64,000 nt of DNA from Thauera sp. 28. GTDB lineage: Bacteria; Pseudomonadota; Gammaproteobacteria; Burkholderiales; Rhodocyclaceae. Below are positions 1 to 64,000 of the stretch, piece by piece. Position numbers and translations under genes: made by a program. How positions within the stretch are numbered: position 1 is the first letter of the stretch; every line of letters begins with the position of its first letter. Location of the stretch: positions 1-64,000 of the forward strand of contig NZ_AMXA01000004.1 in assembly GCF_000310145.2 (NCBI RefSeq), read 5' to 3'. The notes beneath the pieces were generated by a model. That model saw only the letters and a program-made list of their open reading frames with translations. It was not told the DNA's origin and made no database searches.

Positions 1-13
1 CCTGCCCCCTCCC

Positions 14-36
14 TGTAGGAGCGGCCCCAGCCGCGA
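14..36. repeat. REP-like short palindromic element
   Basis: A 23-nt stretch beginning TGTAGGAGCGGC contains GCGGC (21-25) and GCCGC (30-34), which pair around a short loop. The TGTAGGAGCGGC...GCCGCGA form resembles the intergenic REP elements common in pseudomonads and some betaproteobacteria. It lies in the gap before the first gene and may also close the transcript arriving from the left. Only one copy was noticed in this window, so repetitiveness rests on resemblance. Confidence 0.45.
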
Positions 37-89
37 GCCTTTTGTAGTCGAAGTGGTACGCACACAAGAACAGGAGCGAGGACGACACG

Positions 90-1781
90 ATGAGCAGCAC
101 CGCAAGCTATGTGCACGGCGCATCCGAAAAGCAACTGATCGGCCAGACCATCGGCCGCTTCTTCGACGAGGCCTGCGCCTCCCATGCCGAACGCGAGGCG
201 CTGATCGTGCGCCACCAGGACGTGCGCCTGACCTACGCCCAGCTCAAGCTCAAGGTTGACGCGCTGGCCTGCGGATTGATGCGGCTTGGCCTCGAACCGG
301 GCGATCGCATCGGGATCTGGTCGCAGAACAACATGGAATGGGCGCTGACCCAGTTCGCCACCGCCAAGGCCGGGCTGGTGCTGGTGAACATCAACCCGGC
401 CTATCGCCGCTCCGAACTCGAGTACGCGCTCAACAAGGTCGGCTGCCGTGCGCTGATCCTGTCGCCCGCTTTCAAGACCAGCAACTACCTCGAGATGATC
501 GCCGACCTCGCACCCGAACTCGGCCACTGCGAGCCTGGCCTGCTGCGCAGCCACCGCCTGCCCGCGCTCGAGATGGTGATCCGCATGGGCGCGGACAGGT
601 CGCCCGGCATGCTCAACTTCGACGAGCTGCTGCGTGCGCCCGCTCGCGAGGAGTTCGCTGCGCTGGCTGTACTGTCCGAGAGGCTGCAGTTCGACGACCC
701 GATCAACATCCAGTTCACCTCCGGCACCACCGGCCATCCCAAGGGCGCGACGCTGTCGCACCACAACATCCTCAACAACGGCTACTTCGTCGGCGAAGCG
801 ATCAAGCTCGTGCCGGGCGACCGCCTGTGCATCCCGGTGCCGCTGTACCACTGCTTCGGCATGGTGATGGGCAACCTCGGCTGCCTGACCCACGGCGCGA
901 CCATGGTGTACCCGGCCGAGGCCTTCGAGCCGCTGGCCGTGCTGGAGACGGTCGCGCAGGAGCGGTGCTCCGCGCTTTACGGCGTACCAACGATGTTCAT
1001 CGCCGCGCTCGACCATCCGCGCTTCGCCGAGTTCGATCTCTCCAGCCTGCGCACCGGCATCATGGCCGGCAGTCCGTGCCCGATCGAGGTCATGAAGCGG
1101 GTGATCGGCAAGATGAACATGTCGGAGGTGACCATTGCCTACGGCATGACCGAGACCTCGCCGGTGAGCTTCCAGAGCGGTACCGACGACCCCATCGACC
1201 GCCGTGTATCGACCGTCGGCCGCGTCCAGCCCCATCTGGAAGTGAAGATCGTCGATACCGACGGCCGCATCGTGCCGCGTGGCACGCCGGGCGAGCTGTG
1301 CACGCGCGGTTACTCGGTGATGCTTGGCTACTGGGGCGACGAGGCCAAGACCCGGGAGGCGATCGACGCTGGCGGCTGGATGCATACCGGCGACCTTGCG
1401 ATCATCGACGACGAGGGCTATTGCAACATCGTCGGTCGTATCAAGGACATGGTGATCCGCGGTGGCGAGAACATCTATCCGCGCGAGATCGAGGAGTTCC
1501 TCTACGCTCACCCCAAGGTGCTCGATGTCCAGGTGGTCGGCATTCCCGATCAGAGGTTCGGCGAGGAACTGTGCGCCTGGATCATCGTGCGCGAGGGCGA
1601 GGGCCTGACCGAGGACGAGGTGCGCGCCTATTGCCAGGGGCAGATCGCGCACTACAAGATCCCGCGCTACATCCGTTTCGTCGACAGCTTCCCGATGACG
1701 GTGACCGGCAAGATCCAGAAGTTCCAGATCCGTCAGAAGATGAAGGAGGAACTCGGCCTCGACGAAGCGAAAACCGCCTGA
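90..1781 (+). CDS. AMP-binding acyl-CoA synthetase
   Basis: This 563-residue member of the adenylate-forming (ANL) superfamily activates a carboxylic acid with ATP and CoA to give an acyl-CoA. The ATP-binding loop [12 protein letters not shown] lies near residues 209-220. YGMTETSP, the hinge region [21 protein letters not shown] with [12 protein letters not shown], and the C-terminal lysine motif TGKIQKFQ follow in the usual order. The start is preceded by a GAGCGAGGA-type ribosome site. HMG-CoA lyase follows after 16 nt, so the pair is probably one operon. That context suggests a medium- or branched-chain acid in leucine/isovalerate-type catabolism. The substrate cannot be fixed from sequence. 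Confidence 0.9.
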
Positions 1782-1797
1782 CCAGGAGCGTGCATAC

Positions 1798-2739
1798 ATG
1801 ACCACACCGAAGCTGCCCAACGCCGTGCGCATTGTCGAGATGGGGCCGCGCGACGGCTTGCAGAACGAGAAGCAACTGGTTCCCACCGAGACCAAGGTCG
1901 AACTCGTGCGTCGTCTTGAGCGTGCCGGGCTCAAGGCGATCGAGACCACTTCCTTCGTGTCGCCCAAGTGGGTGCCGCAGATGGGTGACAACGCCGAGGT
2001 ACTCGCGCGCGTGCTCGCGCAGCCAGCGGCTGGTGTCGCGTATCCGGTGCTGACGCCCAACCTCAAGGGCTTCGAGGCGGCGCTTGCTGCCGGGGCGAAG
2101 GAGGTGGCGGTGTTTGGCGCCGCGTCCGAGTCCTTCAGCCAGAAGAACATCAACTGCTCGATCGCCGAGTCGCTGGCGCGCTTCCGTCCGGTCACCGAGG
2201 CGGCGCACGCGGCCGGCGTGCGCGTGCGCGGCTACGTGTCCTGCGTGGTCGGCTGCCCCTACGAGGGTGCAGTGGTGCCGCCGGCGGTGGCCGAGGTCGC
2301 GGCCACCCTGCGCGACATGGGCTGCTACGAGATCTCGCTTGGCGACACGATCGGTGTCGGTAACCCGGCGAGCATCCAGCGCATGCTCGAGGCCGTGGCG
2401 ATGCGTGTGCCGGTCGAACTGCTTGCCGGCCACTATCACGACACCTACGGCATGGCGGTCGCCAACGTGCATGCCTCGCTGCAGATGGGCGTGGCGGTGT
2501 TCGACGCTTCGGTTGGTGGCCTGGGCGGCTGCCCGTATGCAGCGGGGGCATCGGGGAACGTTGCGACCGAGGATGTGGTCTGGCTGCTGCACGGCCTGGG
2601 CATCGATACCCGCATCGAACTCGACGCCCTCGTCGACACCGCGGCCTGGATCAGCGGTCAGCTCGGCCGCGAGCCGGCATCGCGCGTGGCGCGTGCGGTG
2701 CTCGCCAAGCGCGCGCAGCGCGCGCCGGCTGGTCCATAA
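1798..2739 (+). CDS. mvaB: Hydroxymethylglutaryl-CoA lyase
   Basis: The 313-residue enzyme cleaves 3-hydroxy-3-methylglutaryl-CoA to acetoacetate and acetyl-CoA, the last step of leucine breakdown. It shows the N-terminal DRE-TIM signature [11 protein letters not shown], the metal-site HxH in [11 protein letters not shown], and the C-terminal loop [14 protein letters not shown] with the active-site cysteine. Length and motif order match bacterial MvaB. It follows the acyl-CoA ligase by 16 nt, so the two are likely co-transcribed, and the rest of a liu-type operon may lie left of the window. It is cytoplasmic. The main alternative within this fold is an isopropylmalate synthase-like enzyme, which the HMG-lyase signature argues against. 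Confidence 0.95.
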
Positions 2740-2805
2740 TCCTGGCTTTGGATCATGAGCTTGCCCGCACGCACGGGCGGCCGACCTGCCAACAGAGAGC
2801 TTCGC

Positions 2806-3006
2806 ATGAGTGTTCCTTCCCCCTGTATCAACATCTGCCGCATGTGTCCGGACACCGGCTGGTGCGAGGGCTGCCAGCGCACGATCGACGAGATCACGCG
2901 CTGGAGCCGCAGCAGCGACGACGAGCGCCGCACCATCCTGGCCGCGGTTGCCGAGCGTCGTGAATGGCTGGGTGCGACTGCGCCGATAGCGGAGACACGT
3001 GCATGA
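2806..3006 (+). CDS. DUF1289 family cysteine-rich small protein
   Basis: This 66-residue protein has the DUF1289 pattern: PCINICRMCPDTGWCEGCQRT followed closely by DEITRW. The cysteines are spaced like a small metal or Fe-S site. An upstream in-frame ATG at 2755 exists, but the family N-terminus and an AGAGAG ribosome site favour 2806. The stop overlaps the next start as ATGA. The next gene encodes a second, diverged copy, and both lead into the metallo-hydrolase gene. Function is unknown; DUF1289 proteins are widespread in proteobacteria. Confidence 0.85.
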   Translation: MSVPSPCINICRMCPDTGWCEGCQRTIDEITRWSRSSDDERRTILAAVAERREWLGATAPIAETRA

Positions 3007-3197
3007 GCGGCGACGCCCTGTGTGTCGGCGTGTGCATGATCGACTGGGATTCCGGCGTCTGCCTCGGTTGTGGGCGCACCGCCGACGAGATCAACGGGGT
3101 GCCGGTTGCACCGCCGCCGCCGGCACTCAAGGCCGATGACGCGCCGGTACCGCTGCCGGCCAATGTCGCCGCCGAGCTCGGGGAGGGCAGCGATTGA
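3003..3197 (+). CDS. Second DUF1289-like small protein
   Basis: The 64-residue product keeps the core of the preceding protein: an LCVGVC segment, then GVCLGCGRTADEING. The C-terminal half is replaced by a Pro/Ala-rich tail, so it looks like a diverged tandem paralogue. It starts inside the stop of the gene before (ATGA overlap), and its own TGA overlaps the TTG start of the next gene. The three are therefore almost certainly translated from one message. No catalytic motif is visible and the function is unknown. Confidence 0.75.
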   Translation: MSGDALCVGVCMIDWDSGVCLGCGRTADEINGVPVAPPPPALKADDAPVPLPANVAAELGEGSD

Positions 3198-4114
3198 CCC
3201 AGCGCCCCCGTCTGCCGCGTACGCTGCAGGTTCTCGAGCGTGGCTGGCTGTCGGCGAACAACGTGGTGCTGGTCGACGGCGACGAGGCGACGCTGGTCGA
3301 CTCAGGCTACGTGAGTCATGCCGCGCAGACGGTAGAACTGCTGCGCGACGCGCTCGATGGCCGCAGGCTGGGTCGGCTGCTCAACACGCACTCGCATTCG
3401 GACCACATTGGCGGCAACGCCAGCGTGCAGCGTGCCTTCGGCTGCTCGATCACCGTGCCCGTCGGCATGGCGCCGGCGGTGAATGAGTGGGACGAGCAGG
3501 CCTTGCTGCTGAGCACTGCAGCGCAATCGGGCGAGCGCTTCCATGCCGATGCCACGCTCAGCCCGGGCGAGCGCTTCGTCGCCGGCGAACTCGAGTGGGA
3601 GGCGATTGCAGTCCCTGGGCACGACATGGATGCGCTGGCCTACTACAACGCCGAGCGCCGCATCCTGATGTCGGGCGACGCGCTGTGGCGCGACGGCTTC
3701 GGCATCCTGTTCGCGGACGTGCTCGGCACCGGAGACGGCCTTGGCGAGGCGCGGCGGACGTTGGAGGAGATAGGCCGGCTGGCGGTGGATGTCGTCATCC
3801 CCGGCCACGGCGCACCGTTTGCCGAGTTCGACGATGCGCTCGGACGCGCCTTCGCCCGCTTGCGCGCTTTCGAGGCCGACAGCGCGCGCATGGCGCGCAA
3901 CGCCATCCGCGCATGCATGACCTTCAAGCTGCTCGAGGTGCGCAGCATGGCGCTCGACGAGTTGCCGCGGCATCTTGCCGAGACGCCGCTCTACCGCGAG
4001 GCCAACGCGCGTTTTCTTGGACTGGACCCGGATGCGCTTGCTGCCTGGCTGGTGAAGGAGCTGGAGCGTGCCGGCGTTGCCCGCCGTGAGCATGGTGAGC
4101 TGGTTGCGCACTGA
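3194..4114 (+). CDS. MBL-fold metallo-hydrolase
   Basis: The 306-residue protein has the metallo-beta-lactamase metal signature NTHSHSDHIGG, a second His in VPGHDMDAL, the bridging Asp in LMSGDALW, and a later His in VIPGHGAPF. The set fits a dinuclear glyoxalase II-like hydrolase. The TTG start at 3194 overlaps the previous stop, and qhpF starts 3 nt after its own stop. That tight coupling ties it to the qhpFEG transcript, though it is not one of the described qhp genes. The C-terminal 80 residues are helical-looking and may set substrate specificity. Substrate unknown. Confidence 0.85.
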   Translation: MTQRPRLPRTLQVLERGWLSANNVVLVDGDEATLVDSGYVSHAAQTVELLRDALDGRRLGRLLNTHSHSDHIGGNASVQRAFGCSITVPVGMAPAVNEWDEQALLLSTAAQSGERFHADATLSPGERFVAGELEWEAIAVPGHDMDALAYYNAERRILMSGDALWRDGFGILFADVLGTGDGLGEARRTLEEIGRLAVDVVIPGHGAPFAEFDDALGRAFARLRAFEADSARMARNAIRACMTFKLLEVRSMALDELPRHLAETPLYREANARFLGLDPDALAAWLVKELERAGVARREHGELVAH

Positions 4115-4117
4115 GCC

Positions 4118-5839
4118 ATGCTTGCCCGCCTGATCCGCTCCGATCGGCCCGACGAACTGCAGCGCGGCCTGCGCTGGCTCTACGGTTTCGTGCGGCCGCA
4201 GCGACGCGCGATCGCGGGCCTGCTGTTGCTGTCGTTCGCAGCGACGCTGCTCGTGCTGCTGCAGCCCTGGCTGATCAAGCTGCTCATCGACGAAGGCCTG
4301 CTCGCGCGGGACTACGGCGTGCTGCTGGCCGTCGCCGGGACGATGGTCTTGGTCGGCATCGTCGGCACCGTCCTTGCCGGCATCAACCGGCTGCTCCACA
4401 CGCGGCTCTCCGGCACCATCCTGTTCGCCTTGCGCAGTGATCTCTACGGCCACCTGCAGCGCCTGTCGCCCGCATTCTATGGTCGTCAGCGCATGGGCGA
4501 CCTGATGTCGCGCATCGATGGCGACGTCGCCGAGATCCAGCGCTTTGCGGTCGATAGCCTGTTCGCGGCCGTCAGCAGTCTGATCGGCCTCGCCGGGGCG
4601 GTGTTGCTGATGCTCAGCCTGTCCTGGGAACTGTCCTTGCTTGTTCTGGTGCTGGTGCCGCTCGAGGTGGTATGGCTGCGCTGGATGCGGCGCAAGGTGG
4701 AGGTCGATACGCGGCGCGTACGCGAGCGCGCTGCCGATGTGTCGAGCTTCCTGGTCGAGACCCTGCCGGCGATGAAGTTCATCCAGGCCTCCAGCCGCGA
4801 GGCAGACGAACGCGCACGCCTGGACGCGCTGGGCGCGCACTACCTGGGCGGGCTGCTGCGTCTGCAGCGCACCGAATTCCTGACTCATGCCGTGCCGGCG
4901 ACCCTGACCTCGCTGACACGCGCTGCCGCATTCGTGATCGGCGGCTGGTGGGTGATCAACGACGCCTGGCAGCTCGGCGCGCTGATTGCGTTCTCGACCT
5001 ACCTCGGCATGGCGACCGGCCCGGTCAACAGCCTGCTCGGCCTGTACGTGGCAGTGCAGCGCATGAGCGTGAGCCTGATGCGGGTGAGCGAGTTGCGCGA
5101 GGCGCCGGTGGACGTCGAAATGCGCGTCGGGCTGCATGCGCCGGACGCCGCATGGCGGGGCGGGATCGAGCTCGACGGTGTGGTCTTTCGCCACCCTGGG
5201 CGTCAGGAAGCCGTGCTCGATGGCGCTTCGGTGAGCATTCCGGCCGGCAGCAAGGTGGCGCTGACCGGCGCCTCGGGCGTGGGCAAGTCCACGCTCATCG
5301 ATCTGTTGCATCGCCATTACGATCCTGCCGCCGGTGCAATCAGGATCGACGGCGTGGACCTGCGCGCGCTCGCCCTCAATGAGCTGCGTCGCGCGGTGGC
5401 GGTCGTCAGCCAGGACATCGTGCTGTTCCGCGGCTCGCTCGCGGCCAACATCCGCTATGCCGCGCCGCAGGCCGACGATGCCGCTGTACGTGAGGCGGCG
5501 CGGCGGGCGCAGCTCGATGTGCTGATCGCGCAGTTGCCGCAAGGGCTCGATACGCCCTTGGGCGAGCGCGGCCAGCAGTTGTCGGGCGGCCAGCGCCAGC
5601 GTATCGCGATCGCCCGTGCGCTGTTGCAGGACCCCTGCGTCCTGGTCCTCGACGAGGCGACCTCGGCGGTCGACGAAGCGACCGAGGCCGCGGTGATCGC
5701 CGAGGTCGATGCCCTGTTCGCTGGGCGTACGCGCATCCTGATCAGTCATCGTGCAGCCACGCTGTGCGGGTGCGATCTGCGCCTGCGCCTGGAGGGCGGC
5801 CGGATCGACGTCCTCGACCTGCCTGCGGAGCTCGCCTAG
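4118..5839 (+). CDS. qhpF: ABC exporter of the QHNDH gamma subunit
   Basis: This 573-residue half-transporter fuses an N-terminal membrane domain (hydrophobic segments within residues 25-300) to an ATPase domain. The ATPase has Walker [10 protein letters not shown], signature [15 protein letters not shown] and Walker [15 protein letters not shown]. Alone it could be any type I exporter. The identification as QhpF rests on the next two genes, a subtilisin-like protease and a flavoprotein monooxygenase, and on the QHNDH subunit genes 3 kb downstream. In the known system QhpF is needed to move the crosslinked QhpC protein to the periplasm. The stop is immediately followed by the GTG of qhpE with no gap. 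Confidence 0.88.
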
Positions 5840-6532
5840 GTGGCGGCCGCGGCGCTGCGGGTGGCGTTCGTCGATAGCGGCTGCGCCCCCAGACACCAGA
5901 ATTGCGTTGCGGCCGCGGCAGCCTTCGTGCTCGATGACCGCGGCGTGCGGCGCATCGAGGCGGCGCCCGACGCGCTCGGACATGGCAGCCGCGTCGCCGA
6001 TATCCTGCTGCATTGCGCACCCCGGATCGAACTCCTGGTCGCCCAGGTGTTCCGCGAGCGTCTCGGTACCACGCCGCTGCAGGTGGCTGCCGCGATCGAC
6101 TGGGCGGTCGAGTGCGGTGCCGGCCTGATCAACCTCAGCCTTGGCCTGCGTGAGCCGCGCCCCGTGCTCGCCGCCGCCTGCGCGCGCGCGCGCGCCGCGG
6201 GCGTGGTGCTGTGTGCGGCTGCACCGGCACGGGGCCCGGCGGTGTATCCCGCAGGCTTCGCGGGCGTGCTGCGGGTGACCGGCGATGCGCGCTGCGCGCC
6301 GTCCGAGATCGCGGCCCTGGGCGCGGAGCATGCCGATTTCGGCTCCCATGTGCGGCCGCTGGACGGCACACTGTCCGGCGCCGGCGCCAGCATGGCTTGT
6401 GCCTGGCTGAGTGGCCTCGCTGCCCGTCACCTGGCGGCGGCAGGCCGTGCCGACCAGCTGCATGCATGGTTGCGTGCGCAGGCTCGCCACCATGGTGCGG
6501 ACAATCCGGGGAGCAGGACGCATGAGCAATGA
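5840..6532 (+). CDS. qhpE: Subtilisin-like protease for QhpC leader removal
   Basis: The 230-residue product is a compact S8-type protease. Asp12 lies in FVDSG, His48 in GHGSRVAD and Ser184 in SGAGASMA, giving the catalytic triad in the usual order. There is no signal peptide, as expected for a cytoplasmic enzyme that cuts the leader from crosslinked QhpC. The usual oxyanion-hole Asn context (AAGN) reads CAAAPA here, so that residue seems missing or shifted. The gene uses GTG directly abutting the qhpF stop and overlaps qhpG by 11 nt. The domain is shorter than secreted subtilisins, as in other QhpE proteins. Confidence 0.85.
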   Translation: MAAAALRVAFVDSGCAPRHQNCVAAAAAFVLDDRGVRRIEAAPDALGHGSRVADILLHCAPRIELLVAQVFRERLGTTPLQVAAAIDWAVECGAGLINLSLGLREPRPVLAAACARARAAGVVLCAAAPARGPAVYPAGFAGVLRVTGDARCAPSEIAALGAEHADFGSHVRPLDGTLSGAGASMACAWLSGLAARHLAAAGRADQLHAWLRAQARHHGADNPGSRTHEQ

Positions 6533-7853
6533 GGGAATCGTGGTCATCGGCGCCGGGCCGGCGGGTGCGGCGACCGCGCTGGGGCTGGCCCGGCTCGGCG
6601 AGCCCGTCGTGCTGGTCGGTGAGCCGCGCCGGTTTGCCGCTGTCGAGGGGGTGTCGTCGCGGGTCATCGAGGCCCTCCGCAGTCTGGGTTTCGAGCGCGC
6701 GCTCGATGCCTTCGCGCCGCCCTCCCCGCGGCGAGCGAACTGGAACGGGGTGCATGCCGAGGCCAACTCCGAGAGCCTCGTCGATCGGCAGTGCTTCGAT
6801 CGCGCCATGCTCGTGGATCTGGAGCGCCTGGGGGTGCAGGTGGTGCGCGGGCGCGTTACCGCCGTGCACGCGGAGCAGGGGCGCTACCGGATCGGCGTGG
6901 ACGCCGCCGATCGCCGTCTTGCCCTGGCTGCGGACTTCGTGGTCGAGGCCCGTGGCCGTGCTGCCCCTGCAGGCGGGCGGCCGCGGCTGCGTGGGGTGGA
7001 GACGGTGTCGCTGCTGCAGTACTGGAGAGGCCCGGAAACCTCACCGGGTTCGACGGTGCAGAGCTGCGAGGATGGCTGGATGTGGATGGCTGCACTGGCA
7101 GATGGGCGGCGCTATCTGCAGCTGACCCTGGATGTCGCCACCGCAAGCCTGCCTGCCAAGAAGGCGCTCGGCGACTACTGTCGTGCCCGCTTCGAGGCTG
7201 TCGACGCGGCTGCAGCCTTCATGGCCGATGCGGCGCCGGTCGGCGAGCCCCATGCGCGTACCAGCACGGCCGTGCTCGGTGGCGAGGTCGCCGGCGACGA
7301 CTGGCTTCGCGTCGGCGATGCGGCGATGGCGGTCGATCCGCTATCGGGCAACGGCATCTTCCAGGCGCTGTCTTCCGCCTTGCAGGCGCCGGCGGTGGTG
7401 GCGACGCTGCGCCATGACCCCGAGCATGGCGGACTTGCCCGGCGCTTCCACCAGCAGCGCATCGAACACCTTTTTCACCGCTTCGCCCGCATTGGCCGGG
7501 ACTTCTACGCGCAGGAGTCGCGCTGGTCCGATGCGCCATTCTGGGCGGCGCGGCGCAGCTGGCCCGACGCCGCACCAGTGCACGCGGCGGTGACGCCGGA
7601 GACGGTGGGCATCGACAGCCGTCCGGTGGTCAAGGACGGCCGCATCGTCGAGCGGACGGTGGTGGTGACGCCCGAGCAGCCGCTCGGCGTGTGGCATCTG
7701 GATGGGGTGGAGCTTGCGCCGGCGCTGTGCGCGCTGCGTGCGGCGGGCGCAGGGGTGTCTCCTGAGGCGGTGCTGGAGGCCCGGCTGGGCCTTGCCGCGC
7801 CCCGGGCTTCGCAGATCGTGGGCTGGATGAAGGGTCAGGGGTGGATTTCCTGA
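6522..7853 (+). CDS. qhpG: FAD-dependent monooxygenase for CTQ biogenesis
   Basis: The 443-residue flavoprotein has the N-terminal dinucleotide-binding motif VIGAGPAGAATA (about residues 8-19) and the second FAD motif GDAAMAVDPLSGNG starting at Gly265. It resembles the tryptophan-halogenase/PHBH-like class. In QHNDH producers QhpG uses O2 to hydroxylate the QhpC tryptophan that becomes the cysteine tryptophylquinone cofactor. Start 6522 is the ATG inside the qhpE end, with a GAGCAGGA upstream sequence. The long in-frame extension upstream is a shadow of qhpE. The gene faces qhpR convergently, and an inverted repeat separates them. Confidence 0.9.
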   Translation: MSNEGIVVIGAGPAGAATALGLARLGEPVVLVGEPRRFAAVEGVSSRVIEALRSLGFERALDAFAPPSPRRANWNGVHAEANSESLVDRQCFDRAMLVDLERLGVQVVRGRVTAVHAEQGRYRIGVDAADRRLALAADFVVEARGRAAPAGGRPRLRGVETVSLLQYWRGPETSPGSTVQSCEDGWMWMAALADGRRYLQLTLDVATASLPAKKALGDYCRARFEAVDAAAAFMADAAPVGEPHARTSTAVLGGEVAGDDWLRVGDAAMAVDPLSGNGIFQALSSALQAPAVVATLRHDPEHGGLARRFHQQRIEHLFHRFARIGRDFYAQESRWSDAPFWAARRSWPDAAPVHAAVTPETVGIDSRPVVKDGRIVERTVVVTPEQPLGVWHLDGVELAPALCALRAAGAGVSPEAVLEARLGLAAPRASQIVGWMKGQGWIS

Positions 7854-7913
7854 GGCTGCGCGTTGCCAATTTGGGCTAATGGGCGTAGCAAAAAAACTAA
7901 TTGGCGTGCAGCC
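7854..7913. terminator. Inverted repeat between convergent qhpG and qhpR
   Basis: The left arm GGCTGCGCGTTGCCAATT (7854-7871) and right arm AATTGGCGTGCAGCC (7899-7913) are near-complementary. They are separated by a loop that includes an A-tract at 7890-7896. Placed exactly between two convergent genes, it probably ends both transcripts. The stem has small bulges and no clean T-run follows on the plus strand, so termination strength is uncertain. Confidence 0.5.
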
Positions 7914-7917
7914 AGAG

Positions 7918-8904
7918 TCAGATCCGGCGCTTGAGCGTTTCGGAGGGCAGTTCGTCGAACATGGCCTTGTACTCGGCGGCGAAGTGCGACAGGTGCCAGA
8001 ACCCCCAGCGTGCGGCAATGTCCGCGACCGTCTCGCGGCCGTTCGCGTCTGCGCTCTTGAGTGCCCGCCGCACGGCGTTGAGTCGGATCGCGCGCAGGAA
8101 CTTGACCGGGTTGAGGTTGAGCACGTCCTGGAAGCTGTACTGCAGCGTGCGGCGCGATACGCCGAGCTCGATGCACAGGTCGGCCACCGTGATCGGCTCG
8201 TCGATGTGGGCCTCCATGTAGGCGCGTGCTTGTGCGACCACGAGCTGGCGGGTGCGACATGATGCGGGGCTGGCCGATGCGGTGGTGGCGGACGCAAGGG
8301 TGTCGAGCAGCGTGGCGAACAGGGCCTGCTCCATCGCCTTGCGCATCTGCGCGTGGTGGAGGAGCGCAGGCGTGGCCCGCAGGCTTGCCATCATCGTCGC
8401 CAGCAGCTTGCCGAGGGCGGTAACCTGCTCGGGGCTGGCGGGCGCAATGCTGCGTGCCGCGAGTTCGGCCTCGATGTTGCGGTGATCGACCTGCTGCGCG
8501 TAGTCGCACAGTGCCCTGGCGTCCGCCGTACAGGCCAGGATCTCGAGCCGGCGGGGAGTGCGGAAGTCCAGTTCGTCGGCGCCGCCCAGCGTCAGCATCG
8601 AATGCGCGTCATAGACCTCGCCACCAAACCAGCCCGTGCCTTCGATCGCAACCGGTACCGCGAAGGTGCGCGATCCAGGCCAGGCGATCCCGGATTGGTG
8701 AACGGACTGGTTCAGCCCCTCGCGGAACAACTGAACGTTGCCGAAGCAGAATTCCTCGAACACGCCGGAAAAGCTGCCGGCGCTCAGTTGATCGTAGCGC
8801 TGTTGCCAGTTGCTCAGGCATGCGGCGTGATCGTCCGCGTCTTTCGTTTCGCGTGAGGAATGCGAGTAGGGGAGGCGGTCCGTCCTGGTGGCGGCCGGGC
8901 TCAT
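7918..8904 (-). CDS. qhpR: AraC-family regulator of the qhp genes
   Basis: The 328-residue protein has a long N-terminal sensing half and a C-terminal AraC/XylS DNA-binding region (about residues 220-325). The two helix-turn-helix units centre on ITVADLCIELGVSRRTLQYSF and VADIAARWGFWHLSHFAAEYK. AraC activators are the known regulators of QHNDH operons, responding to amines. It is transcribed away from qhpA across a shared 322-nt intergenic region and converges on qhpG. The first roughly 25 residues are poorly conserved in character, so a start slightly downstream is possible. Confidence 0.87.
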   Translation of the reverse strand: MSPAATRTDRLPYSHSSRETKDADDHAACLSNWQQRYDQLSAGSFSGVFEEFCFGNVQLFREGLNQSVHQSGIAWPGSRTFAVPVAIEGTGWFGGEVYDAHSMLTLGGADELDFRTPRRLEILACTADARALCDYAQQVDHRNIEAELAARSIAPASPEQVTALGKLLATMMASLRATPALLHHAQMRKAMEQALFATLLDTLASATTASASPASCRTRQLVVAQARAYMEAHIDEPITVADLCIELGVSRRTLQYSFQDVLNLNPVKFLRAIRLNAVRRALKSADANGRETVADIAARWGFWHLSHFAAEYKAMFDELPSETLKRRI

Positions 8905-9226
8905 TGCCGGTACTCCCCCGGGGGGCTCCCGGTGGTGCTGGCCAACATGTCTCTTCCTTGTCCGATCGGTGTGCGATCGCCATTGTCGTTATGTGATCCA
9001 GTCAGGGGCGGGCGTGGCCTTCACCGCAGCCTTGCCCCCGGTCTGTGCCTGGAGCATGGCACGTCGGTGTCCGCGATGGCAAGCCGGAGCCCGAGCCTGC
9101 CCTTGCCGTTTTCGGATAACAGGACCGGCGGTCCGACGCCTAGGATGAATCGAACCCTTCACAGGAGCCCGGCGGCGATCGGGTGCGGCAAGGGCTTCAT
9201 CAGAGGACACAAGAGGAGATCCGGTC
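8905..9226. promoter_or_regulatory. Divergent qhpR/qhpA control region
   Basis: This 322-nt stretch without genes separates qhpR (minus) from qhpA (plus). It holds two CGATCG copies (8963-8968 and 8974-8979) spaced 11 bp, one helical turn, a geometry suited to AraC-type half-site binding. A GGAG ribosome site precedes the TTG start of qhpA. No convincing sigma70 -35/-10 pair was found, which fits an activator-dependent promoter. The operator assignment is a guess from position. Confidence 0.4.
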
Positions 9227-10810
9227 TTGAAGATCAAAACGATTACGGCTGCGCTGGGCAGCCTGGCGGCCCTTGGTGCAGCGCTGGCGCCGGCGCCGGC
9301 CCTGGCATCGGCCGAGGCGCTGATACGTGCGAAGTGCCTGCCCTGTCACACCGAGGGCGATGAGGGAATCAGTCGCATCAGTCAGCAGCGCAAAAGTCCC
9401 GAAGGGTGGCTGATGTCGGTGGCACGCATGCAGATCGTCCATGGCCTGAAGGTCACGGACGACGAGCGGCGCACCGTGGTCAAGTACCTCGCCGACACGC
9501 AGGGTCTGGCGCCCTCCGAGACCGACGGCGTGCGTTACGCGCTCGAGCGACGCTTGAATGCGGTCGAGCAGTTCGAATCCGAGCAGTTCACCCAGATGTG
9601 CGCGCGCTGCCATTCCGGCGCCCGGGTGATGCTGCAGCGCCGGCCTGCGGAAGAGTGGGAGCATCTGGTGCATTTCCATCTCGGTCAGTACCCGACTACC
9701 GAGTACCAGGCGCTGGGGCGTGACCGCGACTGGTTCGGCATCGCGCTCAAGGAAATGGTCCCCGAGCTGGCGCGCACCCTGCCCTTGCAGACGGAGGCCT
9801 GGACGCAATGGCAGGCGCGTGCACCGCAGGTGGTGAAGGGCGAGTGGAGCATGAGCGGCCACATGAGCGGGCGCGGCGGCTTCTCGGGTGTCATGAAGGT
9901 CAGCGCCGCCAAGGGCAAGGACCTGTACGCGCTGAGCTTCGACGGGCGCTGGGATGACGGCAGTGAGATGAGCGGCAAGGGGCAGGCGCTGCTGTACACC
10001 GGTTATGAGTGGCGCGGCGATCTGGTCGTCGATGGCACGCCGATGCGCCAGGTGTTTGCGCTCGAGGACGGCGTGCTGCGCGGACGCATGTTCCTGCGGG
10101 ATCAGGACGAGATCGGCGCCGATGTCGTGGCCAGCCTGCAGCAACCCGGCAACAGCCGTGTGCTGGCGGTGCACCCGGCCCACCTCAAGGCCGGCATGGC
10201 GGCCGAGTTGCGCATCGTCGGTTCCGGCCTGCAGGGTGAGGTGAGCCTGCCCCCGGGGGTGCGCTTGCTGGAGACGATCCGGCGCTCCGATGCCGAAGTC
10301 GTGTTGCGCGTGGAGGCGGCGGATGACGCGCGTGGCGTGCACCAGGTCGCAGTGGGTGAGGCGCGTGGCGGCACGCTCGCTGTGTATGACAGCATCGCGG
10401 CGGTGAAGGTGATGCCGGCGTTCGCGGTGGCCCGCATCGGTGGCAATGGCACACCGACGGCGAAGGTGGAGGCCCGCTTCGACGCCGAGGCCTGGGCGGC
10501 CGGGCCGGATGGAAAGATCGGTACCGAGGACGACTTCCGCATCGGTTTCGTGCCGGCGAACTGGTCGGTCGAGCCCTTCGACGAGGTTGCCGTGCGCGAC
10601 GAGGACGTCAAGTTCGCCGGCCTGATGGACGCGGCGAGCGGCGTGTTCGTGCCGGGTGACGCCGGGCCCAATCCGGCGCGCCGGATGTCGGCCAGCAATG
10701 TGGGCAATCTCAAGGTCGTGGCCGAGGTGGCTCAGGGTGCCGAGCGCCTGCGCGGCGAGGGCCAGGTGATCGTGGCGCCGCCGCGCTGGAACAACCCGCC
10801 GATTCCGTGA
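9227..10810 (+). CDS. qhpA: Quinohemoprotein amine dehydrogenase alpha subunit (di-heme c)
   Basis: This large subunit oxidises primary amines in the periplasm together with QhpB and QhpC and passes electrons through two c-type hemes. The 527-residue precursor has a signal peptide ending near PALA-S (residue 27). Heme motifs are CLPCH (residues 37-41) and CARCH (125-129). A long beta-rich C-terminal part follows, as in the known alpha subunit. The start is TTG with an AGGAG site a few bases upstream. The gene opens the qhpADCB operon, divergent from qhpR. Covalent heme attachment requires a cytochrome c maturation system, and a CcmF-like gene lies further downstream. Confidence 0.93.
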   Translation: MKIKTITAALGSLAALGAALAPAPALASAEALIRAKCLPCHTEGDEGISRISQQRKSPEGWLMSVARMQIVHGLKVTDDERRTVVKYLADTQGLAPSETDGVRYALERRLNAVEQFESEQFTQMCARCHSGARVMLQRRPAEEWEHLVHFHLGQYPTTEYQALGRDRDWFGIALKEMVPELARTLPLQTEAWTQWQARAPQVVKGEWSMSGHMSGRGGFSGVMKVSAAKGKDLYALSFDGRWDDGSEMSGKGQALLYTGYEWRGDLVVDGTPMRQVFALEDGVLRGRMFLRDQDEIGADVVASLQQPGNSRVLAVHPAHLKAGMAAELRIVGSGLQGEVSLPPGVRLLETIRRSDAEVVLRVEAADDARGVHQVAVGEARGGTLAVYDSIAAVKVMPAFAVARIGGNGTPTAKVEARFDAEAWAAGPDGKIGTEDDFRIGFVPANWSVEPFDEVAVRDEDVKFAGLMDAASGVFVPGDAGPNPARRMSASNVGNLKVVAEVAQGAERLRGEGQVIVAPPRWNNPPIP

Positions 10811-10880
10811 GCGGGTCCGCTGTCCGTGCCTGCAGGCGTTTGCCTGCACCCCGAAACCCGCGATTCACGAGGAGTTCCCC

Positions 10881-12311
10881 ATGAGTGCGGTCCTGAATCT
10901 CGTGCATGACAACCTGCACGAAGTGCGCGTCGATGGTACGCGCATGCTGTTCCATATCCCGAGCAGTTCGCTGTTCGCGCTCGACACGCTGACCGCGGCC
11001 TTGCTCGACCGTATCCGCCGCCAGAGCCTGAGTGCCGAGGCCCTGATCGACGGCCTGCGTACGGAGTTCGAGGCCCATGAGGTGGCCGAGGCGATCCGCG
11101 AGCTGGTCGCGCTCGAGCTCATCGACGACGGCCGCCCGGCCGGCGCCACCGCGCTCGCGCACACCTTCGAGCGTTTCCCGCTCACCACGGTGGTGCTCAA
11201 CGTCAACACCGGCTGCAACCTGAGCTGCACCTACTGCTACAAGGAAGATCTCGACAAGCCCTCGGCGGGTCGCAAGATGGCCTTCGAGACCGCACGCGAC
11301 GCGATCGAGATGATGCTGCGCGAGTCGCCCGACGAACCCCGCTACACCGTCGTCTTCTTCGGCGGCGAGCCACTCAGCAACCTGCCGCTTATCAAGGACG
11401 TGGTGGCGTACTGCGAGACGCGCTTCCCCGAGCTCGGCAAGCAGGTCGATTTCGTCATGACGACGAACGCCACGCTGCTTGCAGACGACACCATCGACTG
11501 GCTCAACGCCCACCGCTTCGGCCTGTCGATCAGCATCGACGGTCCCAAGGCGATCCATGACCGCAACCGGCTCACGGTCGGCGGTCAGGGCACCTACGAG
11601 ACCGTGCGCCGCAAGGCCGAGCGCCTGCTGTCGCGCTATCGCGCGCGGCCGGTCGGCGCGCGTGTCACGCTGACCCATGGCACCACCGAAGTCGAGCGCA
11701 TCTGGGATCACCTGTTCAACGAGCTCGGCTTTGCCGAAGTCGGCTTCGCGCCGGTGACCTCGGGCGACATCAGCACCTTCAACCTCACGGGCGAGGAGCT
11801 GGTCGAGGTCTTCGCCGGGCTCAAGCGGCTTGGCCAGCGCTACCTGGAGGCAGCGCTGGAAGGTCGCAACATCGGCTTCTCCAACATGCACCAGCTGATC
11901 ACCGACCTGCACGAAGGCCACAAGAAGGCGCTGCCCTGCGGCGCCGGGCTGAAGATGCTGGCGGTCGATCACAAGGGCGAACTGAACCTGTGCCACCGCT
12001 TCACCGGCTCCACGCTGCCGACTTTCGGCGATGTGAAGAACGGCATCAAGCGCGAGCAGCTCGGCGACTTCCTGTCCCAGCGCCTGGATCGCACCGATAC
12101 CGGCTGCGCCAGCTGCCGCATCCGCAACCTGTGCTCGGGCGGCTGCTACCACGAGAGCTACGCGCGCTACGGCGATCCGGCACACCCCACCTACCACTAC
12201 TGCGATCTGATGCGCGACTGGGTGGACTTCGGCATCGAGGTCTACAGCCGCATCATGGCCGGCAACCCGGCCTTCATCGAACAGCATATTTCCCCGAGGA
12301 GGGCGTCATGA
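10881..12311 (+). CDS. qhpD: Radical SAM/SPASM enzyme crosslinking QhpC
   Basis: The 476-residue enzyme forms the intrapeptidyl thioether bonds in QhpC before export. The radical SAM motif [10 protein letters not shown] places Cys112, Cys116 and Cys119 on the 4Fe-4S cluster. The SPASM-type C-terminal cysteines appear in [26 protein letters not shown] and YHYCDL, enough for auxiliary clusters. An N-terminal PqqD-like peptide-binding region occupies roughly the first 100 residues. A GAGGAG ribosome site lies before the ATG. Its stop overlaps the start of qhpC as ATGA, so enzyme and substrate are translationally coupled. Confidence 0.95.
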
Positions 12312-12634
12312 AACATCTCAAGGCGATCAATAACAAGGCGCGGCTGCTGGACAAGGCGGTTGCGGAGGACCGGATCGAGGAGGTGGTGGCGATGAGCGCC
12401 CTCGCCGGCTGCACGGCGACGGTGGACCCGGGCTGGGAAGTGGACGCCTTCGGCGGCGTGGCCTCGCTGTGCCAGCCGATGGAGTCCGACCTCTACGGCT
12501 GTGCTGATCCGTGCTGGTGGCCGGCCCAGGTGCCCGATGTGATGAACACCTACCCGGATTGGAACAAGGACGCGGCCAACACCCGCGAGGACTGGCGCAA
12601 TCTCGGCTCGGTCTTCCCGGGCGACAAGCTGTAA
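12308..12634 (+). CDS. qhpC: QHNDH gamma subunit precursor (CTQ protein)
   Basis: The 108-residue precursor carries a charged 28-residue leader and then the catalytic peptide starting near MSALAGC. With a 28-residue offset, every crosslink position known from the family is present. The Cys-Glu/Asp thioether pairs are C35-E44, C55-D61 and C69-D77. C65 and W71 form cysteine tryptophylquinone. The motif [15 protein letters not shown] carries most of these. QhpD makes the bonds, QhpG hydroxylates the Trp, QhpE cuts the leader and QhpF exports the product. The leader is not a Sec signal. The next gene begins 10 nt downstream. Confidence 0.96.
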
Positions 12635-12644
12635 GGGGGCGGAC

Positions 12645-13781
12645 ATGAAGACAACGATGACCGGCGGCGCGCTGCGCCGCACCGCGGCCGCGCTCGCCTG
12701 CCTGGCCGCCAGCACCCTGCCTGCGGCTGCAGGCAACGAGGCGCTGGCGCTCAAGCCCGGCAACGAGTACCTGATGGTGGCGAACTATCCGAACAACCTG
12801 AACGTGGTCGACCTGGCCAGCGACAGTGTCTACAAGACCTGCAAGCTGCCCGACGCCTTCGGGCCGGGGATCACGCAGATCGCACCTGACCGCCGCACGG
12901 CCTATGTCCTCAACAACCGCTTCGGCACGATCTACGGCGTAGACCTCGATACCTGCAAGGTGACTTTCCGCGCCGAGATGTCGCAGGGCGAGAACGAACG
13001 CGCCAAGTCGATCGGGTCGTTCACCATCAGCCCCGACGGCAAGGAGCTGTACGCGGTGCAGAACCCCACCCGGATCAACCGCGACCACTATCGCGTCGGC
13101 GAGCCGCGCTTCGTCGCCTATGACACCCAGGCCGGTCTTGAGGCCAAGCCGGTACGTACGTTTCCGGCGCCGCGCCAGCTCAACATCATGCTTGCAGGTG
13201 ACGACGGTGCCGTCTATGTGGCGGGTCCCAACCTCTACAAGGTGGATGTGAAGACGGGCGAGATGACGGTCGCGCTGCCGATCCGCGACTGGCAGCGGCC
13301 CACCCATGCCCCGCTCGACGTGCTCTACCTGTGGCCGGTACAGACGCCTACGCGCGACTTCACCATCCTCTACACCACGGCGAAGTTCCAGGACGACAAG
13401 CAGGACATGGAGACGGCCGAGTACCAGTACGGCTTCCTCAACGTCGACCTCAAGAGCGGCGAGACCGAGGCGCGCGAATTCGGCCCGCTGACCGAGATCT
13501 ATTTCACCGGGATCCGCTCGCCGAAGGATCGCAACATCATCTACGGCCTGCTCCATCGCCTCACCAAGTACGACATCGCGCAGCAGAAGCTGGTGGAGGC
13601 GGCCGAGCTCGATCACACCTACTACACGTTGCTGACCAACCAGGCGGGGAGCCGGCTGTATCTCACCGGAACCTTCAACGACATCTCCATCCACGACGCC
13701 GACACGCTGGCGAAGGTCGGCCAGGTGAAGCTGCCAGGCGGCGACATGTCGCTCGGCACCGGGCAGGTCTTCGTGCGCTGA
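12645..13781 (+). CDS. qhpB: Quinohemoprotein amine dehydrogenase beta subunit
   Basis: The 378-residue precursor has a Sec signal peptide ending near TLPAAAG (about residue 29) and a repeating beta-blade pattern typical of the seven-bladed propeller beta subunit. Segments such as GNEYLMVANYPNNLNVVDL and QIAPDRRTAYVLNNRFG are blade-like. It holds the gamma subunit between itself and QhpA in the periplasm. It lies 10 nt after qhpC and has its own GGGGG-type ribosome site. It lacks heme motifs, as expected. Family alternatives are other YncE-like propellers, but the operon position decides the call. Confidence 0.93.
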   Translation: MKTTMTGGALRRTAAALACLAASTLPAAAGNEALALKPGNEYLMVANYPNNLNVVDLASDSVYKTCKLPDAFGPGITQIAPDRRTAYVLNNRFGTIYGVDLDTCKVTFRAEMSQGENERAKSIGSFTISPDGKELYAVQNPTRINRDHYRVGEPRFVAYDTQAGLEAKPVRTFPAPRQLNIMLAGDDGAVYVAGPNLYKVDVKTGEMTVALPIRDWQRPTHAPLDVLYLWPVQTPTRDFTILYTTAKFQDDKQDMETAEYQYGFLNVDLKSGETEAREFGPLTEIYFTGIRSPKDRNIIYGLLHRLTKYDIAQQKLVEAAELDHTYYTLLTNQAGSRLYLTGTFNDISIHDADTLAKVGQVKLPGGDMSLGTGQVFVR

Positions 13782-13894
13782 GTCCGCACACCCAAGCACT
13801 GATCCGCTGATCCGCGAGGCGGGGCGTTCATCGGGACCTCACGGGTCCTGAGGGGCTCCTGCACGCCAAAACAATCAATCAGGAGACGAACATC

Positions 13895-15211
13895 ATGCGC
13901 ATTCACACGACCGTGGTCGCCTTGCTCGCAGGGCTGGCCACACTGGGCAGCGCACAGGCCGCCGACTTCTACGAGCGCGACGGCACCACCCTGGGCTTCA
14001 ACGTCGACGGCATGGCGGGCGCCTTCTCGACACGCGAGGACTACCTCGGCGAGGGCGGCAAGAAGTGGCGAGAAGCCTTCGTGCACGGCGTCCTGGTCGG
14101 CAAGGCTCGCGCCGGCAACGGTGAACTGTACGGCGGGTTGGGCGCGATCGCCCAGGGCTCCTGGGGCGACGGCGATGCTGGCGGCTATACCACCGGGCGT
14201 GAGCGCGACATCGACCTCGAGGATGCCTACCTCGGCTGGCGCAGCGCCGGCGGCCTGCTTGACTTCTCCTTCGGCCGCCAGCAGTTCCAGCTCGGTGACG
14301 GCTTTCTGATCGCGGGCGACCGCATCAACCTCGGCAAGGGCCTCGACGTACTCGGTGTCGATGTCGATCGCGGCGGCGCCTACTACCTTGCTGCGAAGAA
14401 AAGCTTCGGCAATACCGCCATCCTGCGTGTCGACCCCGACGGCCCGTTGCGCGGCGACGCGTTCTGGCTGCAGTCGGACAACCCCTATCACCAGGACACC
14501 GAGCTCGGCGGCCTGAACGTGGAGTACGTGTCGGAGACGTACGGCACGCTTGGCCTGAGCTGGATGAAGGTGCTCGATGTGGACAAGGGCACGGGGCTGG
14601 GCATCTTCGACCGCCGCGATGGCATGCGCATCACCAGCGTTCGCGGTCAGGGCAGCCTGGGGGTGGAGAACCTGTTCCTGTCCTTCGAGTACGTCGACCA
14701 GCGCGGTGGCAGCACGGATGTGAAGAACGACGCCGACGCGTGGACCGTCGAGGGCGGGTGGACCTTTGCCGATCTGCCGTGGAGTCCGACGCTCAACTAC
14801 CGCCATGCGCGCTTCTCGGCCGACAAGGCCGGAACGGCCCGCAACGAGGCCTTCGATCCGCTGTTCTTCGGTCTCAGCCGAGGCCTGGGGACCTGGTTCC
14901 AGGGCGAGGTTGCCGCCAACTATGCCGGACCGGCCAACAGCGGCGACAAAGTGGACCGACTTGAGCTGACCCTGTCGCCGCGTGCCGATCTGTCGGTGAC
15001 CCTCCAGTACTGGGACATCAAGTCCATCGGTGATGGCGCCGAGCTCGATGGGCGCGAAATCGACCTCTTCGCCTTCTGGCAGATCAACGACAACTTCACC
15101 TTTGTGCCGCTGCTCGGCCTCTATGAGCCGCGCGGCGGGGACGTGAAGGCGCTGCAGGGCAACGACCGCCGCAATGTCTATCTGCAGGCCGTGCTGCTGT
15201 TCAACTTCTGA
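13895..15211 (+). CDS. Outer-membrane beta-barrel channel, alginate-export/porin-like
   Basis: The 438-residue precursor has a signal peptide ending at SAQA-A (residue 22). It then shows alternating aromatic/hydrophobic strands throughout and a C-terminal phenylalanine (LLFNF), the assembly signal of outer-membrane barrels. An AGGAGA ribosome site precedes the ATG. It lies 113 nt after qhpB and 70 nt before the aldehyde dehydrogenase, so it may admit the amine substrate to the periplasmic enzyme. The specific barrel family is uncertain; alginate_exp-like is the nearest resemblance I recognise. Confidence 0.75.
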   Translation: MRIHTTVVALLAGLATLGSAQAADFYERDGTTLGFNVDGMAGAFSTREDYLGEGGKKWREAFVHGVLVGKARAGNGELYGGLGAIAQGSWGDGDAGGYTTGRERDIDLEDAYLGWRSAGGLLDFSFGRQQFQLGDGFLIAGDRINLGKGLDVLGVDVDRGGAYYLAAKKSFGNTAILRVDPDGPLRGDAFWLQSDNPYHQDTELGGLNVEYVSETYGTLGLSWMKVLDVDKGTGLGIFDRRDGMRITSVRGQGSLGVENLFLSFEYVDQRGGSTDVKNDADAWTVEGGWTFADLPWSPTLNYRHARFSADKAGTARNEAFDPLFFGLSRGLGTWFQGEVAANYAGPANSGDKVDRLELTLSPRADLSVTLQYWDIKSIGDGAELDGREIDLFAFWQINDNFTFVPLLGLYEPRGGDVKALQGNDRRNVYLQAVLLFNF

Positions 15212-15281
15212 GCGCGCCGCAGTTCGCGCCCAAACCGATACCTGATCAAACCAGACCCAAACCTACATACGGAGACGAACG

Positions 15282-16784
15282 ATGGATCGATACAAGGGTG
15301 AGTTGCTGAGTGCCAACACGCGCCGCTTCCTGGCCCAGCCCAAGCGCATGCTGATTGGCAGTGAGTGGCTGGAGGCCGTCGGCGGTGGTGTGCTGGAGGT
15401 GGTCGACCCGGCCAGCGCACAGGTGTTTGCCAGCGTGCCGGCCGGCGAGGCGGCCGATATCGACCGCGCAGTGGCAGCGGCGCGCAAGGCCTTCGAGCAG
15501 GGGGAGTGGCCGCGCATGCGTCCGGTGGACCGCGAGCGCCTGCTGCTGCGCCTGGCCGACCTGGTCGAGGCGAACGCGCAGGAGCTGGCCGAGATCGAGG
15601 CCCTCGACAACGGCAAGCCGGTGACCATGGCGCGCGCGGTCGACGTGGCGCTGGTGGTGGATTTCCTGCGCTACATGGCGGGCTGGGCGACCAAGCTGGA
15701 AGGCTCGACGATGGAAGTCTCGGTGCCGCTGGTGCGCAACCGCGAGTTCTTCGGCTTTACCCGGCGCGAGCCGGTGGGGGTGGTGGGTGCGATCATCCCG
15801 TGGAACTTCCCGCTTCTGATGGTGGCCTGGAAAGCGGGGCCGGCGCTGGCCTCGGGCTGCACCATGGTGCTCAAGCCGGCCGAAGAGACTCCGTTGTCGG
15901 CGCTGCGCTTTGCAGAGCTGGTGCTGGAGGCGGGCTACCCGGCCGGCGTGTTCAACGTGGTCACCGGTCATGGTCATACCGCGGGCGCAGCGCTGGCCTC
16001 GCACACCGGCATCGAGAAGGTTGCCTTCACCGGCTCGACCGAGATCGGCAAGCTGGTGGGCAAGGCGGCGCTCGACAACATGACGCGGGTGTCGCTGGAA
16101 CTCGGAGGCAAGAGCCCGGTGATCGTGCTCGACGACGCCGATCCGGCGGTGGCGGCGGCGGGTGCGGCGCAGGCGATCTTCTTCAACCAGGGGCAGGTGT
16201 GCTGCGCGGGTTCGCGCCTGTATGTGCATAAGAGCCGCTTCGAGCGCGTGGTCGAGGGCCTGTCCGAGATCGCCGCCGGCATGAAGCTCGGTGCCGGCAT
16301 CGATCCCACGACCCAGATCGGTCCGCTGGTGTCGGCCACCCAGCAGCAGCGTGTGCTCGGCTACATCCGCAGCGGTTTCGAGCAGGGCGCGCGCGCCCTG
16401 GCGGGCGGTGCGGCAGGCGAGGGCGAGGGCTACTTCGTCAAGCCCACCGTGCTGGTGGACACCCGCGACGACATGAAGGTGGTGCGCGAGGAGATCTTCG
16501 GTCCGGTGGTGGTGGCAATGCCGTATGACGACCTCGACGAGGTCGCCCGCCGCGCCAACGACACCCCGTTCGGCCTGGGCGCCAGCATCTGGTCGAACGA
16601 CCTGTCGCGGGTGCATCGGCTGGTGCCGAAGATCAAGGCCGGAACGGTGTGGGTCAACTGCCACAACATCCTCGACGCCTCGATGCCCTTCGGCGGCTAC
16701 AAGCAATCGGGCATCGGTCGCGAGATGGGGCGCGCGGTGCTCGATCTCTACACCGAGAGCAAGTCGGTGATCATGGCCCTGTAA
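15282..16784 (+). CDS. NAD(P)-dependent aldehyde dehydrogenase
   Basis: This 500-residue ALDH superfamily enzyme oxidises an aldehyde to the acid. It shows the catalytic Glu motif LELGGKSP and the nucleophile in FFNQGQVCCAGS (Cys307 by alignment to ALDH2 Cys302). It also has the nucleotide-binding VAFTGSTEIGK and the proton-relay Asn in IIPWNFP. Placed after qhpADCB and the barrel, it most likely removes the aldehyde produced by amine oxidation. Substrate range cannot be read from sequence. Length and motifs are complete and the start has a GGAGA site. Confidence 0.93.
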   Translation: MDRYKGELLSANTRRFLAQPKRMLIGSEWLEAVGGGVLEVVDPASAQVFASVPAGEAADIDRAVAAARKAFEQGEWPRMRPVDRERLLLRLADLVEANAQELAEIEALDNGKPVTMARAVDVALVVDFLRYMAGWATKLEGSTMEVSVPLVRNREFFGFTRREPVGVVGAIIPWNFPLLMVAWKAGPALASGCTMVLKPAEETPLSALRFAELVLEAGYPAGVFNVVTGHGHTAGAALASHTGIEKVAFTGSTEIGKLVGKAALDNMTRVSLELGGKSPVIVLDDADPAVAAAGAAQAIFFNQGQVCCAGSRLYVHKSRFERVVEGLSEIAAGMKLGAGIDPTTQIGPLVSATQQQRVLGYIRSGFEQGARALAGGAAGEGEGYFVKPTVLVDTRDDMKVVREEIFGPVVVAMPYDDLDEVARRANDTPFGLGASIWSNDLSRVHRLVPKIKAGTVWVNCHNILDASMPFGGYKQSGIGREMGRAVLDLYTESKSVIMAL

Positions 16785-16878
16785 GCACCCTGTGCGCCGT
16801 CGGCCTTGCCGCGGCGCACAGGACGGGGGCCTGCGGGCTGGTGGCCCGCGACCCCTGCGGCCGCGAGGAGGAACGGGA

Positions 16879-17745
16879 ATGAATGCCCCTGAACTGGCGG
16901 TGGCGGCCTGCCATGCGCTCGATCTGGCGTGGACAGCGGCTGCAACTGCGGAACGCGCAGAACACTGGCAGCGTCTCCATGGCGATGCGGAGCTTGCGAC
17001 CTGGCTGGCGCCGCTGCAGCCCACCCATCTGTATTTCGGCAGCGAGTTCTGCGAGCACCTGCTGCCTTCCGCACGGGCGTTGCGCGAGGCCCTGAGCCAG
17101 GCTAAGAGCGCCGGGCTGCGTCTGGTCCTGCTCACTCCAGTGGCCTCGCCCGAGGTTCTGGCGCAGCTCGATGTGCTGCTGCCGACGCTGCCCGCCGGCA
17201 GCGAGGTGGTGGTCAATGACTGGGGTGTCGCACACGAGCTTGCGAGCCGGTTCGGGGACTTGCGTCCGGTGGCCGGGCGCGTGCTGTGCCGCATGACCAA
17301 GGATCCCCGTATCGACGCGGGCTGGGCGGGGCGCTGCGGCCATGGCCTCGCCGCACCGACGATGCACGCCCTTTTCTCGCGCCTGGGCATTCGGCGCCTG
17401 GAGATCGACGTGCCCTTGTTCGCCGATGAGGAAGTATTCGCCGACCTGCCGCTGCCTGCCGCGGTACATCTGCCCTACGTCTATGTGGCCAAGGGCCGGA
17501 TGTGCCGGGCGGGTTCGCTGTCGGTGACAGGAACGGAGCGCTTCGCCGTCGGGCGGCGCTGCCAGAAGGAATGCCTGCGCTTTTCGGCGCTGGCGTCGCG
17601 GCCCGGGCGGGCGGATGTGGCTGCCAGCGTGCAGCTTGGCAACACCTTTTTCAGCCGCCATTCGGCGGCGATGGCGAGCAGTCTGCGGCAGGCGGTCGAC
17701 AGCAAGCGTGTCGCCCGCCTGGTCGTTCCGGGAGCGCCGCTATGA
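16879..17745 (+). CDS. U32-family Fe-S protein, UbiV-like
   Basis: The 288-residue protein belongs to the peptidase U32/UbiV group. Its cysteines Cys58, Cys209, Cys228 and Cys232 give C-X150-C-X18-C-X3-C. That mirrors the 4Fe-4S ligands of E. coli UbiV (C-X140-C-X12-C-X3-C). UbiU-UbiV performs oxygen-independent hydroxylation of ubiquinone precursors. Here no ubiT is adjacent, and the pair sits between the amine-oxidation genes and a CcmF-like gene, so it may act on the QHNDH cofactor instead (inference). The ATG has a strong GGAGGA site. Its stop overlaps the partner gene as ATGA. The alternative is a true ubiquinone-pathway UbiV. Confidence 0.8.
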   Translation: MNAPELAVAACHALDLAWTAAATAERAEHWQRLHGDAELATWLAPLQPTHLYFGSEFCEHLLPSARALREALSQAKSAGLRLVLLTPVASPEVLAQLDVLLPTLPAGSEVVVNDWGVAHELASRFGDLRPVAGRVLCRMTKDPRIDAGWAGRCGHGLAAPTMHALFSRLGIRRLEIDVPLFADEEVFADLPLPAAVHLPYVYVAKGRMCRAGSLSVTGTERFAVGRRCQKECLRFSALASRPGRADVAASVQLGNTFFSRHSAAMASSLRQAVDSKRVARLVVPGAPL

Positions 17746-18755
17746 GGATCGTTGCCCCGGTGTCGCGCGTTGCCGAGATCGAGCCGCTGGCGCAGGCGGG
17801 CGCCAGCGAGTTCTACTGCGGCCTGGTGCCGCCCGATTGGCTCGGCCGTTTTCACGCCATCAATGCCAATCGTCGCCCGTCGGGCAACCTGACGCGCTAC
17901 GAGGACCTGGCGCGTGCGATCGACATTGCCCACGCCCATGAGGCCACCGTGTCGCTCGTGCTCAACGCCCAGCACTATTCCGCCGCCCAGATCGGTGCCG
18001 CGGAGGATATCGCCGGGCGCTTCGCGGCGCTGGGCGGCGATGCGCTGATCGTCAGCGATCTCGGCCTGCTCCATGCGCTGGCGCTGCGCTTTCCGGCGCT
18101 GCGCATGCACGTCAGCTCGGTGGCGACCTGTCGCAACGCCGGTGCGGCGCGGCTGTGCCGCGAGCTCGGCGCGCAGCGCCTGATCCTGCCGCGTGACGTC
18201 ACCCTGGCCGAGGCCGCCAGCATTGCCGCCGAGGTCCCCGACATCGAGATCGAAGCCTTCGTACTCAACGACGGCTGCATCTTCGAGGAAGGCGCTTGCC
18301 ACACCATTCACCTGCCGGGCCAGCTCGGCGGCCCGATCTGTCTCGACCGCTTCGAATACCGCTACCGCCGCCGCGATGGCGGGGCGGTGTCGCCGCGGCT
18401 GGCGGCGCGCCTGCAGCAGAATGACGCAGAGTACGAGCGCTGGCTGTGGTACCGCTTCTCCTGCGGTTTCAGCACCACGCCCGAAGGCCTGCCCTACGGG
18501 CCGTGCGGCCTGTGTGCGGTGCCGGTGCTGCGGCGCGGGCGGGTGGCGGCGATCAAGATTGCCGGGCGTGAAGCGCCCACCGCGCGCAAGCTGGCGAGCG
18601 TGCGCATGGTCCGGTCGGTGCTCGAGCGCGTGCGTGCGGGCGAGGACGATGCGGCGGTGCGCGCGTTCGCGGTCGGGCTGCGGCCTTCCGAGTCGCACTG
18701 CGCAACGGGCTACATGTGCTATTACCCCGAAGTGCTGCGCGTGGAGGGGCGCTGA
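17742..18755 (+). CDS. U32-family Fe-S protein, UbiU-like
   Basis: The 337-residue partner has the U32 N-terminal ASEFYCGL and the cysteine set Cys179, Cys186, Cys200, Cys241 (C-X6-C-X13-C-X40-C). This closely follows the UbiU iron-sulfur ligand pattern C-X6-C-X16-C-X38-C. U32 proteins known to hydroxylate without O2 include UbiU/UbiV and TrhP. It overlaps the UbiV-like gene by 4 nt, suggesting a heterodimer made in equal amounts. Extra cysteines (GPCGLC, SHCATGYMC) follow toward the C-terminus. Substrate is unknown; the genome context points to QHNDH maturation. Confidence 0.8.
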   Translation: MRIVAPVSRVAEIEPLAQAGASEFYCGLVPPDWLGRFHAINANRRPSGNLTRYEDLARAIDIAHAHEATVSLVLNAQHYSAAQIGAAEDIAGRFAALGGDALIVSDLGLLHALALRFPALRMHVSSVATCRNAGAARLCRELGAQRLILPRDVTLAEAASIAAEVPDIEIEAFVLNDGCIFEEGACHTIHLPGQLGGPICLDRFEYRYRRRDGGAVSPRLAARLQQNDAEYERWLWYRFSCGFSTTPEGLPYGPCGLCAVPVLRRGRVAAIKIAGREAPTARKLASVRMVRSVLERVRAGEDDAAVRAFAVGLRPSESHCATGYMCYYPEVLRVEGR

Positions 18756-18756
18756 G

Positions 18757-20955
18757 ATGGACGCCATCTCCCGCCGCACGCCGAGCGGGGCGGTCATGGC
18801 TCTGGCCGCGCTCGCGCTCGCGATCTGGCCCGAACTCGGCCAGCCGGTTCTCGCAGTAGTGGTGGCGCTCGCCGTACATGCCGCGCTGAGGCCGCGTGGG
18901 CGGGCTCTTGCGTTGACGCTGTCGGCGGCGCTGGCGTGGGCGTGTGTGTTGGCCCTCGGCTGGCATTTTGCCAGCGACCGTTTCGAGGTGCGCTATGTCT
19001 GGCTGTACAGCAGCGCGGAACTGCCGCTCCACCTCAAGCTCGCCAACCTGTGGGGCGGTGATGAGGGCACGACGCTGCTGCTCGCAGCCCTGTGCATCAG
19101 TCTCGCGGCAGGCGGTGCGCTGCGTGCGCGGGTCGGGCCCAACCTGTCGCCGACCGCGGCGATCGCGGCGTGGCTTGTGTTGACCGCGCTGTGGCTCGCG
19201 CCCTTTGCGGAGACACCCCCGGAATGGTTGGTGCAATCGGCATCGCAGGGCATGAATGCGCATCTGATGAAGCCGTGGATGCTGTTCCATGCGCCCCTGG
19301 TGCTGGCGGCCTACGCCTGGACGCTCGCACTCGCGGAGCCGGCGCTCGAGGCGCTGTGCGGTCGCCCGGCGCCATGGCCGATGCTGGCCAGAACGCGGGC
19401 GCGGCGGGCGTGGGTGGTGCTTACCGCCGGCATTGGCTTCGGCATGCTGTGGGCGTTCGAAGATGCGATGTATGGCCAGGTCTGGCACTGGGATCCGGTG
19501 CAGACTGCGGTGTTCTGCACCTGGTGCCTGCTGGGCGCTCACCTCCACGGATTCGGGGGCTGGGCAGTCGGACGGCGGCGCTGGCAGGTCATGCCGTGGG
19601 CGGCGGTGCTTGCTGCAGTCACGATACCGCTTGCGATGGCCGTGACGCGCAACCCGCTGCTTGCGAGTTCGCACCGTTACGTGGGTGCAGACTCGTGGGT
19701 CAGCCATGTCGTTCTCGCTTCGATCCTGCTGCTGGCGGCGGTCGGCGCGGGGATTGCGGGCAGGCGGGTCCGCGCCGACCGCCTGCCGGCTACCGACCGT
19801 GGCACGCAGCGGCTGGGGATGTGGCTTGTGCAGATCTGCTTTCTGGGCGCGGCCGCGATTGCCGCTGCGCAACTCTTGCTCGCCTTCGGCGCTACCGCGC
19901 TTGATCTGCCACGAGCGGAACATCACAAGCCCTTCCTCGCGATGCTTGCCAACCTGACTACCGGTGCCGAGCTCGCGGCCCTGCGCGCGGCCTTCGAGCA
20001 ATGGGATGTCGACGGTCACGCCGTTGGGCGCATGCTGTCGCTCCCGCTCGTGGCCGTGGGGCTGATCGGCGGCTGGTACTTCTGCCGCCGGGCATCTGCG
20101 CGGGGGGCTGCGGTGTCCTTGCCGCTTGCGGTCGCAGTGGTGGCAGGAAATGCAGTGTCTGGCGGTCTGCTGACGGGGGGCTACCAGGGCACGGGTGTCC
20201 TGTCGCAACAGATCGTCGCCGTCCTGCCCTTCCTGGATGCCGGATTGGCCAGTGGCGCCTACTTCGCGCTCGGGTGTGGCGCCTGGCTGCTGGCGAGTCT
20301 GCGCCGGCAGGGGGCAAGGGGGGTGTCGGCAGCATTGCCCGTGGTCGCGATCCATGCCGGGCTGGTTCTTGCACTGTGGGGCGGGCTGCTGGCAACCGCG
20401 CTCAACAGCTACACGCAGCATGAGATCGTCTTCGCTGGCGAGCCGACGGAGTGGGTTCGGGATCGCCATGGCTTTGCCTTGCGCCTGACTGGCCTTGACA
20501 TGGCACCGCTGCGCGATGGCGGGGTCGGAACGACTGGCGGTGTGCATGCGCTTACCCGCATTGAGCTGCGCGAGCCGGGAGGTGCGCTGGTGGATGGGCA
20601 GACGCTGTATCGGGACAGTCGTGCGCCGCCCGAGCGCTACGATGGCCCCCTGCGCCAGGTCTGTGAATTGCTCGACTACCGCTATGCGCGCCATACGGCA
20701 ACGCCGGGTTACCTGTTGCAGCCCCTGGTCGACCAGGGCTTGTGGCGCACGACCCAGTTCTGGATTGCCCCGGGTGCGGTGGTCGAGTCGCTGGCTGCGG
20801 GCGGCAGCGGCGGGGAGGTCATCGTCGTGGTGAAGACCTTCCCCTTCCTGTCGCTGCTGTGGGGAGGGCTGTTGATCATGCTGGCGGGCAGCGCCTGGCT
20901 CGCTTTCCGCACCCCTGGCAGGGATGGTCCGACGCCACAGGCGCGGCCGAGGTGA
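18757..20955 (+). CDS. CcmF/CcsA-like cytochrome c heme-assembly protein
   Basis: The 732-residue integral membrane protein has many hydrophobic segments. It carries the CcmF-type periplasmic segment WGGDEGTT (from residue 99) and a WWD-like heme-handling motif VWHWDPVQTAVF (Trp243-Asp246). The conserved His in KPWMLFHAPLVLAAY and a large periplasmic region near the C-terminus also fit CcmF. It would help attach heme to c-type cytochromes. No other ccm gene is adjacent. Its position one base after the U32 pair suggests a service role for di-heme QhpA. The long upstream in-frame reading is a shadow of the U32 gene; ATG 18757 is chosen. Confidence 0.8.
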   Translation: MDAISRRTPSGAVMALAALALAIWPELGQPVLAVVVALAVHAALRPRGRALALTLSAALAWACVLALGWHFASDRFEVRYVWLYSSAELPLHLKLANLWGGDEGTTLLLAALCISLAAGGALRARVGPNLSPTAAIAAWLVLTALWLAPFAETPPEWLVQSASQGMNAHLMKPWMLFHAPLVLAAYAWTLALAEPALEALCGRPAPWPMLARTRARRAWVVLTAGIGFGMLWAFEDAMYGQVWHWDPVQTAVFCTWCLLGAHLHGFGGWAVGRRRWQVMPWAAVLAAVTIPLAMAVTRNPLLASSHRYVGADSWVSHVVLASILLLAAVGAGIAGRRVRADRLPATDRGTQRLGMWLVQICFLGAAAIAAAQLLLAFGATALDLPRAEHHKPFLAMLANLTTGAELAALRAAFEQWDVDGHAVGRMLSLPLVAVGLIGGWYFCRRASARGAAVSLPLAVAVVAGNAVSGGLLTGGYQGTGVLSQQIVAVLPFLDAGLASGAYFALGCGAWLLASLRRQGARGVSAALPVVAIHAGLVLALWGGLLATALNSYTQHEIVFAGEPTEWVRDRHGFALRLTGLDMAPLRDGGVGTTGGVHALTRIELREPGGALVDGQTLYRDSRAPPERYDGPLRQVCELLDYRYARHTATPGYLLQPLVDQGLWRTTQFWIAPGAVVESLAAGGSGGEVIVVVKTFPFLSLLWGGLLIMLAGSAWLAFRTPGRDGPTPQARPR

Positions 20956-21048
20956 TCGCATCGTCGTAAGCGCCGTCGATAAGAAGCCTTTTCATTGACC
21001 TGCAACAAGCGGATACAATCGAGCCTTCAATTTTTGGCAAGCGTGGTC

Positions 21049-22503
21049 ATGCAAGAATCCGTCGATTGGATCAATGGCTGGGTGTGGAGCCCGGCCCTGG
21101 TGTATCTGTGCCTTCTGGTCGGGCTTTACTTCTCGATCCGCACGCGCTTCATGCAGGTTCGCCATATCGGTGAGATGGTGCAGGCGATGTTCCGCGGCAA
21201 GAGCTCTGCAGCCGGGGTGTCGTCGTTCCAGGCCTTGACGATCGCGCTGTCTGGCCGTGTTGGCACCGGTAACATCGCCGGCGTGGCGACGGCGATCGGT
21301 TTTGGCGGTCCGGGAGCGATCTTCTGGATGTGGATGGTCGCCTTCCTGGGCGCGGCGACGGCCTATATCGAGTCTGCGCTCGGCCAGATCTACAAGACCG
21401 AGCAGCATGGGCTCTACCGCGGCGGACCGGCCTACTACATCGAGAAGGGGCTGGGCTGGCGGGTGTATGCGATCGTGTTTGCCGTCGCCACGCTCTTTGC
21501 CTGCGGCGTCCTGCTTCCTGGGGTGCAGACCAACAGCATCGCAGCGGGCATGCAGAACGCCTTCGGCGTTGCGCCTGCAGTGACCGGCACCATCATCGTC
21601 ATTCTGCTCGGCCTGATCATCTTCGGTGGCGTGCGTCGTATCGCGCAAGTGACCCAGGTGGTGGTGCCCTTCATGGCGCTGGGCTACATCCTCGCTGCAG
21701 CGGTGGTGGTCGCACTCAATGTCGAGAAGGTGCCCGAGGTCGTGCGCCTGATCGTGTCCTCGGCCTTCGGTCTGGAGGCTGGGTTCGGCGCCATGATCGG
21801 CCTGGCGATCCAGTGGGGCGTCAAGCGCGGCGTGTATTCGAACGAGGCCGGCCAGGGCTCCGGCCCGCATGCCGCCGCCGCGGCCGAGGTGCCCCACCCG
21901 GCGGCGCAAGGCCTGGTGCAGGCCTTCTCGGTCTATGTGGATACCTTGTTCGTATGCTCGGCAACCGCCTTCATGATCCTCGTGACTGGCACCTACAACG
22001 TGATGGGCGCGGACGGCCAACCGGTGTTCACCGGGCTTGCCAACATCGCCGCCGGTACCGGCTACACCCAGGCCGCGATGGAGGCCGTACTGCCCGGCTT
22101 TGGCGCGGTGTTCGTCGCCGTGGCGCTGTTCTTCTTCGCCTTCACGACGGTGCTTGCCTACTACTACATTGCCGAGACCAATCTCGCCTACCTCACCCGC
22201 AACCTGCGCTCGGATGCACTGATCTTCGTGCTCAGGGTCGCGCTCATCGGCTCCGCCCTGTACGGCTGCGTGCGCACCAGCGACCTGGCCTGGGGGCTTG
22301 GCGACATCGGCGTGGGCATCATGGCCTGGCTCAACATCGTTGCGATCCTGGTGCTGCAGAAGCCGGCCCTGCTTGCGCTCAAGGACTATGAGTCGCAGCA
22401 GGCCAAGGGCCGGCTCGTGCCCGAATTCGATCCGCGCCCGCTCGGTATCGAGAATGCCGATTTCTGGGTGCGGCGTGCGGAGCGGCGCAAGCACGAGGGC
22501 TGA
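21049..22503 (+). CDS. Sodium:alanine/glycine symporter family transporter (AGCS)
   Basis: The roughly 484-residue inner-membrane protein has the AGCS hallmarks: LSGRVGTGNIAGVATAIGFGGPGAIFWMW near the N-terminus and NEAGQGSGPHAAAAAEVPHPAAQG mid-protein. About ten hydrophobic segments are visible. It would import a small amino acid with Na+. ATG 21049 is chosen over an in-frame TTG at 20995 because family members start near this point. It follows the CcmF-like gene by 93 nt, so it may or may not share that transcript. A strong terminator follows. Whether it brings in amine-related nitrogen compounds is unknown. Confidence 0.88.
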   Translation: MQESVDWINGWVWSPALVYLCLLVGLYFSIRTRFMQVRHIGEMVQAMFRGKSSAAGVSSFQALTIALSGRVGTGNIAGVATAIGFGGPGAIFWMWMVAFLGAATAYIESALGQIYKTEQHGLYRGGPAYYIEKGLGWRVYAIVFAVATLFACGVLLPGVQTNSIAAGMQNAFGVAPAVTGTIIVILLGLIIFGGVRRIAQVTQVVVPFMALGYILAAAVVVALNVEKVPEVVRLIVSSAFGLEAGFGAMIGLAIQWGVKRGVYSNEAGQGSGPHAAAAAEVPHPAAQGLVQAFSVYVDTLFVCSATAFMILVTGTYNVMGADGQPVFTGLANIAAGTGYTQAAMEAVLPGFGAVFVAVALFFFAFTTVLAYYYIAETNLAYLTRNLRSDALIFVLRVALIGSALYGCVRTSDLAWGLGDIGVGIMAWLNIVAILVLQKPALLALKDYESQQAKGRLVPEFDPRPLGIENADFWVRRAERRKHEG

Positions 22504-22520
22504 CACCCAGCCTCAGGTTC

Positions 22521-22560
22521 AGGCCCGCCCTCACTGCGCTATAGTGTCGGCGGGCCTTTT
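22521..22560 (+). terminator. Intrinsic terminator after the AGCS symporter
   Basis: AGGCCCGCC (22521-22529) pairs with GGCGGGCCT (22549-22557). CACT (22532-22535) and AGTG (22543-22546) extend the stem inward, and a T-run follows. It is a clear rho-independent terminator closing the amine island before rapZ. The loop contains TATAGT, which could double as a -10 box for rapZ. Confidence 0.85.
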
Positions 22561-22575
22561 CACATGTGCAGGACC

Positions 22576-23520
22576 ATGCAGATCGTACTCATCAGCGGCT
22601 TGTCCGGCTCGGGCAAGAGCATCGCGCTCAACGTACTCGAGGATGCGGGCTATTACGTCGTCGACAACCTGCCTGCAGCATTGCTGCCGCAGTTGGTGGC
22701 ACACCTGCGCGGTGCAGGGTGGCGGCGGGTGGCGGTCGCGGTGGACATGCGCTCCGGCGCCAGCATCGCGGCGCTGCCGCAGCAGGTGGAGGCACTGCGC
22801 GCCACGGTGCGCGACCTGCGGGTGATCTTCCTCGAGGCACGTGACGATGCCTTGATCGCGCGCTTTTCCGAAACGCGGCGCAGACACCCGCTGGCAATCG
22901 ACGACGTCAGTCTCGAGGAGGCCATCCAGCGCGAGCGCGATGCCCTGGAGCCCATCGCCGCGCTTGGTCACCGTATCGATACCAGCGAGCTGCATCCCAA
23001 TACCCTGCGTGCCTGGGTGAAGGATTTCATCCAGATGTCGGCGGGCGAGGGCATGACGCTGATGTTCGAGTCCTTCGGCTTCAAGTACGGCATTCCGCTC
23101 GATGCCGACCTGGTGTTCGACGTGCGCTGCCTGCCCAATCCCTACTACGATCCCAGGCTGCGCCCACTCACCGGGCGTGACCAGCCGGTGGTGGATTTCC
23201 TCGAGAAGCTGCCCGAGGTCGAGCGCATGGCGGGTGATATCCGTCGGTTCATCGCCGACTGGTTGCCGGCATACATGCGTGACAACCGCAGTTATCTCAC
23301 AGTGGCGATCGGCTGTACCGGCGGCCAGCACCGCTCGGTGTATCTTGCCGAGTGGCTGGCCGTACAGTTTCGTGACCAGGTGGATGTGCTCGTGCGCCAT
23401 CGTTCGGCGGCGCGCCGCGCTGCGGATCGCGCGGCGGGCAGTGTCCATGACGCGGCGTCTGGCGCAGGCGATGCCCGGGGAGGCGGGGCGGCCGGGACCG
23501 TACGCGGCGCCAGCGTGTGA
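22576..23520 (+). CDS. rapZ: RNase adapter protein RapZ
   Basis: The 314-residue protein has an N-terminal P-loop GLSGSGKS and the RapZ C-terminal domain with [14 protein letters not shown]. In enterobacteria RapZ binds small RNAs and directs RNase E, controlling glucosamine-6-phosphate synthase. In betaproteobacteria the role is less known. ATG 22576 has an AGGA site; the ATG 12 nt upstream is less likely. The last roughly 40 residues are an Ala/Gly/Arg-rich tail beyond the usual family end. The stop overlaps the GTG of the next gene. It is cytoplasmic. Confidence 0.92.
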
Positions 23521-23906
23521 AGCGCAAGCTTGGCGACTGGTGGGCGCTGCTGCGTCCGGGCGATGTGCTGGTCGTGCTTGCCGGCCTGATGGTGTGCGGG
23601 CTCGCAGTGCGCAGCCTGTGGCAGGGCGGTGCGCCGGATGGCGCCGTGGTACGCGCCGGTGGAAGGGTCGTGGCCGAGGTCGACCTCGGGCGCGAGCGCT
23701 TGATTGAAGTGCCCGGCCCGCTCGGAGTGACGGTGATCGAGATCCAGCCCGGGCGTGCCCGCGTGGCTTCCGACCCGGGGCCGCGTCAGTACTGCGTGCG
23801 TCAGGGCTGGCTGACCCAGGCCGGCGCTGTTGCGATCTGTGCGCCCAACGAGGTCAGCCTGAGCCTTACGGGGCGCTCGGCAAACTATGACTCCCTCAAC
23901 TATTGA
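23517..23906 (+). CDS. NusG domain II-containing membrane-anchored protein
   Basis: The 129-residue protein has one N-terminal membrane segment (about residues 17-35, [15 protein letters not shown]) and then a small beta domain of the NusG-II type with the stretch [17 protein letters not shown]. Such proteins commonly sit next to Gx-family membrane proteins, as here. It starts with GTG inside the rapZ stop and overlaps the next gene by 20 nt. Biochemical role is unknown. The domain probably faces the periplasm. Confidence 0.8.
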
Positions 23907-24453
23907 ACTGACGCCGACGCCGGAAGATCGACGGATCGCGCGCCATGCTGCTGCCGCGATCGTGCTCACCGTGGCCGAGGCCGCCATTCCGCTGCCCCTG
24001 CCGGGTGTGAAGCCAGGGCTGGCCAATATCGTCACCCTGGTGGTGCTGGCACGCTGGGGTTGGCGCGAGGCGGTGTGGGTGTCCTTGCTGCGCGTGCTCG
24101 CCGGTAGCCTGCTGCTCGGGCAGTTCCTTGCGCCCGGCTTTTTCCTCAGCCTGTCGGGTGCAGTCGCCAGCCTGCTGGTGTTGGGCATTGCAGTGCGCTT
24201 GCCCAAACGGTGGTTCGGGCCGGTGAGCCAGAGCATCCTGGCCGCTTTCGCCCATATTGGCGCCCAGCTCGTCGTGGCCCGTCTGTGGCTTGTGCCCCAT
24301 GATGGTGTGTTCTATCTGTTGCCCGTCTTTGCGCTCGCAGCGGTCGTGTTCGGGTTGGTCAATGGCCTGATTGCAGCTCGATTGCTCAGGGAACTGGGGG
24401 CGCGCTCGAGCAAGGGTGGGGCCAGTGCGACGGGCGAGGACGTGGAGAAATAG
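23887..24453 (+). CDS. Gx transporter family / HepS-like membrane protein
   Basis: The 188-residue integral membrane protein has four to five hydrophobic segments. The signature AEAAIPLPLPGVKPGLANIV is typical of proteins labelled heptaprenyl diphosphate synthase component I or Gx transporter family. It overlaps the NusG-II gene by 20 nt, so the two are translated together. The heptaprenyl label is historical; a substrate-binding subunit of an uptake system is more likely for this fold. Substrate unknown. Confidence 0.82.
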   Translation: MTPSTIELTPTPEDRRIARHAAAAIVLTVAEAAIPLPLPGVKPGLANIVTLVVLARWGWREAVWVSLLRVLAGSLLLGQFLAPGFFLSLSGAVASLLVLGIAVRLPKRWFGPVSQSILAAFAHIGAQLVVARLWLVPHDGVFYLLPVFALAAVVFGLVNGLIAARLLRELGARSSKGGASATGEDVEK

Positions 24454-24532
24454 CCGGAACGCTGCCGCCGAGTTTGCGTCCAACATCGCGTCTGAGCCCC
24501 TTGCGGGCGAAAACCATGGGCGCGGAGGAGAG

Positions 24533-24778
24533 ATGCGGGGAAGCTGGTGGCGATGGCTGAGTGCGCTGCTTGCGACGCTATGCGGGCTTGCCTTCGGCTG
24601 GGTTGCCGGCATGGGGCTGGTGAATGCCGCCGCGCACGCCGATCACCCGTCCGGGACCGTAATCGGCGATGCGATGGGGCGGCCGCTGCCGCCCGTGGGG
24701 TGTGATGCTCAGCCGAGGTGGGAGGATAGCCACTCGAGCAGCCGTTTCCAGCCGTCCTCCGCCTCTTCCCGGCGATAG
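24533..24778 (+). CDS. Small putative membrane-anchored protein
   Basis: An 81-residue reading frame begins with a Trp/Arg-rich start, one hydrophobic helix (about residues 8-32) and a short polar tail. A GGAGGAG sequence lies 4 nt before its ATG, and it follows the Gx gene by 79 nt. Its last 70 nt overlap the 3' end of the oppositely transcribed hydrolase gene, so the tail may not be conserved. No family was recognised. It may be a real small protein or chance. Confidence 0.35.
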   Translation: MRGSWWRWLSALLATLCGLAFGWVAGMGLVNAAAHADHPSGTVIGDAMGRPLPPVGCDAQPRWEDSHSSSRFQPSSASSRR

Positions 24779-25599
24779 CTCGGCCGGTAGTCGGCATGGA
24801 AGGCGTGGTGTGCGTCCGGGTAGATGTGGATCGTACTCGGGCTACCGGCCTTGCGCAGCGCTTCCTGCATCATCTGCACGCCCTCGAGGGGAATGCCCTG
24901 GTCCTGTCCGCCGTAGAGGCCCAGTACCGGTGCGTTCAACCTGTCGGCGACGTCGATCGGTTGCAGGGGAGTATTTGACGACGGGGTGCCGACCAGGCGG
25001 CCGTACCAGGCAATGCCCGCGCGAACGCGGGCGGTATGCGCCGCGTATAGCCAGGTGATGCGGCCGCCCCAGCAGAAGCCGGTGATCGCGATCTTTTCAG
25101 GGTCTCCGCCCTGAGCTGCAACAGCCCAGTCAGCGCAAGCGTCGAGGTCGGCCATGACCTGGGCGTCAGGGACCTTTGCGACGATTTCCTGGAGAATCTC
25201 GGCCACGCTCTCGAGCTTGCTCGGATCGCCCTGGCGGAAGAAGAGTTCGGGAGCGATGGCGAGGTAGCCCTGATGTGCAAGCCGGCGGCAGACGTCGCGG
25301 ATGTGTTCGTGGACGCCGAAGATCTCCTGCACCACGAGCACGATCGGGAGCCTGCCAGTGGCCTCCGCCGGGCGGGCGAAGTAGATTGGAAGGCGGTCAC
25401 CGTTGACGTCGATGGTTTCGTCGCCGGTCGTGAGCTTGCTGTCATCGGTGGTGATCAGCGTGCTTGCGTGCACTGGCTGTACCGCGAGCGCAAAGCCTGC
25501 CGCGGCAAGTGTGGTGACGAAGCCGCGGCGGTCAAGGCGGGCGGCTGGAAGCAGGCTGTCGAACTGCGGGTTGTCGTGTCGGGTGTCGGGCGTCGTCAT
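24709..25599 (-). CDS. Exported dienelactone hydrolase family protein
   Basis: The 296-residue alpha/beta hydrolase has the cysteine nucleophile in GFCWGGR, the Asp in YGGQDQGIP and the His in DAHHAFHADY, the dienelactone hydrolase triad. The N-terminus reads RLDRRGFVTTLAAAGFALA and ends at VHA-S, a twin-arginine-like export signal, so the enzyme probably works in the periplasm. Dienelactone hydrolases open lactone rings in chloroaromatic breakdown, but many homologues have other esters as substrates. No catabolic genes are adjacent. Its start follows an AGGAGA site on the minus strand. Confidence 0.88.
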   Translation of the reverse strand: MTTPDTRHDNPQFDSLLPAARLDRRGFVTTLAAAGFALAVQPVHASTLITTDDSKLTTGDETIDVNGDRLPIYFARPAEATGRLPIVLVVQEIFGVHEHIRDVCRRLAHQGYLAIAPELFFRQGDPSKLESVAEILQEIVAKVPDAQVMADLDACADWAVAAQGGDPEKIAITGFCWGGRITWLYAAHTARVRAGIAWYGRLVGTPSSNTPLQPIDVADRLNAPVLGLYGGQDQGIPLEGVQMMQEALRKAGSPSTIHIYPDAHHAFHADYRPSYRREEAEDGWKRLLEWLSSHLG

Positions 25600-25737
25600 G
25601 CTCTCGTCTCCTGAGTCCGGGGGGCGCTGTCAGGTGGGCGGCGGGGCAGGAGGCTCCGCGCTACGCAGCCTGGTGAAAGGAGACAACGCATCGAGCTGGC
25701 ATGTTCCGCACGGTGGAGGGCATCTGCAGATGCAACA

Positions 25738-25772
25738 ACGCCCGCTGCGGCCTTAAGGCACGGAGCGGGCGT
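25738..25772 (-). terminator. Probable terminator of infA
   Basis: ACGCCCGCT (25738-25746) and AGCGGGCGT (25764-25772) form a perfect 9-bp stem just beyond the infA stop on the minus strand. The sequence after the stem on that strand is TTGTTG, a weak U-tract. It probably ends infA transcription. Confidence 0.6.
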
Positions 25773-25795
25773 GTCGTGCGATGCGCTGTCGCGCT

Positions 25796-26062
25796 TCAGC
25801 GGCGACGGGGAGGCGGCGCAGCCGCTGCGCCGGCCGGCCGGCCGGGCAGGTGGCGGAAGGTGATGCGGCCCTTGGACAGGTCGTAGGGCGACATCTCGAG
25901 CGAGACGTTGTCGCCGGCGATGATGCGGATGTGGTGCTTGCGCATCTTGCCGCCGGAGTAGGCAATGAGGTTGTGGCCGTTGTCGAGGGTTACGCGGTAG
26001 CGGCCGTCGGGCAGCACCTCGGTAACGGATCCGTGCATTTCGATGAGTTCTTCTTTGGCCAT
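25796..26062 (-). CDS. infA: Translation initiation factor IF-1
   Basis: The 88-residue protein is the OB-fold initiation factor: [11 protein letters not shown] start, [10 protein letters not shown] and [14 protein letters not shown] are diagnostic. It binds the ribosomal A site during initiation. An AAGGAG site lies 7 nt before the ATG. Compared with the usual 72 residues it has a C-terminal extension rich in Gly, Ala, Pro and Arg, seen in the second IF-1 form of betaproteobacteria. It stands alone rather than in a ribosomal protein operon. Confidence 0.95.
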
Positions 26063-26459
26063 GTTCGGGCTCCTTGTCGTTGTTCCGGCGCTGCACGGTG
26101 AGCAGGGTCGGGCTGTTTCGCCTCCGCCGGGAGCGAATCGGGGACCAGGGCGTAGCGCGCAGCGTGCGCAAGGGCCTGGAGAAATCGGCGCGATGTTCGG
26201 CGGACCGGTGGGTGGAACTCGCAGTGACGATCCTGCGCGCAGGGCGAAGTGATCTGGGCGAGTACGTGGCGTGGGGGCGGAGGCGTGTCGGCGGTGACGG
26301 GGGAAAGCCCCTGTCCGGACGCAAGCGTGCTGCTCCTGACCCATGAGTGCCGAATCAGGACCGCGAACTAAAGGACCGTGAGCGCAAATTCGGCGAAACG
26401 TCAATCGGAGACTATACGCGATTCGATGAGGGGCGTCCATCGTTCAGACGTCTGCTCCG
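26063..26459. other. Intergenic region upstream of infA
   Basis: This 397-nt stretch lies between the infA start and the end of yaiI. Apart from the infA ribosome site at its left end, no gene, hairpin or clear promoter was recognised. Open frames here are short and shadow-like. It presumably contains the infA promoter and leader. Confidence 0.4.
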
Positions 26460-26906
26460 TCAACGCCGTACTTGCAGCAGGCGATCGAGGCGGTTTGCGA
26501 ATGCTTTGCTGTCGGCGCTGCTGAATGCTGCAGGCCCGCCGGTGTCGATGCCTGTGCTGCGCAGCGTATCCATGAAATTGCGCAGGTCCAGCAGCTCGCG
26601 GATGTTCTCGCGGCTGTAGCGCTCGCCGCGTGGCGAGAGCGCCTCGGCGTTTCGTTCCACCACGGCAGCGGCAAGTGGAATGTCGGCCGTGATCACGAGG
26701 TCGCCGGGTTCGACGTGCGCAGCGATGTACTTGTCCGCCTCGTCGAAGCCGCCCGGCACCTGCACCATGCGGATCAGCGGCGATGGGGGCGTGCGCAGGA
26801 ACTGGTTGGCCACCAGGATCAGCGGTAGCCGGGTGCGTTCGGCGGCACGGAACAGGATGTCCTTGATGACGACAGGACAGGCGTCGGCATCGACCCAGAT
26901 CTGCAT
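26460..26906 (-). CDS. YaiI/YqxD family (DUF188) protein
   Basis: The 148-residue protein starts [18 protein letters not shown], the conserved opening of the family, and continues with [13 protein letters not shown] and the C-terminal DRLL region. The fold resembles PIN/NYN nucleases with conserved aspartates, but activity is not established. A longer in-frame reading upstream runs into the tRNA-Lys gene and is spurious, so 26906 is the start. It lies downstream of tRNA-Lys, separated by a strong terminator. Confidence 0.9.
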
Positions 26907-26927
26907 GGAAACGCATCCTGTAGAAAA

Positions 26928-26959
26928 GGAAATGCCCCAGCCGTGGCTGAGGCATTTCC
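26928..26959 (-). terminator. Intrinsic terminator after tRNA-Lys
   Basis: GGAAATGCCCCAGCC (26928-26942) pairs with GGCTGAGGCATTTCC (26945-26959) with one mismatch. On the minus strand TTTTCTAC follows the stem. It ends the tRNA-Lys transcript just before yaiI. Confidence 0.85.
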
Positions 26960-26968
26960 CCGTTTTCT

Positions 26969-27044
26969 TGGTAGGCCGTGCTGGATTCGAACCAGCGACC
27001 AACGGATTAAAAGTCCGCTGCTCTACCAGCTGAGCTAACGACCC
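26969..27044 (-). tRNA. tRNA-Lys (anticodon UUU)
   Basis: The 76-nt gene reads GGGTCGTTAGCTCAGCTGGT at its 5' end on the minus strand. It has D-stem GCTC/GAGC, anticodon loop CTTTTAA (anticodon TTT), T-loop TTCGAAT and an encoded 3' CCA. The stems close in standard cloverleaf form. The acceptor stem contains two wobble pairs, G1-U72 and U4-G69, where the E. coli homologue has full pairing. It has its own promoter and terminator. Confidence 0.96.
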
Positions 27045-27059
27045 GAAAAGCGAGGCGAA

Positions 27060-27088
27060 ATTTTAGTTCGGCTGGCCTGTCGCGTCAA
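27060..27088 (-). promoter_or_regulatory. Sigma70 promoter of tRNA-Lys
   Basis: On the minus strand TTGACG (27088-27083) and TAAAAT (27065-27060) are separated by exactly 17 nt. They place a start about 8-10 nt before the tRNA 5' end at 27044. The GC-rich spacer and downstream sequence fit a stable-RNA promoter. Confidence 0.8.
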
Positions 27089-27132
27089 TAGTGGCTCGCA
27101 GTTGTGGCGTTTGCCCCGGGGCGGCATGTGAC

Positions 27133-28242
27133 TCAGGCTTCGCGCATCAGCAGCCAGTACTGGATCTTCAATGTGACGGCCGAGCCGGCGATGATGGCGA
27201 TTGTGGTGAGCACCGAGCCCAGGGCGAGGGTGGACAGCCCGGTGATGCCCTGGCCGATCGTGCAGCCCATGGCCGTGACCCCTCCGAAACCCATGAGCAA
27301 GCCACCAGTCATGTGACGTACCAGGTCGCCGCTGTCGCGGAAGCTCTCGATGCGAAAGTCGCGACTCGCCAGTGCGTGGGCCGCCGAGCCGACGATTACG
27401 CCGAGTGCGCTGGCGATGCCGAAAGTCACCACGCGGCTGGTGTCGCTCCACAGCATCAGGAGCTCGAGCGTGTAAGCGAGGGGGGCTACGAAGGTCAACG
27501 ATTCGGCACGCCCGCTGTTGGTGGCTATGAAGGCCTCCTCCAGCGTCTCCGGGTGTTCGGCGACATAGCCGAGATGGGCGGAGACATACCAGCCGGCCAC
27601 CACCGTTGCGCCGACGACCACGCCGCCGACCAGGACGTCGCTGCGCCAGGCCTCCCGGTCGGCCAGCGCCCAAAGCAGCAGGCCGCCGCCTACCACCAGC
27701 GCGCCCACGAGCAAGGCTGAAGCGGGCGCCATGCCGGAAGCCGCGCTCAGGAATGCGGGGATATCCTGAGTGTGGGGCAGTACGGTGGACACGGTGTCGA
27801 TGTGGCGTACCCGCCAGACGCCGAACAGGCCCCGCATTGTCATGTAGGCCCCGATGGCGAGGAATACGAAGACCACGATCGATTTGAGGTTGCCGCCACC
27901 GATGCGGATCAGCGTCTTGCTGCCGCAGCCCGACGCGAGGGTCATGCCGATGCCGAAAGCCAGGCCACCGACCAGATTCGACAGCCAGATCAGGCGATTG
28001 CCGGTGTAGAAGGACTTGCTGGCATCGAACAGGCCAAGGGCCTGCAGGGCCGTCGTGCCGAGGATGGCGATGGCGATGGCAAGTGCCCACATCCGCATTC
28101 GGCCCCAGTCGCCCATATTGACGACATCCGATACCGCGCCCATGGTGCAGAAGTTCGTGCGGTTGGCGACGAAGCCGAACACCGCGCCGATGGCGAAGGC
28201 GAGCCAGACGATGGTCGAGGCGGAGACCAGGGGTTCTTCCAT
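27133..28242 (-). CDS. YeeE/YedE family sulfur-compound transporter
   Basis: The 369-residue membrane protein has about ten hydrophobic segments. The family cysteine motifs are NRTNFCTMGA near the N-terminus, TLASGCGSKTLIRIGGGN, and MGFGGVTAMGCTIGQGITG toward the end. YeeE/YedE proteins of the TsuA type carry thiosulfate or other sulfur through a conserved cysteine relay. Start 28242 (MEEPLVSAS) is chosen because the longer reading has no membrane or family character. It stands near but not within the queuosine genes. The exact sulfur species carried is unknown. Confidence 0.88.
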   Translation of the reverse strand: MEEPLVSASTIVWLAFAIGAVFGFVANRTNFCTMGAVSDVVNMGDWGRMRMWALAIAIAILGTTALQALGLFDASKSFYTGNRLIWLSNLVGGLAFGIGMTLASGCGSKTLIRIGGGNLKSIVVFVFLAIGAYMTMRGLFGVWRVRHIDTVSTVLPHTQDIPAFLSAASGMAPASALLVGALVVGGGLLLWALADREAWRSDVLVGGVVVGATVVAGWYVSAHLGYVAEHPETLEEAFIATNSGRAESLTFVAPLAYTLELLMLWSDTSRVVTFGIASALGVIVGSAAHALASRDFRIESFRDSGDLVRHMTGGLLMGFGGVTAMGCTIGQGITGLSTLALGSVLTTIAIIAGSAVTLKIQYWLLMREA

Positions 28243-28321
28243 GATTTTGGCCAGGGGACGAGGGGGAGGCCGAATTCTAACTGCAAAGCGCGATGTGGCC
28301 GGGTTGTCGCTGCGGGAGGCG

Positions 28322-29014
28322 TCAGTGCGCGTGTGCCTGATAGGGCGTGGGATCGGGTACGCCTGCAGCCTCGAAGCCAGCGGCACGCAGGCGGCAGGCT
28401 TCGCAGCGGCCGCAGGCCCGGCCACCATCGTCGGCCTGATAGCAGGTTACGGTAAGGCCGTAATCAACCCCCAGTGCGATGCCGCGGCGGATGATGTCGG
28501 CCTTGGTGAGTTCGATCAGCGGGGCGTGGATGCGCAGTCGTGCGCCTTCGACGCCGACCTTGGTCGCCAGGTTGGCCATCGTCTCGAAGGCCTGGATGAA
28601 TTCGGGGCGGCAATCGGGGTAGCCCGAGTAGTCCACTGCGTTGACGCCGACGAAGATGTCATTGGCGCCGAGTACCTCCGCCCAGGCGAGTGCGATGGAC
28701 AGCATCACCGTGTTGCGGGCGGGGACATAGGTGACCGGGATGCCTGTGTTCTCCTCATCGACCGGCACGGCAATGCCCGGGTCGGTGAGCGCCGAGCCCC
28801 CGAACTGGCCCAGGTTGACCCGTGCCAGGCGGTGCTCGCGTGCGCCAAGCGCTTCGGCGACCCGTTTCGATGCGGTCAGCTCGGCCGCGTGGCGCTGGCC
28901 GTAGGCGACCGAGAGTGCGTAAGTCTCGAAGCCCATGTCACGGGCGATGGCAAGGCAGGTGGCCGAGTCGAGGCCACCTGAAAGCAGTACGACGGCGCGG
29001 GCGGTGGAGGTCAT
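28322..29014 (-). CDS. queC: 7-cyano-7-deazaguanine synthase QueC
   Basis: The 230-residue enzyme converts 7-carboxy-7-deazaguanine to preQ0 with ATP and ammonia. It has the PP-loop [12 protein letters not shown] at the N-terminus and the zinc cysteines in [14 protein letters not shown] with Cys in VTCYQ. ATG 29014 ([11 protein letters not shown]) is the family start. Its neighbour queE makes the substrate, so the two form a queuosine/preQ0 unit at the end of the tol-pal operon. It is cytoplasmic. Confidence 0.96.
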
Positions 29015-29058
29015 GGGCAATCCGGTTCGAGACGGGGCGGTCTGCGGGCGAGCAGTGC

Positions 29059-29730
29059 TCAGCGCCCGCGGGCGTCGTTCCACAGCACCTTATGGAGCTG
29101 GAGCTGGAAGCGCACGGGCAGGCGGTCGCGGACGATCCATTCGGCGAGCTCGGCCGGGTCGAGCTCACCCGCCACCGGGGACAGCAGCACGTTGCAGCGT
29201 TGGTCGAGTCGATGGCGTGCGATCTGCTCGCGCGCCCAGTCGTAGTCGCCTGTGTTGGCGAGCACGATCTTGAGCTCATCGTGTGCGGTGAGCTTGGCGA
29301 GGTTCTCGTAGCGGTTCTTGTCGACCTCGCCGGATCCGGGCGCCTTGAGATCCATGATGCGCGACACGCGCCGATCGACACCGGCAATGTCGAGCGCGCC
29401 ACTGGTCTCGAGCGAGACCTCGTGGCCGGCGTCACACAACGCTTCCAGCAGTGCCAGACAGCCCTTCTGGGCGAGCGGTTCGCCGCCGGTCACACAGACA
29501 TGGCGCAGGCCATGGCTAGCCACCTCGGCGAGGATGTCATCGAGCGCACGCGTGTGGCCACCGGTGAAGGCATAGGCGGTGTCGCACCAGGTGCAGCGCA
29601 GCGGACAGCCGGTGAGGCGGACGAACACGGTGGGCAGGCCCACTCGGCTCGATTCGCCTTGAACGGAGGCAAAGATTTCGGTGATGCGAAGGCGGACGGT
29701 CGCGGCCGTCCGCGTGGCTTGCTGCGACAT
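29059..29730 (-). CDS. queE: 7-carboxy-7-deazaguanine synthase QueE
   Basis: The 223-residue radical SAM enzyme rearranges 6-carboxytetrahydropterin into the deazaguanine ring. The cluster motif is [10 protein letters not shown], preceded by [20 protein letters not shown], and VTGGEPLAQ follows. It lies 5 nt after cpoB and 44 nt before queC, the usual arrangement in betaproteobacteria. No key residue is missing. Confidence 0.96.
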
Positions 29731-29735
29731 TGCGC

Positions 29736-30455
29736 TCAGCGCGCGTTCAGGCGCTGGCGTGCGACCTGTGCGGCGTTGCTTTGCGGGTACCGTTCGACGA
29801 GCCCCTGCAGGGTGCGGCGGGTGGCGGCTGCATCGCCCAGTGCCTGTTGGCTATTGGCCAGGCCGAGCATGGCGTCGGGGGCGACGTCGTCGTTGGGCCA
29901 CTTCTGCAGCACGGCATTGAAGTGCTTGGTCGCGGCGGCGACATCGCGCGCCTGGAGCGCAGCGTTGCCGGCCCAGAAGTGGGCGCCTGCAGTGAAGCCG
30001 CCCGCGGGGTAGCGGGTCACGAAGGTTTCGAAGGCGGCGAGGGCGTCCTTCTGCTTGCCGTCCTTGAGTAGGCCGAGTGCGGCCTGGTAGTCGGCCGACT
30101 CTGCGGCAGGATCGCCGGAGGCGGCCACCCCGGGGGCGCCGCCGCCAGTCTCGATCTGGCGCAGACGTGCGTCCAGGTCGACGTAGAAATCCCTCTGCCG
30201 CTGCTTGAGCGTCTCGACCTCGTTCATCAGCAGTTCGATCTGGCCACGCAGGCGCGCCACTTCGGCGCGCAGTTGCTCGTTCTGCATGGCCAGTTCGAGC
30301 TGGCCGCGACCGGCGGTCTCGAGCTGGCCCTGAACATCCTGCCTGAGCTGGATGATCTGGTTGCGTGCCTCGGTGTCACCCCCGAAGAGTTGGGCGTGCG
30401 CCGGTGCTGCGGCGACGAGGGCAAGCGATGCTGCGAGCGGCAGAAGGCGTTTCAT
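29736..30455 (-). CDS. cpoB: Cell division coordinator CpoB (YbgF)
   Basis: The 239-residue periplasmic protein has a signal peptide ending at PAHA-Q (residue 21). A coiled coil (about residues 35-100, with LRAEVARLRGQIELLMNEVE) and three C-terminal TPR units beginning near ADYQAALGLLKDG follow. CpoB links Tol-Pal with peptidoglycan synthesis during septation. It lies 12 nt after pal and 5 nt before queE, so it shares the operon. Confidence 0.94.
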   Translation of the reverse strand: MKRLLPLAASLALVAAAPAHAQLFGGDTEARNQIIQLRQDVQGQLETAGRGQLELAMQNEQLRAEVARLRGQIELLMNEVETLKQRQRDFYVDLDARLRQIETGGGAPGVAASGDPAAESADYQAALGLLKDGKQKDALAAFETFVTRYPAGGFTAGAHFWAGNAALQARDVAAATKHFNAVLQKWPNDDVAPDAMLGLANSQQALGDAAATRRTLQGLVERYPQSNAAQVARQRLNAR

Positions 30456-30467
30456 GACGTCTCTCTC

Positions 30468-30980
30468 TTAGAACTCGCCCGAGTAGAGCATGTCGCCGCG
30501 ACGATTCTCGGCGTAGCAGGTCTCGGTGCGGTCGTCGCAGCGCGGCTTCTCTTCACCCAGGCTGACCGATTCGATCTGCGCTTCGCGCGCGCCCAGCAGC
30601 ATCAGCGCCTGCTTGACGACGTCGGCACGCTTCTGGCCCAGGGCGAGGTTGTACTCGCGGCTGCCGCGCTCGTCGGTGTTGCCCTGGACGAGCATGCGCA
30701 TCTCGGGGTTCTGCACCAGGAAACGGGCGTGGGCTTCGATCAGCGGGCGACCTTCGGGCTTGATCACGTAGCTGTCGAAGTCGAAGAACACGCTGCGCTT
30801 GGACAGGATGTTGTTCGGATCGGTCAGCGCGGCGATGCCGCTGCCGCTCATGCCGGGGGCAGTGACGGTGGCCACGCCGGCGCCACGATCTTCAACCGAT
30901 GCGCCGGCGGTGTCGGTGCCGGTGCTCGAGCACGCGGCAAGCGTCAGGGCGATGAGGGCGGGGAGGACGAGTTTCTTCAT
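30468..30980 (-). CDS. pal: Peptidoglycan-associated lipoprotein Pal
   Basis: The 170-residue lipoprotein has a lipobox LTLAAC with Cys17 as the lipid site. Its OmpA-like peptidoglycan-binding domain contains VFFDFDSYVI and GNTDERGSREYNLALGQKRAD. It anchors the outer membrane to the wall and partners TolB. It is 66 nt after tolB in the same operon. All expected elements are present. Confidence 0.97.
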   Translation of the reverse strand: MKKLVLPALIALTLAACSSTGTDTAGASVEDRGAGVATVTAPGMSGSGIAALTDPNNILSKRSVFFDFDSYVIKPEGRPLIEAHARFLVQNPEMRMLVQGNTDERGSREYNLALGQKRADVVKQALMLLGAREAQIESVSLGEEKPRCDDRTETCYAENRRGDMLYSGEF

Positions 30981-31046
30981 GGGTATAGCTCCAGTACTTG
31001 TGTTGAAGACAGCAGAGAGGATTGCGGCGTTTGCGCCGCGTTGTGT

Positions 31047-32324
31047 TTACCGGATCTGCGGGCCCCAGGCGGGCTCGCGGACATCCGCAGCCTGCACCGT
31101 CAGCCGCTGTCGGATGCGCCCGTCCGTCGACACCGCGGACAGCACGCCCCTGCCACCGCTGTCGGTGGCGTAGAGGATCATGCGGCCGCTGGGTGCGAAG
31201 CTGGGCGATTCGTCGCGTGCCGAATCGGTGAGGATCGTGGTCTGCCGCGTGGCGAGGTCCTGCACGGCGACCTGGAAACGGCCGGCATTGCGGGTGATGA
31301 ACGCGAGCAGCTTGCCGTCGAACGAGAGTCGCGGCGAGACGTTGTAGTTGCCGTCGAAGGTGACGCGCTGTGCGCTGCCTCCGGCGGCCGGAATTCGGTA
31401 GATCTGCGGGCTGCCGCCACGGTCGGACGTGAAGTAGATATGGCCGTCGCTGCCCCAGAAGGGCTCGGTGTCGATGCCCGAGGATTGCGCCAGGCGGCGT
31501 ACGCCGGAGCCATCCGCATTGATCACGTAGAGCTGGGACTGGCCATCCTTGGTCAGTACCACGGCAAGCTGGTTACCGTCGGGAGACCATGTCGGCGCCG
31601 AGTTCGAGCCCTTGAAGTTGGCGATGACCCGACGCTGGCCGGTGGCCAGCGTGTGCACATAGACGATCGGCTTCTTCTGCTCGAACGACACGTAGGCCAG
31701 GCTCTGGCCGTCGGGTGACCATGCCGGTGAGATGATCGGCTCGCGCGAGCGCAGCGCGGTTGCGGCGTTCATGCCGTCGGCGTCGGCGACCTGGAGTTCG
31801 AAGTTGGGGCCGGACTTGATGACGTAGGCCACGCGGGTGGCGAAATAGCCCGGCAGGCCGGTGAGTTTCTCGAACACGAAGTCGGCGATGCGATGGCCGA
31901 CAATGCGGTTCTGGGCCGGGCTCATCGGTAGCGCCATGGCCCCCAGTTCGAGCTGCTTCTGGGCGTCGAAGAGGCGGAAGCGTACCTCGTAGCGGCCATC
32001 GGCCATCGGGATCAGGCTCCCGGTGAGGACGGCATCGGCGCCGCGCGCGCGCACTGCGGCGAGATCCGGCATCACCGACTCGGGCATCGGCAGCGGCCCC
32101 ATGTCCACCAGGTTGAACAGGCCGCTGCGTTCGAGGTTGGCGCGCACGACGTCTGTGACGCTCTGCGGCAGCCGGCCTTCGTTCTCGAAGATCGGGATGA
32201 TCACCGGAAAGCGCGTGGCGCCGGCTCCGGTGATCTCGATCGAGAGCTGGGCGTGCGCGCCCAGCGCGAGGCTGGACAGCGCGGCGGCGAGGAAGAGGCG
32301 GAAGGCGGTAAGCAGTTTCGTCAT
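31047..32324 (-). CDS. tolB: Tol-Pal translocation protein TolB
   Basis: The 425-residue periplasmic protein has a signal peptide ending at AHA-Q. The N-terminal TolB domain is followed by a beta-propeller with repeated SPDG-type blades such as SPAWSPDGQSLAYVS and APTWSPDGNQLAVV. It interacts with Pal and TolA. ATG 32324 (MTKLLTAF) gives a proper signal peptide; an ATG 33 nt upstream does not. It lies 40 nt after tolA. Confidence 0.97.
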   Translation of the reverse strand: MTKLLTAFRLFLAAALSSLALGAHAQLSIEITGAGATRFPVIIPIFENEGRLPQSVTDVVRANLERSGLFNLVDMGPLPMPESVMPDLAAVRARGADAVLTGSLIPMADGRYEVRFRLFDAQKQLELGAMALPMSPAQNRIVGHRIADFVFEKLTGLPGYFATRVAYVIKSGPNFELQVADADGMNAATALRSREPIISPAWSPDGQSLAYVSFEQKKPIVYVHTLATGQRRVIANFKGSNSAPTWSPDGNQLAVVLTKDGQSQLYVINADGSGVRRLAQSSGIDTEPFWGSDGHIYFTSDRGGSPQIYRIPAAGGSAQRVTFDGNYNVSPRLSFDGKLLAFITRNAGRFQVAVQDLATRQTTILTDSARDESPSFAPSGRMILYATDSGGRGVLSAVSTDGRIRQRLTVQAADVREPAWGPQIR

Positions 32325-32364
32325 GGCGGGCGGACTCCAGCCGCGGATTATAGACAAGGCGGGC

Positions 32365-33240
32365 TCAATCGTCGGCCAGCGGGCGGAATTTCAGTTCGAG
32401 CGAGCGTTGGAACAGGCTGCGGTTGTCGGGCAGAGGCAAGGGGCTCGAGCGCCGGATTGCGCGCTCGATGGCGTCGTCGAGCGCGGGTACGCCGGACGAG
32501 CGCTTCAGGCGCACGTTCAGCACCTCGCCGCTGGGCAGTTGGTCGACCTCGAATACCGCCTCGGGGTTTCCGATCAGGCCGGGCGGACGCAGGAGGTTGC
32601 CGCGCACCTTGGCCGCGATGGCTGCGCGGTAGCGATCCACATCGCCTGCTGCCGCCGCGCGTGCGCCTTCCTGGCGCAACAGGTTGTCCAGCTGCGCCTG
32701 CTCAGCACGCCGGGTTTCTTGCGCCAGGCGCTGGGCCATGTAGTCATCCTGCACCGGCTTGGGCTCCGGCTTGGGTTTCGGTTTTGGCTGAGGCTTCGGC
32801 TCGGGCTTGGGGGCGGGTTTCGGGGGCTCGGGCTTCGGTTGCGGCTTTGGCGGTTCAGGTTTGGGTTCCGGTTTTGGCTCGGGCTTCGGCGCGGGCTTGG
32901 GTTCCGGCTTGGGGGGCTCGGGCTTCTTCTCCGGCGCCTTGGTGGTGATCTCCGGCTTGGGGGCCGGTTGCGGCTTGGGCGGCTCAGGAGCCGGCTGAGG
33001 TTTGGGCGGCTCGGGAGCCGGCTGAGGCTTGGGAGGCTCAGGCTTCGGCGGCGCAGGCCGGGGCTGGGGAGCCGGCGCAGGAGCGGCGGCGAGTTGAACT
33101 TCAAGCGCGGCCGGCGGGCTGCTTTGCCAGCGCACGCCGAAGAACAGGAACAGCGCCAGCCCGAGGTGGACGGCCACCGTCAGGGCCAGCGATGCCCACT
33201 TGCCCGGGAGCTCGCGAGTACGGACGACGCGTTCGTTCAT
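32365..33240 (-). CDS. tolA: Cell envelope protein TolA
   Basis: The 291-residue protein has one N-terminal membrane helix (about residues 17-37), a long Pro/Lys/Glu-rich middle and a C-terminal TonB-like domain. It spans the periplasm and connects TolQR with TolB/Pal. The middle differs from the E. coli alanine/lysine helix: it consists of PKPEP/PKPQP repeats, a rigid polyproline-type linker as in TonB. Its ATG overlaps the tolR stop by 4 nt. Confidence 0.93.
   Translation of the reverse strand: MNERVVRTRELPGKWASLALTVAVHLGLALFLFFGVRWQSSPPAALEVQLAAAPAPAPQPRPAPPKPEPPKPQPAPEPPKPQPAPEPPKPQPAPKPEITTKAPEKKPEPPKPEPKPAPKPEPKPEPKPEPPKPQPKPEPPKPAPKPEPKPQPKPKPKPEPKPVQDDYMAQRLAQETRRAEQAQLDNLLRQEGARAAAAGDVDRYRAAIAAKVRGNLLRPPGLIGNPEAVFEVDQLPSGEVLNVRLKRSSGVPALDDAIERAIRRSSPLPLPDNRSLFQRSLELKFRPLADD
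32755..33078 (-). repeat. Tandem Pro-Lys repeats within tolA
   Basis: The coding sequence here is an imperfect array of short units encoding PKPEP, PKPQP and PEPPKPQPA. On the plus strand it reads as recurrent GGCTTGGG/GGCTCGGG words. The array forms the extended linker of TolA and may vary in copy number between strains by slippage. Confidence 0.8.
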
Positions 33241-33650
33241 CGGCCGCTGGTGCTCGACTGGGTCTGCAGGCTGATCTTCCGCACGCCTTGTTTCCTAGCA
33301 GTTTCGAGCACGTCGATTACTTGCTGGTAATTCAGATCGCGGTGGGCCGCAAGCAGGAAGGGTTGCTCCGGGTTCTCCGTTACGAAGTCCTTCAGCATCG
33401 TCGACAGTCGCTCTTTAGAAATGGATTCGGGTTGAGCGCCAGTTCGGCGGATGATCGAGTAGGCACCCTTGTCATCGACCTGTATCACTATGGCTTCGGT
33501 AACCGGCGCCTCTGCAGGGCCTGCCGAGGGTACGTTGATGTTTCCGGTCTGGACCATGGGGGCGGTGACCATGAAGATCACCAGAAGGACCAGCATCACG
33601 TCGATGTAGGGCACGACGTTGATCTGGTTCATCAGGCGGCGTTGGCGCAT
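33237..33650 (-). CDS. tolR: Tol-Pal energising subunit TolR
   Basis: The 137-residue ExbD/TolR protein has one membrane helix with the key aspartate in NVVPYIDVMLVLLVIFMV and a periplasmic domain. With TolQ it forms the proton channel that drives TolA. It overlaps tolA by 4 nt and follows tolQ by 20 nt. Complete and typical. Confidence 0.96.
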   Translation of the reverse strand: MRQRRLMNQINVVPYIDVMLVLLVIFMVTAPMVQTGNINVPSAGPAEAPVTEAIVIQVDDKGAYSIIRRTGAQPESISKERLSTMLKDFVTENPEQPFLLAAHRDLNYQQVIDVLETARKQGVRKISLQTQSSTSGR

Positions 33651-33670
33651 GGCAGGTTGCTCCGGTCCGT

Positions 33671-34339
33671 TCAGCGCAGGTTGCGCTGCAGGATGTTGGA
33701 GAACTCTTCCATGAAGCTCTCGAAGCGGATGCCGAGGCGGTCGATGTCGTGCGCGAAGCGGTTGTAGGCGACGACCGCCGGGATCGCGGCGAACAGGCCG
33801 ATCGCGGTGGCGACCAGAGCCTCAGCGATGCCGGGCGCCACCTGCGCGAGCGTGGCCGAGCCGACGCTGGCCAGGCCGCGGAAGGAGTTCATGATCCCCC
33901 AGACCGTACCGAGCAGGCCGATGTAGGGCGAAACCGAGCCCACCGAGGCGAGGAAGGCAAGGTGAGCTTCGAGGTCGTCCACCTCGCGCTGGTAGGTCGC
34001 GCGCATTGCACGGCGAGCGCCGTCGAGGGTGGCGCCGTGGTCGTGGCCCTTGGCGCGCAGCTTGGTAAACTCGCGGTATCCGGCCTCGAAGATGCGCTCC
34101 ATGCCTTCGGCCTGGCCGCGGCTTGCCGAGTCGTAGAGCTTGTTGAGGTCGCCGCCGCTCCAGAAGTCGCGCTCGAAGTTGTCGGTGGCGATGCGTGCCT
34201 GGCGAATCTGGAAGCGCTTGCGGAAGATCCAGTACCACGACATGACCGACAGGCCGGCGAGCAGCGCCATGACGAGCTGCACCAGGATGCTGGCCTCGGC
34301 GATGAGGCTGATGATGGAAAGGTCTTGGGTGACGGTCAT
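33671..34339 (-). CDS. tolQ: Tol-Pal channel subunit TolQ
   Basis: The 222-residue MotA/TolQ/ExbB protein has three membrane helices. The signature is GLLGTVWGIMNSFRGLA, with ALVATAIGLFAAIPAVVAYN after it. It forms the stator channel with TolR. Its start overlaps the ybgC stop by 4 nt. Confidence 0.97.
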   Translation of the reverse strand: MTVTQDLSIISLIAEASILVQLVMALLAGLSVMSWYWIFRKRFQIRQARIATDNFERDFWSGGDLNKLYDSASRGQAEGMERIFEAGYREFTKLRAKGHDHGATLDGARRAMRATYQREVDDLEAHLAFLASVGSVSPYIGLLGTVWGIMNSFRGLASVGSATLAQVAPGIAEALVATAIGLFAAIPAVVAYNRFAHDIDRLGIRFESFMEEFSNILQRNLR

Positions 34340-34794
34340 GCTTGGCTTTCGAGGAGAGCGTACAGGGGAGCCGGGATGGCGGTGGGTTTGTGGCGGTTTA
34401 CGTCTACGCAGGCGACGATGACACTGCTCGAGAACAGAAGTTCACCGTCGCGCAGCGCTTGTTGCTCGAACTGGATGCTGGCACGGCGCAGTGTGCCGAT
34501 GCGGCTGACGATCTGCAGCGTGTCGTCGAGCCTGGCCGAGCCGCGGTAGTCGGCCTGCAGCGAGCGCACCATGAAGGCAATGCCGCTCTCTTCGAGCAAG
34601 GCCTGTTGCCCGACGCCGAGCGCGCGCAGCCACTCCGTGCGGCCGCGCTCGCAGAATTTGAGATAGTTTGCGTAGTACACGACGCCCCCGGCGTCGGTGT
34701 CTTCGTAATAGACTCTGATGGGTAGGACATGGCTTGCCTGTGCCCGGGCTGGCGCGCTTGGGCTGCCGGGGCTGCAAGTGATATTCGGTTGCAT
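34336..34794 (-). CDS. ybgC: Tol-Pal-associated acyl-CoA thioesterase YbgC
   Basis: The 152-residue hotdog-fold thioesterase has the active-site region VYYEDTDAGGVVYYANYLKFCERGRTEW with its Asp. It opens the ybgC-tolQRAB-pal-cpoB operon, the standard arrangement. It hydrolyses short acyl-CoAs in vitro and associates with phospholipid enzymes in E. coli. The first roughly 20 residues before SHVLPIRV look non-conserved. Confidence 0.94.
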   Translation of the reverse strand: MQPNITCSPGSPSAPARAQASHVLPIRVYYEDTDAGGVVYYANYLKFCERGRTEWLRALGVGQQALLEESGIAFMVRSLQADYRGSARLDDTLQIVSRIGTLRRASIQFEQQALRDGELLFSSSVIVACVDVNRHKPTAIPAPLYALLESQA

Positions 34795-34982
34795 TGCAGC
34801 ATTCTAGCCGAGCCCGAGCGTACGGTGCGCGCCTGTTGCAAATGTTGGCGATTGTCGCCGCAGGTGCTGCTTAATAGTTGTTTGAAAAGCTTTTTTACCT
34901 AAATATTGTTTTTGCCGGTGACGCGTCGTTTGCACCCTTTCGGGCGTGGAGCGGGCGCTCCGGAAATGCAGGAAATCCGCAC

Positions 34983-36152
34983 GTGGCTCTCTCCTTCTTC
35001 GGCAAGAAAGTGCCGTCCGTGACTCCTGTGCCAGAGGTCGAGCGGGCGCCGGCTGCGGTCGAGTTGCCGCCGCCGACGGAGCTGTCCGGCCTGGATTTTT
35101 CGGCAACAGATCACGGTCGCGCGCTCGGGCGCGCCGCAGGCCTGGTCGAAGTGCAGGAAGTGGGGGCGGGAATTGGTGCCGCCTACGAGGAGGCAGCGGT
35201 GCTCTACGCCAATGGCAGCGATGCCGAAGCGCTGGCTTTGCTCGAGGCCACCGTGGGCGATGAGCGCGCCAATGTCGGCGAGGGCATCTGGCTGATGCTG
35301 CTCGATCTCTATCGCCTGGGGGGGCACAAACAGCGCTTCGAGTCGAGTGTGCTCGACTACGCGACCCGCTTCGAGCGCTCGCCGCCTGCCTGGCTTGACC
35401 TGTCGGGTCGGCTGGTGCGTCCCGGGCAGCCTCTGCCGCCTCTGGTCAATCTCACGGGCCAGCTTGGCGCCCAGGCCGGCAAGCAGTTCGAGCAGGTGGC
35501 GGCGATCGCGCGCAGGGCGGGCGCCGTGCGTATCGACGTCGGCCGCGTCCGCGGTGTGGATGACGCGGGCTGTGGCGTGTGGCGGCGCCTGCTCGCCGAA
35601 CTGGCCGCAGATCGGGTCAAGGTCACCCTGCTCAATGTGGCTGCGCTGGCAGACATCCTGGGGGGGCGTCTGGCGCCGGGCAAGGCCGAGGAGCGCGATA
35701 CCTGGCTGATGATGCTCGAGTTGCTGCAGTACGCCGGGGACCAGGCACGCTTCGAGGACATCGCCGTCGACTACGCCGTGACCTTCGAGGAGTCGCCGCC
35801 GTCCTGGGAGTGCCGCGGCGCAGAGCCGCGTGCCGTATTGCCCCAGGCGGCCTCGGCGCCGGCGTCGGTCACCGATCCGGATGTGCTGGTGCTCGAAGGG
35901 GAGTTGAGCGGCGCGGCCAATGATGCGATCAAGCGGCTGGCAGCGTTTGCGACCGAGCGCCGGGTGCTCAAGGTCGATTGCGCGCGCCTGCGTCGAATCG
36001 ACTTCGTCTGCGCCGGGACACTGTTCAACATTCTCGCCAACCTGCAGGCTCAGGGTACACTCGTCAGCCTGTTCGACGTCAACGCCATGGTCGGCGCGCT
36101 GCTGCGCGTCATGAGCGTGGATCAGGTTGCGCACGTCACCCTGCGTCAGTGA
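34983..36152 (+). CDS. STAS-domain protein with duplicated helical unit
   Basis: The 389-residue protein carries two STAS-like modules, the second ending the protein (LRRIDFVCAGTLFNILANLQAQG). A motif occurs twice, each time before a linker: WLMLLDLYRLGGHKQRFESS and WLMMLELLQYAGDQARFEDI, each followed by an FE-SPP-W element. The halves look duplicated. GTG 34983 is chosen from an AGGAAA ribosome site and because sequence upstream is AT-rich non-coding. It is cytoplasmic, with no signal. It lies 39 nt before hslV and may share its transcript. Function is unknown. Confidence 0.8.
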   Translation: MALSFFGKKVPSVTPVPEVERAPAAVELPPPTELSGLDFSATDHGRALGRAAGLVEVQEVGAGIGAAYEEAAVLYANGSDAEALALLEATVGDERANVGEGIWLMLLDLYRLGGHKQRFESSVLDYATRFERSPPAWLDLSGRLVRPGQPLPPLVNLTGQLGAQAGKQFEQVAAIARRAGAVRIDVGRVRGVDDAGCGVWRRLLAELAADRVKVTLLNVAALADILGGRLAPGKAEERDTWLMMLELLQYAGDQARFEDIAVDYAVTFEESPPSWECRGAEPRAVLPQAASAPASVTDPDVLVLEGELSGAANDAIKRLAAFATERRVLKVDCARLRRIDFVCAGTLFNILANLQAQGTLVSLFDVNAMVGALLRVMSVDQVAHVTLRQ

Positions 36153-36191
36153 TTACTTGAAACGCCGGCACTGCGCCGGCGAGGAATCGTC

Positions 36192-36728
36192 ATGGAACAA
36201 TATCGCGGCACTACCATCCTGTCGGTGCGGCGCGGCAATCGCGTCGCCCTCGGCGGGGACGGCCAGGTCACCCTGGGCAACATCGTCATCAAGGCCTCGG
36301 CGCGCAAGGTGCGTACGCTTTACAACGGCCAGATCCTCGCCGGTTTTGCAGGCGGCACGGCCGATGCCTTCACCCTGTTCGAACGCTTCGAGGCCAAGCT
36401 CGACAAGCACCAGGGCAACCTGCTGCGCAGCGCGGTCGAGCTCGCCAAGGACTGGCGTACGGACCGCATGCTGCGCCGTCTGGAGGCCATGCTGGCAGTG
36501 GCCGATCGCGATCATTCGCTGGTCATCACCGGCAACGGCGACGTGCTCGAGCCCGAGCAGGGCATCGTCGCCATCGGCAGCGGCGGCGCCTATGCGCAGT
36601 CGGCGGCGCGGGCCCTGATCGAGAACACCGAGCTCGACCCGAAGGAGGTCGTCTCCAAGGCGCTGTCGATTGCCGGCGACCTGTGCATCTACACCAATCA
36701 CCACCACACCATCGAAGTGCTGGATTGA
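36192..36728 (+). CDS. hslV: ATP-dependent protease subunit HslV
   Basis: The 178-residue proteasome-related peptidase has its catalytic threonine in GTTILSVRR and the motifs GGDGQVTLG and [11 protein letters not shown]. Thr7 should become N-terminal after removal of a six-residue propeptide (MEQYRG), longer than in E. coli HslV, where only Met is removed. GAGG lies before the ATG. An inverted repeat with two GCCGGC copies (36164-36180) precedes the ribosome site. HslU follows. Confidence 0.97.
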
Positions 36729-36738
36729 GAGCGAACGC

Positions 36739-38067
36739 ATGACCCAGATGACCCCGCCGGAGATCGTCTCCGAACTCGACAAGCATATCGTCGGCCAGGA
36801 CAAGGCCAAGAAGGCGGTCGCGATCGCGCTGCGCAACCGCTGGCGGCGCGCGCAGGTCGATGAGCCGCTGCGCAGCGAGATCACGCCCAAGAACATCCTC
36901 ATGATCGGCCCCACGGGGGTCGGCAAGACCGAGATCGCCCGCCGCCTGGCGCGCCTGGCCAATGCGCCCTTCATCAAGATCGAGGCGACCAAGTTCACCG
37001 AGGTGGGCTATGTCGGGCGCGATGTCGACACCATCATCCGCGACCTCATGGAGATTGCCATCAAGGATGGCCGCGAGCGCGCGATGAAGCGTGTGCGCGA
37101 CCGCGCCCTCGATGCCGCCGAGGATCGCGTGCTCGATGCCCTGCTGCCGCCGGCACGCCCGGTGGGCCTGGCCGAGGCCGAGCCGCAGGACTCCGCCACC
37201 CGGCAGAAATTCCGCAAGAAGCTGCGCGAGGGAGAACTCGACGACAAGGAGATCGAGATCGAGGTTGCCGCGCCCTCGATGCAGGCCGAGATCTTCGCCC
37301 CCCCTGGCATGGAGGAGCTTACCCAGCAGATCCAGGGCATGTTCCAGAACCTGGGCGGTGGCAAGAAGAAGCAGCGCAAGCTCAAGATCCGCGAGGCGCT
37401 GAAGCTGCTCGCCGACGAGGAGGCCGCGCGCATGGTCAATGACGAGGAGGTCAAGCTCGAGGCCGTGCGCGCTGTCGAGCAGAACGGCATCGTCTTCCTC
37501 GACGAGGTCGACAAGATCGCGGCGCGTACGGATGCGCATGGCGCCGACGTGTCCCGCCAGGGCGTGCAGCGCGACCTGCTGCCGTTGGTGGAGGGGACGA
37601 CGATCTCGACCAAGTACGGCATGATCAAGACCGATCATGTCCTGTTCATCGCCAGCGGTGCGTTCCACCTGTCCAAGCCCAGCGACCTCATCCCCGAACT
37701 GCAGGGCCGCTTCCCGATCCGCGTCGAGCTCGAGTCGCTGTCGGTGGAGGACTTCGAGCGCATCCTCACCAGCACCGACGCCTGCCTCACCCGCCAGTAC
37801 GAAGCGCTGCTGGCCACCGATGGCGTGACGCTCAGCTTCACCGCCGATGGCATCCGCCGCCTCGCCGAGATCGCCTATCAGGTCAATGAGAAGACCGAGA
37901 ACATCGGCGCCCGACGTTTGTACACCGTGATGGAGAAGCTGCTCGAGGAGGTCTCGTTCGAGGCCGGCAAGGGTACGCTCGATGCGGTCGTCGTCGATGC
38001 GCCGTATGTTGACGGCCGCCTCGACATGCTCGCACAGCGCGAGGATCTGGCGCGCTACGTGCTCTGA
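36739..38067 (+). CDS. hslU: ATP-dependent protease ATPase subunit HslU
   Basis: The 442-residue AAA+ unfoldase has Walker [16 protein letters not shown], Walker [13 protein letters not shown], the pore loop EVGYVGRDV and the C-terminal docking tail ending DLARYVL. It feeds substrates to HslV. Start 36739 is 10 nt after the hslV stop. The helical I domain (about residues 110-240) is of normal length. Confidence 0.97.
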
Positions 38068-38085
38068 TCCGCGTCCGCGCCCAGC

Positions 38086-38967
38086 ATGCTGATCCGCATC
38101 GTCGAAATCCTCTTTCCGCTGTTCTCGATCACGGCGCTTGGCTACTTCGTCGGTCGCCGTGTCAAGCCCGACCTGTCGCAGGCCAACAAGCTCAACATGG
38201 ACGTGTTCGTGCCCGCGCTGGTGTTCGCCGCGCTGGCCAACAAGGCCTTCGACATCAGCGCCTTCCTGCCGCTCATCGCCGCCTCGATCGTGATGGTGGT
38301 GGGCTCGGGGGTGGCGGCTTGGGTGCTGGCGCGCGTCACCGGCATGCAGCCCAAGACGCTGGTGCCGCCGATGATGTTCAACAACTGCGGCAACCTTGGC
38401 CTGCCGCTGGCCGTGCTCGCGTTCGGGGAGCTGGCGCTGGCGCCGATGGTGGTGATGTTCATGGTGTCGAACCTGCTTCACTTCTCCTTCGGTGCCTGGT
38501 TGCTGGATCACCGCGTGAGCGTGCTGACGGTGTGGCGTGTGCCGTCCGTGCTTGCCACTGCACTCGGCCTTGGTGTCAGCCTGACGCATTTCGAGGTCTG
38601 GCCGCCATTGCTGACCGCGATCCGGATGCTGGGCGAGATCGCAATCCCGCTCATGCTCTTTGGCCTTGGAGTGCGGCTTGCCAACGCACGCATCGGCGCG
38701 ATCGGGGTGGGCGTGTTCGGTGCCGTGGCGCGGCCTCTGGTCGGGCTCGCGCTGTCGTGGATGGTGCTGCAACTCATCGAACTGCCGCCTCGTGAGGCGG
38801 CGCTGGTGCTGGTGTTCGGTGCATTGCCGCCAGCGGTGCTCAACTTCATGTTTGCCGAGCGCTACAACCAGGAGCCGGACAAGGTCGCCTCGATGGTGCT
38901 GATCGGCAACGTGGCCGCGGTGGTATTCCTGCCACTCGCGCTTGCGTTGGTGCTGGATTGGGCCTGA
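38086..38967 (+). CDS. AEC family auxin-efflux-like transporter
   Basis: The 293-residue membrane protein has about ten helices. It shows the family features NMDVFVPALVFAALANK, MFNNCGNLGLPLAVLAFG and a C-terminal ALVFGALPPAVLNFMFAERYN. AEC proteins move malate or other organic anions, or amino acids. It follows hslU by 18 nt, suggesting read-through from the hsl operon, without known functional connection. Confidence 0.88.
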   Translation: MLIRIVEILFPLFSITALGYFVGRRVKPDLSQANKLNMDVFVPALVFAALANKAFDISAFLPLIAASIVMVVGSGVAAWVLARVTGMQPKTLVPPMMFNNCGNLGLPLAVLAFGELALAPMVVMFMVSNLLHFSFGAWLLDHRVSVLTVWRVPSVLATALGLGVSLTHFEVWPPLLTAIRMLGEIAIPLMLFGLGVRLANARIGAIGVGVFGAVARPLVGLALSWMVLQLIELPPREAALVLVFGALPPAVLNFMFAERYNQEPDKVASMVLIGNVAAVVFLPLALALVLDWA

Positions 38968-39058
38968 GCTCCGGGCCTGCAAAATCCATGGTGGCGGCTC
39001 TTTGAGTGCCTCCGGTGCAAGGGCGTACTCGCCCTCAACCCCTCGCGGCTGAGCTTGC

Positions 39059-39835
39059 TCAGCTCTGGGGCGGTCTTGCTGAGCCTGGCGCACCCATCAG
39101 CTTGCCCAGCAGGTCCACCGGCACCGGAAACACCAGCGTCGAGCTCTTGTCGCCTGCCACCTGGGTCAGCGTCTGCAGGTAGCGCAGCTGCATTGCGGCG
39201 GGGTCGCGGGACAGCATCTGCGCAGCCTCGAGCAGCGTTTCCGCGGCCTGCTTTTCACCCTCGGCGTGGATCACCTTGGCGCGCCGCTCGCGCTCGGCCT
39301 CGGCCTGGCGGGCGATGGCGCGCACCATGGTCTCGTTGAGATCCACATGCTTGATCTCGACGTTGGCCACCTTGATGCCCCATGCATCGGTCTGGGCGTC
39401 CAGGATCTGCTGTACATCGGTGTTGAGCTTCTCGCGCTCCGACAGCATCTCGTCGAGCTCGTGCTTGCCGAGTACGGCGCGTAACGTGGTCTGGGCGAGC
39501 TGGCTGGTTGCGTTGAAGTAGTCCTCGACCTGGATGATGGCCTTCTGTGGGTCAACCACGCGGAAATACACCACCGCATTCACCTTGACCGAGACGTTGT
39601 CACGCGAGATGACGTCCTGCGAGGGTACGTCCATCGTCACCACGCGCAGATCCACCTTGACCATCTGCTGCAGGCCAGGAATCACGATCACCAGGCCCGG
39701 GCCCTTGACCCGCCAGAAGCGGCCGAGCATGAAAATGACGCCACGCTCGTACTCGCGCAGCACCTTGAGCGCGGCAATGACGAGGAAGAGCAGCAGCAGG
39801 ATCAGCGGGCCGAGCCCGAGTTGAAGGTCGATCAT
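39059..39835 (-). CDS. SPFH/slipin family membrane protein
   Basis: The 258-residue stomatin-like protein has an N-terminal membrane segment (residues 8-24), the SPFH domain with [20 protein letters not shown], and a C-terminal coiled region rich in Arg/Glu/Ala. Slipins form ring assemblies and are cut by NfeD-type proteases. Its start overlaps the nfeD stop by 4 nt. Start 39835 (MIDLQLGLG) is chosen; longer readings are shadows. Confidence 0.92.
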
Positions 39836-41376
39836 GGCGGGAGGCTCCCTGGTTGGGGTTGGAACGGATCGGATTGGGCGGAGGCGGGGGTGACGTCGAG
39901 GATGAGCCCGTCCATCGCCACGACGCGGACGTGGCTGCCGGAGGCAAGTGGCTGCGCGCAGCGGGCCCGCCACGTCTCGCCGTGCACATGGATCCACCAG
40001 CCGCCACCTTCGGCCGCGGCGCCGACGGTGCCCAGTGCGCCGAGCATTTCCTCGCTGCCACTCACCACCGGGCGGCGGTGGCTGCGTGCGGCAAAGGTAC
40101 CAATGGCGATGATGATGGCTGCGCTCGCCAGTGCCATGCCGATCACGAGCGCGAGGGGCAGGCCGAAGCCGGGCACGTCCGCATCCATCAGGAACACGCC
40201 GCCGACCACGAAAGCGATGATGCCGCCGACGCCGAGGACGCCGAAGCTGGGCAGGAAAGCCTCGGCCAGCATCAAGGCCGCGCCCACCGCCAGCAGCAAC
40301 ACGCCGGCCCAGTTCACCGGCAGGAGCTGGAAGGCGTAGAGGGCGATCAGAAGCGAGATCGCGCCCGCCACGCCGGGTACGCCGAAGCCGGGTGAGGTGA
40401 ATTCGAAGAACAGTCCGTACATGCCGATCATCATCAGGATCAGCGCCACCTGCGGGTTGGCGAGCGCAGCCAGCACCCGGTTGCGCCAGTCGGGCTCCAG
40501 GCGTTCGAGCGCGATGCTGGCGGTGGCCAGCGTGCGTGTGCCGTCGAGAACGGCGACCTCGCGGCCGTCGAGCTGCTTGAGCAGATCGGTGGTGTCGAAG
40601 GCGATGAGGTCGATCACACCCTGGGCGAGCGCTTCCTCCGCCGACAGGCTGGCCGCCTCGCGTACCGCGCGTTCGGCGAAATCCACATCACGCCCGCGTA
40701 GCTGTGCCAAGCTGCGGATGTAGGCGGTGGCGTCGGACATCGACTTGGCTGCCATGGCGTCGGTGGGCGTGGTGGCCTGCGGGCGTGTGGATGCCGCGGG
40801 CGGGGCTGGGGTGGGGGCGTCGGCGTCCCGGTCATCACCCGCCGTGCCCGCTTCCTTGCCGGAGGCTGGGGCCCGCTGCGCACGCTCCTCGGCTTCTGCT
40901 CCCGCCGCAGGCGAGTCCTCGCGCGGCGCGGTCCTGCCTGGTTGAGGGCCGCCCACGCCGATCGCCACCGGCGTGGCTGCCCCCAGGTTGGTGGCAGGCG
41001 CCATTGCCGCGATGTGGCTGGCGTAAAGGATGTAGGTGCCCGCGCTTGCTGCGCGTGCGCCCTCGGGGGCTACGAAGGTCGCCACCGGTACCGGTGAGGC
41101 GAGGATGTCCTTGATGATCGTGCGCATCGAGCTGTCGAGCCCGCCCGGCGTATCGAGCTCGATCACCACCAGCTGCGCGCCGGTCGCGGCCGCACGCGCC
41201 AGGCCCTTGTGGATGTAGTCCGCGCTCGCCGGGCCGATCGCGCCATCGACACGCAGTACCAGCGCAGCGCCGCCCTGCTGGGCGGTCAGCGTGCCTGCCA
41301 GTGTCATTGCCAAGGCAAGGACGACCAGCATAAGTCCGAACAGCCTGCGCGCATGTCCGCGTGCACTTGCACCCAT
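39832..41376 (-). CDS. NfeD-type membrane serine protease
   Basis: The 514-residue long-form NfeD has a signal segment and then a ClpP-like protease domain. The nucleophile is in [17 protein letters not shown] and the Lys in the later [17 protein letters not shown] region. Several membrane helices (about residues 320-450) and an OB-fold tail follow. An Ala/Pro/Glu-rich linker of about 70 residues interrupts the protease domain. It cleaves its slipin partner encoded next. The pair is the common nfeD-slipin operon for membrane quality control. Confidence 0.92.
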
Positions 41377-41548
41377 CCTCGTGTCCTCCGTCGTCCAGTG
41401 CCGCGCGCTTGTGCGGTGGGCCGTGTCAGTCCGAGTGTAGATGGTCCGAACAAGTTCGCTCGATCAACGTCCTTGCACGGAGCATTTGCAGCGGGTGGCG
41501 ACGCCGGCCTCGTTCGTGGTCAGCCGGCAGGGCAGGCTGCCGCAGGCT

Positions 41549-41956
41549 TCAGCGCGCGCCGAAACGGTCCATGCGCCGGCGGTCGCGCTTGGTGGGGCGG
41601 CCATGCAGGTCGGCTCCGGGGGCCGCTGCGACCGTGCGCAGCGCGCGGGCGCGCTCGCGGGCGGCGACGCTCTCGGCCGTCTCTTCGTAGAGCGTCTGCG
41701 CAACGGTGGCCGAGCCGCGTTTGTCCGCGATCGCCCGCACGATGACCGTGCGGATGTCCTCGCCGATGGTGATGTCGAGCCGGTCGCCAGCCTTCACGTC
41801 ACGCGCGGGCTTCACCGCGATGCCGTTGAGCTTGACCTTGCCGCCCTCGACGGCCTCGGTCGCACCGGTACGATGCTTGAAGAAGCGAGCGGCCCACAGC
41901 CACTTGTCGAGGCGGGTACGGGCGGTTTCGACAGGGTTGGTGGTGGTCTGGGGCAT
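41549..41956 (-). CDS. hslR: S4-domain RNA-binding protein (Hsp15/HslR family)
   Basis: The 135-residue protein has an S4 RNA-binding domain starting RLDKWLWAARFFKHRTGATEAV and continuing with VKLNGIAVKPARDVKAGD. A basic tail rich in Arg ends the protein. Hsp15 rescues stalled 50S subunits carrying tRNA. It stands alone between nfeD and cysN. Start 41956 is chosen because upstream codons run through the cysN terminator hairpin. Confidence 0.9.
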   Translation of the reverse strand: MPQTTTNPVETARTRLDKWLWAARFFKHRTGATEAVEGGKVKLNGIAVKPARDVKAGDRLDITIGEDIRTVIVRAIADKRGSATVAQTLYEETAESVAARERARALRTVAAAPGADLHGRPTKRDRRRMDRFGAR

Positions 41957-41974
41957 GGGCGGACAAAAAGGAAA

Positions 41975-42003
41975 CGGCGCTGCCGACATTATCGGCAGCG
42001 CCG
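41975..42003 (-). terminator. Intrinsic terminator of the cys operon
   Basis: CGGCGCTGCCGA (41975-41986) and TCGGCAGCGCCG (41992-42003) form a perfect 12-bp stem with a 5-nt loop. On the minus strand TTTCCTTTTTG follows. It ends the cysI-to-cysN transcript. Confidence 0.9.
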
Positions 42004-42038
42004 CGAGTGTGCGCAAAGCGGGTCGGCCGGCAATCCGC

Positions 42039-43325
42039 TCAGCCGATCATCCCCGCGCCCACGGTGTTGTTGGTGCTTTCGTCGATGATGATGAAGGCAC
42101 CGGTTGCGCGGTTGTCGGCGTAGCGGTCGGCGACGATCGGCTGCGCGAGCTTGAGGCTGACGCGGGCGATGTCGTTCATGGCCAGGCCTGCGGTCTCCTC
42201 CTGCGCCAGGGTATTCACATCCAGCCGGTAGTCGATCCGGGCGACCTTGGCCTTCACCTCGCGCGTGGTGTGGCGCAGCAGGTAGGTGCGCGCGGGTGAC
42301 AGCGGCGTCTCCGCCAGCCAGCACACGGTGGCGTCGATCTGCTTGACCGGCTCCGGCGCCTCGGCGGACTTGACGATGAGGTCGCCGCGCGAGATGTCGA
42401 TCTCGTCCTCCAGCAGCAAGGTCACCGACTGCTCGTGGATCGCGCGCGGCAGGCGCTCGCCGCCGAGTTCGATCGCCTTCACCCGGCTGCTGGCGCCCGA
42501 GGGCAGTACCGTCACCGCATCGCCGACGGCGATCTCGCCCGACTCCACCCGGCCCATGAAGCCGCGGTAGTCGTGCAGCTCGGGGTTGGCGGAATCCTGC
42601 GGGCGGCACACGAACTGTACCGGGAAGCGGAAGTCCTCGGCCTGCTCGGTGTGGGCTGCGGGGGCGTTCTCGAGGACGTCGAGCAGGGTCGGGCCGTCGT
42701 ACCAGGACAGGCGCTCGCCACGGTCGACGATCATGTCGCCCTCGAGTGCCGAGATCGGGATGAAGCGCAGGTCCTTGATGCCGAGCTTGGCGGCGAAGGC
42801 GAGGTATTCGGCCTTGATGCGCTCGAACACGGCCTGGTCGTAGTCGACCAGGTCCATCTTGTTGACCGCGACCACCAGGTGGGGGATGCCGACCAGGCTG
42901 GCGAGGTAGGAGTGGCGGCGGGTCTGGGTGAGCACACCCTTGCGGGCATCGATGAGGATGATGGCGAGGTTGGCGGTGGAGGCCGCGGTGACCATGTTGC
43001 GGGTGTACTGCTCGTGGCCGGGGGCGTCGGCGATGATGTACTTGCGCCGGCCGGTCGAGAAGTAGCGATAGGCGACGTCGATGGTGATGCCTTGCTCGCG
43101 CTCGGCCTGCAGCCCGTCGGTGAGCAGGGACAGGTCGACCGCGCTCATGCCACGCTTGGCCGAGGTCTTCTCGATGGCGTTCAGCGTGTCGGCGAGGATG
43201 GTCTTGGTGTCGAACAGCAGACGACCGATCAGGGTGCTCTTGCCGTCGTCGACGCTGCCGCAGGTGAGGAAGCGCAGCAGGCCGTTGTCGATCTCGGGCA
43301 GGTGTTCAAGGGCGGACATGGTCAT
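42039..43325 (-). CDS. cysN: Sulfate adenylyltransferase GTPase subunit
   Basis: The 428-residue EF-Tu-like GTPase stimulates ATP sulfurylase. It has GSVDDGKSTLIGRL, DAPGHEQYTRNM and NKMDLVDY nucleotide motifs. The C-terminal APS-kinase domain of CysNC fusions is absent. Start ATG 43325 (MTMSALEH) is used; ATG 43319 is equally possible. A longer reading through cysD is a shadow. It partners CysD, 32 nt upstream. Confidence 0.95.
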   Translation of the reverse strand: MTMSALEHLPEIDNGLLRFLTCGSVDDGKSTLIGRLLFDTKTILADTLNAIEKTSAKRGMSAVDLSLLTDGLQAEREQGITIDVAYRYFSTGRRKYIIADAPGHEQYTRNMVTAASTANLAIILIDARKGVLTQTRRHSYLASLVGIPHLVVAVNKMDLVDYDQAVFERIKAEYLAFAAKLGIKDLRFIPISALEGDMIVDRGERLSWYDGPTLLDVLENAPAAHTEQAEDFRFPVQFVCRPQDSANPELHDYRGFMGRVESGEIAVGDAVTVLPSGASSRVKAIELGGERLPRAIHEQSVTLLLEDEIDISRGDLIVKSAEAPEPVKQIDATVCWLAETPLSPARTYLLRHTTREVKAKVARIDYRLDVNTLAQEETAGLAMNDIARVSLKLAQPIVADRYADNRATGAFIIIDESTNNTVGAGMIG

Positions 43326-43357
43326 GATTCCTTCAATTCTCTGTGTTCGGGCGCGGG

Positions 43358-44272
43358 TCAGAAGTAGCCTTCTTTCTTGCGCTGCTCCATCGACGCTTCC
43401 GAGGTCTGGTCGTCCATCCGCGTCGCGCCGCGCTCGGTGATCGTCGTCGTTGCCGTCTCGGCGAGGATCTTCTCGACCGTGTCGGCGTCGGACTCCACCG
43501 GCGCCGTGCAGGTGATGTCGCCGACGGTGCGGAAGCGCACCAGCACGTCCTCGACCACGTCGCCGTCCCTGGCCGGCGTCAGCTCGGTCACCGGCTGCAG
43601 CAGGCCGTTCTTGCGCACCACCGGGCGGGTGTGGGCGAAGTAGATCGACGGCAGCTCGAGCTGCTCGCGCTGGATGTACTGCCACACGTCGAGCTCGGTC
43701 CAGTTGCTGATCGGAAACGCCCGGATGTTCTCGCCCTTGTGCGAACGTGCGTTGTAGAGGTTCCACAGCTCGGGGCGCTGGTTCTTCGGGTCCCACTGAC
43801 CGAACTCGTCGCGGAAGCTCATGATGCGCTCCTTGGCGCGCGCCTTCTCCTCGTCGCGGCGGGCGCCGCCGATGCAGGCGTCGAAGCCGAATTCCTCGAT
43901 CGCCTCGAGCAGCGTCACCGACTGGTGCTTGTTGCGCGACTCGCCCGGGTGCTTGAGCACCACCGTGCCACGCGCCATCGAGTCCTCGACCGAGCGCACG
44001 ATCAGGCGTTCGCCCAGCTCGGCGGCGCGCTTGTCGCGGAAGTCGGTCACTTCCTTGTAGTTGTGGCCGGTATCGATGTGCATCAGCGGGAAGGGGAAGC
44101 GGCCGGGGCGGAACGCCTTCTCGGCCAGGCGCAGCAGGCAGATGGAGTCCTTGCCGCCGGAGAACAGCAGCACCGGGTTGGCGCACTGGCCTGCGACCTC
44201 GCGCAGGATGTGGATGGCTTCGGCCTCGAGCCAGTCGAGGTGGGACAGCGTCTGTTTGGTGAGCGTCGACAT
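43358..44272 (-). CDS. cysD: Sulfate adenylyltransferase small subunit
   Basis: The 304-residue PP-loop enzyme makes adenosine phosphosulfate from ATP and sulfate. It has LLFSGGKDSICLLRLAEKAF and the conserved HIDTGHNYKEV and IGGARRDEEKARAKER. Length matches the family. It lies between a small ORF and cysN in the operon. It is cytoplasmic. Confidence 0.97.
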   Translation of the reverse strand: MSTLTKQTLSHLDWLEAEAIHILREVAGQCANPVLLFSGGKDSICLLRLAEKAFRPGRFPFPLMHIDTGHNYKEVTDFRDKRAAELGERLIVRSVEDSMARGTVVLKHPGESRNKHQSVTLLEAIEEFGFDACIGGARRDEEKARAKERIMSFRDEFGQWDPKNQRPELWNLYNARSHKGENIRAFPISNWTELDVWQYIQREQLELPSIYFAHTRPVVRKNGLLQPVTELTPARDGDVVEDVLVRFRTVGDITCTAPVESDADTVEKILAETATTTITERGATRMDDQTSEASMEQRKKEGYF

Positions 44273-44279
44273 GATTTGG

Positions 44280-44432
44280 TTACCGTTGCGGATGCTTGAT
44301 CGGGTGCGAGCGCAAGGCGCGCAGGGCGGCCTTGAGGCCGGCGCGCAGGGCGCCGAGGCGGTGTTGCAGGCTGCGGCGACCGGCGCCGACGACCGGCGCG
44401 TGCGGGGCCTGGGCGGGGTGCTTGCCGTTCAT
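44280..44432 (-). CDS. Small basic ORF between cysH and cysD
   Basis: A 50-residue frame begins 4 nt after the cysH stop and ends 7 nt before the cysD start, filling the gap between them. The product is strongly basic (many Arg, Lys, His) with a central LGALRAGLKAALRALRS segment that would form an amphipathic helix. No family is recognised. Its snug fit in the operon argues for a real gene, but high GC makes chance frames likely. Confidence 0.35.
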   Translation of the reverse strand: MNGKHPAQAPHAPVVGAGRRSLQHRLGALRAGLKAALRALRSHPIKHPQR

Positions 44433-44436
44433 CGCT

Positions 44437-45207
44437 TCAGCCCTTCTTGACGTGGAGGCCGCACTCCTTGGAGGCGGGGTCTTCCCACCACCAGCGCCCG
44501 GCGCGCACGTCCTCGCCCACGGCGACGGCGCGCGTGCAGGGCGCACAGCCGATGCTGGGGTAGAACTGGTCGTGCAGCGCGTTGTAGGGCACCTCGTGAA
44601 GGCGAATGTAGGCCCAGACTTCCGTCTCGCTCCAGTCCGACAGCGGGTTGAGCTTGTCCAGGCCGTTGGCGCTGTCGAACTCGCGCACCGGCAGGCCCGT
44701 GCGGGTCACCGACTGGGCGGCGCGCAGGCCGGTGATCCAGGCCTTCTTGCCGGCGAGCGCGCGGCGCAGCGGTTCCATCTTGCGCACGCCGCAGCAGGCC
44801 TTGCGCAGCTCGACCGAGTCGTAGAAGGCGTTGATGCCCTGGCTGCGCACGAAGGTCTCGACTGCGCTCGCGTCCGGGAAATAGATCTTGAGCTTGGTGC
44901 CATAGCGCTGCTCGACCTCGCCGATCAGGGTGTAGGTCTCGGCGGGCAGGCGGCCGGTGTCGAGCGAGAAGATCTCGATCGGCAGCGCGTTCGCCAGAAT
45001 CAGGTCGGTCAGCACCATGTCCTCGGCGCCGAAGCTGTTGGCGAAGGCGAGCTCGCCGCCGGCACCGAACTCGGCCACCGCCTCGCGCAGAAAGGCCTGT
45101 GCTGCTGCGGCCTTGGCGCCTACGGTGGCGCGCAGCGCGTCGGTGAGCTCGGGGCGGGTCGCCGGGTTGGCGGCGGCCGGGCGCAACAGGGACACGCTGG
45201 CGTTCAT
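44437..45207 (-). CDS. cysH: Adenylylsulfate (APS) reductase
   Basis: The 256-residue reductase converts APS to sulfite. The presence of two cysteine pairs, KACCGVRK and IGCAPCTRAV, marks the 4Fe-4S assimilatory APS reductase type rather than the cluster-free PAPS enzyme. The catalytic Cys lies in the C-terminal KECGLH. This agrees with the lack of APS kinase (cysC) nearby. Start 45207 overlaps the DUF934 stop by one base. Confidence 0.94.
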   Translation of the reverse strand: MNASVSLLRPAAANPATRPELTDALRATVGAKAAAAQAFLREAVAEFGAGGELAFANSFGAEDMVLTDLILANALPIEIFSLDTGRLPAETYTLIGEVEQRYGTKLKIYFPDASAVETFVRSQGINAFYDSVELRKACCGVRKMEPLRRALAGKKAWITGLRAAQSVTRTGLPVREFDSANGLDKLNPLSDWSETEVWAYIRLHEVPYNALHDQFYPSIGCAPCTRAVAVGEDVRAGRWWWEDPASKECGLHVKKG

Positions 45208-45758
45208 CAGGCGGCTTCCTTGTGCAAAGGGGTGCGCGGCTGGCGGCGGAACAGCGGTTCCGGGCGATCGACCGCGCCCTGGTAGGGCTCGGAGAAGTCG
45301 CGCAGGCTGGCGAGCGCTGCCTCGAGCTGGGCGGCGCTGTACTTGCCTTCGCGCGGCTGCAGCACCGAGAAGCCGCAGCGCAGCAGGAAGAAGAACTGGT
45401 CGCGCAGCACGTCGCCGATCGCGCGCAATTCGCCGCCATAGCCATGGCGAGTGCGCAGCAGCGTGGCGATGGAGTAGCCGCGACCGTCGGCAAACTTGGG
45501 GAAGTCGACCGCAATCAGTGCCAGTGCGGACAGGTCGCCGGCGAGGACAGCCGGATCCTCGTTGCCGGCCAGCCATACGCCGAGCACGCCGGCTTCGGCC
45601 TGGGCGTGCAGTGCGTCGCGGCGCGCCAGCCACACCGCCAGCGGCACGATCACACGACCGGCGGGCAGGGCGACGGCAGCGGGGTCATCGCCCTCGGCCA
45701 GGCGCAGTACCGTCCATTCGTCGGCCTGGACGCGGCCACTCTTGATGATCTCAGACAT
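45207..45758 (-). CDS. DUF934 family sulfite-reduction-associated protein
   Basis: The 183-residue protein has the DUF934 core FPKFADGRGYSIATLLRTRHGYGGELRAIGD. Genes of this family follow cysI in many proteobacteria that lack cysJ, and its product may help deliver electrons or assemble the reductase. It overlaps cysI by 8 nt and shares one base with cysH. No cofactor motif is apparent. Confidence 0.9.
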   Translation of the reverse strand: MSEIIKSGRVQADEWTVLRLAEGDDPAAVALPAGRVIVPLAVWLARRDALHAQAEAGVLGVWLAGNEDPAVLAGDLSALALIAVDFPKFADGRGYSIATLLRTRHGYGGELRAIGDVLRDQFFFLLRCGFSVLQPREGKYSAAQLEAALASLRDFSEPYQGAVDRPEPLFRRQPRTPLHKEAA

Positions 45759-47439
45759 GAGCGCTTTCTCCGGCTTGCTGGCGTGCGCTGCGTTCGGCAT
45801 ACACACGGGTCTTGAAGGATTCCACCCCGATGCGGCGCACGGTGTCGATGAAGCGCTCGTCATCCTGGCGGTTGTCGATGTAGTTGTTGATCAGCGAGCT
45901 GATCACGTCGGGCATCTCGGCGGCGGCAAAGGAGGGGCCGATCACCTTGCCGAGCGCGGCCTGGTTGCCCTGTTCGCCGCCGACGGTCACCTGATAGAAC
46001 TCGGCGCCGTTCTTGTCCACGCCGAGGATGCCGATGTGGCCGACGTGATGGTGCCCACAGGCGTTCATGCAGCCCGAAATGTTGATCTCCAGTTCGCCGA
46101 TGTCGAACAGATGGTCGAGGTCGTCGAAACGGTCCTGGATGGCGTTGGCGATCGGGATCGACTTGGCGTTGGCGAGCGCACAGAAGTCACCCCCCGGGCA
46201 GGCGATGATGTCGGTGAGCAGGCCGATGTTGGGCGTTGCCAGGCCGATCGCACGGGCGTCCTGCCACAGTTGATGCAGGTCGGCCTCGCGCACGCTGGCG
46301 AGCACGATGTTCTGCTCGTGGGTGCTGCGCACCTCGCCGAAGGCGTAGCGGTCGGCGAGATCGGCAACGGCGTCGAACTGCTCGGCGGTGAGGTCGCCCG
46401 GTGCCACGCCATAGGGCTTGAGCGACAGCACCACGCTGGCGTAGCCCGCCACACGGTGTCCGCGCACGCTGCGCCGCGCCCAGGCGGCGAAGGCCTTGTC
46501 CGCGACGAGCTGTGCGCGGTAGCCGGCGTCCGCCTCCAGTGCGCTCAGCACCGGGTCGTTGAAGCGGCTGGCGACACGGTCGATCTCGGCCTGGGTCAGC
46601 GTCGACGGGCCGTCCTTGAGGTGGGCGAACTCTTCCTCGACCTGGCGTGCGAACTCGGTCACGCCGAGCGCCTTCACCAGGATCTTGATGCGTGCCTTGT
46701 AGGCGTTGTCGCGCCGGCCGTGCAGGTTGTAGACGCGCAGGACGGCCTCGCAGTAGTTGAGGATCTGCTGCCAGGGCACGAAGGCGGCGACTTCCTCGCC
46801 GATGATCGGCGTGCGTCCCAGGCCGCCTCCCACCAGCACGCGGAAGCCCTGCTCGCCGGCGGCGTTGCGTACGATGTCCAGCCCGATGTCGTGCACCTGG
46901 ATCACGGCGCGGTCTTCACGTGCGCCGTTGACCGCGATCTTGAACTTGCGCGGCAGGAAGGCGAATTCGGGGTGGAAGGTGCTCCACTGGCGAAGGATCT
47001 CGCACCACGGCCGCGGGTCGACGTGTTCGTCGGGGGCGACACCGGCGAAGGGGTCGGAGGTGACGTTGCGGATGCAGTTGCCCGAGGTCTGGATGGCGTG
47101 CATCTGCACTTTTGCCAGCAGATCGAGGATCTCGGGCACGTCTTCCAGGCGCGGCCAGTTGAACTGGATGTTCTGGCGCGTGGTGATGTGGCCGTAGCCG
47201 CGGTCGTAGGTGCGGGCGATATGGCCCAGGGTGCGCAGCTGCGTCGAGTTCAGGTTGCCATAGGGGACGGCGATGCGCAGCATCGGCGCGTGGCGCTGGA
47301 TGTAGAGACCGTTCTGCAGGCGCAGGGGGCGGAACTCGTCCTCGCTGAGCTCCCCGGCCAGGTAGCGGCGGGTCTGGTCGGCGAACTGGGCGACGCGCTC
47401 ATCGACGATGCGCTGGTCGTATTCGTCGTACTGGTACAT
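45751..47439 (-). CDS. cysI: Sulfite/nitrite reductase hemoprotein
   Basis: The 562-residue siroheme/4Fe-4S reductase makes sulfide from sulfite. Cluster cysteines are in IIACPGGDFCALANAKS and INISGCMNACGHHHVGH. The first half has TTRQNIQFNW and SGNCIRNVTSDPFAG. No cysJ flavoprotein gene is present, so a ferredoxin-type donor or another protein is likely. Start 47439 (MYQYDEYDQRIVD) is the family start. It leads the cys operon and is divergent from cysB. Confidence 0.94.
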   Translation of the reverse strand: MYQYDEYDQRIVDERVAQFADQTRRYLAGELSEDEFRPLRLQNGLYIQRHAPMLRIAVPYGNLNSTQLRTLGHIARTYDRGYGHITTRQNIQFNWPRLEDVPEILDLLAKVQMHAIQTSGNCIRNVTSDPFAGVAPDEHVDPRPWCEILRQWSTFHPEFAFLPRKFKIAVNGAREDRAVIQVHDIGLDIVRNAAGEQGFRVLVGGGLGRTPIIGEEVAAFVPWQQILNYCEAVLRVYNLHGRRDNAYKARIKILVKALGVTEFARQVEEEFAHLKDGPSTLTQAEIDRVASRFNDPVLSALEADAGYRAQLVADKAFAAWARRSVRGHRVAGYASVVLSLKPYGVAPGDLTAEQFDAVADLADRYAFGEVRSTHEQNIVLASVREADLHQLWQDARAIGLATPNIGLLTDIIACPGGDFCALANAKSIPIANAIQDRFDDLDHLFDIGELEINISGCMNACGHHHVGHIGILGVDKNGAEFYQVTVGGEQGNQAALGKVIGPSFAAAEMPDVISSLINNYIDNRQDDERFIDTVRRIGVESFKTRVYAERSARQQAGESAHV

Positions 47440-47566
47440 GGCTGGACTCTCGATCTGGGGGTGCGGAGGGGCGTGTTCGTTGTGCGCTGCATCGTATCTT
47501 TGTCGTTTAGTTTGAAAAAGACATTTTGAGTTAGTATTCAAGAAGATTTGGTTATATAGGTGCGCG
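47440..47566. promoter_or_regulatory. Divergent cysI/cysB promoter region
   Basis: The 127-nt gap is AT-rich between 47485 and 47560, unlike its surroundings, with TTGAGT (47526-47531) and TATATA (47553-47558) toward cysB. LysR regulators usually bind such a divergent region, so CysB probably controls cysI here. The spacing of the boxes is too long for a textbook promoter, so exact start sites are unsure. Confidence 0.5.
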
Positions 47567-48508
47567 ATGAACATCCAGCAGCTGCGCTATATCCAGGAAG
47601 TTGCCCGGCGCGGGCTCAACGTGTCCGATGCGGCCGACGCCTTGTTCACCTCGCAGCCCGGCGTGTCCAAGCAGATCCGCCTGCTCGAGTCCGAGCTGGG
47701 TATCGAGATCTTCGTGCGCCACGGCAAGCGCCTGGTCGATATCACCGAGCCGGGGCGGGCGGTGCTCGCCATTGCCGAGCGCGTGCTGCACGACCTCGGC
47801 AACCTTCAGCAGGTGGGCGAGGAGTTTGCCAACGAGGCCAGCGGTAGCCTGTCGATCGCCACCACCCACACGCAGGCGCGCTACGTGCTGCCCCGGGTGG
47901 TGCGCGACTTCATGCAGCGCTATCCGCAGGTCAGGCTGTCGCTGCACCAGGGCAATCCGCGCCAGGTGTGCGAGATGGTGCTCGACGGTACGGCCGACAT
48001 CGCCATCGCCACTGAGGCCATCGCCGACTACGACGACCTCGTCATGCTGCCCTGCTACCAGTGGAACCGCTGCGTGGTGGCGACGCCGCGCCACCCGATC
48101 CTGCGCGAGTCGCCGCTCACCCTCGAGGCCATCGCGCGCTATCCGATCATCACCTATGACGACGCCTTCACCGGCCGCAGCCACATCAACAAGGCCTTCC
48201 TTGGGCGTGGGCTGAAGCCCAATGTGGTGCTCACGGCGATCGACTCGGATGTGATCAAGAAGTATGTCGAGCTCGACCTGGGTGTCGGCATCCTGGCGCG
48301 CATGGCCTATGACTCCGAAGAGGATCGCAAGCTCGGCATGGCGGACGCCTCGCATCTGTTCGAGTCGAGCACCACCCGCATTGGCCTGCGCAGGCGTGCG
48401 TGGCTGCGAGCGTACGTCTATGCCTTCATCGAAGGTTTCGCGCCGCACCTGACCCGACGCATGGTCGAGACCGCCGTGGCTGGCGGCGGGACCGATCCGG
48501 GGCTATGA
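47567..48508 (+). CDS. cysB: LysR-type regulator CysB
   Basis: The 313-residue protein begins MNIQQLRYIQEVARRGLNVS and has the helix-turn-helix AADALFTSQPGVSKQIRLLE typical of CysB/Cbl. The co-inducer domain includes TTHTQARYVLP. It activates sulfur assimilation when O-acetylserine or sulfate-related signals are present. It is divergent from the cysI operon, which supports the name over a generic LysR label. Confidence 0.94.
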   Translation: MNIQQLRYIQEVARRGLNVSDAADALFTSQPGVSKQIRLLESELGIEIFVRHGKRLVDITEPGRAVLAIAERVLHDLGNLQQVGEEFANEASGSLSIATTHTQARYVLPRVVRDFMQRYPQVRLSLHQGNPRQVCEMVLDGTADIAIATEAIADYDDLVMLPCYQWNRCVVATPRHPILRESPLTLEAIARYPIITYDDAFTGRSHINKAFLGRGLKPNVVLTAIDSDVIKKYVELDLGVGILARMAYDSEEDRKLGMADASHLFESSTTRIGLRRRAWLRAYVYAFIEGFAPHLTRRMVETAVAGGGTDPGL

Positions 48509-48510
48509 AC

Positions 48511-48528
48511 TGCGGCGCTGGCGCCGCA
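48511..48528. terminator. Hairpin between convergent cysB and asparaginase
   Basis: TGCGGCG (48511-48517) and CGCCGCA (48522-48528) form a tight stem with a 4-nt loop in the 20-nt gap between the two stops. No T-run follows on either strand, so it would be a weak, possibly bidirectional, stop. Confidence 0.4.
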
Positions 48529-49539
48529 TCAGCCGCGTTCGAACCAGCGCCGCAGGCGGGCGCCGCGCAGTCCTGCCGCCAGCCCCGCGATGAGGCGGAC
48601 GCGCGCCTTGAGCGGATCGAGTCCGCCTGCGTTCAGCCAGTTGCCGGGCGTGCCGGCGCGCTGCGCGCTGACGCCGCCGCCACAGCGGCTGGCCAGCACC
48701 ACGGGCACTGCGCTGGGCAGTGCATCGAGCGCCGGTCTCCAGCTCTCGGGCAGGCTGGCATTGCCGGGCAGGCCCAGCACCAGACCGGCGCCGCCGGTGA
48801 GCAGGCTGGCGCGCGCCAGCGCGCGCGCGACGGCGGAGGCCAGCGCTGGCGAGCTCCCTGCACCTACGGTCAGGAGTTCGACCGGCGGCAGGGTGACGAC
48901 CTCGGCGGGCAGGGCGACGCGGCTGTAGCGGTTGGGCGTGAGCGCCTGCAGCGCTGCGTCGCTGGCCAGTACGCTGAGCGACTCGGGCGTGCTGAAAGCA
49001 TCCACCGCTGTCGGGTGGCGCTTGGCGAGACTGGCCGCGGGCAGGATGCGGTCGCCCAGCACGGCCAGCACGCCCGCGCGTGCCGCGGCCGGGCGACAGG
49101 CCAGTTCGACCGCCTGGTAGAGGTTGAGCGGTCCGTCCGCTGACAGCGCCGTCGCCGGCCGCATCGCGGCGGTCATCACCACCGGCTTGGCCGCATTCAC
49201 CGTGATCTGGAGAAAGTAGGCGGTCTCTTCCAGGGTGTCGGTGCCGTGGGTGATCACGATCCCGTCCACCCCCGGGAGCGCAGCGAGCATCTGTACCCGG
49301 CGCGACAGCACCAGCCAGTGCTGCGGCGTCATGTCCTTGCTGTCGATATTGAACAGCTGCTCGAAGGTCAGCTCGGCCAGGCGTGCAAGCTGCGGCACCG
49401 CCGCCACCAGGGCCTCGGCGCCGAGCTGGCCGGCGGTGTAGCCATGGGTGTCGGTTGCCGAACTGGCGGTGCCGGCGATCGTGCCGCCGGTGGCGAGCAG
49501 GACGATACGGGGTCTGCGGGGGCTGAGGGCTGTGCTCAA
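48529..49539 (-). CDS. L-asparaginase family protein
   Basis: The enzyme has the two threonine motifs of bacterial asparaginases, LLATGGTIAGTAS and ITHGTDTLEETAYF. It hydrolyses asparagine to aspartate and ammonia. The frame extends upstream to an ATG at 49662, but the family begins near RPRIVLLATGG. I place the start at TTG 49539 (about 336 residues) with low certainty, since no ribosome site is clear. No signal peptide is visible from that start, suggesting a cytoplasmic enzyme. Confidence 0.85.
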   Translation of the reverse strand: MSTALSPRRPRIVLLATGGTIAGTASSATDTHGYTAGQLGAEALVAAVPQLARLAELTFEQLFNIDSKDMTPQHWLVLSRRVQMLAALPGVDGIVITHGTDTLEETAYFLQITVNAAKPVVMTAAMRPATALSADGPLNLYQAVELACRPAAARAGVLAVLGDRILPAASLAKRHPTAVDAFSTPESLSVLASDAALQALTPNRYSRVALPAEVVTLPPVELLTVGAGSSPALASAVARALARASLLTGGAGLVLGLPGNASLPESWRPALDALPSAVPVVLASRCGGGVSAQRAGTPGNWLNAGGLDPLKARVRLIAGLAAGLRGARLRRWFERG

Positions 49540-49728
49540 TGCAGTCTCGGCGCGAGTGGGGAACAGGCGCGATTCTACGGGATCGCAGACATCTGCAGGT
49601 TTGCGCACGGTGGTCGCTCGGATGTGGCCTGGCAACCTGCCCCTGAGGATGACGCAGTGCACGCTTGCCCCGGCAATGCGCTCGTATACTCGTGCCAGTT
49701 ACGATTCACTTATCCGTCCCGGTCCCAG

Positions 49729-52542
49729 ATGACACCCGCTCTCCGCCCGCTCGCCCGCTGTCTTGCCATCGCCCTTGCCCTCGCCCTGCCGCTGACGCCG
49801 GCCCATGCAGACCCGGCGGCGGCCAGTCGCTATTACGAGGATGGTCTCAAGCGCTTCGAGAAGGATGATGTTGCCGGTGCGGTGATCCAGCTCAAGAACG
49901 CGTTGCAGCAGGACCGCAACATGCTTGCGGCGCAGTTGCTGCTCGGCCGCGCCTACCTGATCCAGGGCGAACTCGGGCCGGCCGAGGTCGCCTTCAACGA
50001 AGCGCTGCGTCTGGGGGTCGATCCGGCCGAGGTCACGGTTCCGCTGGGCGAGATCTATCTGCTGCAAGGGCGCCACGCCGAGTTGCTCGAGCGTGTGCGT
50101 GCGGACCGCGTGATCGGTGAGGCCCAGGTGCGGGTGCTGAGCATGCGCGGCAGGGCGCTGGCGGCAACAGGCTCGTTCGCAGAGGCCCAGCGCAGCTTTG
50201 CCGAGGCGCGTACGCTCGATCCTGCGTCGCCGGCGCCGCTCATCGCCGAAGTGCCGGTCCTGATCGCGGCTGGCCGCGTCGATCAGGCGCGCGAGCTCGC
50301 CAATGCGGCGGTCGCGCTTGCGCCGGGCAGCGCGGCGGCCTTCAACATGCGTGCGTCGGTGGCGCACGCGACCGGCGCCCTGGCTGAGGCGCTGGCCGAC
50401 TACAGCAGTGCGCTCGAACTCGATCCGAAACATGTGGATGCACGCATCGCACGTGCCGGCATCCAGATCGACCTCGGCAATGAAGCGGCGGCGGCCGAAG
50501 ATCTCGCGCGCCTGGCGGTCGATGTGCCCACCGAGCCGCGCTCGAACTTCCTGCGTGCGCTGCTCGCGGGACGACGGGGCGATCGTCAGGCCGAGGCCGC
50601 ACTGCTGACAGAGGTCGCGCGTGTCGTCGATACCTTGCCCGCCGAGTGGCTGGCGAGCCAGGAGCAGTTGCTGATGGCCGGTGGCCTCGCGCACTACTCG
50701 AGCGGCCAGCTCGAGAAGGCGCGCAAGTACCTCGAAGTGCTGGTCGCGCGCTATCCGCGCAACGCTGGCGCCCGCAAGCTGCTTGCTGCCGTGCATATGG
50801 ATGGCGAGGACTACGCGCGCGCCCAGCTCTTGCTCGAGAGTGTGCTGCGCGACAGTCCGGCCGATGCGCAAGCCTTGTTCCTGATCGGACGTATCCATCT
50901 CGCACTCGGGCGCAATGCGCGCGCGGTGGAGGCGCTCGAGCGCGCTGTCGCCGGTGGCGAGCAGGGTGCAGGGGCGCTGGCTTCGCTCAGTCAAGGGCTG
51001 TTGCGCACCGGCGAGCGTGCGGCGGCGCTGGAAGCCCTCACACAGGCTTTCGACAAGCTGCCTGCTGACTTCGGCCTCGCTTCCGGGCTGGCCACGCTGC
51101 GCCTGCGCAGTGGCGATGTGGCGGGGGCGCTTGATGTCGCTGGTCGCCATGTCGCCGCAGGTGCGCAGGGGGCGGAGGCGCTGCACCTGCTCGGGCAGAT
51201 GCAGGCGGCCAGCGGTGATGTGGTTGCGGCGCGCAAGTCCTTCGAGTCTGCCTTGTTGTCGCAAGGCGATTTCCTGCCTGCGCAGGTTGGCCTCTTGCGG
51301 CTGGATGTGCGTGCGGGCGCATTCGATCAGGCGCGGCGCGCGCTCGACCCCTTGTTGCGCAAGCATCGCCACGACGCCGGGCTGATGTACGAGTATGTGC
51401 TGCTCGAGCGCAGGGCGGGGCGGCTGGCAGAGGCCGAGCGCTGGGCGGAGAAGGCGCTTGCCGAGGCAAGCGACAACCTTCAGTACGGCCTCACCCTGAT
51501 CGAACTGCGCTCGGCGGCCGGTAACCGCGACGGCGCGCGTGAGGTGGCGCGAGCACTGGCGGCGCGGCGTGCGGGCGACCTGGTCGCGCTAGCGGCGCTC
51601 GCGCAGACCGAGATCGACGCCGGGGACAACCGCGCCGCTCAGCAGGTGCTGCGCGAGATGGTGCGCGCTGCCGGCTTCGATACCGCACACCTGGTACGCA
51701 TCGGGTACATGCAACTGGCTGCGGCCGATCCTGTTGCCGCGCGCTACTCGGCCGACAAGGCACTGCAAGGCCGGCCAGATGATCTCGACGCGCTCGTGCT
51801 TGCCGTAGAGGCGGCGGTCGCCGAGCGCAACATCGTGCTTGCAGCGGGCTACCTTGAGCGCGTGCTTGCAGCGCACCCGAACCATTTCGAGCGCTATCGC
51901 CTGGCTGGTGATCTCGCCCGCGAGCGGGGCGAGCATGCAGAGGCGGCGCGCCTGTTCCGTGAGGCGATGGCGCGTGCTCCATCCACGGCATTGCTGTACC
52001 GGCTTGCGGACGTCCATGTCCGTCAGGGTGAGCCGGTGCAGGCGCTTGCCCCGGTGCGCGCGCGCGTGCAGCAGGCGCCGGGCGATATCGCCGCGCGCGA
52101 GCTGCTGGCCGAGCTGCTGATGCGCAGCGGCCAGCTGCGCGAGGCCCGCGAAACCTATGAAGCCTTGGTTGCGGCGGGCCGTACCAGCGCTGCCGTGCGC
52201 AACAACCTCGCCATCGTGCTGCTGGAGCTGGGCGAAGGCGATCCGCTCGCCCATGCCAGCGAGGCGCTGCGCCTTGCGCCGGGCGACGCCGCGGTGATGG
52301 ACACCATGGGGTGGGTCCTGGCCTCGCTGCAGCGCTACGAGGAATCGATGCGCTACCTGCGCGATGCCCGCCTGCGCGCGCCGAACAATGCCGAGATTCG
52401 CTGGCACTTGGCCTACGTGCTGGCGAAGATGGGGCGTCGGGGAGAGGCAGCGGATGAGCTGAAGGCTGCGCTTGCCATGCCGGGTGAGTTTTCCTGGCGC
52501 GGCGAGGCGCGGGCACTGCTTGCCGAACTGGGCGCAAAATAG
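49729..52542 (+). CDS. prsT: PEP-CTERM system TPR-repeat protein PrsT
   Basis: The 937-residue precursor has a signal peptide ending at AHA-D (about residue 27) and then TPR units over almost its full length. An example is AVIQLKNALQQDRNMLAAQLLLGRAYL at the start. Length and N-terminus match PrsT, which is found with exosortase (XrtA) systems sorting PEP-CTERM proteins and exopolysaccharide. The sorting genes are not in the window; a PEP-CTERM protein gene follows 143 nt later. It probably acts in the periplasm. Confidence 0.87.
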   Translation: MTPALRPLARCLAIALALALPLTPAHADPAAASRYYEDGLKRFEKDDVAGAVIQLKNALQQDRNMLAAQLLLGRAYLIQGELGPAEVAFNEALRLGVDPAEVTVPLGEIYLLQGRHAELLERVRADRVIGEAQVRVLSMRGRALAATGSFAEAQRSFAEARTLDPASPAPLIAEVPVLIAAGRVDQARELANAAVALAPGSAAAFNMRASVAHATGALAEALADYSSALELDPKHVDARIARAGIQIDLGNEAAAAEDLARLAVDVPTEPRSNFLRALLAGRRGDRQAEAALLTEVARVVDTLPAEWLASQEQLLMAGGLAHYSSGQLEKARKYLEVLVARYPRNAGARKLLAAVHMDGEDYARAQLLLESVLRDSPADAQALFLIGRIHLALGRNARAVEALERAVAGGEQGAGALASLSQGLLRTGERAAALEALTQAFDKLPADFGLASGLATLRLRSGDVAGALDVAGRHVAAGAQGAEALHLLGQMQAASGDVVAARKSFESALLSQGDFLPAQVGLLRLDVRAGAFDQARRALDPLLRKHRHDAGLMYEYVLLERRAGRLAEAERWAEKALAEASDNLQYGLTLIELRSAAGNRDGAREVARALAARRAGDLVALAALAQTEIDAGDNRAAQQVLREMVRAAGFDTAHLVRIGYMQLAAADPVAARYSADKALQGRPDDLDALVLAVEAAVAERNIVLAAGYLERVLAAHPNHFERYRLAGDLARERGEHAEAARLFREAMARAPSTALLYRLADVHVRQGEPVQALAPVRARVQQAPGDIAARELLAELLMRSGQLREARETYEALVAAGRTSAAVRNNLAIVLLELGEGDPLAHASEALRLAPGDAAVMDTMGWVLASLQRYEESMRYLRDARLRAPNNAEIRWHLAYVLAKMGRRGEAADELKAALAMPGEFSWRGEARALLAELGAK

Positions 52543-52620
52543 TCGGAAGTTTTTACACTTGCTCGCGGCAAGGCCAAATGTTTTTGAGCATGTTATTGTT
52601 TTCAAAGAAATTGTTTTTTA

Positions 52621-52637
52621 TGGCATGAAGTGTGCTT
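52621..52637 (+). promoter_or_regulatory. Candidate sigma54 promoter of the PEP-CTERM gene
   Basis: TGGCATGAAGTGTGCTT has GG (52622-52623) and GC (52634-52635) separated by exactly 10 nt, as in the sigma54 -24/-12 pattern. The start would be about 40 nt before the ATG. PEP-CTERM genes in related bacteria are driven by sigma54 with the PrsK/PrsR pair, which supports the call. The -12 T is replaced by G. Confidence 0.6.
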
Positions 52638-52685
52638 CAGTGTCGTGAAAGCAGTAGAAAAGAACTACGTGAGAAGGTAAAAAAG

Positions 52686-53429
52686 ATGAATCACAAACAG
52701 CTCGCATGTGCGTTGGTGACTGCAGGCCTGGCCTTGGGTTCGGGCGCGGCAAGCGCCTCGACGACGTGGAATCTCAATACGTCGACCACCGTGCCCGCAA
52801 TGAGCGCGTGGTACAACTTGAACGATGGAAAGCTCGGCTCCGGTGCGGTTACCAAGTGGGACGGCGGTGTCGGCGTGCAGCATCTCGGTGCAGACGGCAA
52901 AGCCGGTGGTAGCAACGGCAACGCCGACGAAACGCTCTCAGCGCCTGAGCATGCGATGGATACGAACGGCCGCTTCGAGTCCCTGCTGCTCAATTTCGGG
53001 CCGCAGGAGGTCAAACTCGACAAGGTGAGCATTGGCTGGGTCCAGACCGACTCCGATTTCTTCCTGCTCGCCTACACTGGCGCCACGCCTTTCTCCGGTA
53101 GTCTCGCCAACAACACGTACGCGAATCTCTTGAGTAGCGGCTGGTCGCTGGTCGGCAACTATGCCAACGGCGCGTCCACCGGGACTTACAACACCGGCGC
53201 CTCGGTGTATTCGAGCTTCTGGCTCATCGGTGCCGGTGCGATCTCGGCTTCGGGCGTCACCAACGGTGACGGCAGGCACGACTACATCAAGATCGCATCA
53301 GTTGCAGGTGTCACCAAGATCCCGCCCCCGCCTCCGCCGTCGGGCGTCCCCGAACCCGGCTCGCTGGCCCTCGCCGGCCTGGGTCTGCTTGGCCTGGTCG
53401 CGACGCGCCGGCGCTGGAAGTCGGCCTGA
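52686..53429 (+). CDS. PEP-CTERM exosortase-sorted surface protein
   Basis: The 247-residue secreted protein has a signal peptide ending near ASAS-T (residue 24) and a Ser/Gly/Thr/Asn-rich body. It ends with the sorting tail VPEPGSLALAGLGLLGLVAT plus RRR. The VPEP motif, hydrophobic helix and basic end are the exosortase signal. A PPPPPP spacer precedes it. The body resembles short exosortase-dependent surface proteins (XDP1-like), which I state with modest confidence. The nearby PrsT gene fits the same system. A strong terminator follows. Confidence 0.88.
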   Translation: MNHKQLACALVTAGLALGSGAASASTTWNLNTSTTVPAMSAWYNLNDGKLGSGAVTKWDGGVGVQHLGADGKAGGSNGNADETLSAPEHAMDTNGRFESLLLNFGPQEVKLDKVSIGWVQTDSDFFLLAYTGATPFSGSLANNTYANLLSSGWSLVGNYANGASTGTYNTGASVYSSFWLIGAGAISASGVTNGDGRHDYIKIASVAGVTKIPPPPPPSGVPEPGSLALAGLGLLGLVATRRRWKSA

Positions 53430-53444
53430 TCGGTCTGCAAGCAT

Positions 53445-53482
53445 CAAACAAAAGAGGCGCCCGCGGGCGCCTCTTTTGTTTG
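53445..53482. terminator. Perfect bidirectional terminator
   Basis: A 38-nt perfect palindrome (left arm 53445-53463, right arm 53464-53482) has GGCGCCCG at its heart and A-run/T-run flanks (AAAAGAGG / CCTCTTTT). It sits between the convergent PEP-CTERM and ABC-exporter genes and should end transcription both ways. Confidence 0.92.
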
Positions 53483-53496
53483 GCGGTGCGCCGCGC

Positions 53497-55302
53497 TCAA
53501 TCCTGTGCGGCGTCCTCCTGCTGCTGCAGCAGCCACATCTGCGCATAGGCGCCGCCCTTGGCGAGCAGCGGCGTATGGCGACCGCGCTCGACGATGCGGC
53601 CCTTGTCGAGCACGATGATTTCGTCGGCGTCCATGATCGTCGACAGGCGGTGGGCGATCACCAGCGCGGTGCGGCCCTGCGCAGCGAGCTCGATCTGCGC
53701 CTGGATCGCCTTTTCGGTTCGCGAGTCGAGCGCGGAGGTGGCCTCGTCGAAGATCAGGATGGCGGGGTTCTTCAATAGCGCGCGCGCGATCGCCACGCGC
53801 TGCTTTTCGCCGCCGGACAGTTTCAGGCCGCGCTCGCCGACCCGCGTCTCGTAGCCGTCGGGCAGCTGGTGGATGAAGTCTTCCAGCTGTGCCGCACGTG
53901 CGGCGGCCTCGACCTCTTCGCGACTGGCGCCGGGACGGCCGTACTGGATGTTGTAGTACAGGGTGTCGTTGAACAGCACCGTGTCCTGCGGGACGATGCC
54001 GATCGCTGCGCGCAGGCTGTCCTGGCTGAGGTTGCGCAGGTCGTGGCCGTTGATGCAGATGGCGCCGCCCTGCACGTCGTAGAAGCGGTAGAGCAGGCGG
54101 GCGAGGGTGGACTTGCCCGAGCCCGAGTGCCCCACCACCGCCACCGTGTGCCCGGCCGGAATGCCGAAATCGACGTCGAACAGGATCGGCCGCTTGGCGT
54201 CGTAGGCGAAGCTCACGTTCTCGAAGCGCACGCTCGCCGGGCCCGCTGGCAGTGTGCGCGCGTCGGGCGCGTCCGCGATCTCGCGCTGGGTGTGCATGAG
54301 GCCGAACATGCGCTCGATATCGGTGAGCGCCTGGCGGATCTCGCGGTAGAGCACGCCGAGGAAGTTGAGCGGGATGTAGAGCTGGATCATGAAGGCATTC
54401 ACGAGCACGATGTCGCCGATCGTCATCTCGCCGCTGGCCACCCGGATCGCCGCCTGCCACATCATCGCCGTCACCGCGACCGCGATGATCGCCGCCTGGC
54501 CGACGTTGAGCGCCGACAGCGAATACTGGTTGGTGACCTGGGCCTTGGTCCATTTCTGCAGCTGCTCGTCGTAGCGTCTGGCCTCGAATTCCTCGTTGTT
54601 GAAGTACTTCACTGTCTCGTAGTTGATCAGGCTGTCGATTGCGCGCGCGTTGGCGGCGGAGTCGAGCTCGTTGGCCTGGCGTCGCAGCGCGGTGCGCCAG
54701 TTGGTCACCTTCACGGTAAAGGTGATGTAGATCGTCAGCGCGCTGAGCGTGATGAGCGCGAACACGGCGTCGTAGCTCACCAGCAGGATGCCGATCACCA
54801 TGCCGATCTCGATCAGCGTGGGCAGGATGGAGTACAGCGTGTAGCTGATCAGTGAGCCGATCGAGCGTGTGCCGCGCTCGATGTCCCGCGTCAGCCCGCC
54901 CGTCTGGCGTTCCAGATGAAAGCGCAGCGACAGCGCGTGCAGATGGCGGAATACGCGCAGCGAAATCTCGCGCACCGCCTGCTGGGTTACGCGCGCGAAC
55001 ACCACCTCGCGCAACTCGGTGAGTAGCGAGGTCGAGAAGCGCAGCACGCCGTAGGCCAGCAGGAGCGTGGCCGGCACGACGATGAAGGCCTGCTCGGGCG
55101 TGATCGTGAGGCCGTCGATCAGGTGCTTGAAGACCAGCGGCACCGACACGTTGGCGCCCTTGGCGGCGACCAGGCAGGCGAGCGCGAACAGCACCCGGCC
55201 CTTGTAGGCCCAGATGAAGGGGATCAGGCTCTTGAGAGTCTGCCAGTCGCGGCGTTCGGTGGGTTCGGGGCCGGGCAGGGCGGCGGAGGGGGCGCGTCTC
55301 AT
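53497..55302 (-). CDS. Atm1-type ABC exporter
   Basis: The 601-residue half-transporter has about six membrane helices (residues 30-320) and an ATPase domain. The ATPase shows Walker A GHSGSGKSTLARLL, signature LSGGEKQRVAIARALL and Walker B AILIFDEATSALDS. It includes the Atm1/HMT1 marker region NYETVKYFNNEEFE and Q-loop IGIVPQDTVLFNDT. Bacterial Atm1 exports glutathione conjugates and metal adducts. ATG 55302 is used; the upstream reading is unsupported. It is a single-gene unit. Confidence 0.9.
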   Translation of the reverse strand: MRRAPSAALPGPEPTERRDWQTLKSLIPFIWAYKGRVLFALACLVAAKGANVSVPLVFKHLIDGLTITPEQAFIVVPATLLLAYGVLRFSTSLLTELREVVFARVTQQAVREISLRVFRHLHALSLRFHLERQTGGLTRDIERGTRSIGSLISYTLYSILPTLIEIGMVIGILLVSYDAVFALITLSALTIYITFTVKVTNWRTALRRQANELDSAANARAIDSLINYETVKYFNNEEFEARRYDEQLQKWTKAQVTNQYSLSALNVGQAAIIAVAVTAMMWQAAIRVASGEMTIGDIVLVNAFMIQLYIPLNFLGVLYREIRQALTDIERMFGLMHTQREIADAPDARTLPAGPASVRFENVSFAYDAKRPILFDVDFGIPAGHTVAVVGHSGSGKSTLARLLYRFYDVQGGAICINGHDLRNLSQDSLRAAIGIVPQDTVLFNDTLYYNIQYGRPGASREEVEAAARAAQLEDFIHQLPDGYETRVGERGLKLSGGEKQRVAIARALLKNPAILIFDEATSALDSRTEKAIQAQIELAAQGRTALVIAHRLSTIMDADEIIVLDKGRIVERGRHTPLLAKGGAYAQMWLLQQQEDAAQD

Positions 55303-55444
55303 CAGGGGGTCCAGTTCGGCTTGGGCGCAGGGCAAGGGCGGATGCCGGCAGCGGATTCTGTTGGCAGGGCCGGCCGGCGTCAAATCCGCAGCGGTTTGAG
55401 CGCCTGAGCAGATCGTGCCATGTGGAAAATTTCCTTCTCCCCGC

Positions 55445-55490
55445 TTGACTTGAGCGCAGGAGTTTGTACTATTCAAACAAACGTTTGAAT
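55445..55490 (+). promoter_or_regulatory. Promoter with PsrA-like operator before DUF1302
   Basis: TTGACT (55445-55450) and TACTAT (55467-55472) are 16 nt apart. A 20-nt palindrome, ATTCAAAC (55471-55478), 4-nt spacer, GTTTGAAT (55483-55490), begins over the -10 box. The same palindrome occurs at 62468-62487 in front of the TetR-family gene. The core CAAAC-N4-GTTTG matches the known PsrA site. The region 55303-55711 is otherwise free of genes, with a leader of about 220 nt before ATG 55712. Confidence 0.75.
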
Positions 55491-55711
55491 TAGAAAAATG
55501 GATGCGCCCATCAGCAGGTATCAATCGGTTGATGCGGTCTTTCCCCAAAGAGATAAGTGTTTATCCCGAGGAGACAGCGCGGTTGCCTCTGCGCATGCTC
55601 TGCCCTTGGGCGCCGCAAACGGCCGGATGCCGTCTGCGGATGCATTTGATTGCAGCACCCAGATACACCCGCCCGCTACAGAGTGCGGGGTTGCCACCGA
55701 GGAGGAGTCAA

Positions 55712-57661
55712 ATGAGTCGGATCAAGCATCGAGCAGCATCGCACCGCCCCGCACTGGCACTAAGCACCCTGGCCTCAGCCGTCGTGCTCGCCTTTGCTGC
55801 GCCTGCCAGCGTGCACGCCTTCGAATTCACCAGCGCCAGCGGCGAGGTGACAGGCAGCTTCGATACCACCCTGTCGGTGGGTGGGCTGTGGCGGATGCAG
55901 GGTAGGGATGCTTCGCTGGTCGGGATTACGAACGGCGGAACCTCTCGCTCAGTGAACGAAGATGACGGCAATCTCAACTATGACAAAGGCGATCTGGTTT
56001 CGCTTGCTTTAAAGGCCACTCACGATCTAGAGCTGAACTACCGAAATTACGGTGCGTTTGTTCGGGCGTCGTACTTCTATGACCATGCTGTCATGAACAA
56101 GAGCGGCTTGAGTGACGCGGCACGCAGCCAGACAGGCCGTGACTTTGAATTGCTTGATGCCTATGTTCGTGGTCGCTTCGACGTGGGGGGGCGCGCGCTC
56201 AATGTTCGTTTGGGTAACCAGGTGGTCAACTGGGGGGAGAGTACGTTCATTCAGAACGGCATCAATGTGCTGAATCCGGTGAACGTCAGCCGGCTAAGAA
56301 TTCCTGGTTCAGAGCTTCGCGAAGGCTTGATTCCCACCAATATGCTTTGGGCGTCTCAGGATCTTACAGACCGCTTGTCAGTTGAGGCGACTCTGATGCT
56401 TGAGTGGGAAAAAACGAAGATCGATCCGGCAGGAACTTTCTTTAGTAACAACGATTACTTGAGCCCTGGGGCGAATAATGTGTTTGTCGGATTTGGTCGC
56501 AGGAAAGATCTGGGGACGCCAGCCACTAATCCGGTGCCGCCAGTTGGGCCTTCGGCTGCCCTTTATCCCGTAACTGAAGCACTTGCTGGGCCGTTCGATC
56601 CCGAGGCGGCTGTGTGGGCGCCGCGCAGCCCGGATCGAAAGGCAAGAGATGGAGGCCAGTTCGGCCTTGCGGCTCGTTACTTCGCTGATCACCTAAATAA
56701 CACCGAGTTCGGTCTTTATCACGTTCGCTATCACAGTAGAACGCCCTTCGCCTCCGGTATAAAAGGAGAGCCAACGACCGCCTTGACGGGAACAGGGACG
56801 CTCGTTCCGGTTCCTGTTCCCGGAGTTGGTGTTGTGAATTTGCCGCTTGATCAGGTGTTGTCGCAACGAGGTACTGCGCGCTATTTCGCAGACTATCCGG
56901 AAGACATTCGTCTCTGGGGTATTAGTTTCAATACGCCTGGCCCAGCAGGGATTGCCTTGCAGGGCGAGTATTCATACCGTCCAAACCAGCCGCTTCAGAT
57001 TGCTGCGCCTGAGCTATTGCTGGCAGCGCTTGGGCAGGCTAACCAGATCCCGGGTACCGACGCGATACCGGTTGGAGGAGAGATCACAGGCTATCGCCGG
57101 GTGAAGATGCACCAGTTGCAATTGAGTGCCACGAAAGCAGTTCCTCAGATGGCGGGTGCCGATCAGGTCGTCATGGTCGGCGAGGTGGGTTACACGAGGC
57201 TCAGCTTGCCGGCTGGCATCCCCTTCAATGTGTCTGGCGTCTATCTTCCGGCTCCGGGCTCGGCGACACAGACTTCATTCGGTTCGACTCAGTCGTATTT
57301 CGCCACTGAGAGCTCATGGGGGTATCGACTTGTCGCGCGGGCCGATTATACGAACATCCTTGCCGGAGCAACGGTTTCCCCCCGCGTCGCGTTTGCTCAT
57401 GATGTGAACGGACGCAGCCCCACTTTCAACGAGGGAGCGAAGGCCTTGACGCTCGGGGTAGGCGTCAATTACCGACAGAACTGGCAAGCGGATATTGCCT
57501 ATACCGCGTTCTTTGGGGGCAAGACGATCTCAGGCGTAGACCCGACTTCAAGCCCGGCTGCGGGTTTTCCCGCGGGGACTCAGAGCCCGAGCTATGCAAG
57601 CAGCACCAATCCCCTTAAAGACCGCGACTTCCTGTCGATCAGCGTCAGCTATTCGTTCTGA
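55712..57661 (+). CDS. DUF1302 family outer-membrane protein
   Basis: The 649-residue precursor has a signal peptide ending near VHA-F (residue 36) and the DUF1302 opening (FTSASGEVTGSFDTTLSVGG). Beta-barrel character runs to the C-terminal aromatic end SVSYSF. It partners DUF1329 in many betaproteobacteria and gammaproteobacteria. From about 55,950 to 57,600 the base composition is clearly more AT-rich than its 5' end and neighbours, suggesting a replaced or acquired segment. A GGAGGAG site precedes the ATG. Substrate unknown. Confidence 0.87.
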   Translation: MSRIKHRAASHRPALALSTLASAVVLAFAAPASVHAFEFTSASGEVTGSFDTTLSVGGLWRMQGRDASLVGITNGGTSRSVNEDDGNLNYDKGDLVSLALKATHDLELNYRNYGAFVRASYFYDHAVMNKSGLSDAARSQTGRDFELLDAYVRGRFDVGGRALNVRLGNQVVNWGESTFIQNGINVLNPVNVSRLRIPGSELREGLIPTNMLWASQDLTDRLSVEATLMLEWEKTKIDPAGTFFSNNDYLSPGANNVFVGFGRRKDLGTPATNPVPPVGPSAALYPVTEALAGPFDPEAAVWAPRSPDRKARDGGQFGLAARYFADHLNNTEFGLYHVRYHSRTPFASGIKGEPTTALTGTGTLVPVPVPGVGVVNLPLDQVLSQRGTARYFADYPEDIRLWGISFNTPGPAGIALQGEYSYRPNQPLQIAAPELLLAALGQANQIPGTDAIPVGGEITGYRRVKMHQLQLSATKAVPQMAGADQVVMVGEVGYTRLSLPAGIPFNVSGVYLPAPGSATQTSFGSTQSYFATESSWGYRLVARADYTNILAGATVSPRVAFAHDVNGRSPTFNEGAKALTLGVGVNYRQNWQADIAYTAFFGGKTISGVDPTSSPAAGFPAGTQSPSYASSTNPLKDRDFLSISVSYSF

Positions 57662-57690
57662 GCACCACACCGGATCTGGAGACAAACGAC

Positions 57691-59022
57691 ATGCGCAAGA
57701 CTTTCACGATTCTCGGCGCGGCGCTCGCGGTGGCGCTGTCCGCGCCGGCATTGGCCGACGCTTCACGACTGGGTAAGGACCTGACGCCGATGGGTGCGGA
57801 GCGGGCGGGCAACGCGGCGGGCACCATCCCCGCCTGGGACGGCGGCCTCGCCTCGGCGCCGGCCGGGCATCAGGCGGGCGGACACTATGCAGACCCCTTC
57901 GCCGCTGACAAGCCGCTATTCACCATCGATGCGGCCAACGTCGATCAGCACGCCGACAAGCTCACCCCGGGCCAGGTGGCGATGCTCAAGACCTACTCGA
58001 CGTGGAAGATGAACGTCTACCCCACGCGGCGCAGCGCGGCCTTCCCGCAGGGGCACTACGACCAGACCATCGCCAATGCCAGTCGCGCCAAGCTGGTCGA
58101 TGGTGGGCGCACGATCGAAGGCACGACCGGCGGCATCCCTTTCCCGATTCCGCAGGATGGCGCCGAGGCGATCTGGAACCACCTTGCACGCTACCGCGGC
58201 GAGTCCTACGCGATGAACTGGAGCCAGGCCGCGGTGACGCGACAGGGCACCTACACGCCGGTGCGCTTCGAGTACCAGTACGACTTCCACTATGGCAGCC
58301 TGAGCAAGTCGCCGGAGCAGATCGAGCAGGGCAAGCTGTTCAACTTCCTGCAGACGGTGACCGCACCCGCTCGCCTGGCGGGGCAGATCCTGCTCGTGCA
58401 TGAGTTCCTCGACCGCCGCCAGGCGTGGACCTACAACCCGGGCCAGCGCCGTGTGCGCCTGGCACCGAACGTGGCCTACGACAACCCGGGCACGGCGGCC
58501 GATGGCCTGCGTACCAACGACGACTTCGACATGTACAACGGCGCCATCGACCGTTACGACTGGAAGCTGGTGGGCAAGAAGGAGATCTACGTCCCCTACA
58601 ACGCCTACAAGCTGGTCGGCAACACGGTGAAGATGGCCGATGTGCTGCAGGCCGGGCACCTCAACCCGGAGCTGGCGCGTTACGAGCTGCACCGCGTGTG
58701 GGTGGTGGATGCCACGCTGAAGGACGGCACCAGCCACAGCTACAAGCGCCGCACCTTCTACCTCGACGAGGACTCGTGGTCGATTCTCGCCATCGATAAG
58801 TACGACGCCCGCGACCAGCTGTGGCGCGTCTCCGAGCTGCACACCATCAACTGGTTCGACATTCCGATGCTGTACCCCAGCCTCGAGGTGCACCACGACC
58901 TGCAGTCCGGCCGCTACATCGCCATGGGCCTGCGCAATGACGAGCCGCGCGTGTATAGCGTGATCGACGCCCGTCCGGCCGACTTCACGCCTTCGGGCCT
59001 GCGCGGCGTCGGTACGCGCTGA
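57691..59022 (+). CDS. DUF1329 family periplasmic protein
   Basis: The 443-residue precursor has a signal peptide ending near ALA-D (residue 23) and the DUF1329 body (e.g. LTPMGAERAGNAAGTIPAWD, RRVRLAPNVAYDNPG). The fold is LolA/LolB-like, suited to lipid or hydrophobic ligand handling. It follows the DUF1302 gene by 29 nt and has a GGAGA site. Composition returns to the high GC of the genome here. The partner barrel and an MMPL pump suggest a trans-envelope lipid path. Confidence 0.88.
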   Translation: MRKTFTILGAALAVALSAPALADASRLGKDLTPMGAERAGNAAGTIPAWDGGLASAPAGHQAGGHYADPFAADKPLFTIDAANVDQHADKLTPGQVAMLKTYSTWKMNVYPTRRSAAFPQGHYDQTIANASRAKLVDGGRTIEGTTGGIPFPIPQDGAEAIWNHLARYRGESYAMNWSQAAVTRQGTYTPVRFEYQYDFHYGSLSKSPEQIEQGKLFNFLQTVTAPARLAGQILLVHEFLDRRQAWTYNPGQRRVRLAPNVAYDNPGTAADGLRTNDDFDMYNGAIDRYDWKLVGKKEIYVPYNAYKLVGNTVKMADVLQAGHLNPELARYELHRVWVVDATLKDGTSHSYKRRTFYLDEDSWSILAIDKYDARDQLWRVSELHTINWFDIPMLYPSLEVHHDLQSGRYIAMGLRNDEPRVYSVIDARPADFTPSGLRGVGTR

Positions 59023-59035
59023 TCCTGTAGATGAG

Positions 59036-59072
59036 GGCTCGGCCTTGCGCCTCCGGGGCGCGGGGCCGAGCC
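59036..59072 (+). terminator. Strong hairpin between DUF1329 and YCF48-like genes
   Basis: GGCTCGGCC (59036-59044) and GGCCGAGCC (59064-59072) pair, with GCGCC/GGCGC inside. Only a short TTTT occurs 12 nt later. It may attenuate transcription or protect the upstream mRNA rather than end it fully, because the genes after it seem to belong to the same set. Confidence 0.45.
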
Positions 59073-59106
59073 ACTACCCGCATTTTCCTCCTTTCCCCAG
59101 GGTTCC

Positions 59107-60084
59107 ATGAAACGCGCGATCGGCAACCTCTTCGTCGTCGTCGTACTGGCAGCGGTGGCGTTTGCGTTCTCCGAACGCAGCGATCCGCCGATGCCGGCGA
59201 CGCAGACGCGTATCGACCACCTGCAGATGCTCGACCTTGCCGAGCGCGATGACGGTCGCCTGATCGCGGTCGGCGAGCGCGGCCACATCTTCGTGTCCGA
59301 TGACCATGGCGGTGCGTGGCGCGCAGTGGCATCGCCGGCGGGTGCCACGCTGGTCGCGGTGCGCTTTGTGGATGCGCAGCGCGTTGTCGCTGTGGGTCAC
59401 GACGCGGTGATCGTTCGCAGCGAGGATGGCGGCGAGCATTGGGTAAAGGTGCAGTCCGACCCCGAAGCCGAGGAGCCGCTGCTGGGCGCCTGGTTCGATG
59501 CCGATGGCCAAGGGATTGCGGTTGGCGCCTATGGGCGCCTGGAGCGTACGGCCGACGGCGGAGCAAGCTGGGCGCGTCAGGAGGTCGAGGCCAATGAGGA
59601 CGGACTTCACCTGAACGCGGTGGTCCGCCTGGCTGGCGGAGACCTGCTGATCGCCGGCGAAGCCGGCCTGCTGCTGCGCTCGCGGGACGACGGCGACTCC
59701 TGGGAAGCGCTCGAGTCGCCTTACGCAGGTTCGTTCTTTGGTGCGCTGGCCTTGGCCGACGGCGGGGCGCTGGTGTTCGGCATGCGTGGCCATGTGTTCC
59801 GCTCGGATGATGGCGGCGACAGCTGGCAGGAGGTCGGTCCGGGTGTTCCCAGTTCGCTCTTCGGTGGCCGTGTGCTCGCTGATGGGCGTGTGGTACTGGC
59901 GGGCCAGGCGGGTGTCGTGCTGATCAGCGAGGATGGTGCGCACAGTTTCGTGCGAGTCGACAACGATGACCGCCGCACGCGCGCGGCGGTTGCCCAGGGC
60001 GAACAGCCGGATGCGCTGCTGCTGGTGGGTGAGGAGGGGGTGGAGCGCCTGTCGCTGGTGCCCGCTGCGGGAGGACGTTCCTGA
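59107..60084 (+). CDS. YCF48/BNR-repeat exported protein
   Basis: The 325-residue protein has an N-terminal hydrophobic anchor or signal (residues 7-21) and beta-propeller repeats with Asp-box elements such as SDDHGGAW, SEDGGEHW and SDDGGDSW. It resembles YCF48-like assembly factors. Its last base is the first base of the MMPL gene (ATGATG junction), so they are translationally coupled. It probably works with the pump in the periplasm. Confidence 0.86.
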   Translation: MKRAIGNLFVVVVLAAVAFAFSERSDPPMPATQTRIDHLQMLDLAERDDGRLIAVGERGHIFVSDDHGGAWRAVASPAGATLVAVRFVDAQRVVAVGHDAVIVRSEDGGEHWVKVQSDPEAEEPLLGAWFDADGQGIAVGAYGRLERTADGGASWARQEVEANEDGLHLNAVVRLAGGDLLIAGEAGLLLRSRDDGDSWEALESPYAGSFFGALALADGGALVFGMRGHVFRSDDGGDSWQEVGPGVPSSLFGGRVLADGRVVLAGQAGVVLISEDGAHSFVRVDNDDRRTRAAVAQGEQPDALLLVGEEGVERLSLVPAAGGRS

Positions 60085-62423
60085 TGTTGAAGGCCTTTGT
60101 GGAGTTTCTCGGCCTGCTGCTGTTCCGCCGCCGGCGCGTCTTCCTCGGGCTGTTCGTGGTGATCACGCTGCTGCTCGGCGCCTCGGCCTCGCGCCTGCAG
60201 GTCGATGCGGGCTTCGAGAAGATGATCCCGCTCGAACACGAGTACATGCAGACCTTCATGGCCTACCGCAACACCTTCGGTGGTGCCAATCGCGTGCTCG
60301 TCGCCCTGCGCCAGCATGAGGGCGACATCTACAACGAGGCCTTCATGAGCAAGCTGAAGGCCGCCACGGACGAGGTCTTCTTCATTCCGGGGGTGGATCG
60401 CGCCACGGTGACCTCGCTGTTCACCCCCAACGTGCGCTTCATCGAGGTGGTGGAGGCCGGCTTCGCCGGCGGCAACGTCATCCCGGCCGACTTCGAGGGC
60501 ACGCCGGAAGACCTCGAGACCGTGCGCGAGAATGTGCTCAAGTCGGGGCGTGTGGGGCGACTGGTGTCGAACGACCATCGCGCGGCGATGATCAGTGCAG
60601 AGCTGCTCGAGATCGACCCCAACACCGGTGCCCGCCTGGACTACCTGGCGGTGGCGAAGCAGCTTGAAGATCTGCGCACGCGTCATGCCGACGATGGCCT
60701 GGACGTGCACATCATCGGCTTCGCGAAGGCCGTGGGTGACATTACCGACGGTGCGCGCGGCGTGCTGATGTTCTTCGTGGTGGCGTTCCTGATCACCGCG
60801 GTGCTGCTGTATTTCTACTCCGGGTCGGCAAAGCTGGCCGCGCTCACGCTGTTGTGCGCGATGGTGCCGGTGGTGTGGCTGATGGGTCTGCTGCCGCTCA
60901 TCGGCTTCGGCATCGATCCGATGTCGATCCTGGTGCCCTTCCTGATCTTTGCCATCGGCGTCAGTCACGCGGTGCAGATGACTCACGCCTGGCGCCTGGA
61001 GATCATGGAGGGGGCGGGACCGCTGACGGGAGCGCAGAACGCTTTCAGGCGCCTGTTCCTGCCCGGGTCGATGGCGCTTACCACGACGGTGGTCGGTTTT
61101 CTGGTGATCATGCGCATCGAGATCGACATGGTGCGCGAGCTTGCGCTCACCGCCGGCCTCGGTGTCGCCCTGATCCTGCTCACCAACATGTTGCTGTTGC
61201 CGCTGCTGCTGTCGTGGACGCGGCTCGACGCGGCGGAGATGCGACGCACAATGGGCGCAGAGTCGAAGGACCACTGGCTGTGGACGCGCCTGCGCACGCT
61301 GGCCGAACCCCGGCGCGCGACGGTGGTGCTGATGGTCACTGCGCTGCTGCTGGGCATCGCGACGTGGTTGTCGCGTGATCTGCGCACCGGCGATCTTGGC
61401 CACGGCATTCCTGAACTGCACGAGGATGCGCGCTACAACCAGGATGCAGCCGCGATCGTCGAGTCGTTCTCGATCGGCGTCGATGTGCTGTCGGTCATCG
61501 TGCAGTCCAGGGGCGTCGATGGTGCCTGCACCAACTTCGACATCATGGACACGATCGACCGCTTCGAGACCACCATGCGCGGTGTGCATGGGGTGCAGAG
61601 CGTGGTTGGCCTGCCCGGCGTGGCGAAGACGGTCAATGCCGGCTGGAATGAGGGTAACCCGGCCTGGCGAGTGCTGTCGCGAAACCCCACGGTGCTGGCG
61701 CAGTCGGTCACCCCGGTTGATACCAGCACCGGCCTGCTCAACACCGATTGCAGCGCGATGCAGGTGCTCATCTTTACCCGCGATCACGAGGGGGCGACGA
61801 TTTCGCACGTCATCCGCGAGGTCAAGGCCTTCCGCGACGCCAACCGCGGCGAGCATCTCGACTTTCTGCTCGCCTCCGGCAACGTCGGCGTGATGGCGGC
61901 GACCAACGAGGCCGTCGATGCCGCCTCGGTAACCATCCTGGTGCTGGTGTTCGGGGTGATCAGCGTACTGTTCTTCCTCGAGTTCCGCTCCTGGCGCGCA
62001 ACACTCTGCATCATCCTGCCGCTGATGATCGCCGCGGTGTTCTGCAATGCGCTGATGGCGCTGCTGGGCATCGGCCTGAAGGTGTCCACCTTGCCTGTCG
62101 TCGCGATTGCGGTCGGTATTGGCGTCGACTACGGGATCTACTTCTACGAACGCATGTCCGACCGCTTCCGCAAAGGCGATGCGTTGCCGGACGCCTTCTA
62201 TCAGGCACTCTGCCAGCGTGGCACCGCGGTGATGTTCACCGCCACCACGATGAGCGTAGGCGTGGGCACCTGGGTCTTCTCCGCGCTCAAGTTCCAGGCC
62301 GACATGGGGTTGCTGATGGCGTTCATGTTCATCGTGAACATGCTCGGTGCGCTGCTCCTGTTGCCGGCGCTTGCGGCCCTGCTGCTCAAGGCAGGGCCCG
62401 CGCAGGAAAAGAAGATTTCCTGA
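60084..62423 (+). CDS. MMPL/RND family transporter
   Basis: The 779-residue protein has two halves, each with a large periplasmic loop and a cluster of membrane helices. Typical MMPL stretches are PFLIFAIGVSHAVQM and VVAIAVGIGVDYGIYFYERM with its acidic residue. MMPL pumps export lipids and hopanoids in related bacteria. It overlaps the YCF48-like gene by one base. The next promoter begins 18 nt after the stop. Substrate is unknown; fatty-acid-type regulation hints at lipids. Confidence 0.9.
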   Translation: MLKAFVEFLGLLLFRRRRVFLGLFVVITLLLGASASRLQVDAGFEKMIPLEHEYMQTFMAYRNTFGGANRVLVALRQHEGDIYNEAFMSKLKAATDEVFFIPGVDRATVTSLFTPNVRFIEVVEAGFAGGNVIPADFEGTPEDLETVRENVLKSGRVGRLVSNDHRAAMISAELLEIDPNTGARLDYLAVAKQLEDLRTRHADDGLDVHIIGFAKAVGDITDGARGVLMFFVVAFLITAVLLYFYSGSAKLAALTLLCAMVPVVWLMGLLPLIGFGIDPMSILVPFLIFAIGVSHAVQMTHAWRLEIMEGAGPLTGAQNAFRRLFLPGSMALTTTVVGFLVIMRIEIDMVRELALTAGLGVALILLTNMLLLPLLLSWTRLDAAEMRRTMGAESKDHWLWTRLRTLAEPRRATVVLMVTALLLGIATWLSRDLRTGDLGHGIPELHEDARYNQDAAAIVESFSIGVDVLSVIVQSRGVDGACTNFDIMDTIDRFETTMRGVHGVQSVVGLPGVAKTVNAGWNEGNPAWRVLSRNPTVLAQSVTPVDTSTGLLNTDCSAMQVLIFTRDHEGATISHVIREVKAFRDANRGEHLDFLLASGNVGVMAATNEAVDAASVTILVLVFGVISVLFFLEFRSWRATLCIILPLMIAAVFCNALMALLGIGLKVSTLPVVAIAVGIGVDYGIYFYERMSDRFRKGDALPDAFYQALCQRGTAVMFTATTMSVGVGTWVFSALKFQADMGLLMAFMFIVNMLGALLLLPALAALLLKAGPAQEKKIS

Positions 62424-62441
62424 ATCGATCCATCAATATTC

Positions 62442-62487
62442 TTGACACGGGCAGTAATCGCCGTAGAATTCAAACGAACGTTTGAAT
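62442..62487 (+). promoter_or_regulatory. Promoter and operator of the PsrA-like regulator
   Basis: TTGACA (62442-62447) and TAGAAT (62464-62469) are 16 nt apart. The palindrome ATTCAAAC (62468-62475), GAAC spacer, GTTTGAAT (62480-62487) overlaps the -10 end. This matches the site at 55471-55490 in arms, spacer length and placement. A repressor bound here would block its own gene, as PsrA does in Pseudomonas. Confidence 0.8.
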
Positions 62488-62530
62488 GAGTAAGCTTCGA
62501 TCCATCCAGTGCTCGTTCAGGAGAATGATG

Positions 62531-63229
62531 ATGAGCAGTCCTTCAGCGCGGTCGGGCCCCGAGACACGCGGTCGCATCCTTGATGCGGCCGAGGCGCTGT
62601 TTGTCGAGCATGGTCTGGATGCCACCTCGATGCGCATGATCACCACTGAGGCGGGGGTCAACCTGGCCGCGGTCAACTACCACTTCGGCTCCAAGGACAG
62701 CCTGATCCACGAGGTTTTCAGGCGCCGCCTCGGCGAGCTCAACCAGTCCCGCCTCGCTGCCCTCGATCGTGCCGAGCAGCGCGCGCGAGCGAACGGGACA
62801 CAGATCAAGCCGAGCCAGGTGCTGGAGGCCTTCTTCACCCCTTCGCTGGAGATGGCGACCGATACCGTGCATGGCGGCCGCACCTTCATGCAATTGCTCG
62901 GTCGGACCTATACCGAGCCGAACGCTTTCGTGCGCAAGTTCCTGGCCGAGGAGTATGCGCAGACCCTGCAGCGTTTCCTGCAGGCGCTGTACGACTCGCT
63001 GCCCGGCGTGCCGCGCGAGGAGATCCTGTGGCGCTTCCATTTCATGATGGGGGCGACCTCGTACGCGATTGCCGGGACCGACGCCCTGCAGCTGTTTGCC
63101 GGGCGCTTCGACGACGAGGACCCCGCGCACATGCTGCCGCGCCTGATGTCCTTCCTGCTTGGCGGCTTGCGCGCACCGCTCCCCGACTTCGTCACTGGCG
63201 CGGAGTCTGTGGCGCGGAATGCCGAATGA
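62531..63229 (+). CDS. TetR-family regulator, PsrA-like
   Basis: The 232-residue protein has an N-terminal TetR domain with RILDAAEALFVEHG and the recognition part ITTEAGVNLAAVNYHFGSKD, very like PsrA. PsrA represses beta-oxidation genes and is released by long-chain fatty acids. Three ATG codons occur in tandem at 62525-62533. The last, 62531, is best spaced (7 nt) from AGGAG. The frame continues upstream into the operator, so a start at 62486 is unlikely. It precedes fadE. FadP of betaproteobacteria is the alternative name. Confidence 0.87.
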   Translation: MSSPSARSGPETRGRILDAAEALFVEHGLDATSMRMITTEAGVNLAAVNYHFGSKDSLIHEVFRRRLGELNQSRLAALDRAEQRARANGTQIKPSQVLEAFFTPSLEMATDTVHGGRTFMQLLGRTYTEPNAFVRKFLAEEYAQTLQRFLQALYDSLPGVPREEILWRFHFMMGATSYAIAGTDALQLFAGRFDDEDPAHMLPRLMSFLLGGLRAPLPDFVTGAESVARNAE

Positions 63230-63289
63230 ATCTGCAGCTGCGTCTCGGCGCGGCTGCAACACCTGATTGATGTTGTTCTGGAGACAGAG

Positions 63290-64000
63290 ATGACCTGGTT
63301 GCTACTGCTTTCCCTCCCTCCCTTGGCAGGTGCGCTCGCCTACGGGCGAGCGCCACTTTTTGCCTGGCTCTGGGCAGGGCTGGCCTGGCTTGCGGCGATG
63401 GGCTGGGCGGCCGGTTGGGCAGTGGGCTGGACCCTGCTCGCGATGGCGGTGCTGGCTGCCGTGCTGGGGGTGTTCATGCATGATGGCCTGCGGCGCCAGC
63501 GCGTGACCGCACCGATCCTGAAGGCCTTCCGCGGGGCCCTGCCCGCGATGTCACAGACCGAGCGCGACGCGCTCGAGGCCGGCACGGTGTGGTGGGAAGG
63601 CGAGCTCTTCGCCGGCCGCCCGGACTGGAACAAGCTCGGTGCCTACCCCTGGCCAAAGCTAAGCGCCGAGGAGCAGGCCTTCCTCGACAACGAGACCGAG
63701 GCGCTGTGCCGCCTCACCAACGACTGGGCGTGCACCCAGCAGCAGGACATGCCCGCCGAGGTCTGGCAGTACATCAAGGACAAGGGCTTCCTGGGCATGA
63801 TCATCCCCAGGGAATATGGCGGCAAGGGCTTCTCGGCCTACGCTCACTCGCAGGTCATCACCAAGCTGTCGACGCGATCTTCGGCACCGGCGGTGACGGT
63901 GATGGTGCCCAATTCGCTCGGTCCGGCGGAGCTGCTGCTGCACTACGGCACGCCGGAGCAGAAGCAGCACTACCTGCCCGGCCTGGCCAGCGGCCGCGAG
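63290..64000 (+). CDS. fadE: Acyl-CoA dehydrogenase FadE (5' part)
   Basis: The first 237 codons of a long acyl-CoA dehydrogenase run off the window edge. The FadE-type start has two hydrophobic segments rich in Trp and Ala (about residues 1-65). The dehydrogenase core, GFLGMIIPREYGGKGFSAYA and VMVPNSLGPAELLLHYGT, follows. It catalyses the first step of beta-oxidation. It lies 60 nt after the PsrA-like gene and likely shares its promoter. The end cannot be seen. A GGAGA site precedes the ATG. Confidence 0.9.
   Translation, partial: MTWLLLLSLPPLAGALAYGRAPLFAWLWAGLAWLAAMGWAAGWAVGWTLLAMAVLAAVLGVFMHDGLRRQRVTAPILKAFRGALPAMSQTERDALEAGTVWWEGELFAGRPDWNKLGAYPWPKLSAEEQAFLDNETEALCRLTNDWACTQQQDMPAEVWQYIKDKGFLGMIIPREYGGKGFSAYAHSQVITKLSTRSSAPAVTVMVPNSLGPAELLLHYGTPEQKQHYLPGLASGRE

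Follow-up and report, generated by a model that had tools for sequence, protein, structure and literature searches.

The known hydroxylase of the CTQ tryptophan in QHNDH, QhpG, needs dioxygen, yet a presumed denitrifier is reported, in the title of a paper, to use QHNDH anaerobically. The window analysed here, a stretch of 64,000 nucleotides from Thauera, holds two genes in its qhp (QHNDH) cluster, called uV and uU, whose products would resolve this contradiction if they hydroxylate the tryptophan without O2. The question raised by the locus is what this pair does. We consider it quite likely that uV and uU encode a U32 heterodimer dedicated to qhp, which dihydroxylates the CTQ tryptophan without O2; the activity, the Fe-S clusters and the independence of O2 are what we infer.

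The pair is enclosed in a cluster whose flanking genes were matched by curated models. On the forward strand the cluster starts with qhpF (4118..5839; ABC exporter, PF00664/PF00005), qhpE (5840..6532; subtilisin-like leader protease, PF00082) and qhpG (6522..7853; O2-dependent peptidyl tryptophan dihydroxylase, homologous to 7CTQ with an E-value of 3.4e-131). These are followed on the opposite strand by an AraC-type regulator (7918..8904), identified by AraC-type matches and presumably qhpR, a name given by position. The forward strand then continues with qhpA (9227..10810; dihaem alpha subunit, TIGR03908, 720.7 bits), qhpD (10881..12311; radical SAM thioether maturase, TIGR03906, 744.3 bits), qhpC (12308..12634; gamma subunit precursor and proposed substrate, PF08992, 147.9 bits) and qhpB (12645..13781; beta subunit, TIGR03907, 495.2 bits). 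The genes 3' of qhpB are a porin-like gene, an aldehyde dehydrogenase (15282..16784, forward strand, by model match) that likely catalyzes the next step of amine oxidation, uV, uU, a CcmF/NrfE-like haem lyase gene (18757..20955, forward strand, PF01578) and a Na:alanine symporter. The product of the CcmF-like gene is possibly a helper, a dedicated haem lyase for the c haems of QhpA. This gene recurs in qhp clusters, and it lies between qhpE and qhpG in six QhpG-bearing clusters of the family (L059-L062, L065, L066). When the ten ORFs 3' of the pair were compared in five loci, no common partner was found. The earlier note had placed the pair inside a QHNDH cluster without an adjacent ubiT. Both statements hold, with the QhpA, QhpB, QhpD and QhpC models matching the neighbors and with the aldehyde dehydrogenase and the CcmF-like gene flanking the pair. 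The note named QhpG as the O2-using enzyme but did not mention that it is encoded in the same cluster; since the qhpG product matches 7CTQ, the window genome carries the U32 pair alongside the O2-dependent enzyme.

The two genes lie on the forward strand and overlap by 4 nt, as had been noted earlier: uV (16879..17745, 288 aa) and uU (17742..18755, 337 aa) share the letters ATGA. The further claim that both are U32 genes stands for uU, which matches PF01136 with 125.7 bits against a cut-off of 22.4. For uV, neither Pfam nor NCBIfam gives a family at an E-value of 0.001, and all that appears up to an E-value of 1 is weak and unrelated. What connects uV to UbiV is a borderline profile similarity, at 48.6% (P 1.8e-4) with 47 sequences and 4.4% (P 0.0093) with 20. 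For reference, the accepted partners UbiV and UbiU reach 29.8% (5.6e-4) in the same test, while uV scores 1.2% with UbiU and 0.1% with QhpG, the control. The fold search with the uV model gave weak matches that are not diagnostic, the best being chitinases at an E-value of 1.9e-4. The cysteine spacing reported for uV is exact (C58-X150-C209-X18-C228-X3-C232), and all four residues are invariant in 47 of 47 sequences. Compared with the UbiV motif CXnCX12CX3C, the order of the cysteines is the same and the middle spacing is 18 rather than 12. The profile alignment of the 47 homologues with UbiV places C58 of uV opposite C39 of UbiV. In 59 of 61 loci uV is located immediately 5' of uU, and the remaining two loci are cut at the contig end.

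The profile of uU matches that of UbiU at 99.6% (E 8.6e-25), but uU scores only 86.8 bits with the UbiU equivalog model NF047963, far under the cut-off of 440. The predicted model of uU has a mean pLDDT of 86.5, with residues 183-197 under 50, and its top match among solved folds is the U32 structure 5d88 (E 2.5e-8). Seven cysteines are invariant in the 47 uU sequences: C179, C186, C200, C255, C258, C320 and C326. An excerpt of PMC6747719 describes UbiUV as a heterodimer with one [4Fe-4S] cluster per protein that hydroxylates without O2, and gives C169, C176, C193 and C232 as the ligands in UbiU. The first three of these are matched in order by C179, C186 and C200, while C232 has no strictly conserved counterpart. 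The window does contain the spacing C-X6-C-X13-C-X40-C that was earlier read as the Fe-S motif, but the last of the four cysteines, C241, is replaced by Asn in 8 of the 47 sequences and was rejected as the fourth ligand. The four invariant cysteines beyond the three that match UbiU, C255/C258 (CX2C) and C320/C326 (CX5C), form a possible second metal site. uU may hold more than one metal site, one at C179/C186/C200 with a further position that is open or taken by Asn, and another at C255/C258/C320/C326, an arrangement that would let the oxygen donor bind iron directly. Another mark of uU is a motif that reads KIAGRE in 41 sequences and KIAGRD in 6. The corresponding KIEGR is present in 8 of 9 UbiU sequences and also in E. 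coli TrhP and RlhA.

The earlier note had named two outcomes that would count against its reading: a pair that clusters within true UbiU/UbiV and is the only copy in the genome, or homologues that show no association with qhpC. Both were checked and neither outcome was obtained. A tree shows the separation from UbiU for uU. Among 77 U32 proteins, the 46 qhp-type uU form one clade (100/100) and the 20 UbiU form another (99/95), with TrhP and RlhA separate from the uU clade. A long branch leads to the uU clade, so its exact sister is unsure. This evidence of a separate clade comes from uU, and uV enters by the profile comparison. Elsewhere in the genome of the window there is a second pair, a canonical UbiU/UbiV (57% and 39% to E. 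coli). Judged by PF01136 scores, a UbiU is likely present in 27 of the family's 29 genomes with QhpD; BLAST confirmed canonical UbiU in all 19 loci that were fetched, and 15 of these loci belong to genomes with the uV/uU pair. The reading of the pair as an ordinary UbiUV was rejected on the separation of the two clades. Two other loci, L268 and L269 (genomes G192 and G167), contain arrays of four more U32 genes outside qhp, which the tree places away from UbiU, TrhP and RlhA.

The association of the pair with qhp was evaluated in three sets of genomes, in each of which the number of first-look candidates scored in any one genome was limited and some homologues may have been missed. In the family (199 genomes), QhpD is above the cut-off in 29 genomes and uU occurs in 21, all of them inside those 29 (Fisher 3.5e-22). 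In an alphaproteobacterial order (317 genomes), QhpD is found in 18 at an E-value of 1e-100 (17 above the cut-off) and uU in 10, with QhpD in 9 of these 10 (Fisher 6e-12); the sampling of this order was centered on a genome selected because it has the pair, and the contig scan had already revealed 8 of the 9 genomes with both the pair and QhpD. One genome of 2.5 Mb, G721, has a uV/uU pair (L327:8712-10561) and no QhpD in its assembly. The phylum sample of 398 genomes has QhpD in 7, the window genome among them. The scan of genome contigs yielded 61 uU loci across beta-, alpha- and gammaproteobacteria, including Thauera, Aromatoleum, Azoarcus, Magnetospirillum, Terasakiella, Sedimenticola, Motiliproteus and two Pseudomonas, organisms whose habit we take to be anaerobic. 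These loci bear uU by selection and are as such not part of the 53-genome table below. When at least 18 kb of a locus was available, qhpD or qhpC lies within it in 30 of 35 cases, and the other 5 genomes carry QhpD elsewhere. QhpD was found in 41 of the 44 genomes that were reached through uU and searched whole. That whole-genome search took in 44 of the 61 loci. The 17 left over comprise 15 whose contigs are equal in length to contigs of genomes already searched, and 2 in the assemblies of L109 and L111. A tblastn search of uU in a plasmid collection gave no match at an E-value of 1e-20.

The pair is also distributed in a manner complementary to QhpG. In 53 genomes with QhpD, 23 have QhpG only, 23 have the pair only, 7 have both and none has neither (Fisher 3.4e-9), where 3 of the 23 QhpG-only genomes are counted through a very divergent flavoprotein and G169, which has a partial uU without uV (L095), is counted among those with both. 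In a strict variant, with the three divergent flavoproteins taken as absent and G169 left out, the counts become 20, 23, 6 and 3 (p 3.5e-6), and the alphaproteobacterial order alone gives p 0.009. The partial uU of G169 (L095:4222-5052) is in a QhpG-bearing genome of the same genus as the window, and represents either a possible decay of the pair or a fault of the assembly.

The same trend is seen in the separate sets. Within the family, 15 of the 29 genomes with QhpD also have QhpG; the other 14, with nothing above 95 bits, all have uU. Six further QhpD genomes from the phylum sample all have QhpG and no U32 score in the range of the qhp-type uU, an absence that is read from PF01136 scores. 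In the alphaproteobacterial order, half of the 18 QhpD genomes have uU, and in these 9 no QhpG score exceeds 23 bits. QhpG is found in 6 of the other 9 (one cut by the contig end). In the remaining 3, a gene between qhpB and qhpF encodes a protein of some 335 aa with a weak match to the QhpG profile (E-values of 8e-6 to 2e-10, obtained in a small set of ORFs). These three proteins are encoded in divergent qhp clusters (L325:12392-13408, L326:5757-6758 and L329:2221-3240) and have no Pfam match. One of them was compared with solved structures, and the best match was 7ctq (2.3e-5) with halogenases nearly equal. The three proteins resemble flavoproteins, and their naming as QhpG is our interpretation. 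Another 41 genomes with the pair and QhpD were examined; 15 also have QhpG at an E-value of 1e-40 and 26 do not, in assemblies of which many are incomplete. Two stretches of 8.6 kb each, L270 and L271, contain complete QhpG genes and no other detected qhp gene, while the qhp cluster of the same genomes has the U32 pair.

To what extent is this distribution due to kinship? In a QhpD tree of 78 rows, from which G169 was left out, at least 10 changes of state are needed for the pair and at least 15 for QhpG. Matched rows that differ in both always differ in opposite directions (median p 0.25 from 7 such comparisons; in the reverse setting, 0.5 from 12). The trend corrected for kinship is not significant, as the informative comparisons are too few and the test is underpowered.

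More can be learned from what is kept in the clusters without qhpG. In fourteen clusters of the family the fetched stretch includes the pair but lacks qhpG, and 12 of these clusters retain all of qhpA-F, so that qhpG is the sole absentee among qhpA-G. In L070 and L084, qhpE and qhpF are also absent from the stretch. Three of the 14 (L063, L071 and L072) belong to genomes with QhpG elsewhere. Four more family clusters lack qhpG and have the pair outside the fetched stretch; qhpE and qhpF are present in L080 and L083 and absent in L079 and L082. QhpC keeps its four cysteines and its pair of tryptophans in 71 of 71 sequences, 33 of which come from clusters with the uV/uU pair and without QhpG nearby. 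The two tryptophans are the invariant Trp70 and Trp71, and the published Trp43, when a 28-residue leader is added, would be Trp71 of the QhpC in the window. Since qhpA-F are mostly retained and the QhpC residues are kept, there is no change in the substrate, and hydroxylation is generally the single step left without its known enzyme.

The earlier note had read the pair as an O2-independent CTQ hydroxylase. The uU clade, the association with qhp and the complementarity with QhpG support this reading, with the biochemical step as the predicted part. We propose that uV and uU would assemble into a UbiU/UbiV-type heterodimer that serves QHNDH specifically. It would act in the cytoplasm on the QhpC precursor, which is probably held and cross-linked by QhpD, in the way that QhpD holds it for QhpG. 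Two hydroxyls would then be placed on the tryptophan that is the precursor of CTQ, without O2. According to an excerpt of PMC7876137, QhpG consumes dioxygen and puts in both hydroxyls; the pair would do the same without it, and genomes would carry QhpG, the pair or, as in the window, both. The oxygen donor would most likely be prephenate, with the Fe-S clusters as the electron path; a review states that prephenate supplies the hydroxyl in anaerobic ubiquinone (PMC11574389). In its full form, with peptidyl tryptophan of QhpC dihydroxylated without O2, oxygen taken from prephenate and perhaps more than one metal site in uU, we hold this prediction with moderate confidence, somewhat above an even chance.

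The nearest known system is UbiU-UbiV (E. coli yhbU/yhbV), which also consists of two adjacent genes for a U32 protein and a V-like partner with apparently similar cysteine motifs, and which runs parallel to O2-dependent flavin monooxygenases. In contrast, uU belongs to a separate clade, with about 25-32% identity to UbiU over the aligned part, has KIAGR in 47 of 47 sequences where UbiU has KIEGR in 8 of 9, and has seven invariant cysteines compared with four. The gene order in the window is V-U, ubiT is not beside the pair, the pair is linked to qhp and its presumed substrate is a protein. The U32 RNA hydroxylases TrhP and RlhA share the U32 domain and hydroxylate without O2, as proposed for the pair, but they are single proteins with RNA substrates in separate clades. 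The O2-dependent tRNA counterpart is TrhO. QhpG (7CTQ) is encoded in the same cluster and its presumed substrate and reaction are the same as those of the pair, but it is an unrelated FAD monooxygenase that uses O2. LodB/GoxB and MauG also participate in the making of tryptophylquinones, but they belong to other protein families, and their target tryptophan is described as already mono-hydroxylated in an excerpt of PMC7876137.

Given the weak match of uU to the UbiU model and its strong profile similarity to UbiU, the pair might be a diverged second UbiUV for ubiquinone synthesis, with its place in qhp incidental. This reading is hardly credible, since uU forms its own clade, canonical UbiU occurs in the same genomes, ubiT is not adjacent and the qhp association extends over beta-, alpha- and gammaproteobacteria. 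The old name of the U32 family, and the description of 5d88 as a peptidase, would fit a pair that processes QhpC or another qhp protein. Such a protease role was rejected and is given a very small chance, because QhpE and QhpF are retained in 12 of the 14 clusters concerned and the cysteine motif is invariant in 47 of 47 sequences, as in the Fe-S hydroxylases of the U32 family.

The association with qhp is also consistent with a pair that matures QHNDH under anoxia in a different way, whether by the final oxidation of dihydroxy-tryptophan, by handling Fe-S clusters or haem, or by one hydroxylation only. An excerpt of PMC7876137 calls the physiological electron donor of the QhpG step unknown, which leaves room for such a role. 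It would leave unexplained, however, why QhpG is frequently absent beside the pair with the other genes mostly kept (12 of 14), and that the U32 relatives that have been studied are hydroxylases; we judge it rather unlikely. Another view is that the clusters without QhpG use an unlinked O2-dependent flavoprotein and that the pair has a lesser role. Two genomes, G167 and G044, do carry QhpG away from qhp. The profile search covered whole genomes, though. No score above 95 bits was obtained for QhpG in 14 of the 29 genomes from the family, and in the 9 genomes of the alphaproteobacterial order with both the pair and QhpD none exceeded 23 bits, so this view is quite improbable. Dihydroxylation by the pair remains our preferred reading.

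A link to anaerobic life comes from genome G100, which is Aromatoleum aromaticum EbN1 (stretches of both plasmids are 100% identical), an organism that we take to be a denitrifier. It has two qhp clusters, with the pair at each and QhpG at one. The title of a paper cited in PMC11231019 and PMC10413684, as seen in excerpts of both, states that two QHNDHs initiate anaerobic amine degradation in EbN1. Should EbN1 produce QHNDH under strict anoxia, it would require a hydroxylase that works without O2, and for this role the pair is the best candidate. ubiUV is described as being under FNR control in an excerpt of PMC10470549. For uV, a search of 54 loci over the 350 bases 5' of the gene found no FNR-like box, the best matches being 8 of 10 bases in 2 loci and at most 7 in the others. 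As uV is inside an operon in many loci, the operon promoters are outside this search.

In the open-licence literature we found no paper linking an amine dehydrogenase to a U32 hydroxylase, or tryptophylquinone to UbiU, and a protein residue is a substrate class that is not described for U32 enzymes in the literature examined. If the proposed reaction is true, the O2-free hydroxylation by U32 enzymes would be widened from quinones and RNA to proteins. It would also repeat a pattern in which an O2-dependent flavoenzyme is backed by an O2-free U32 enzyme.
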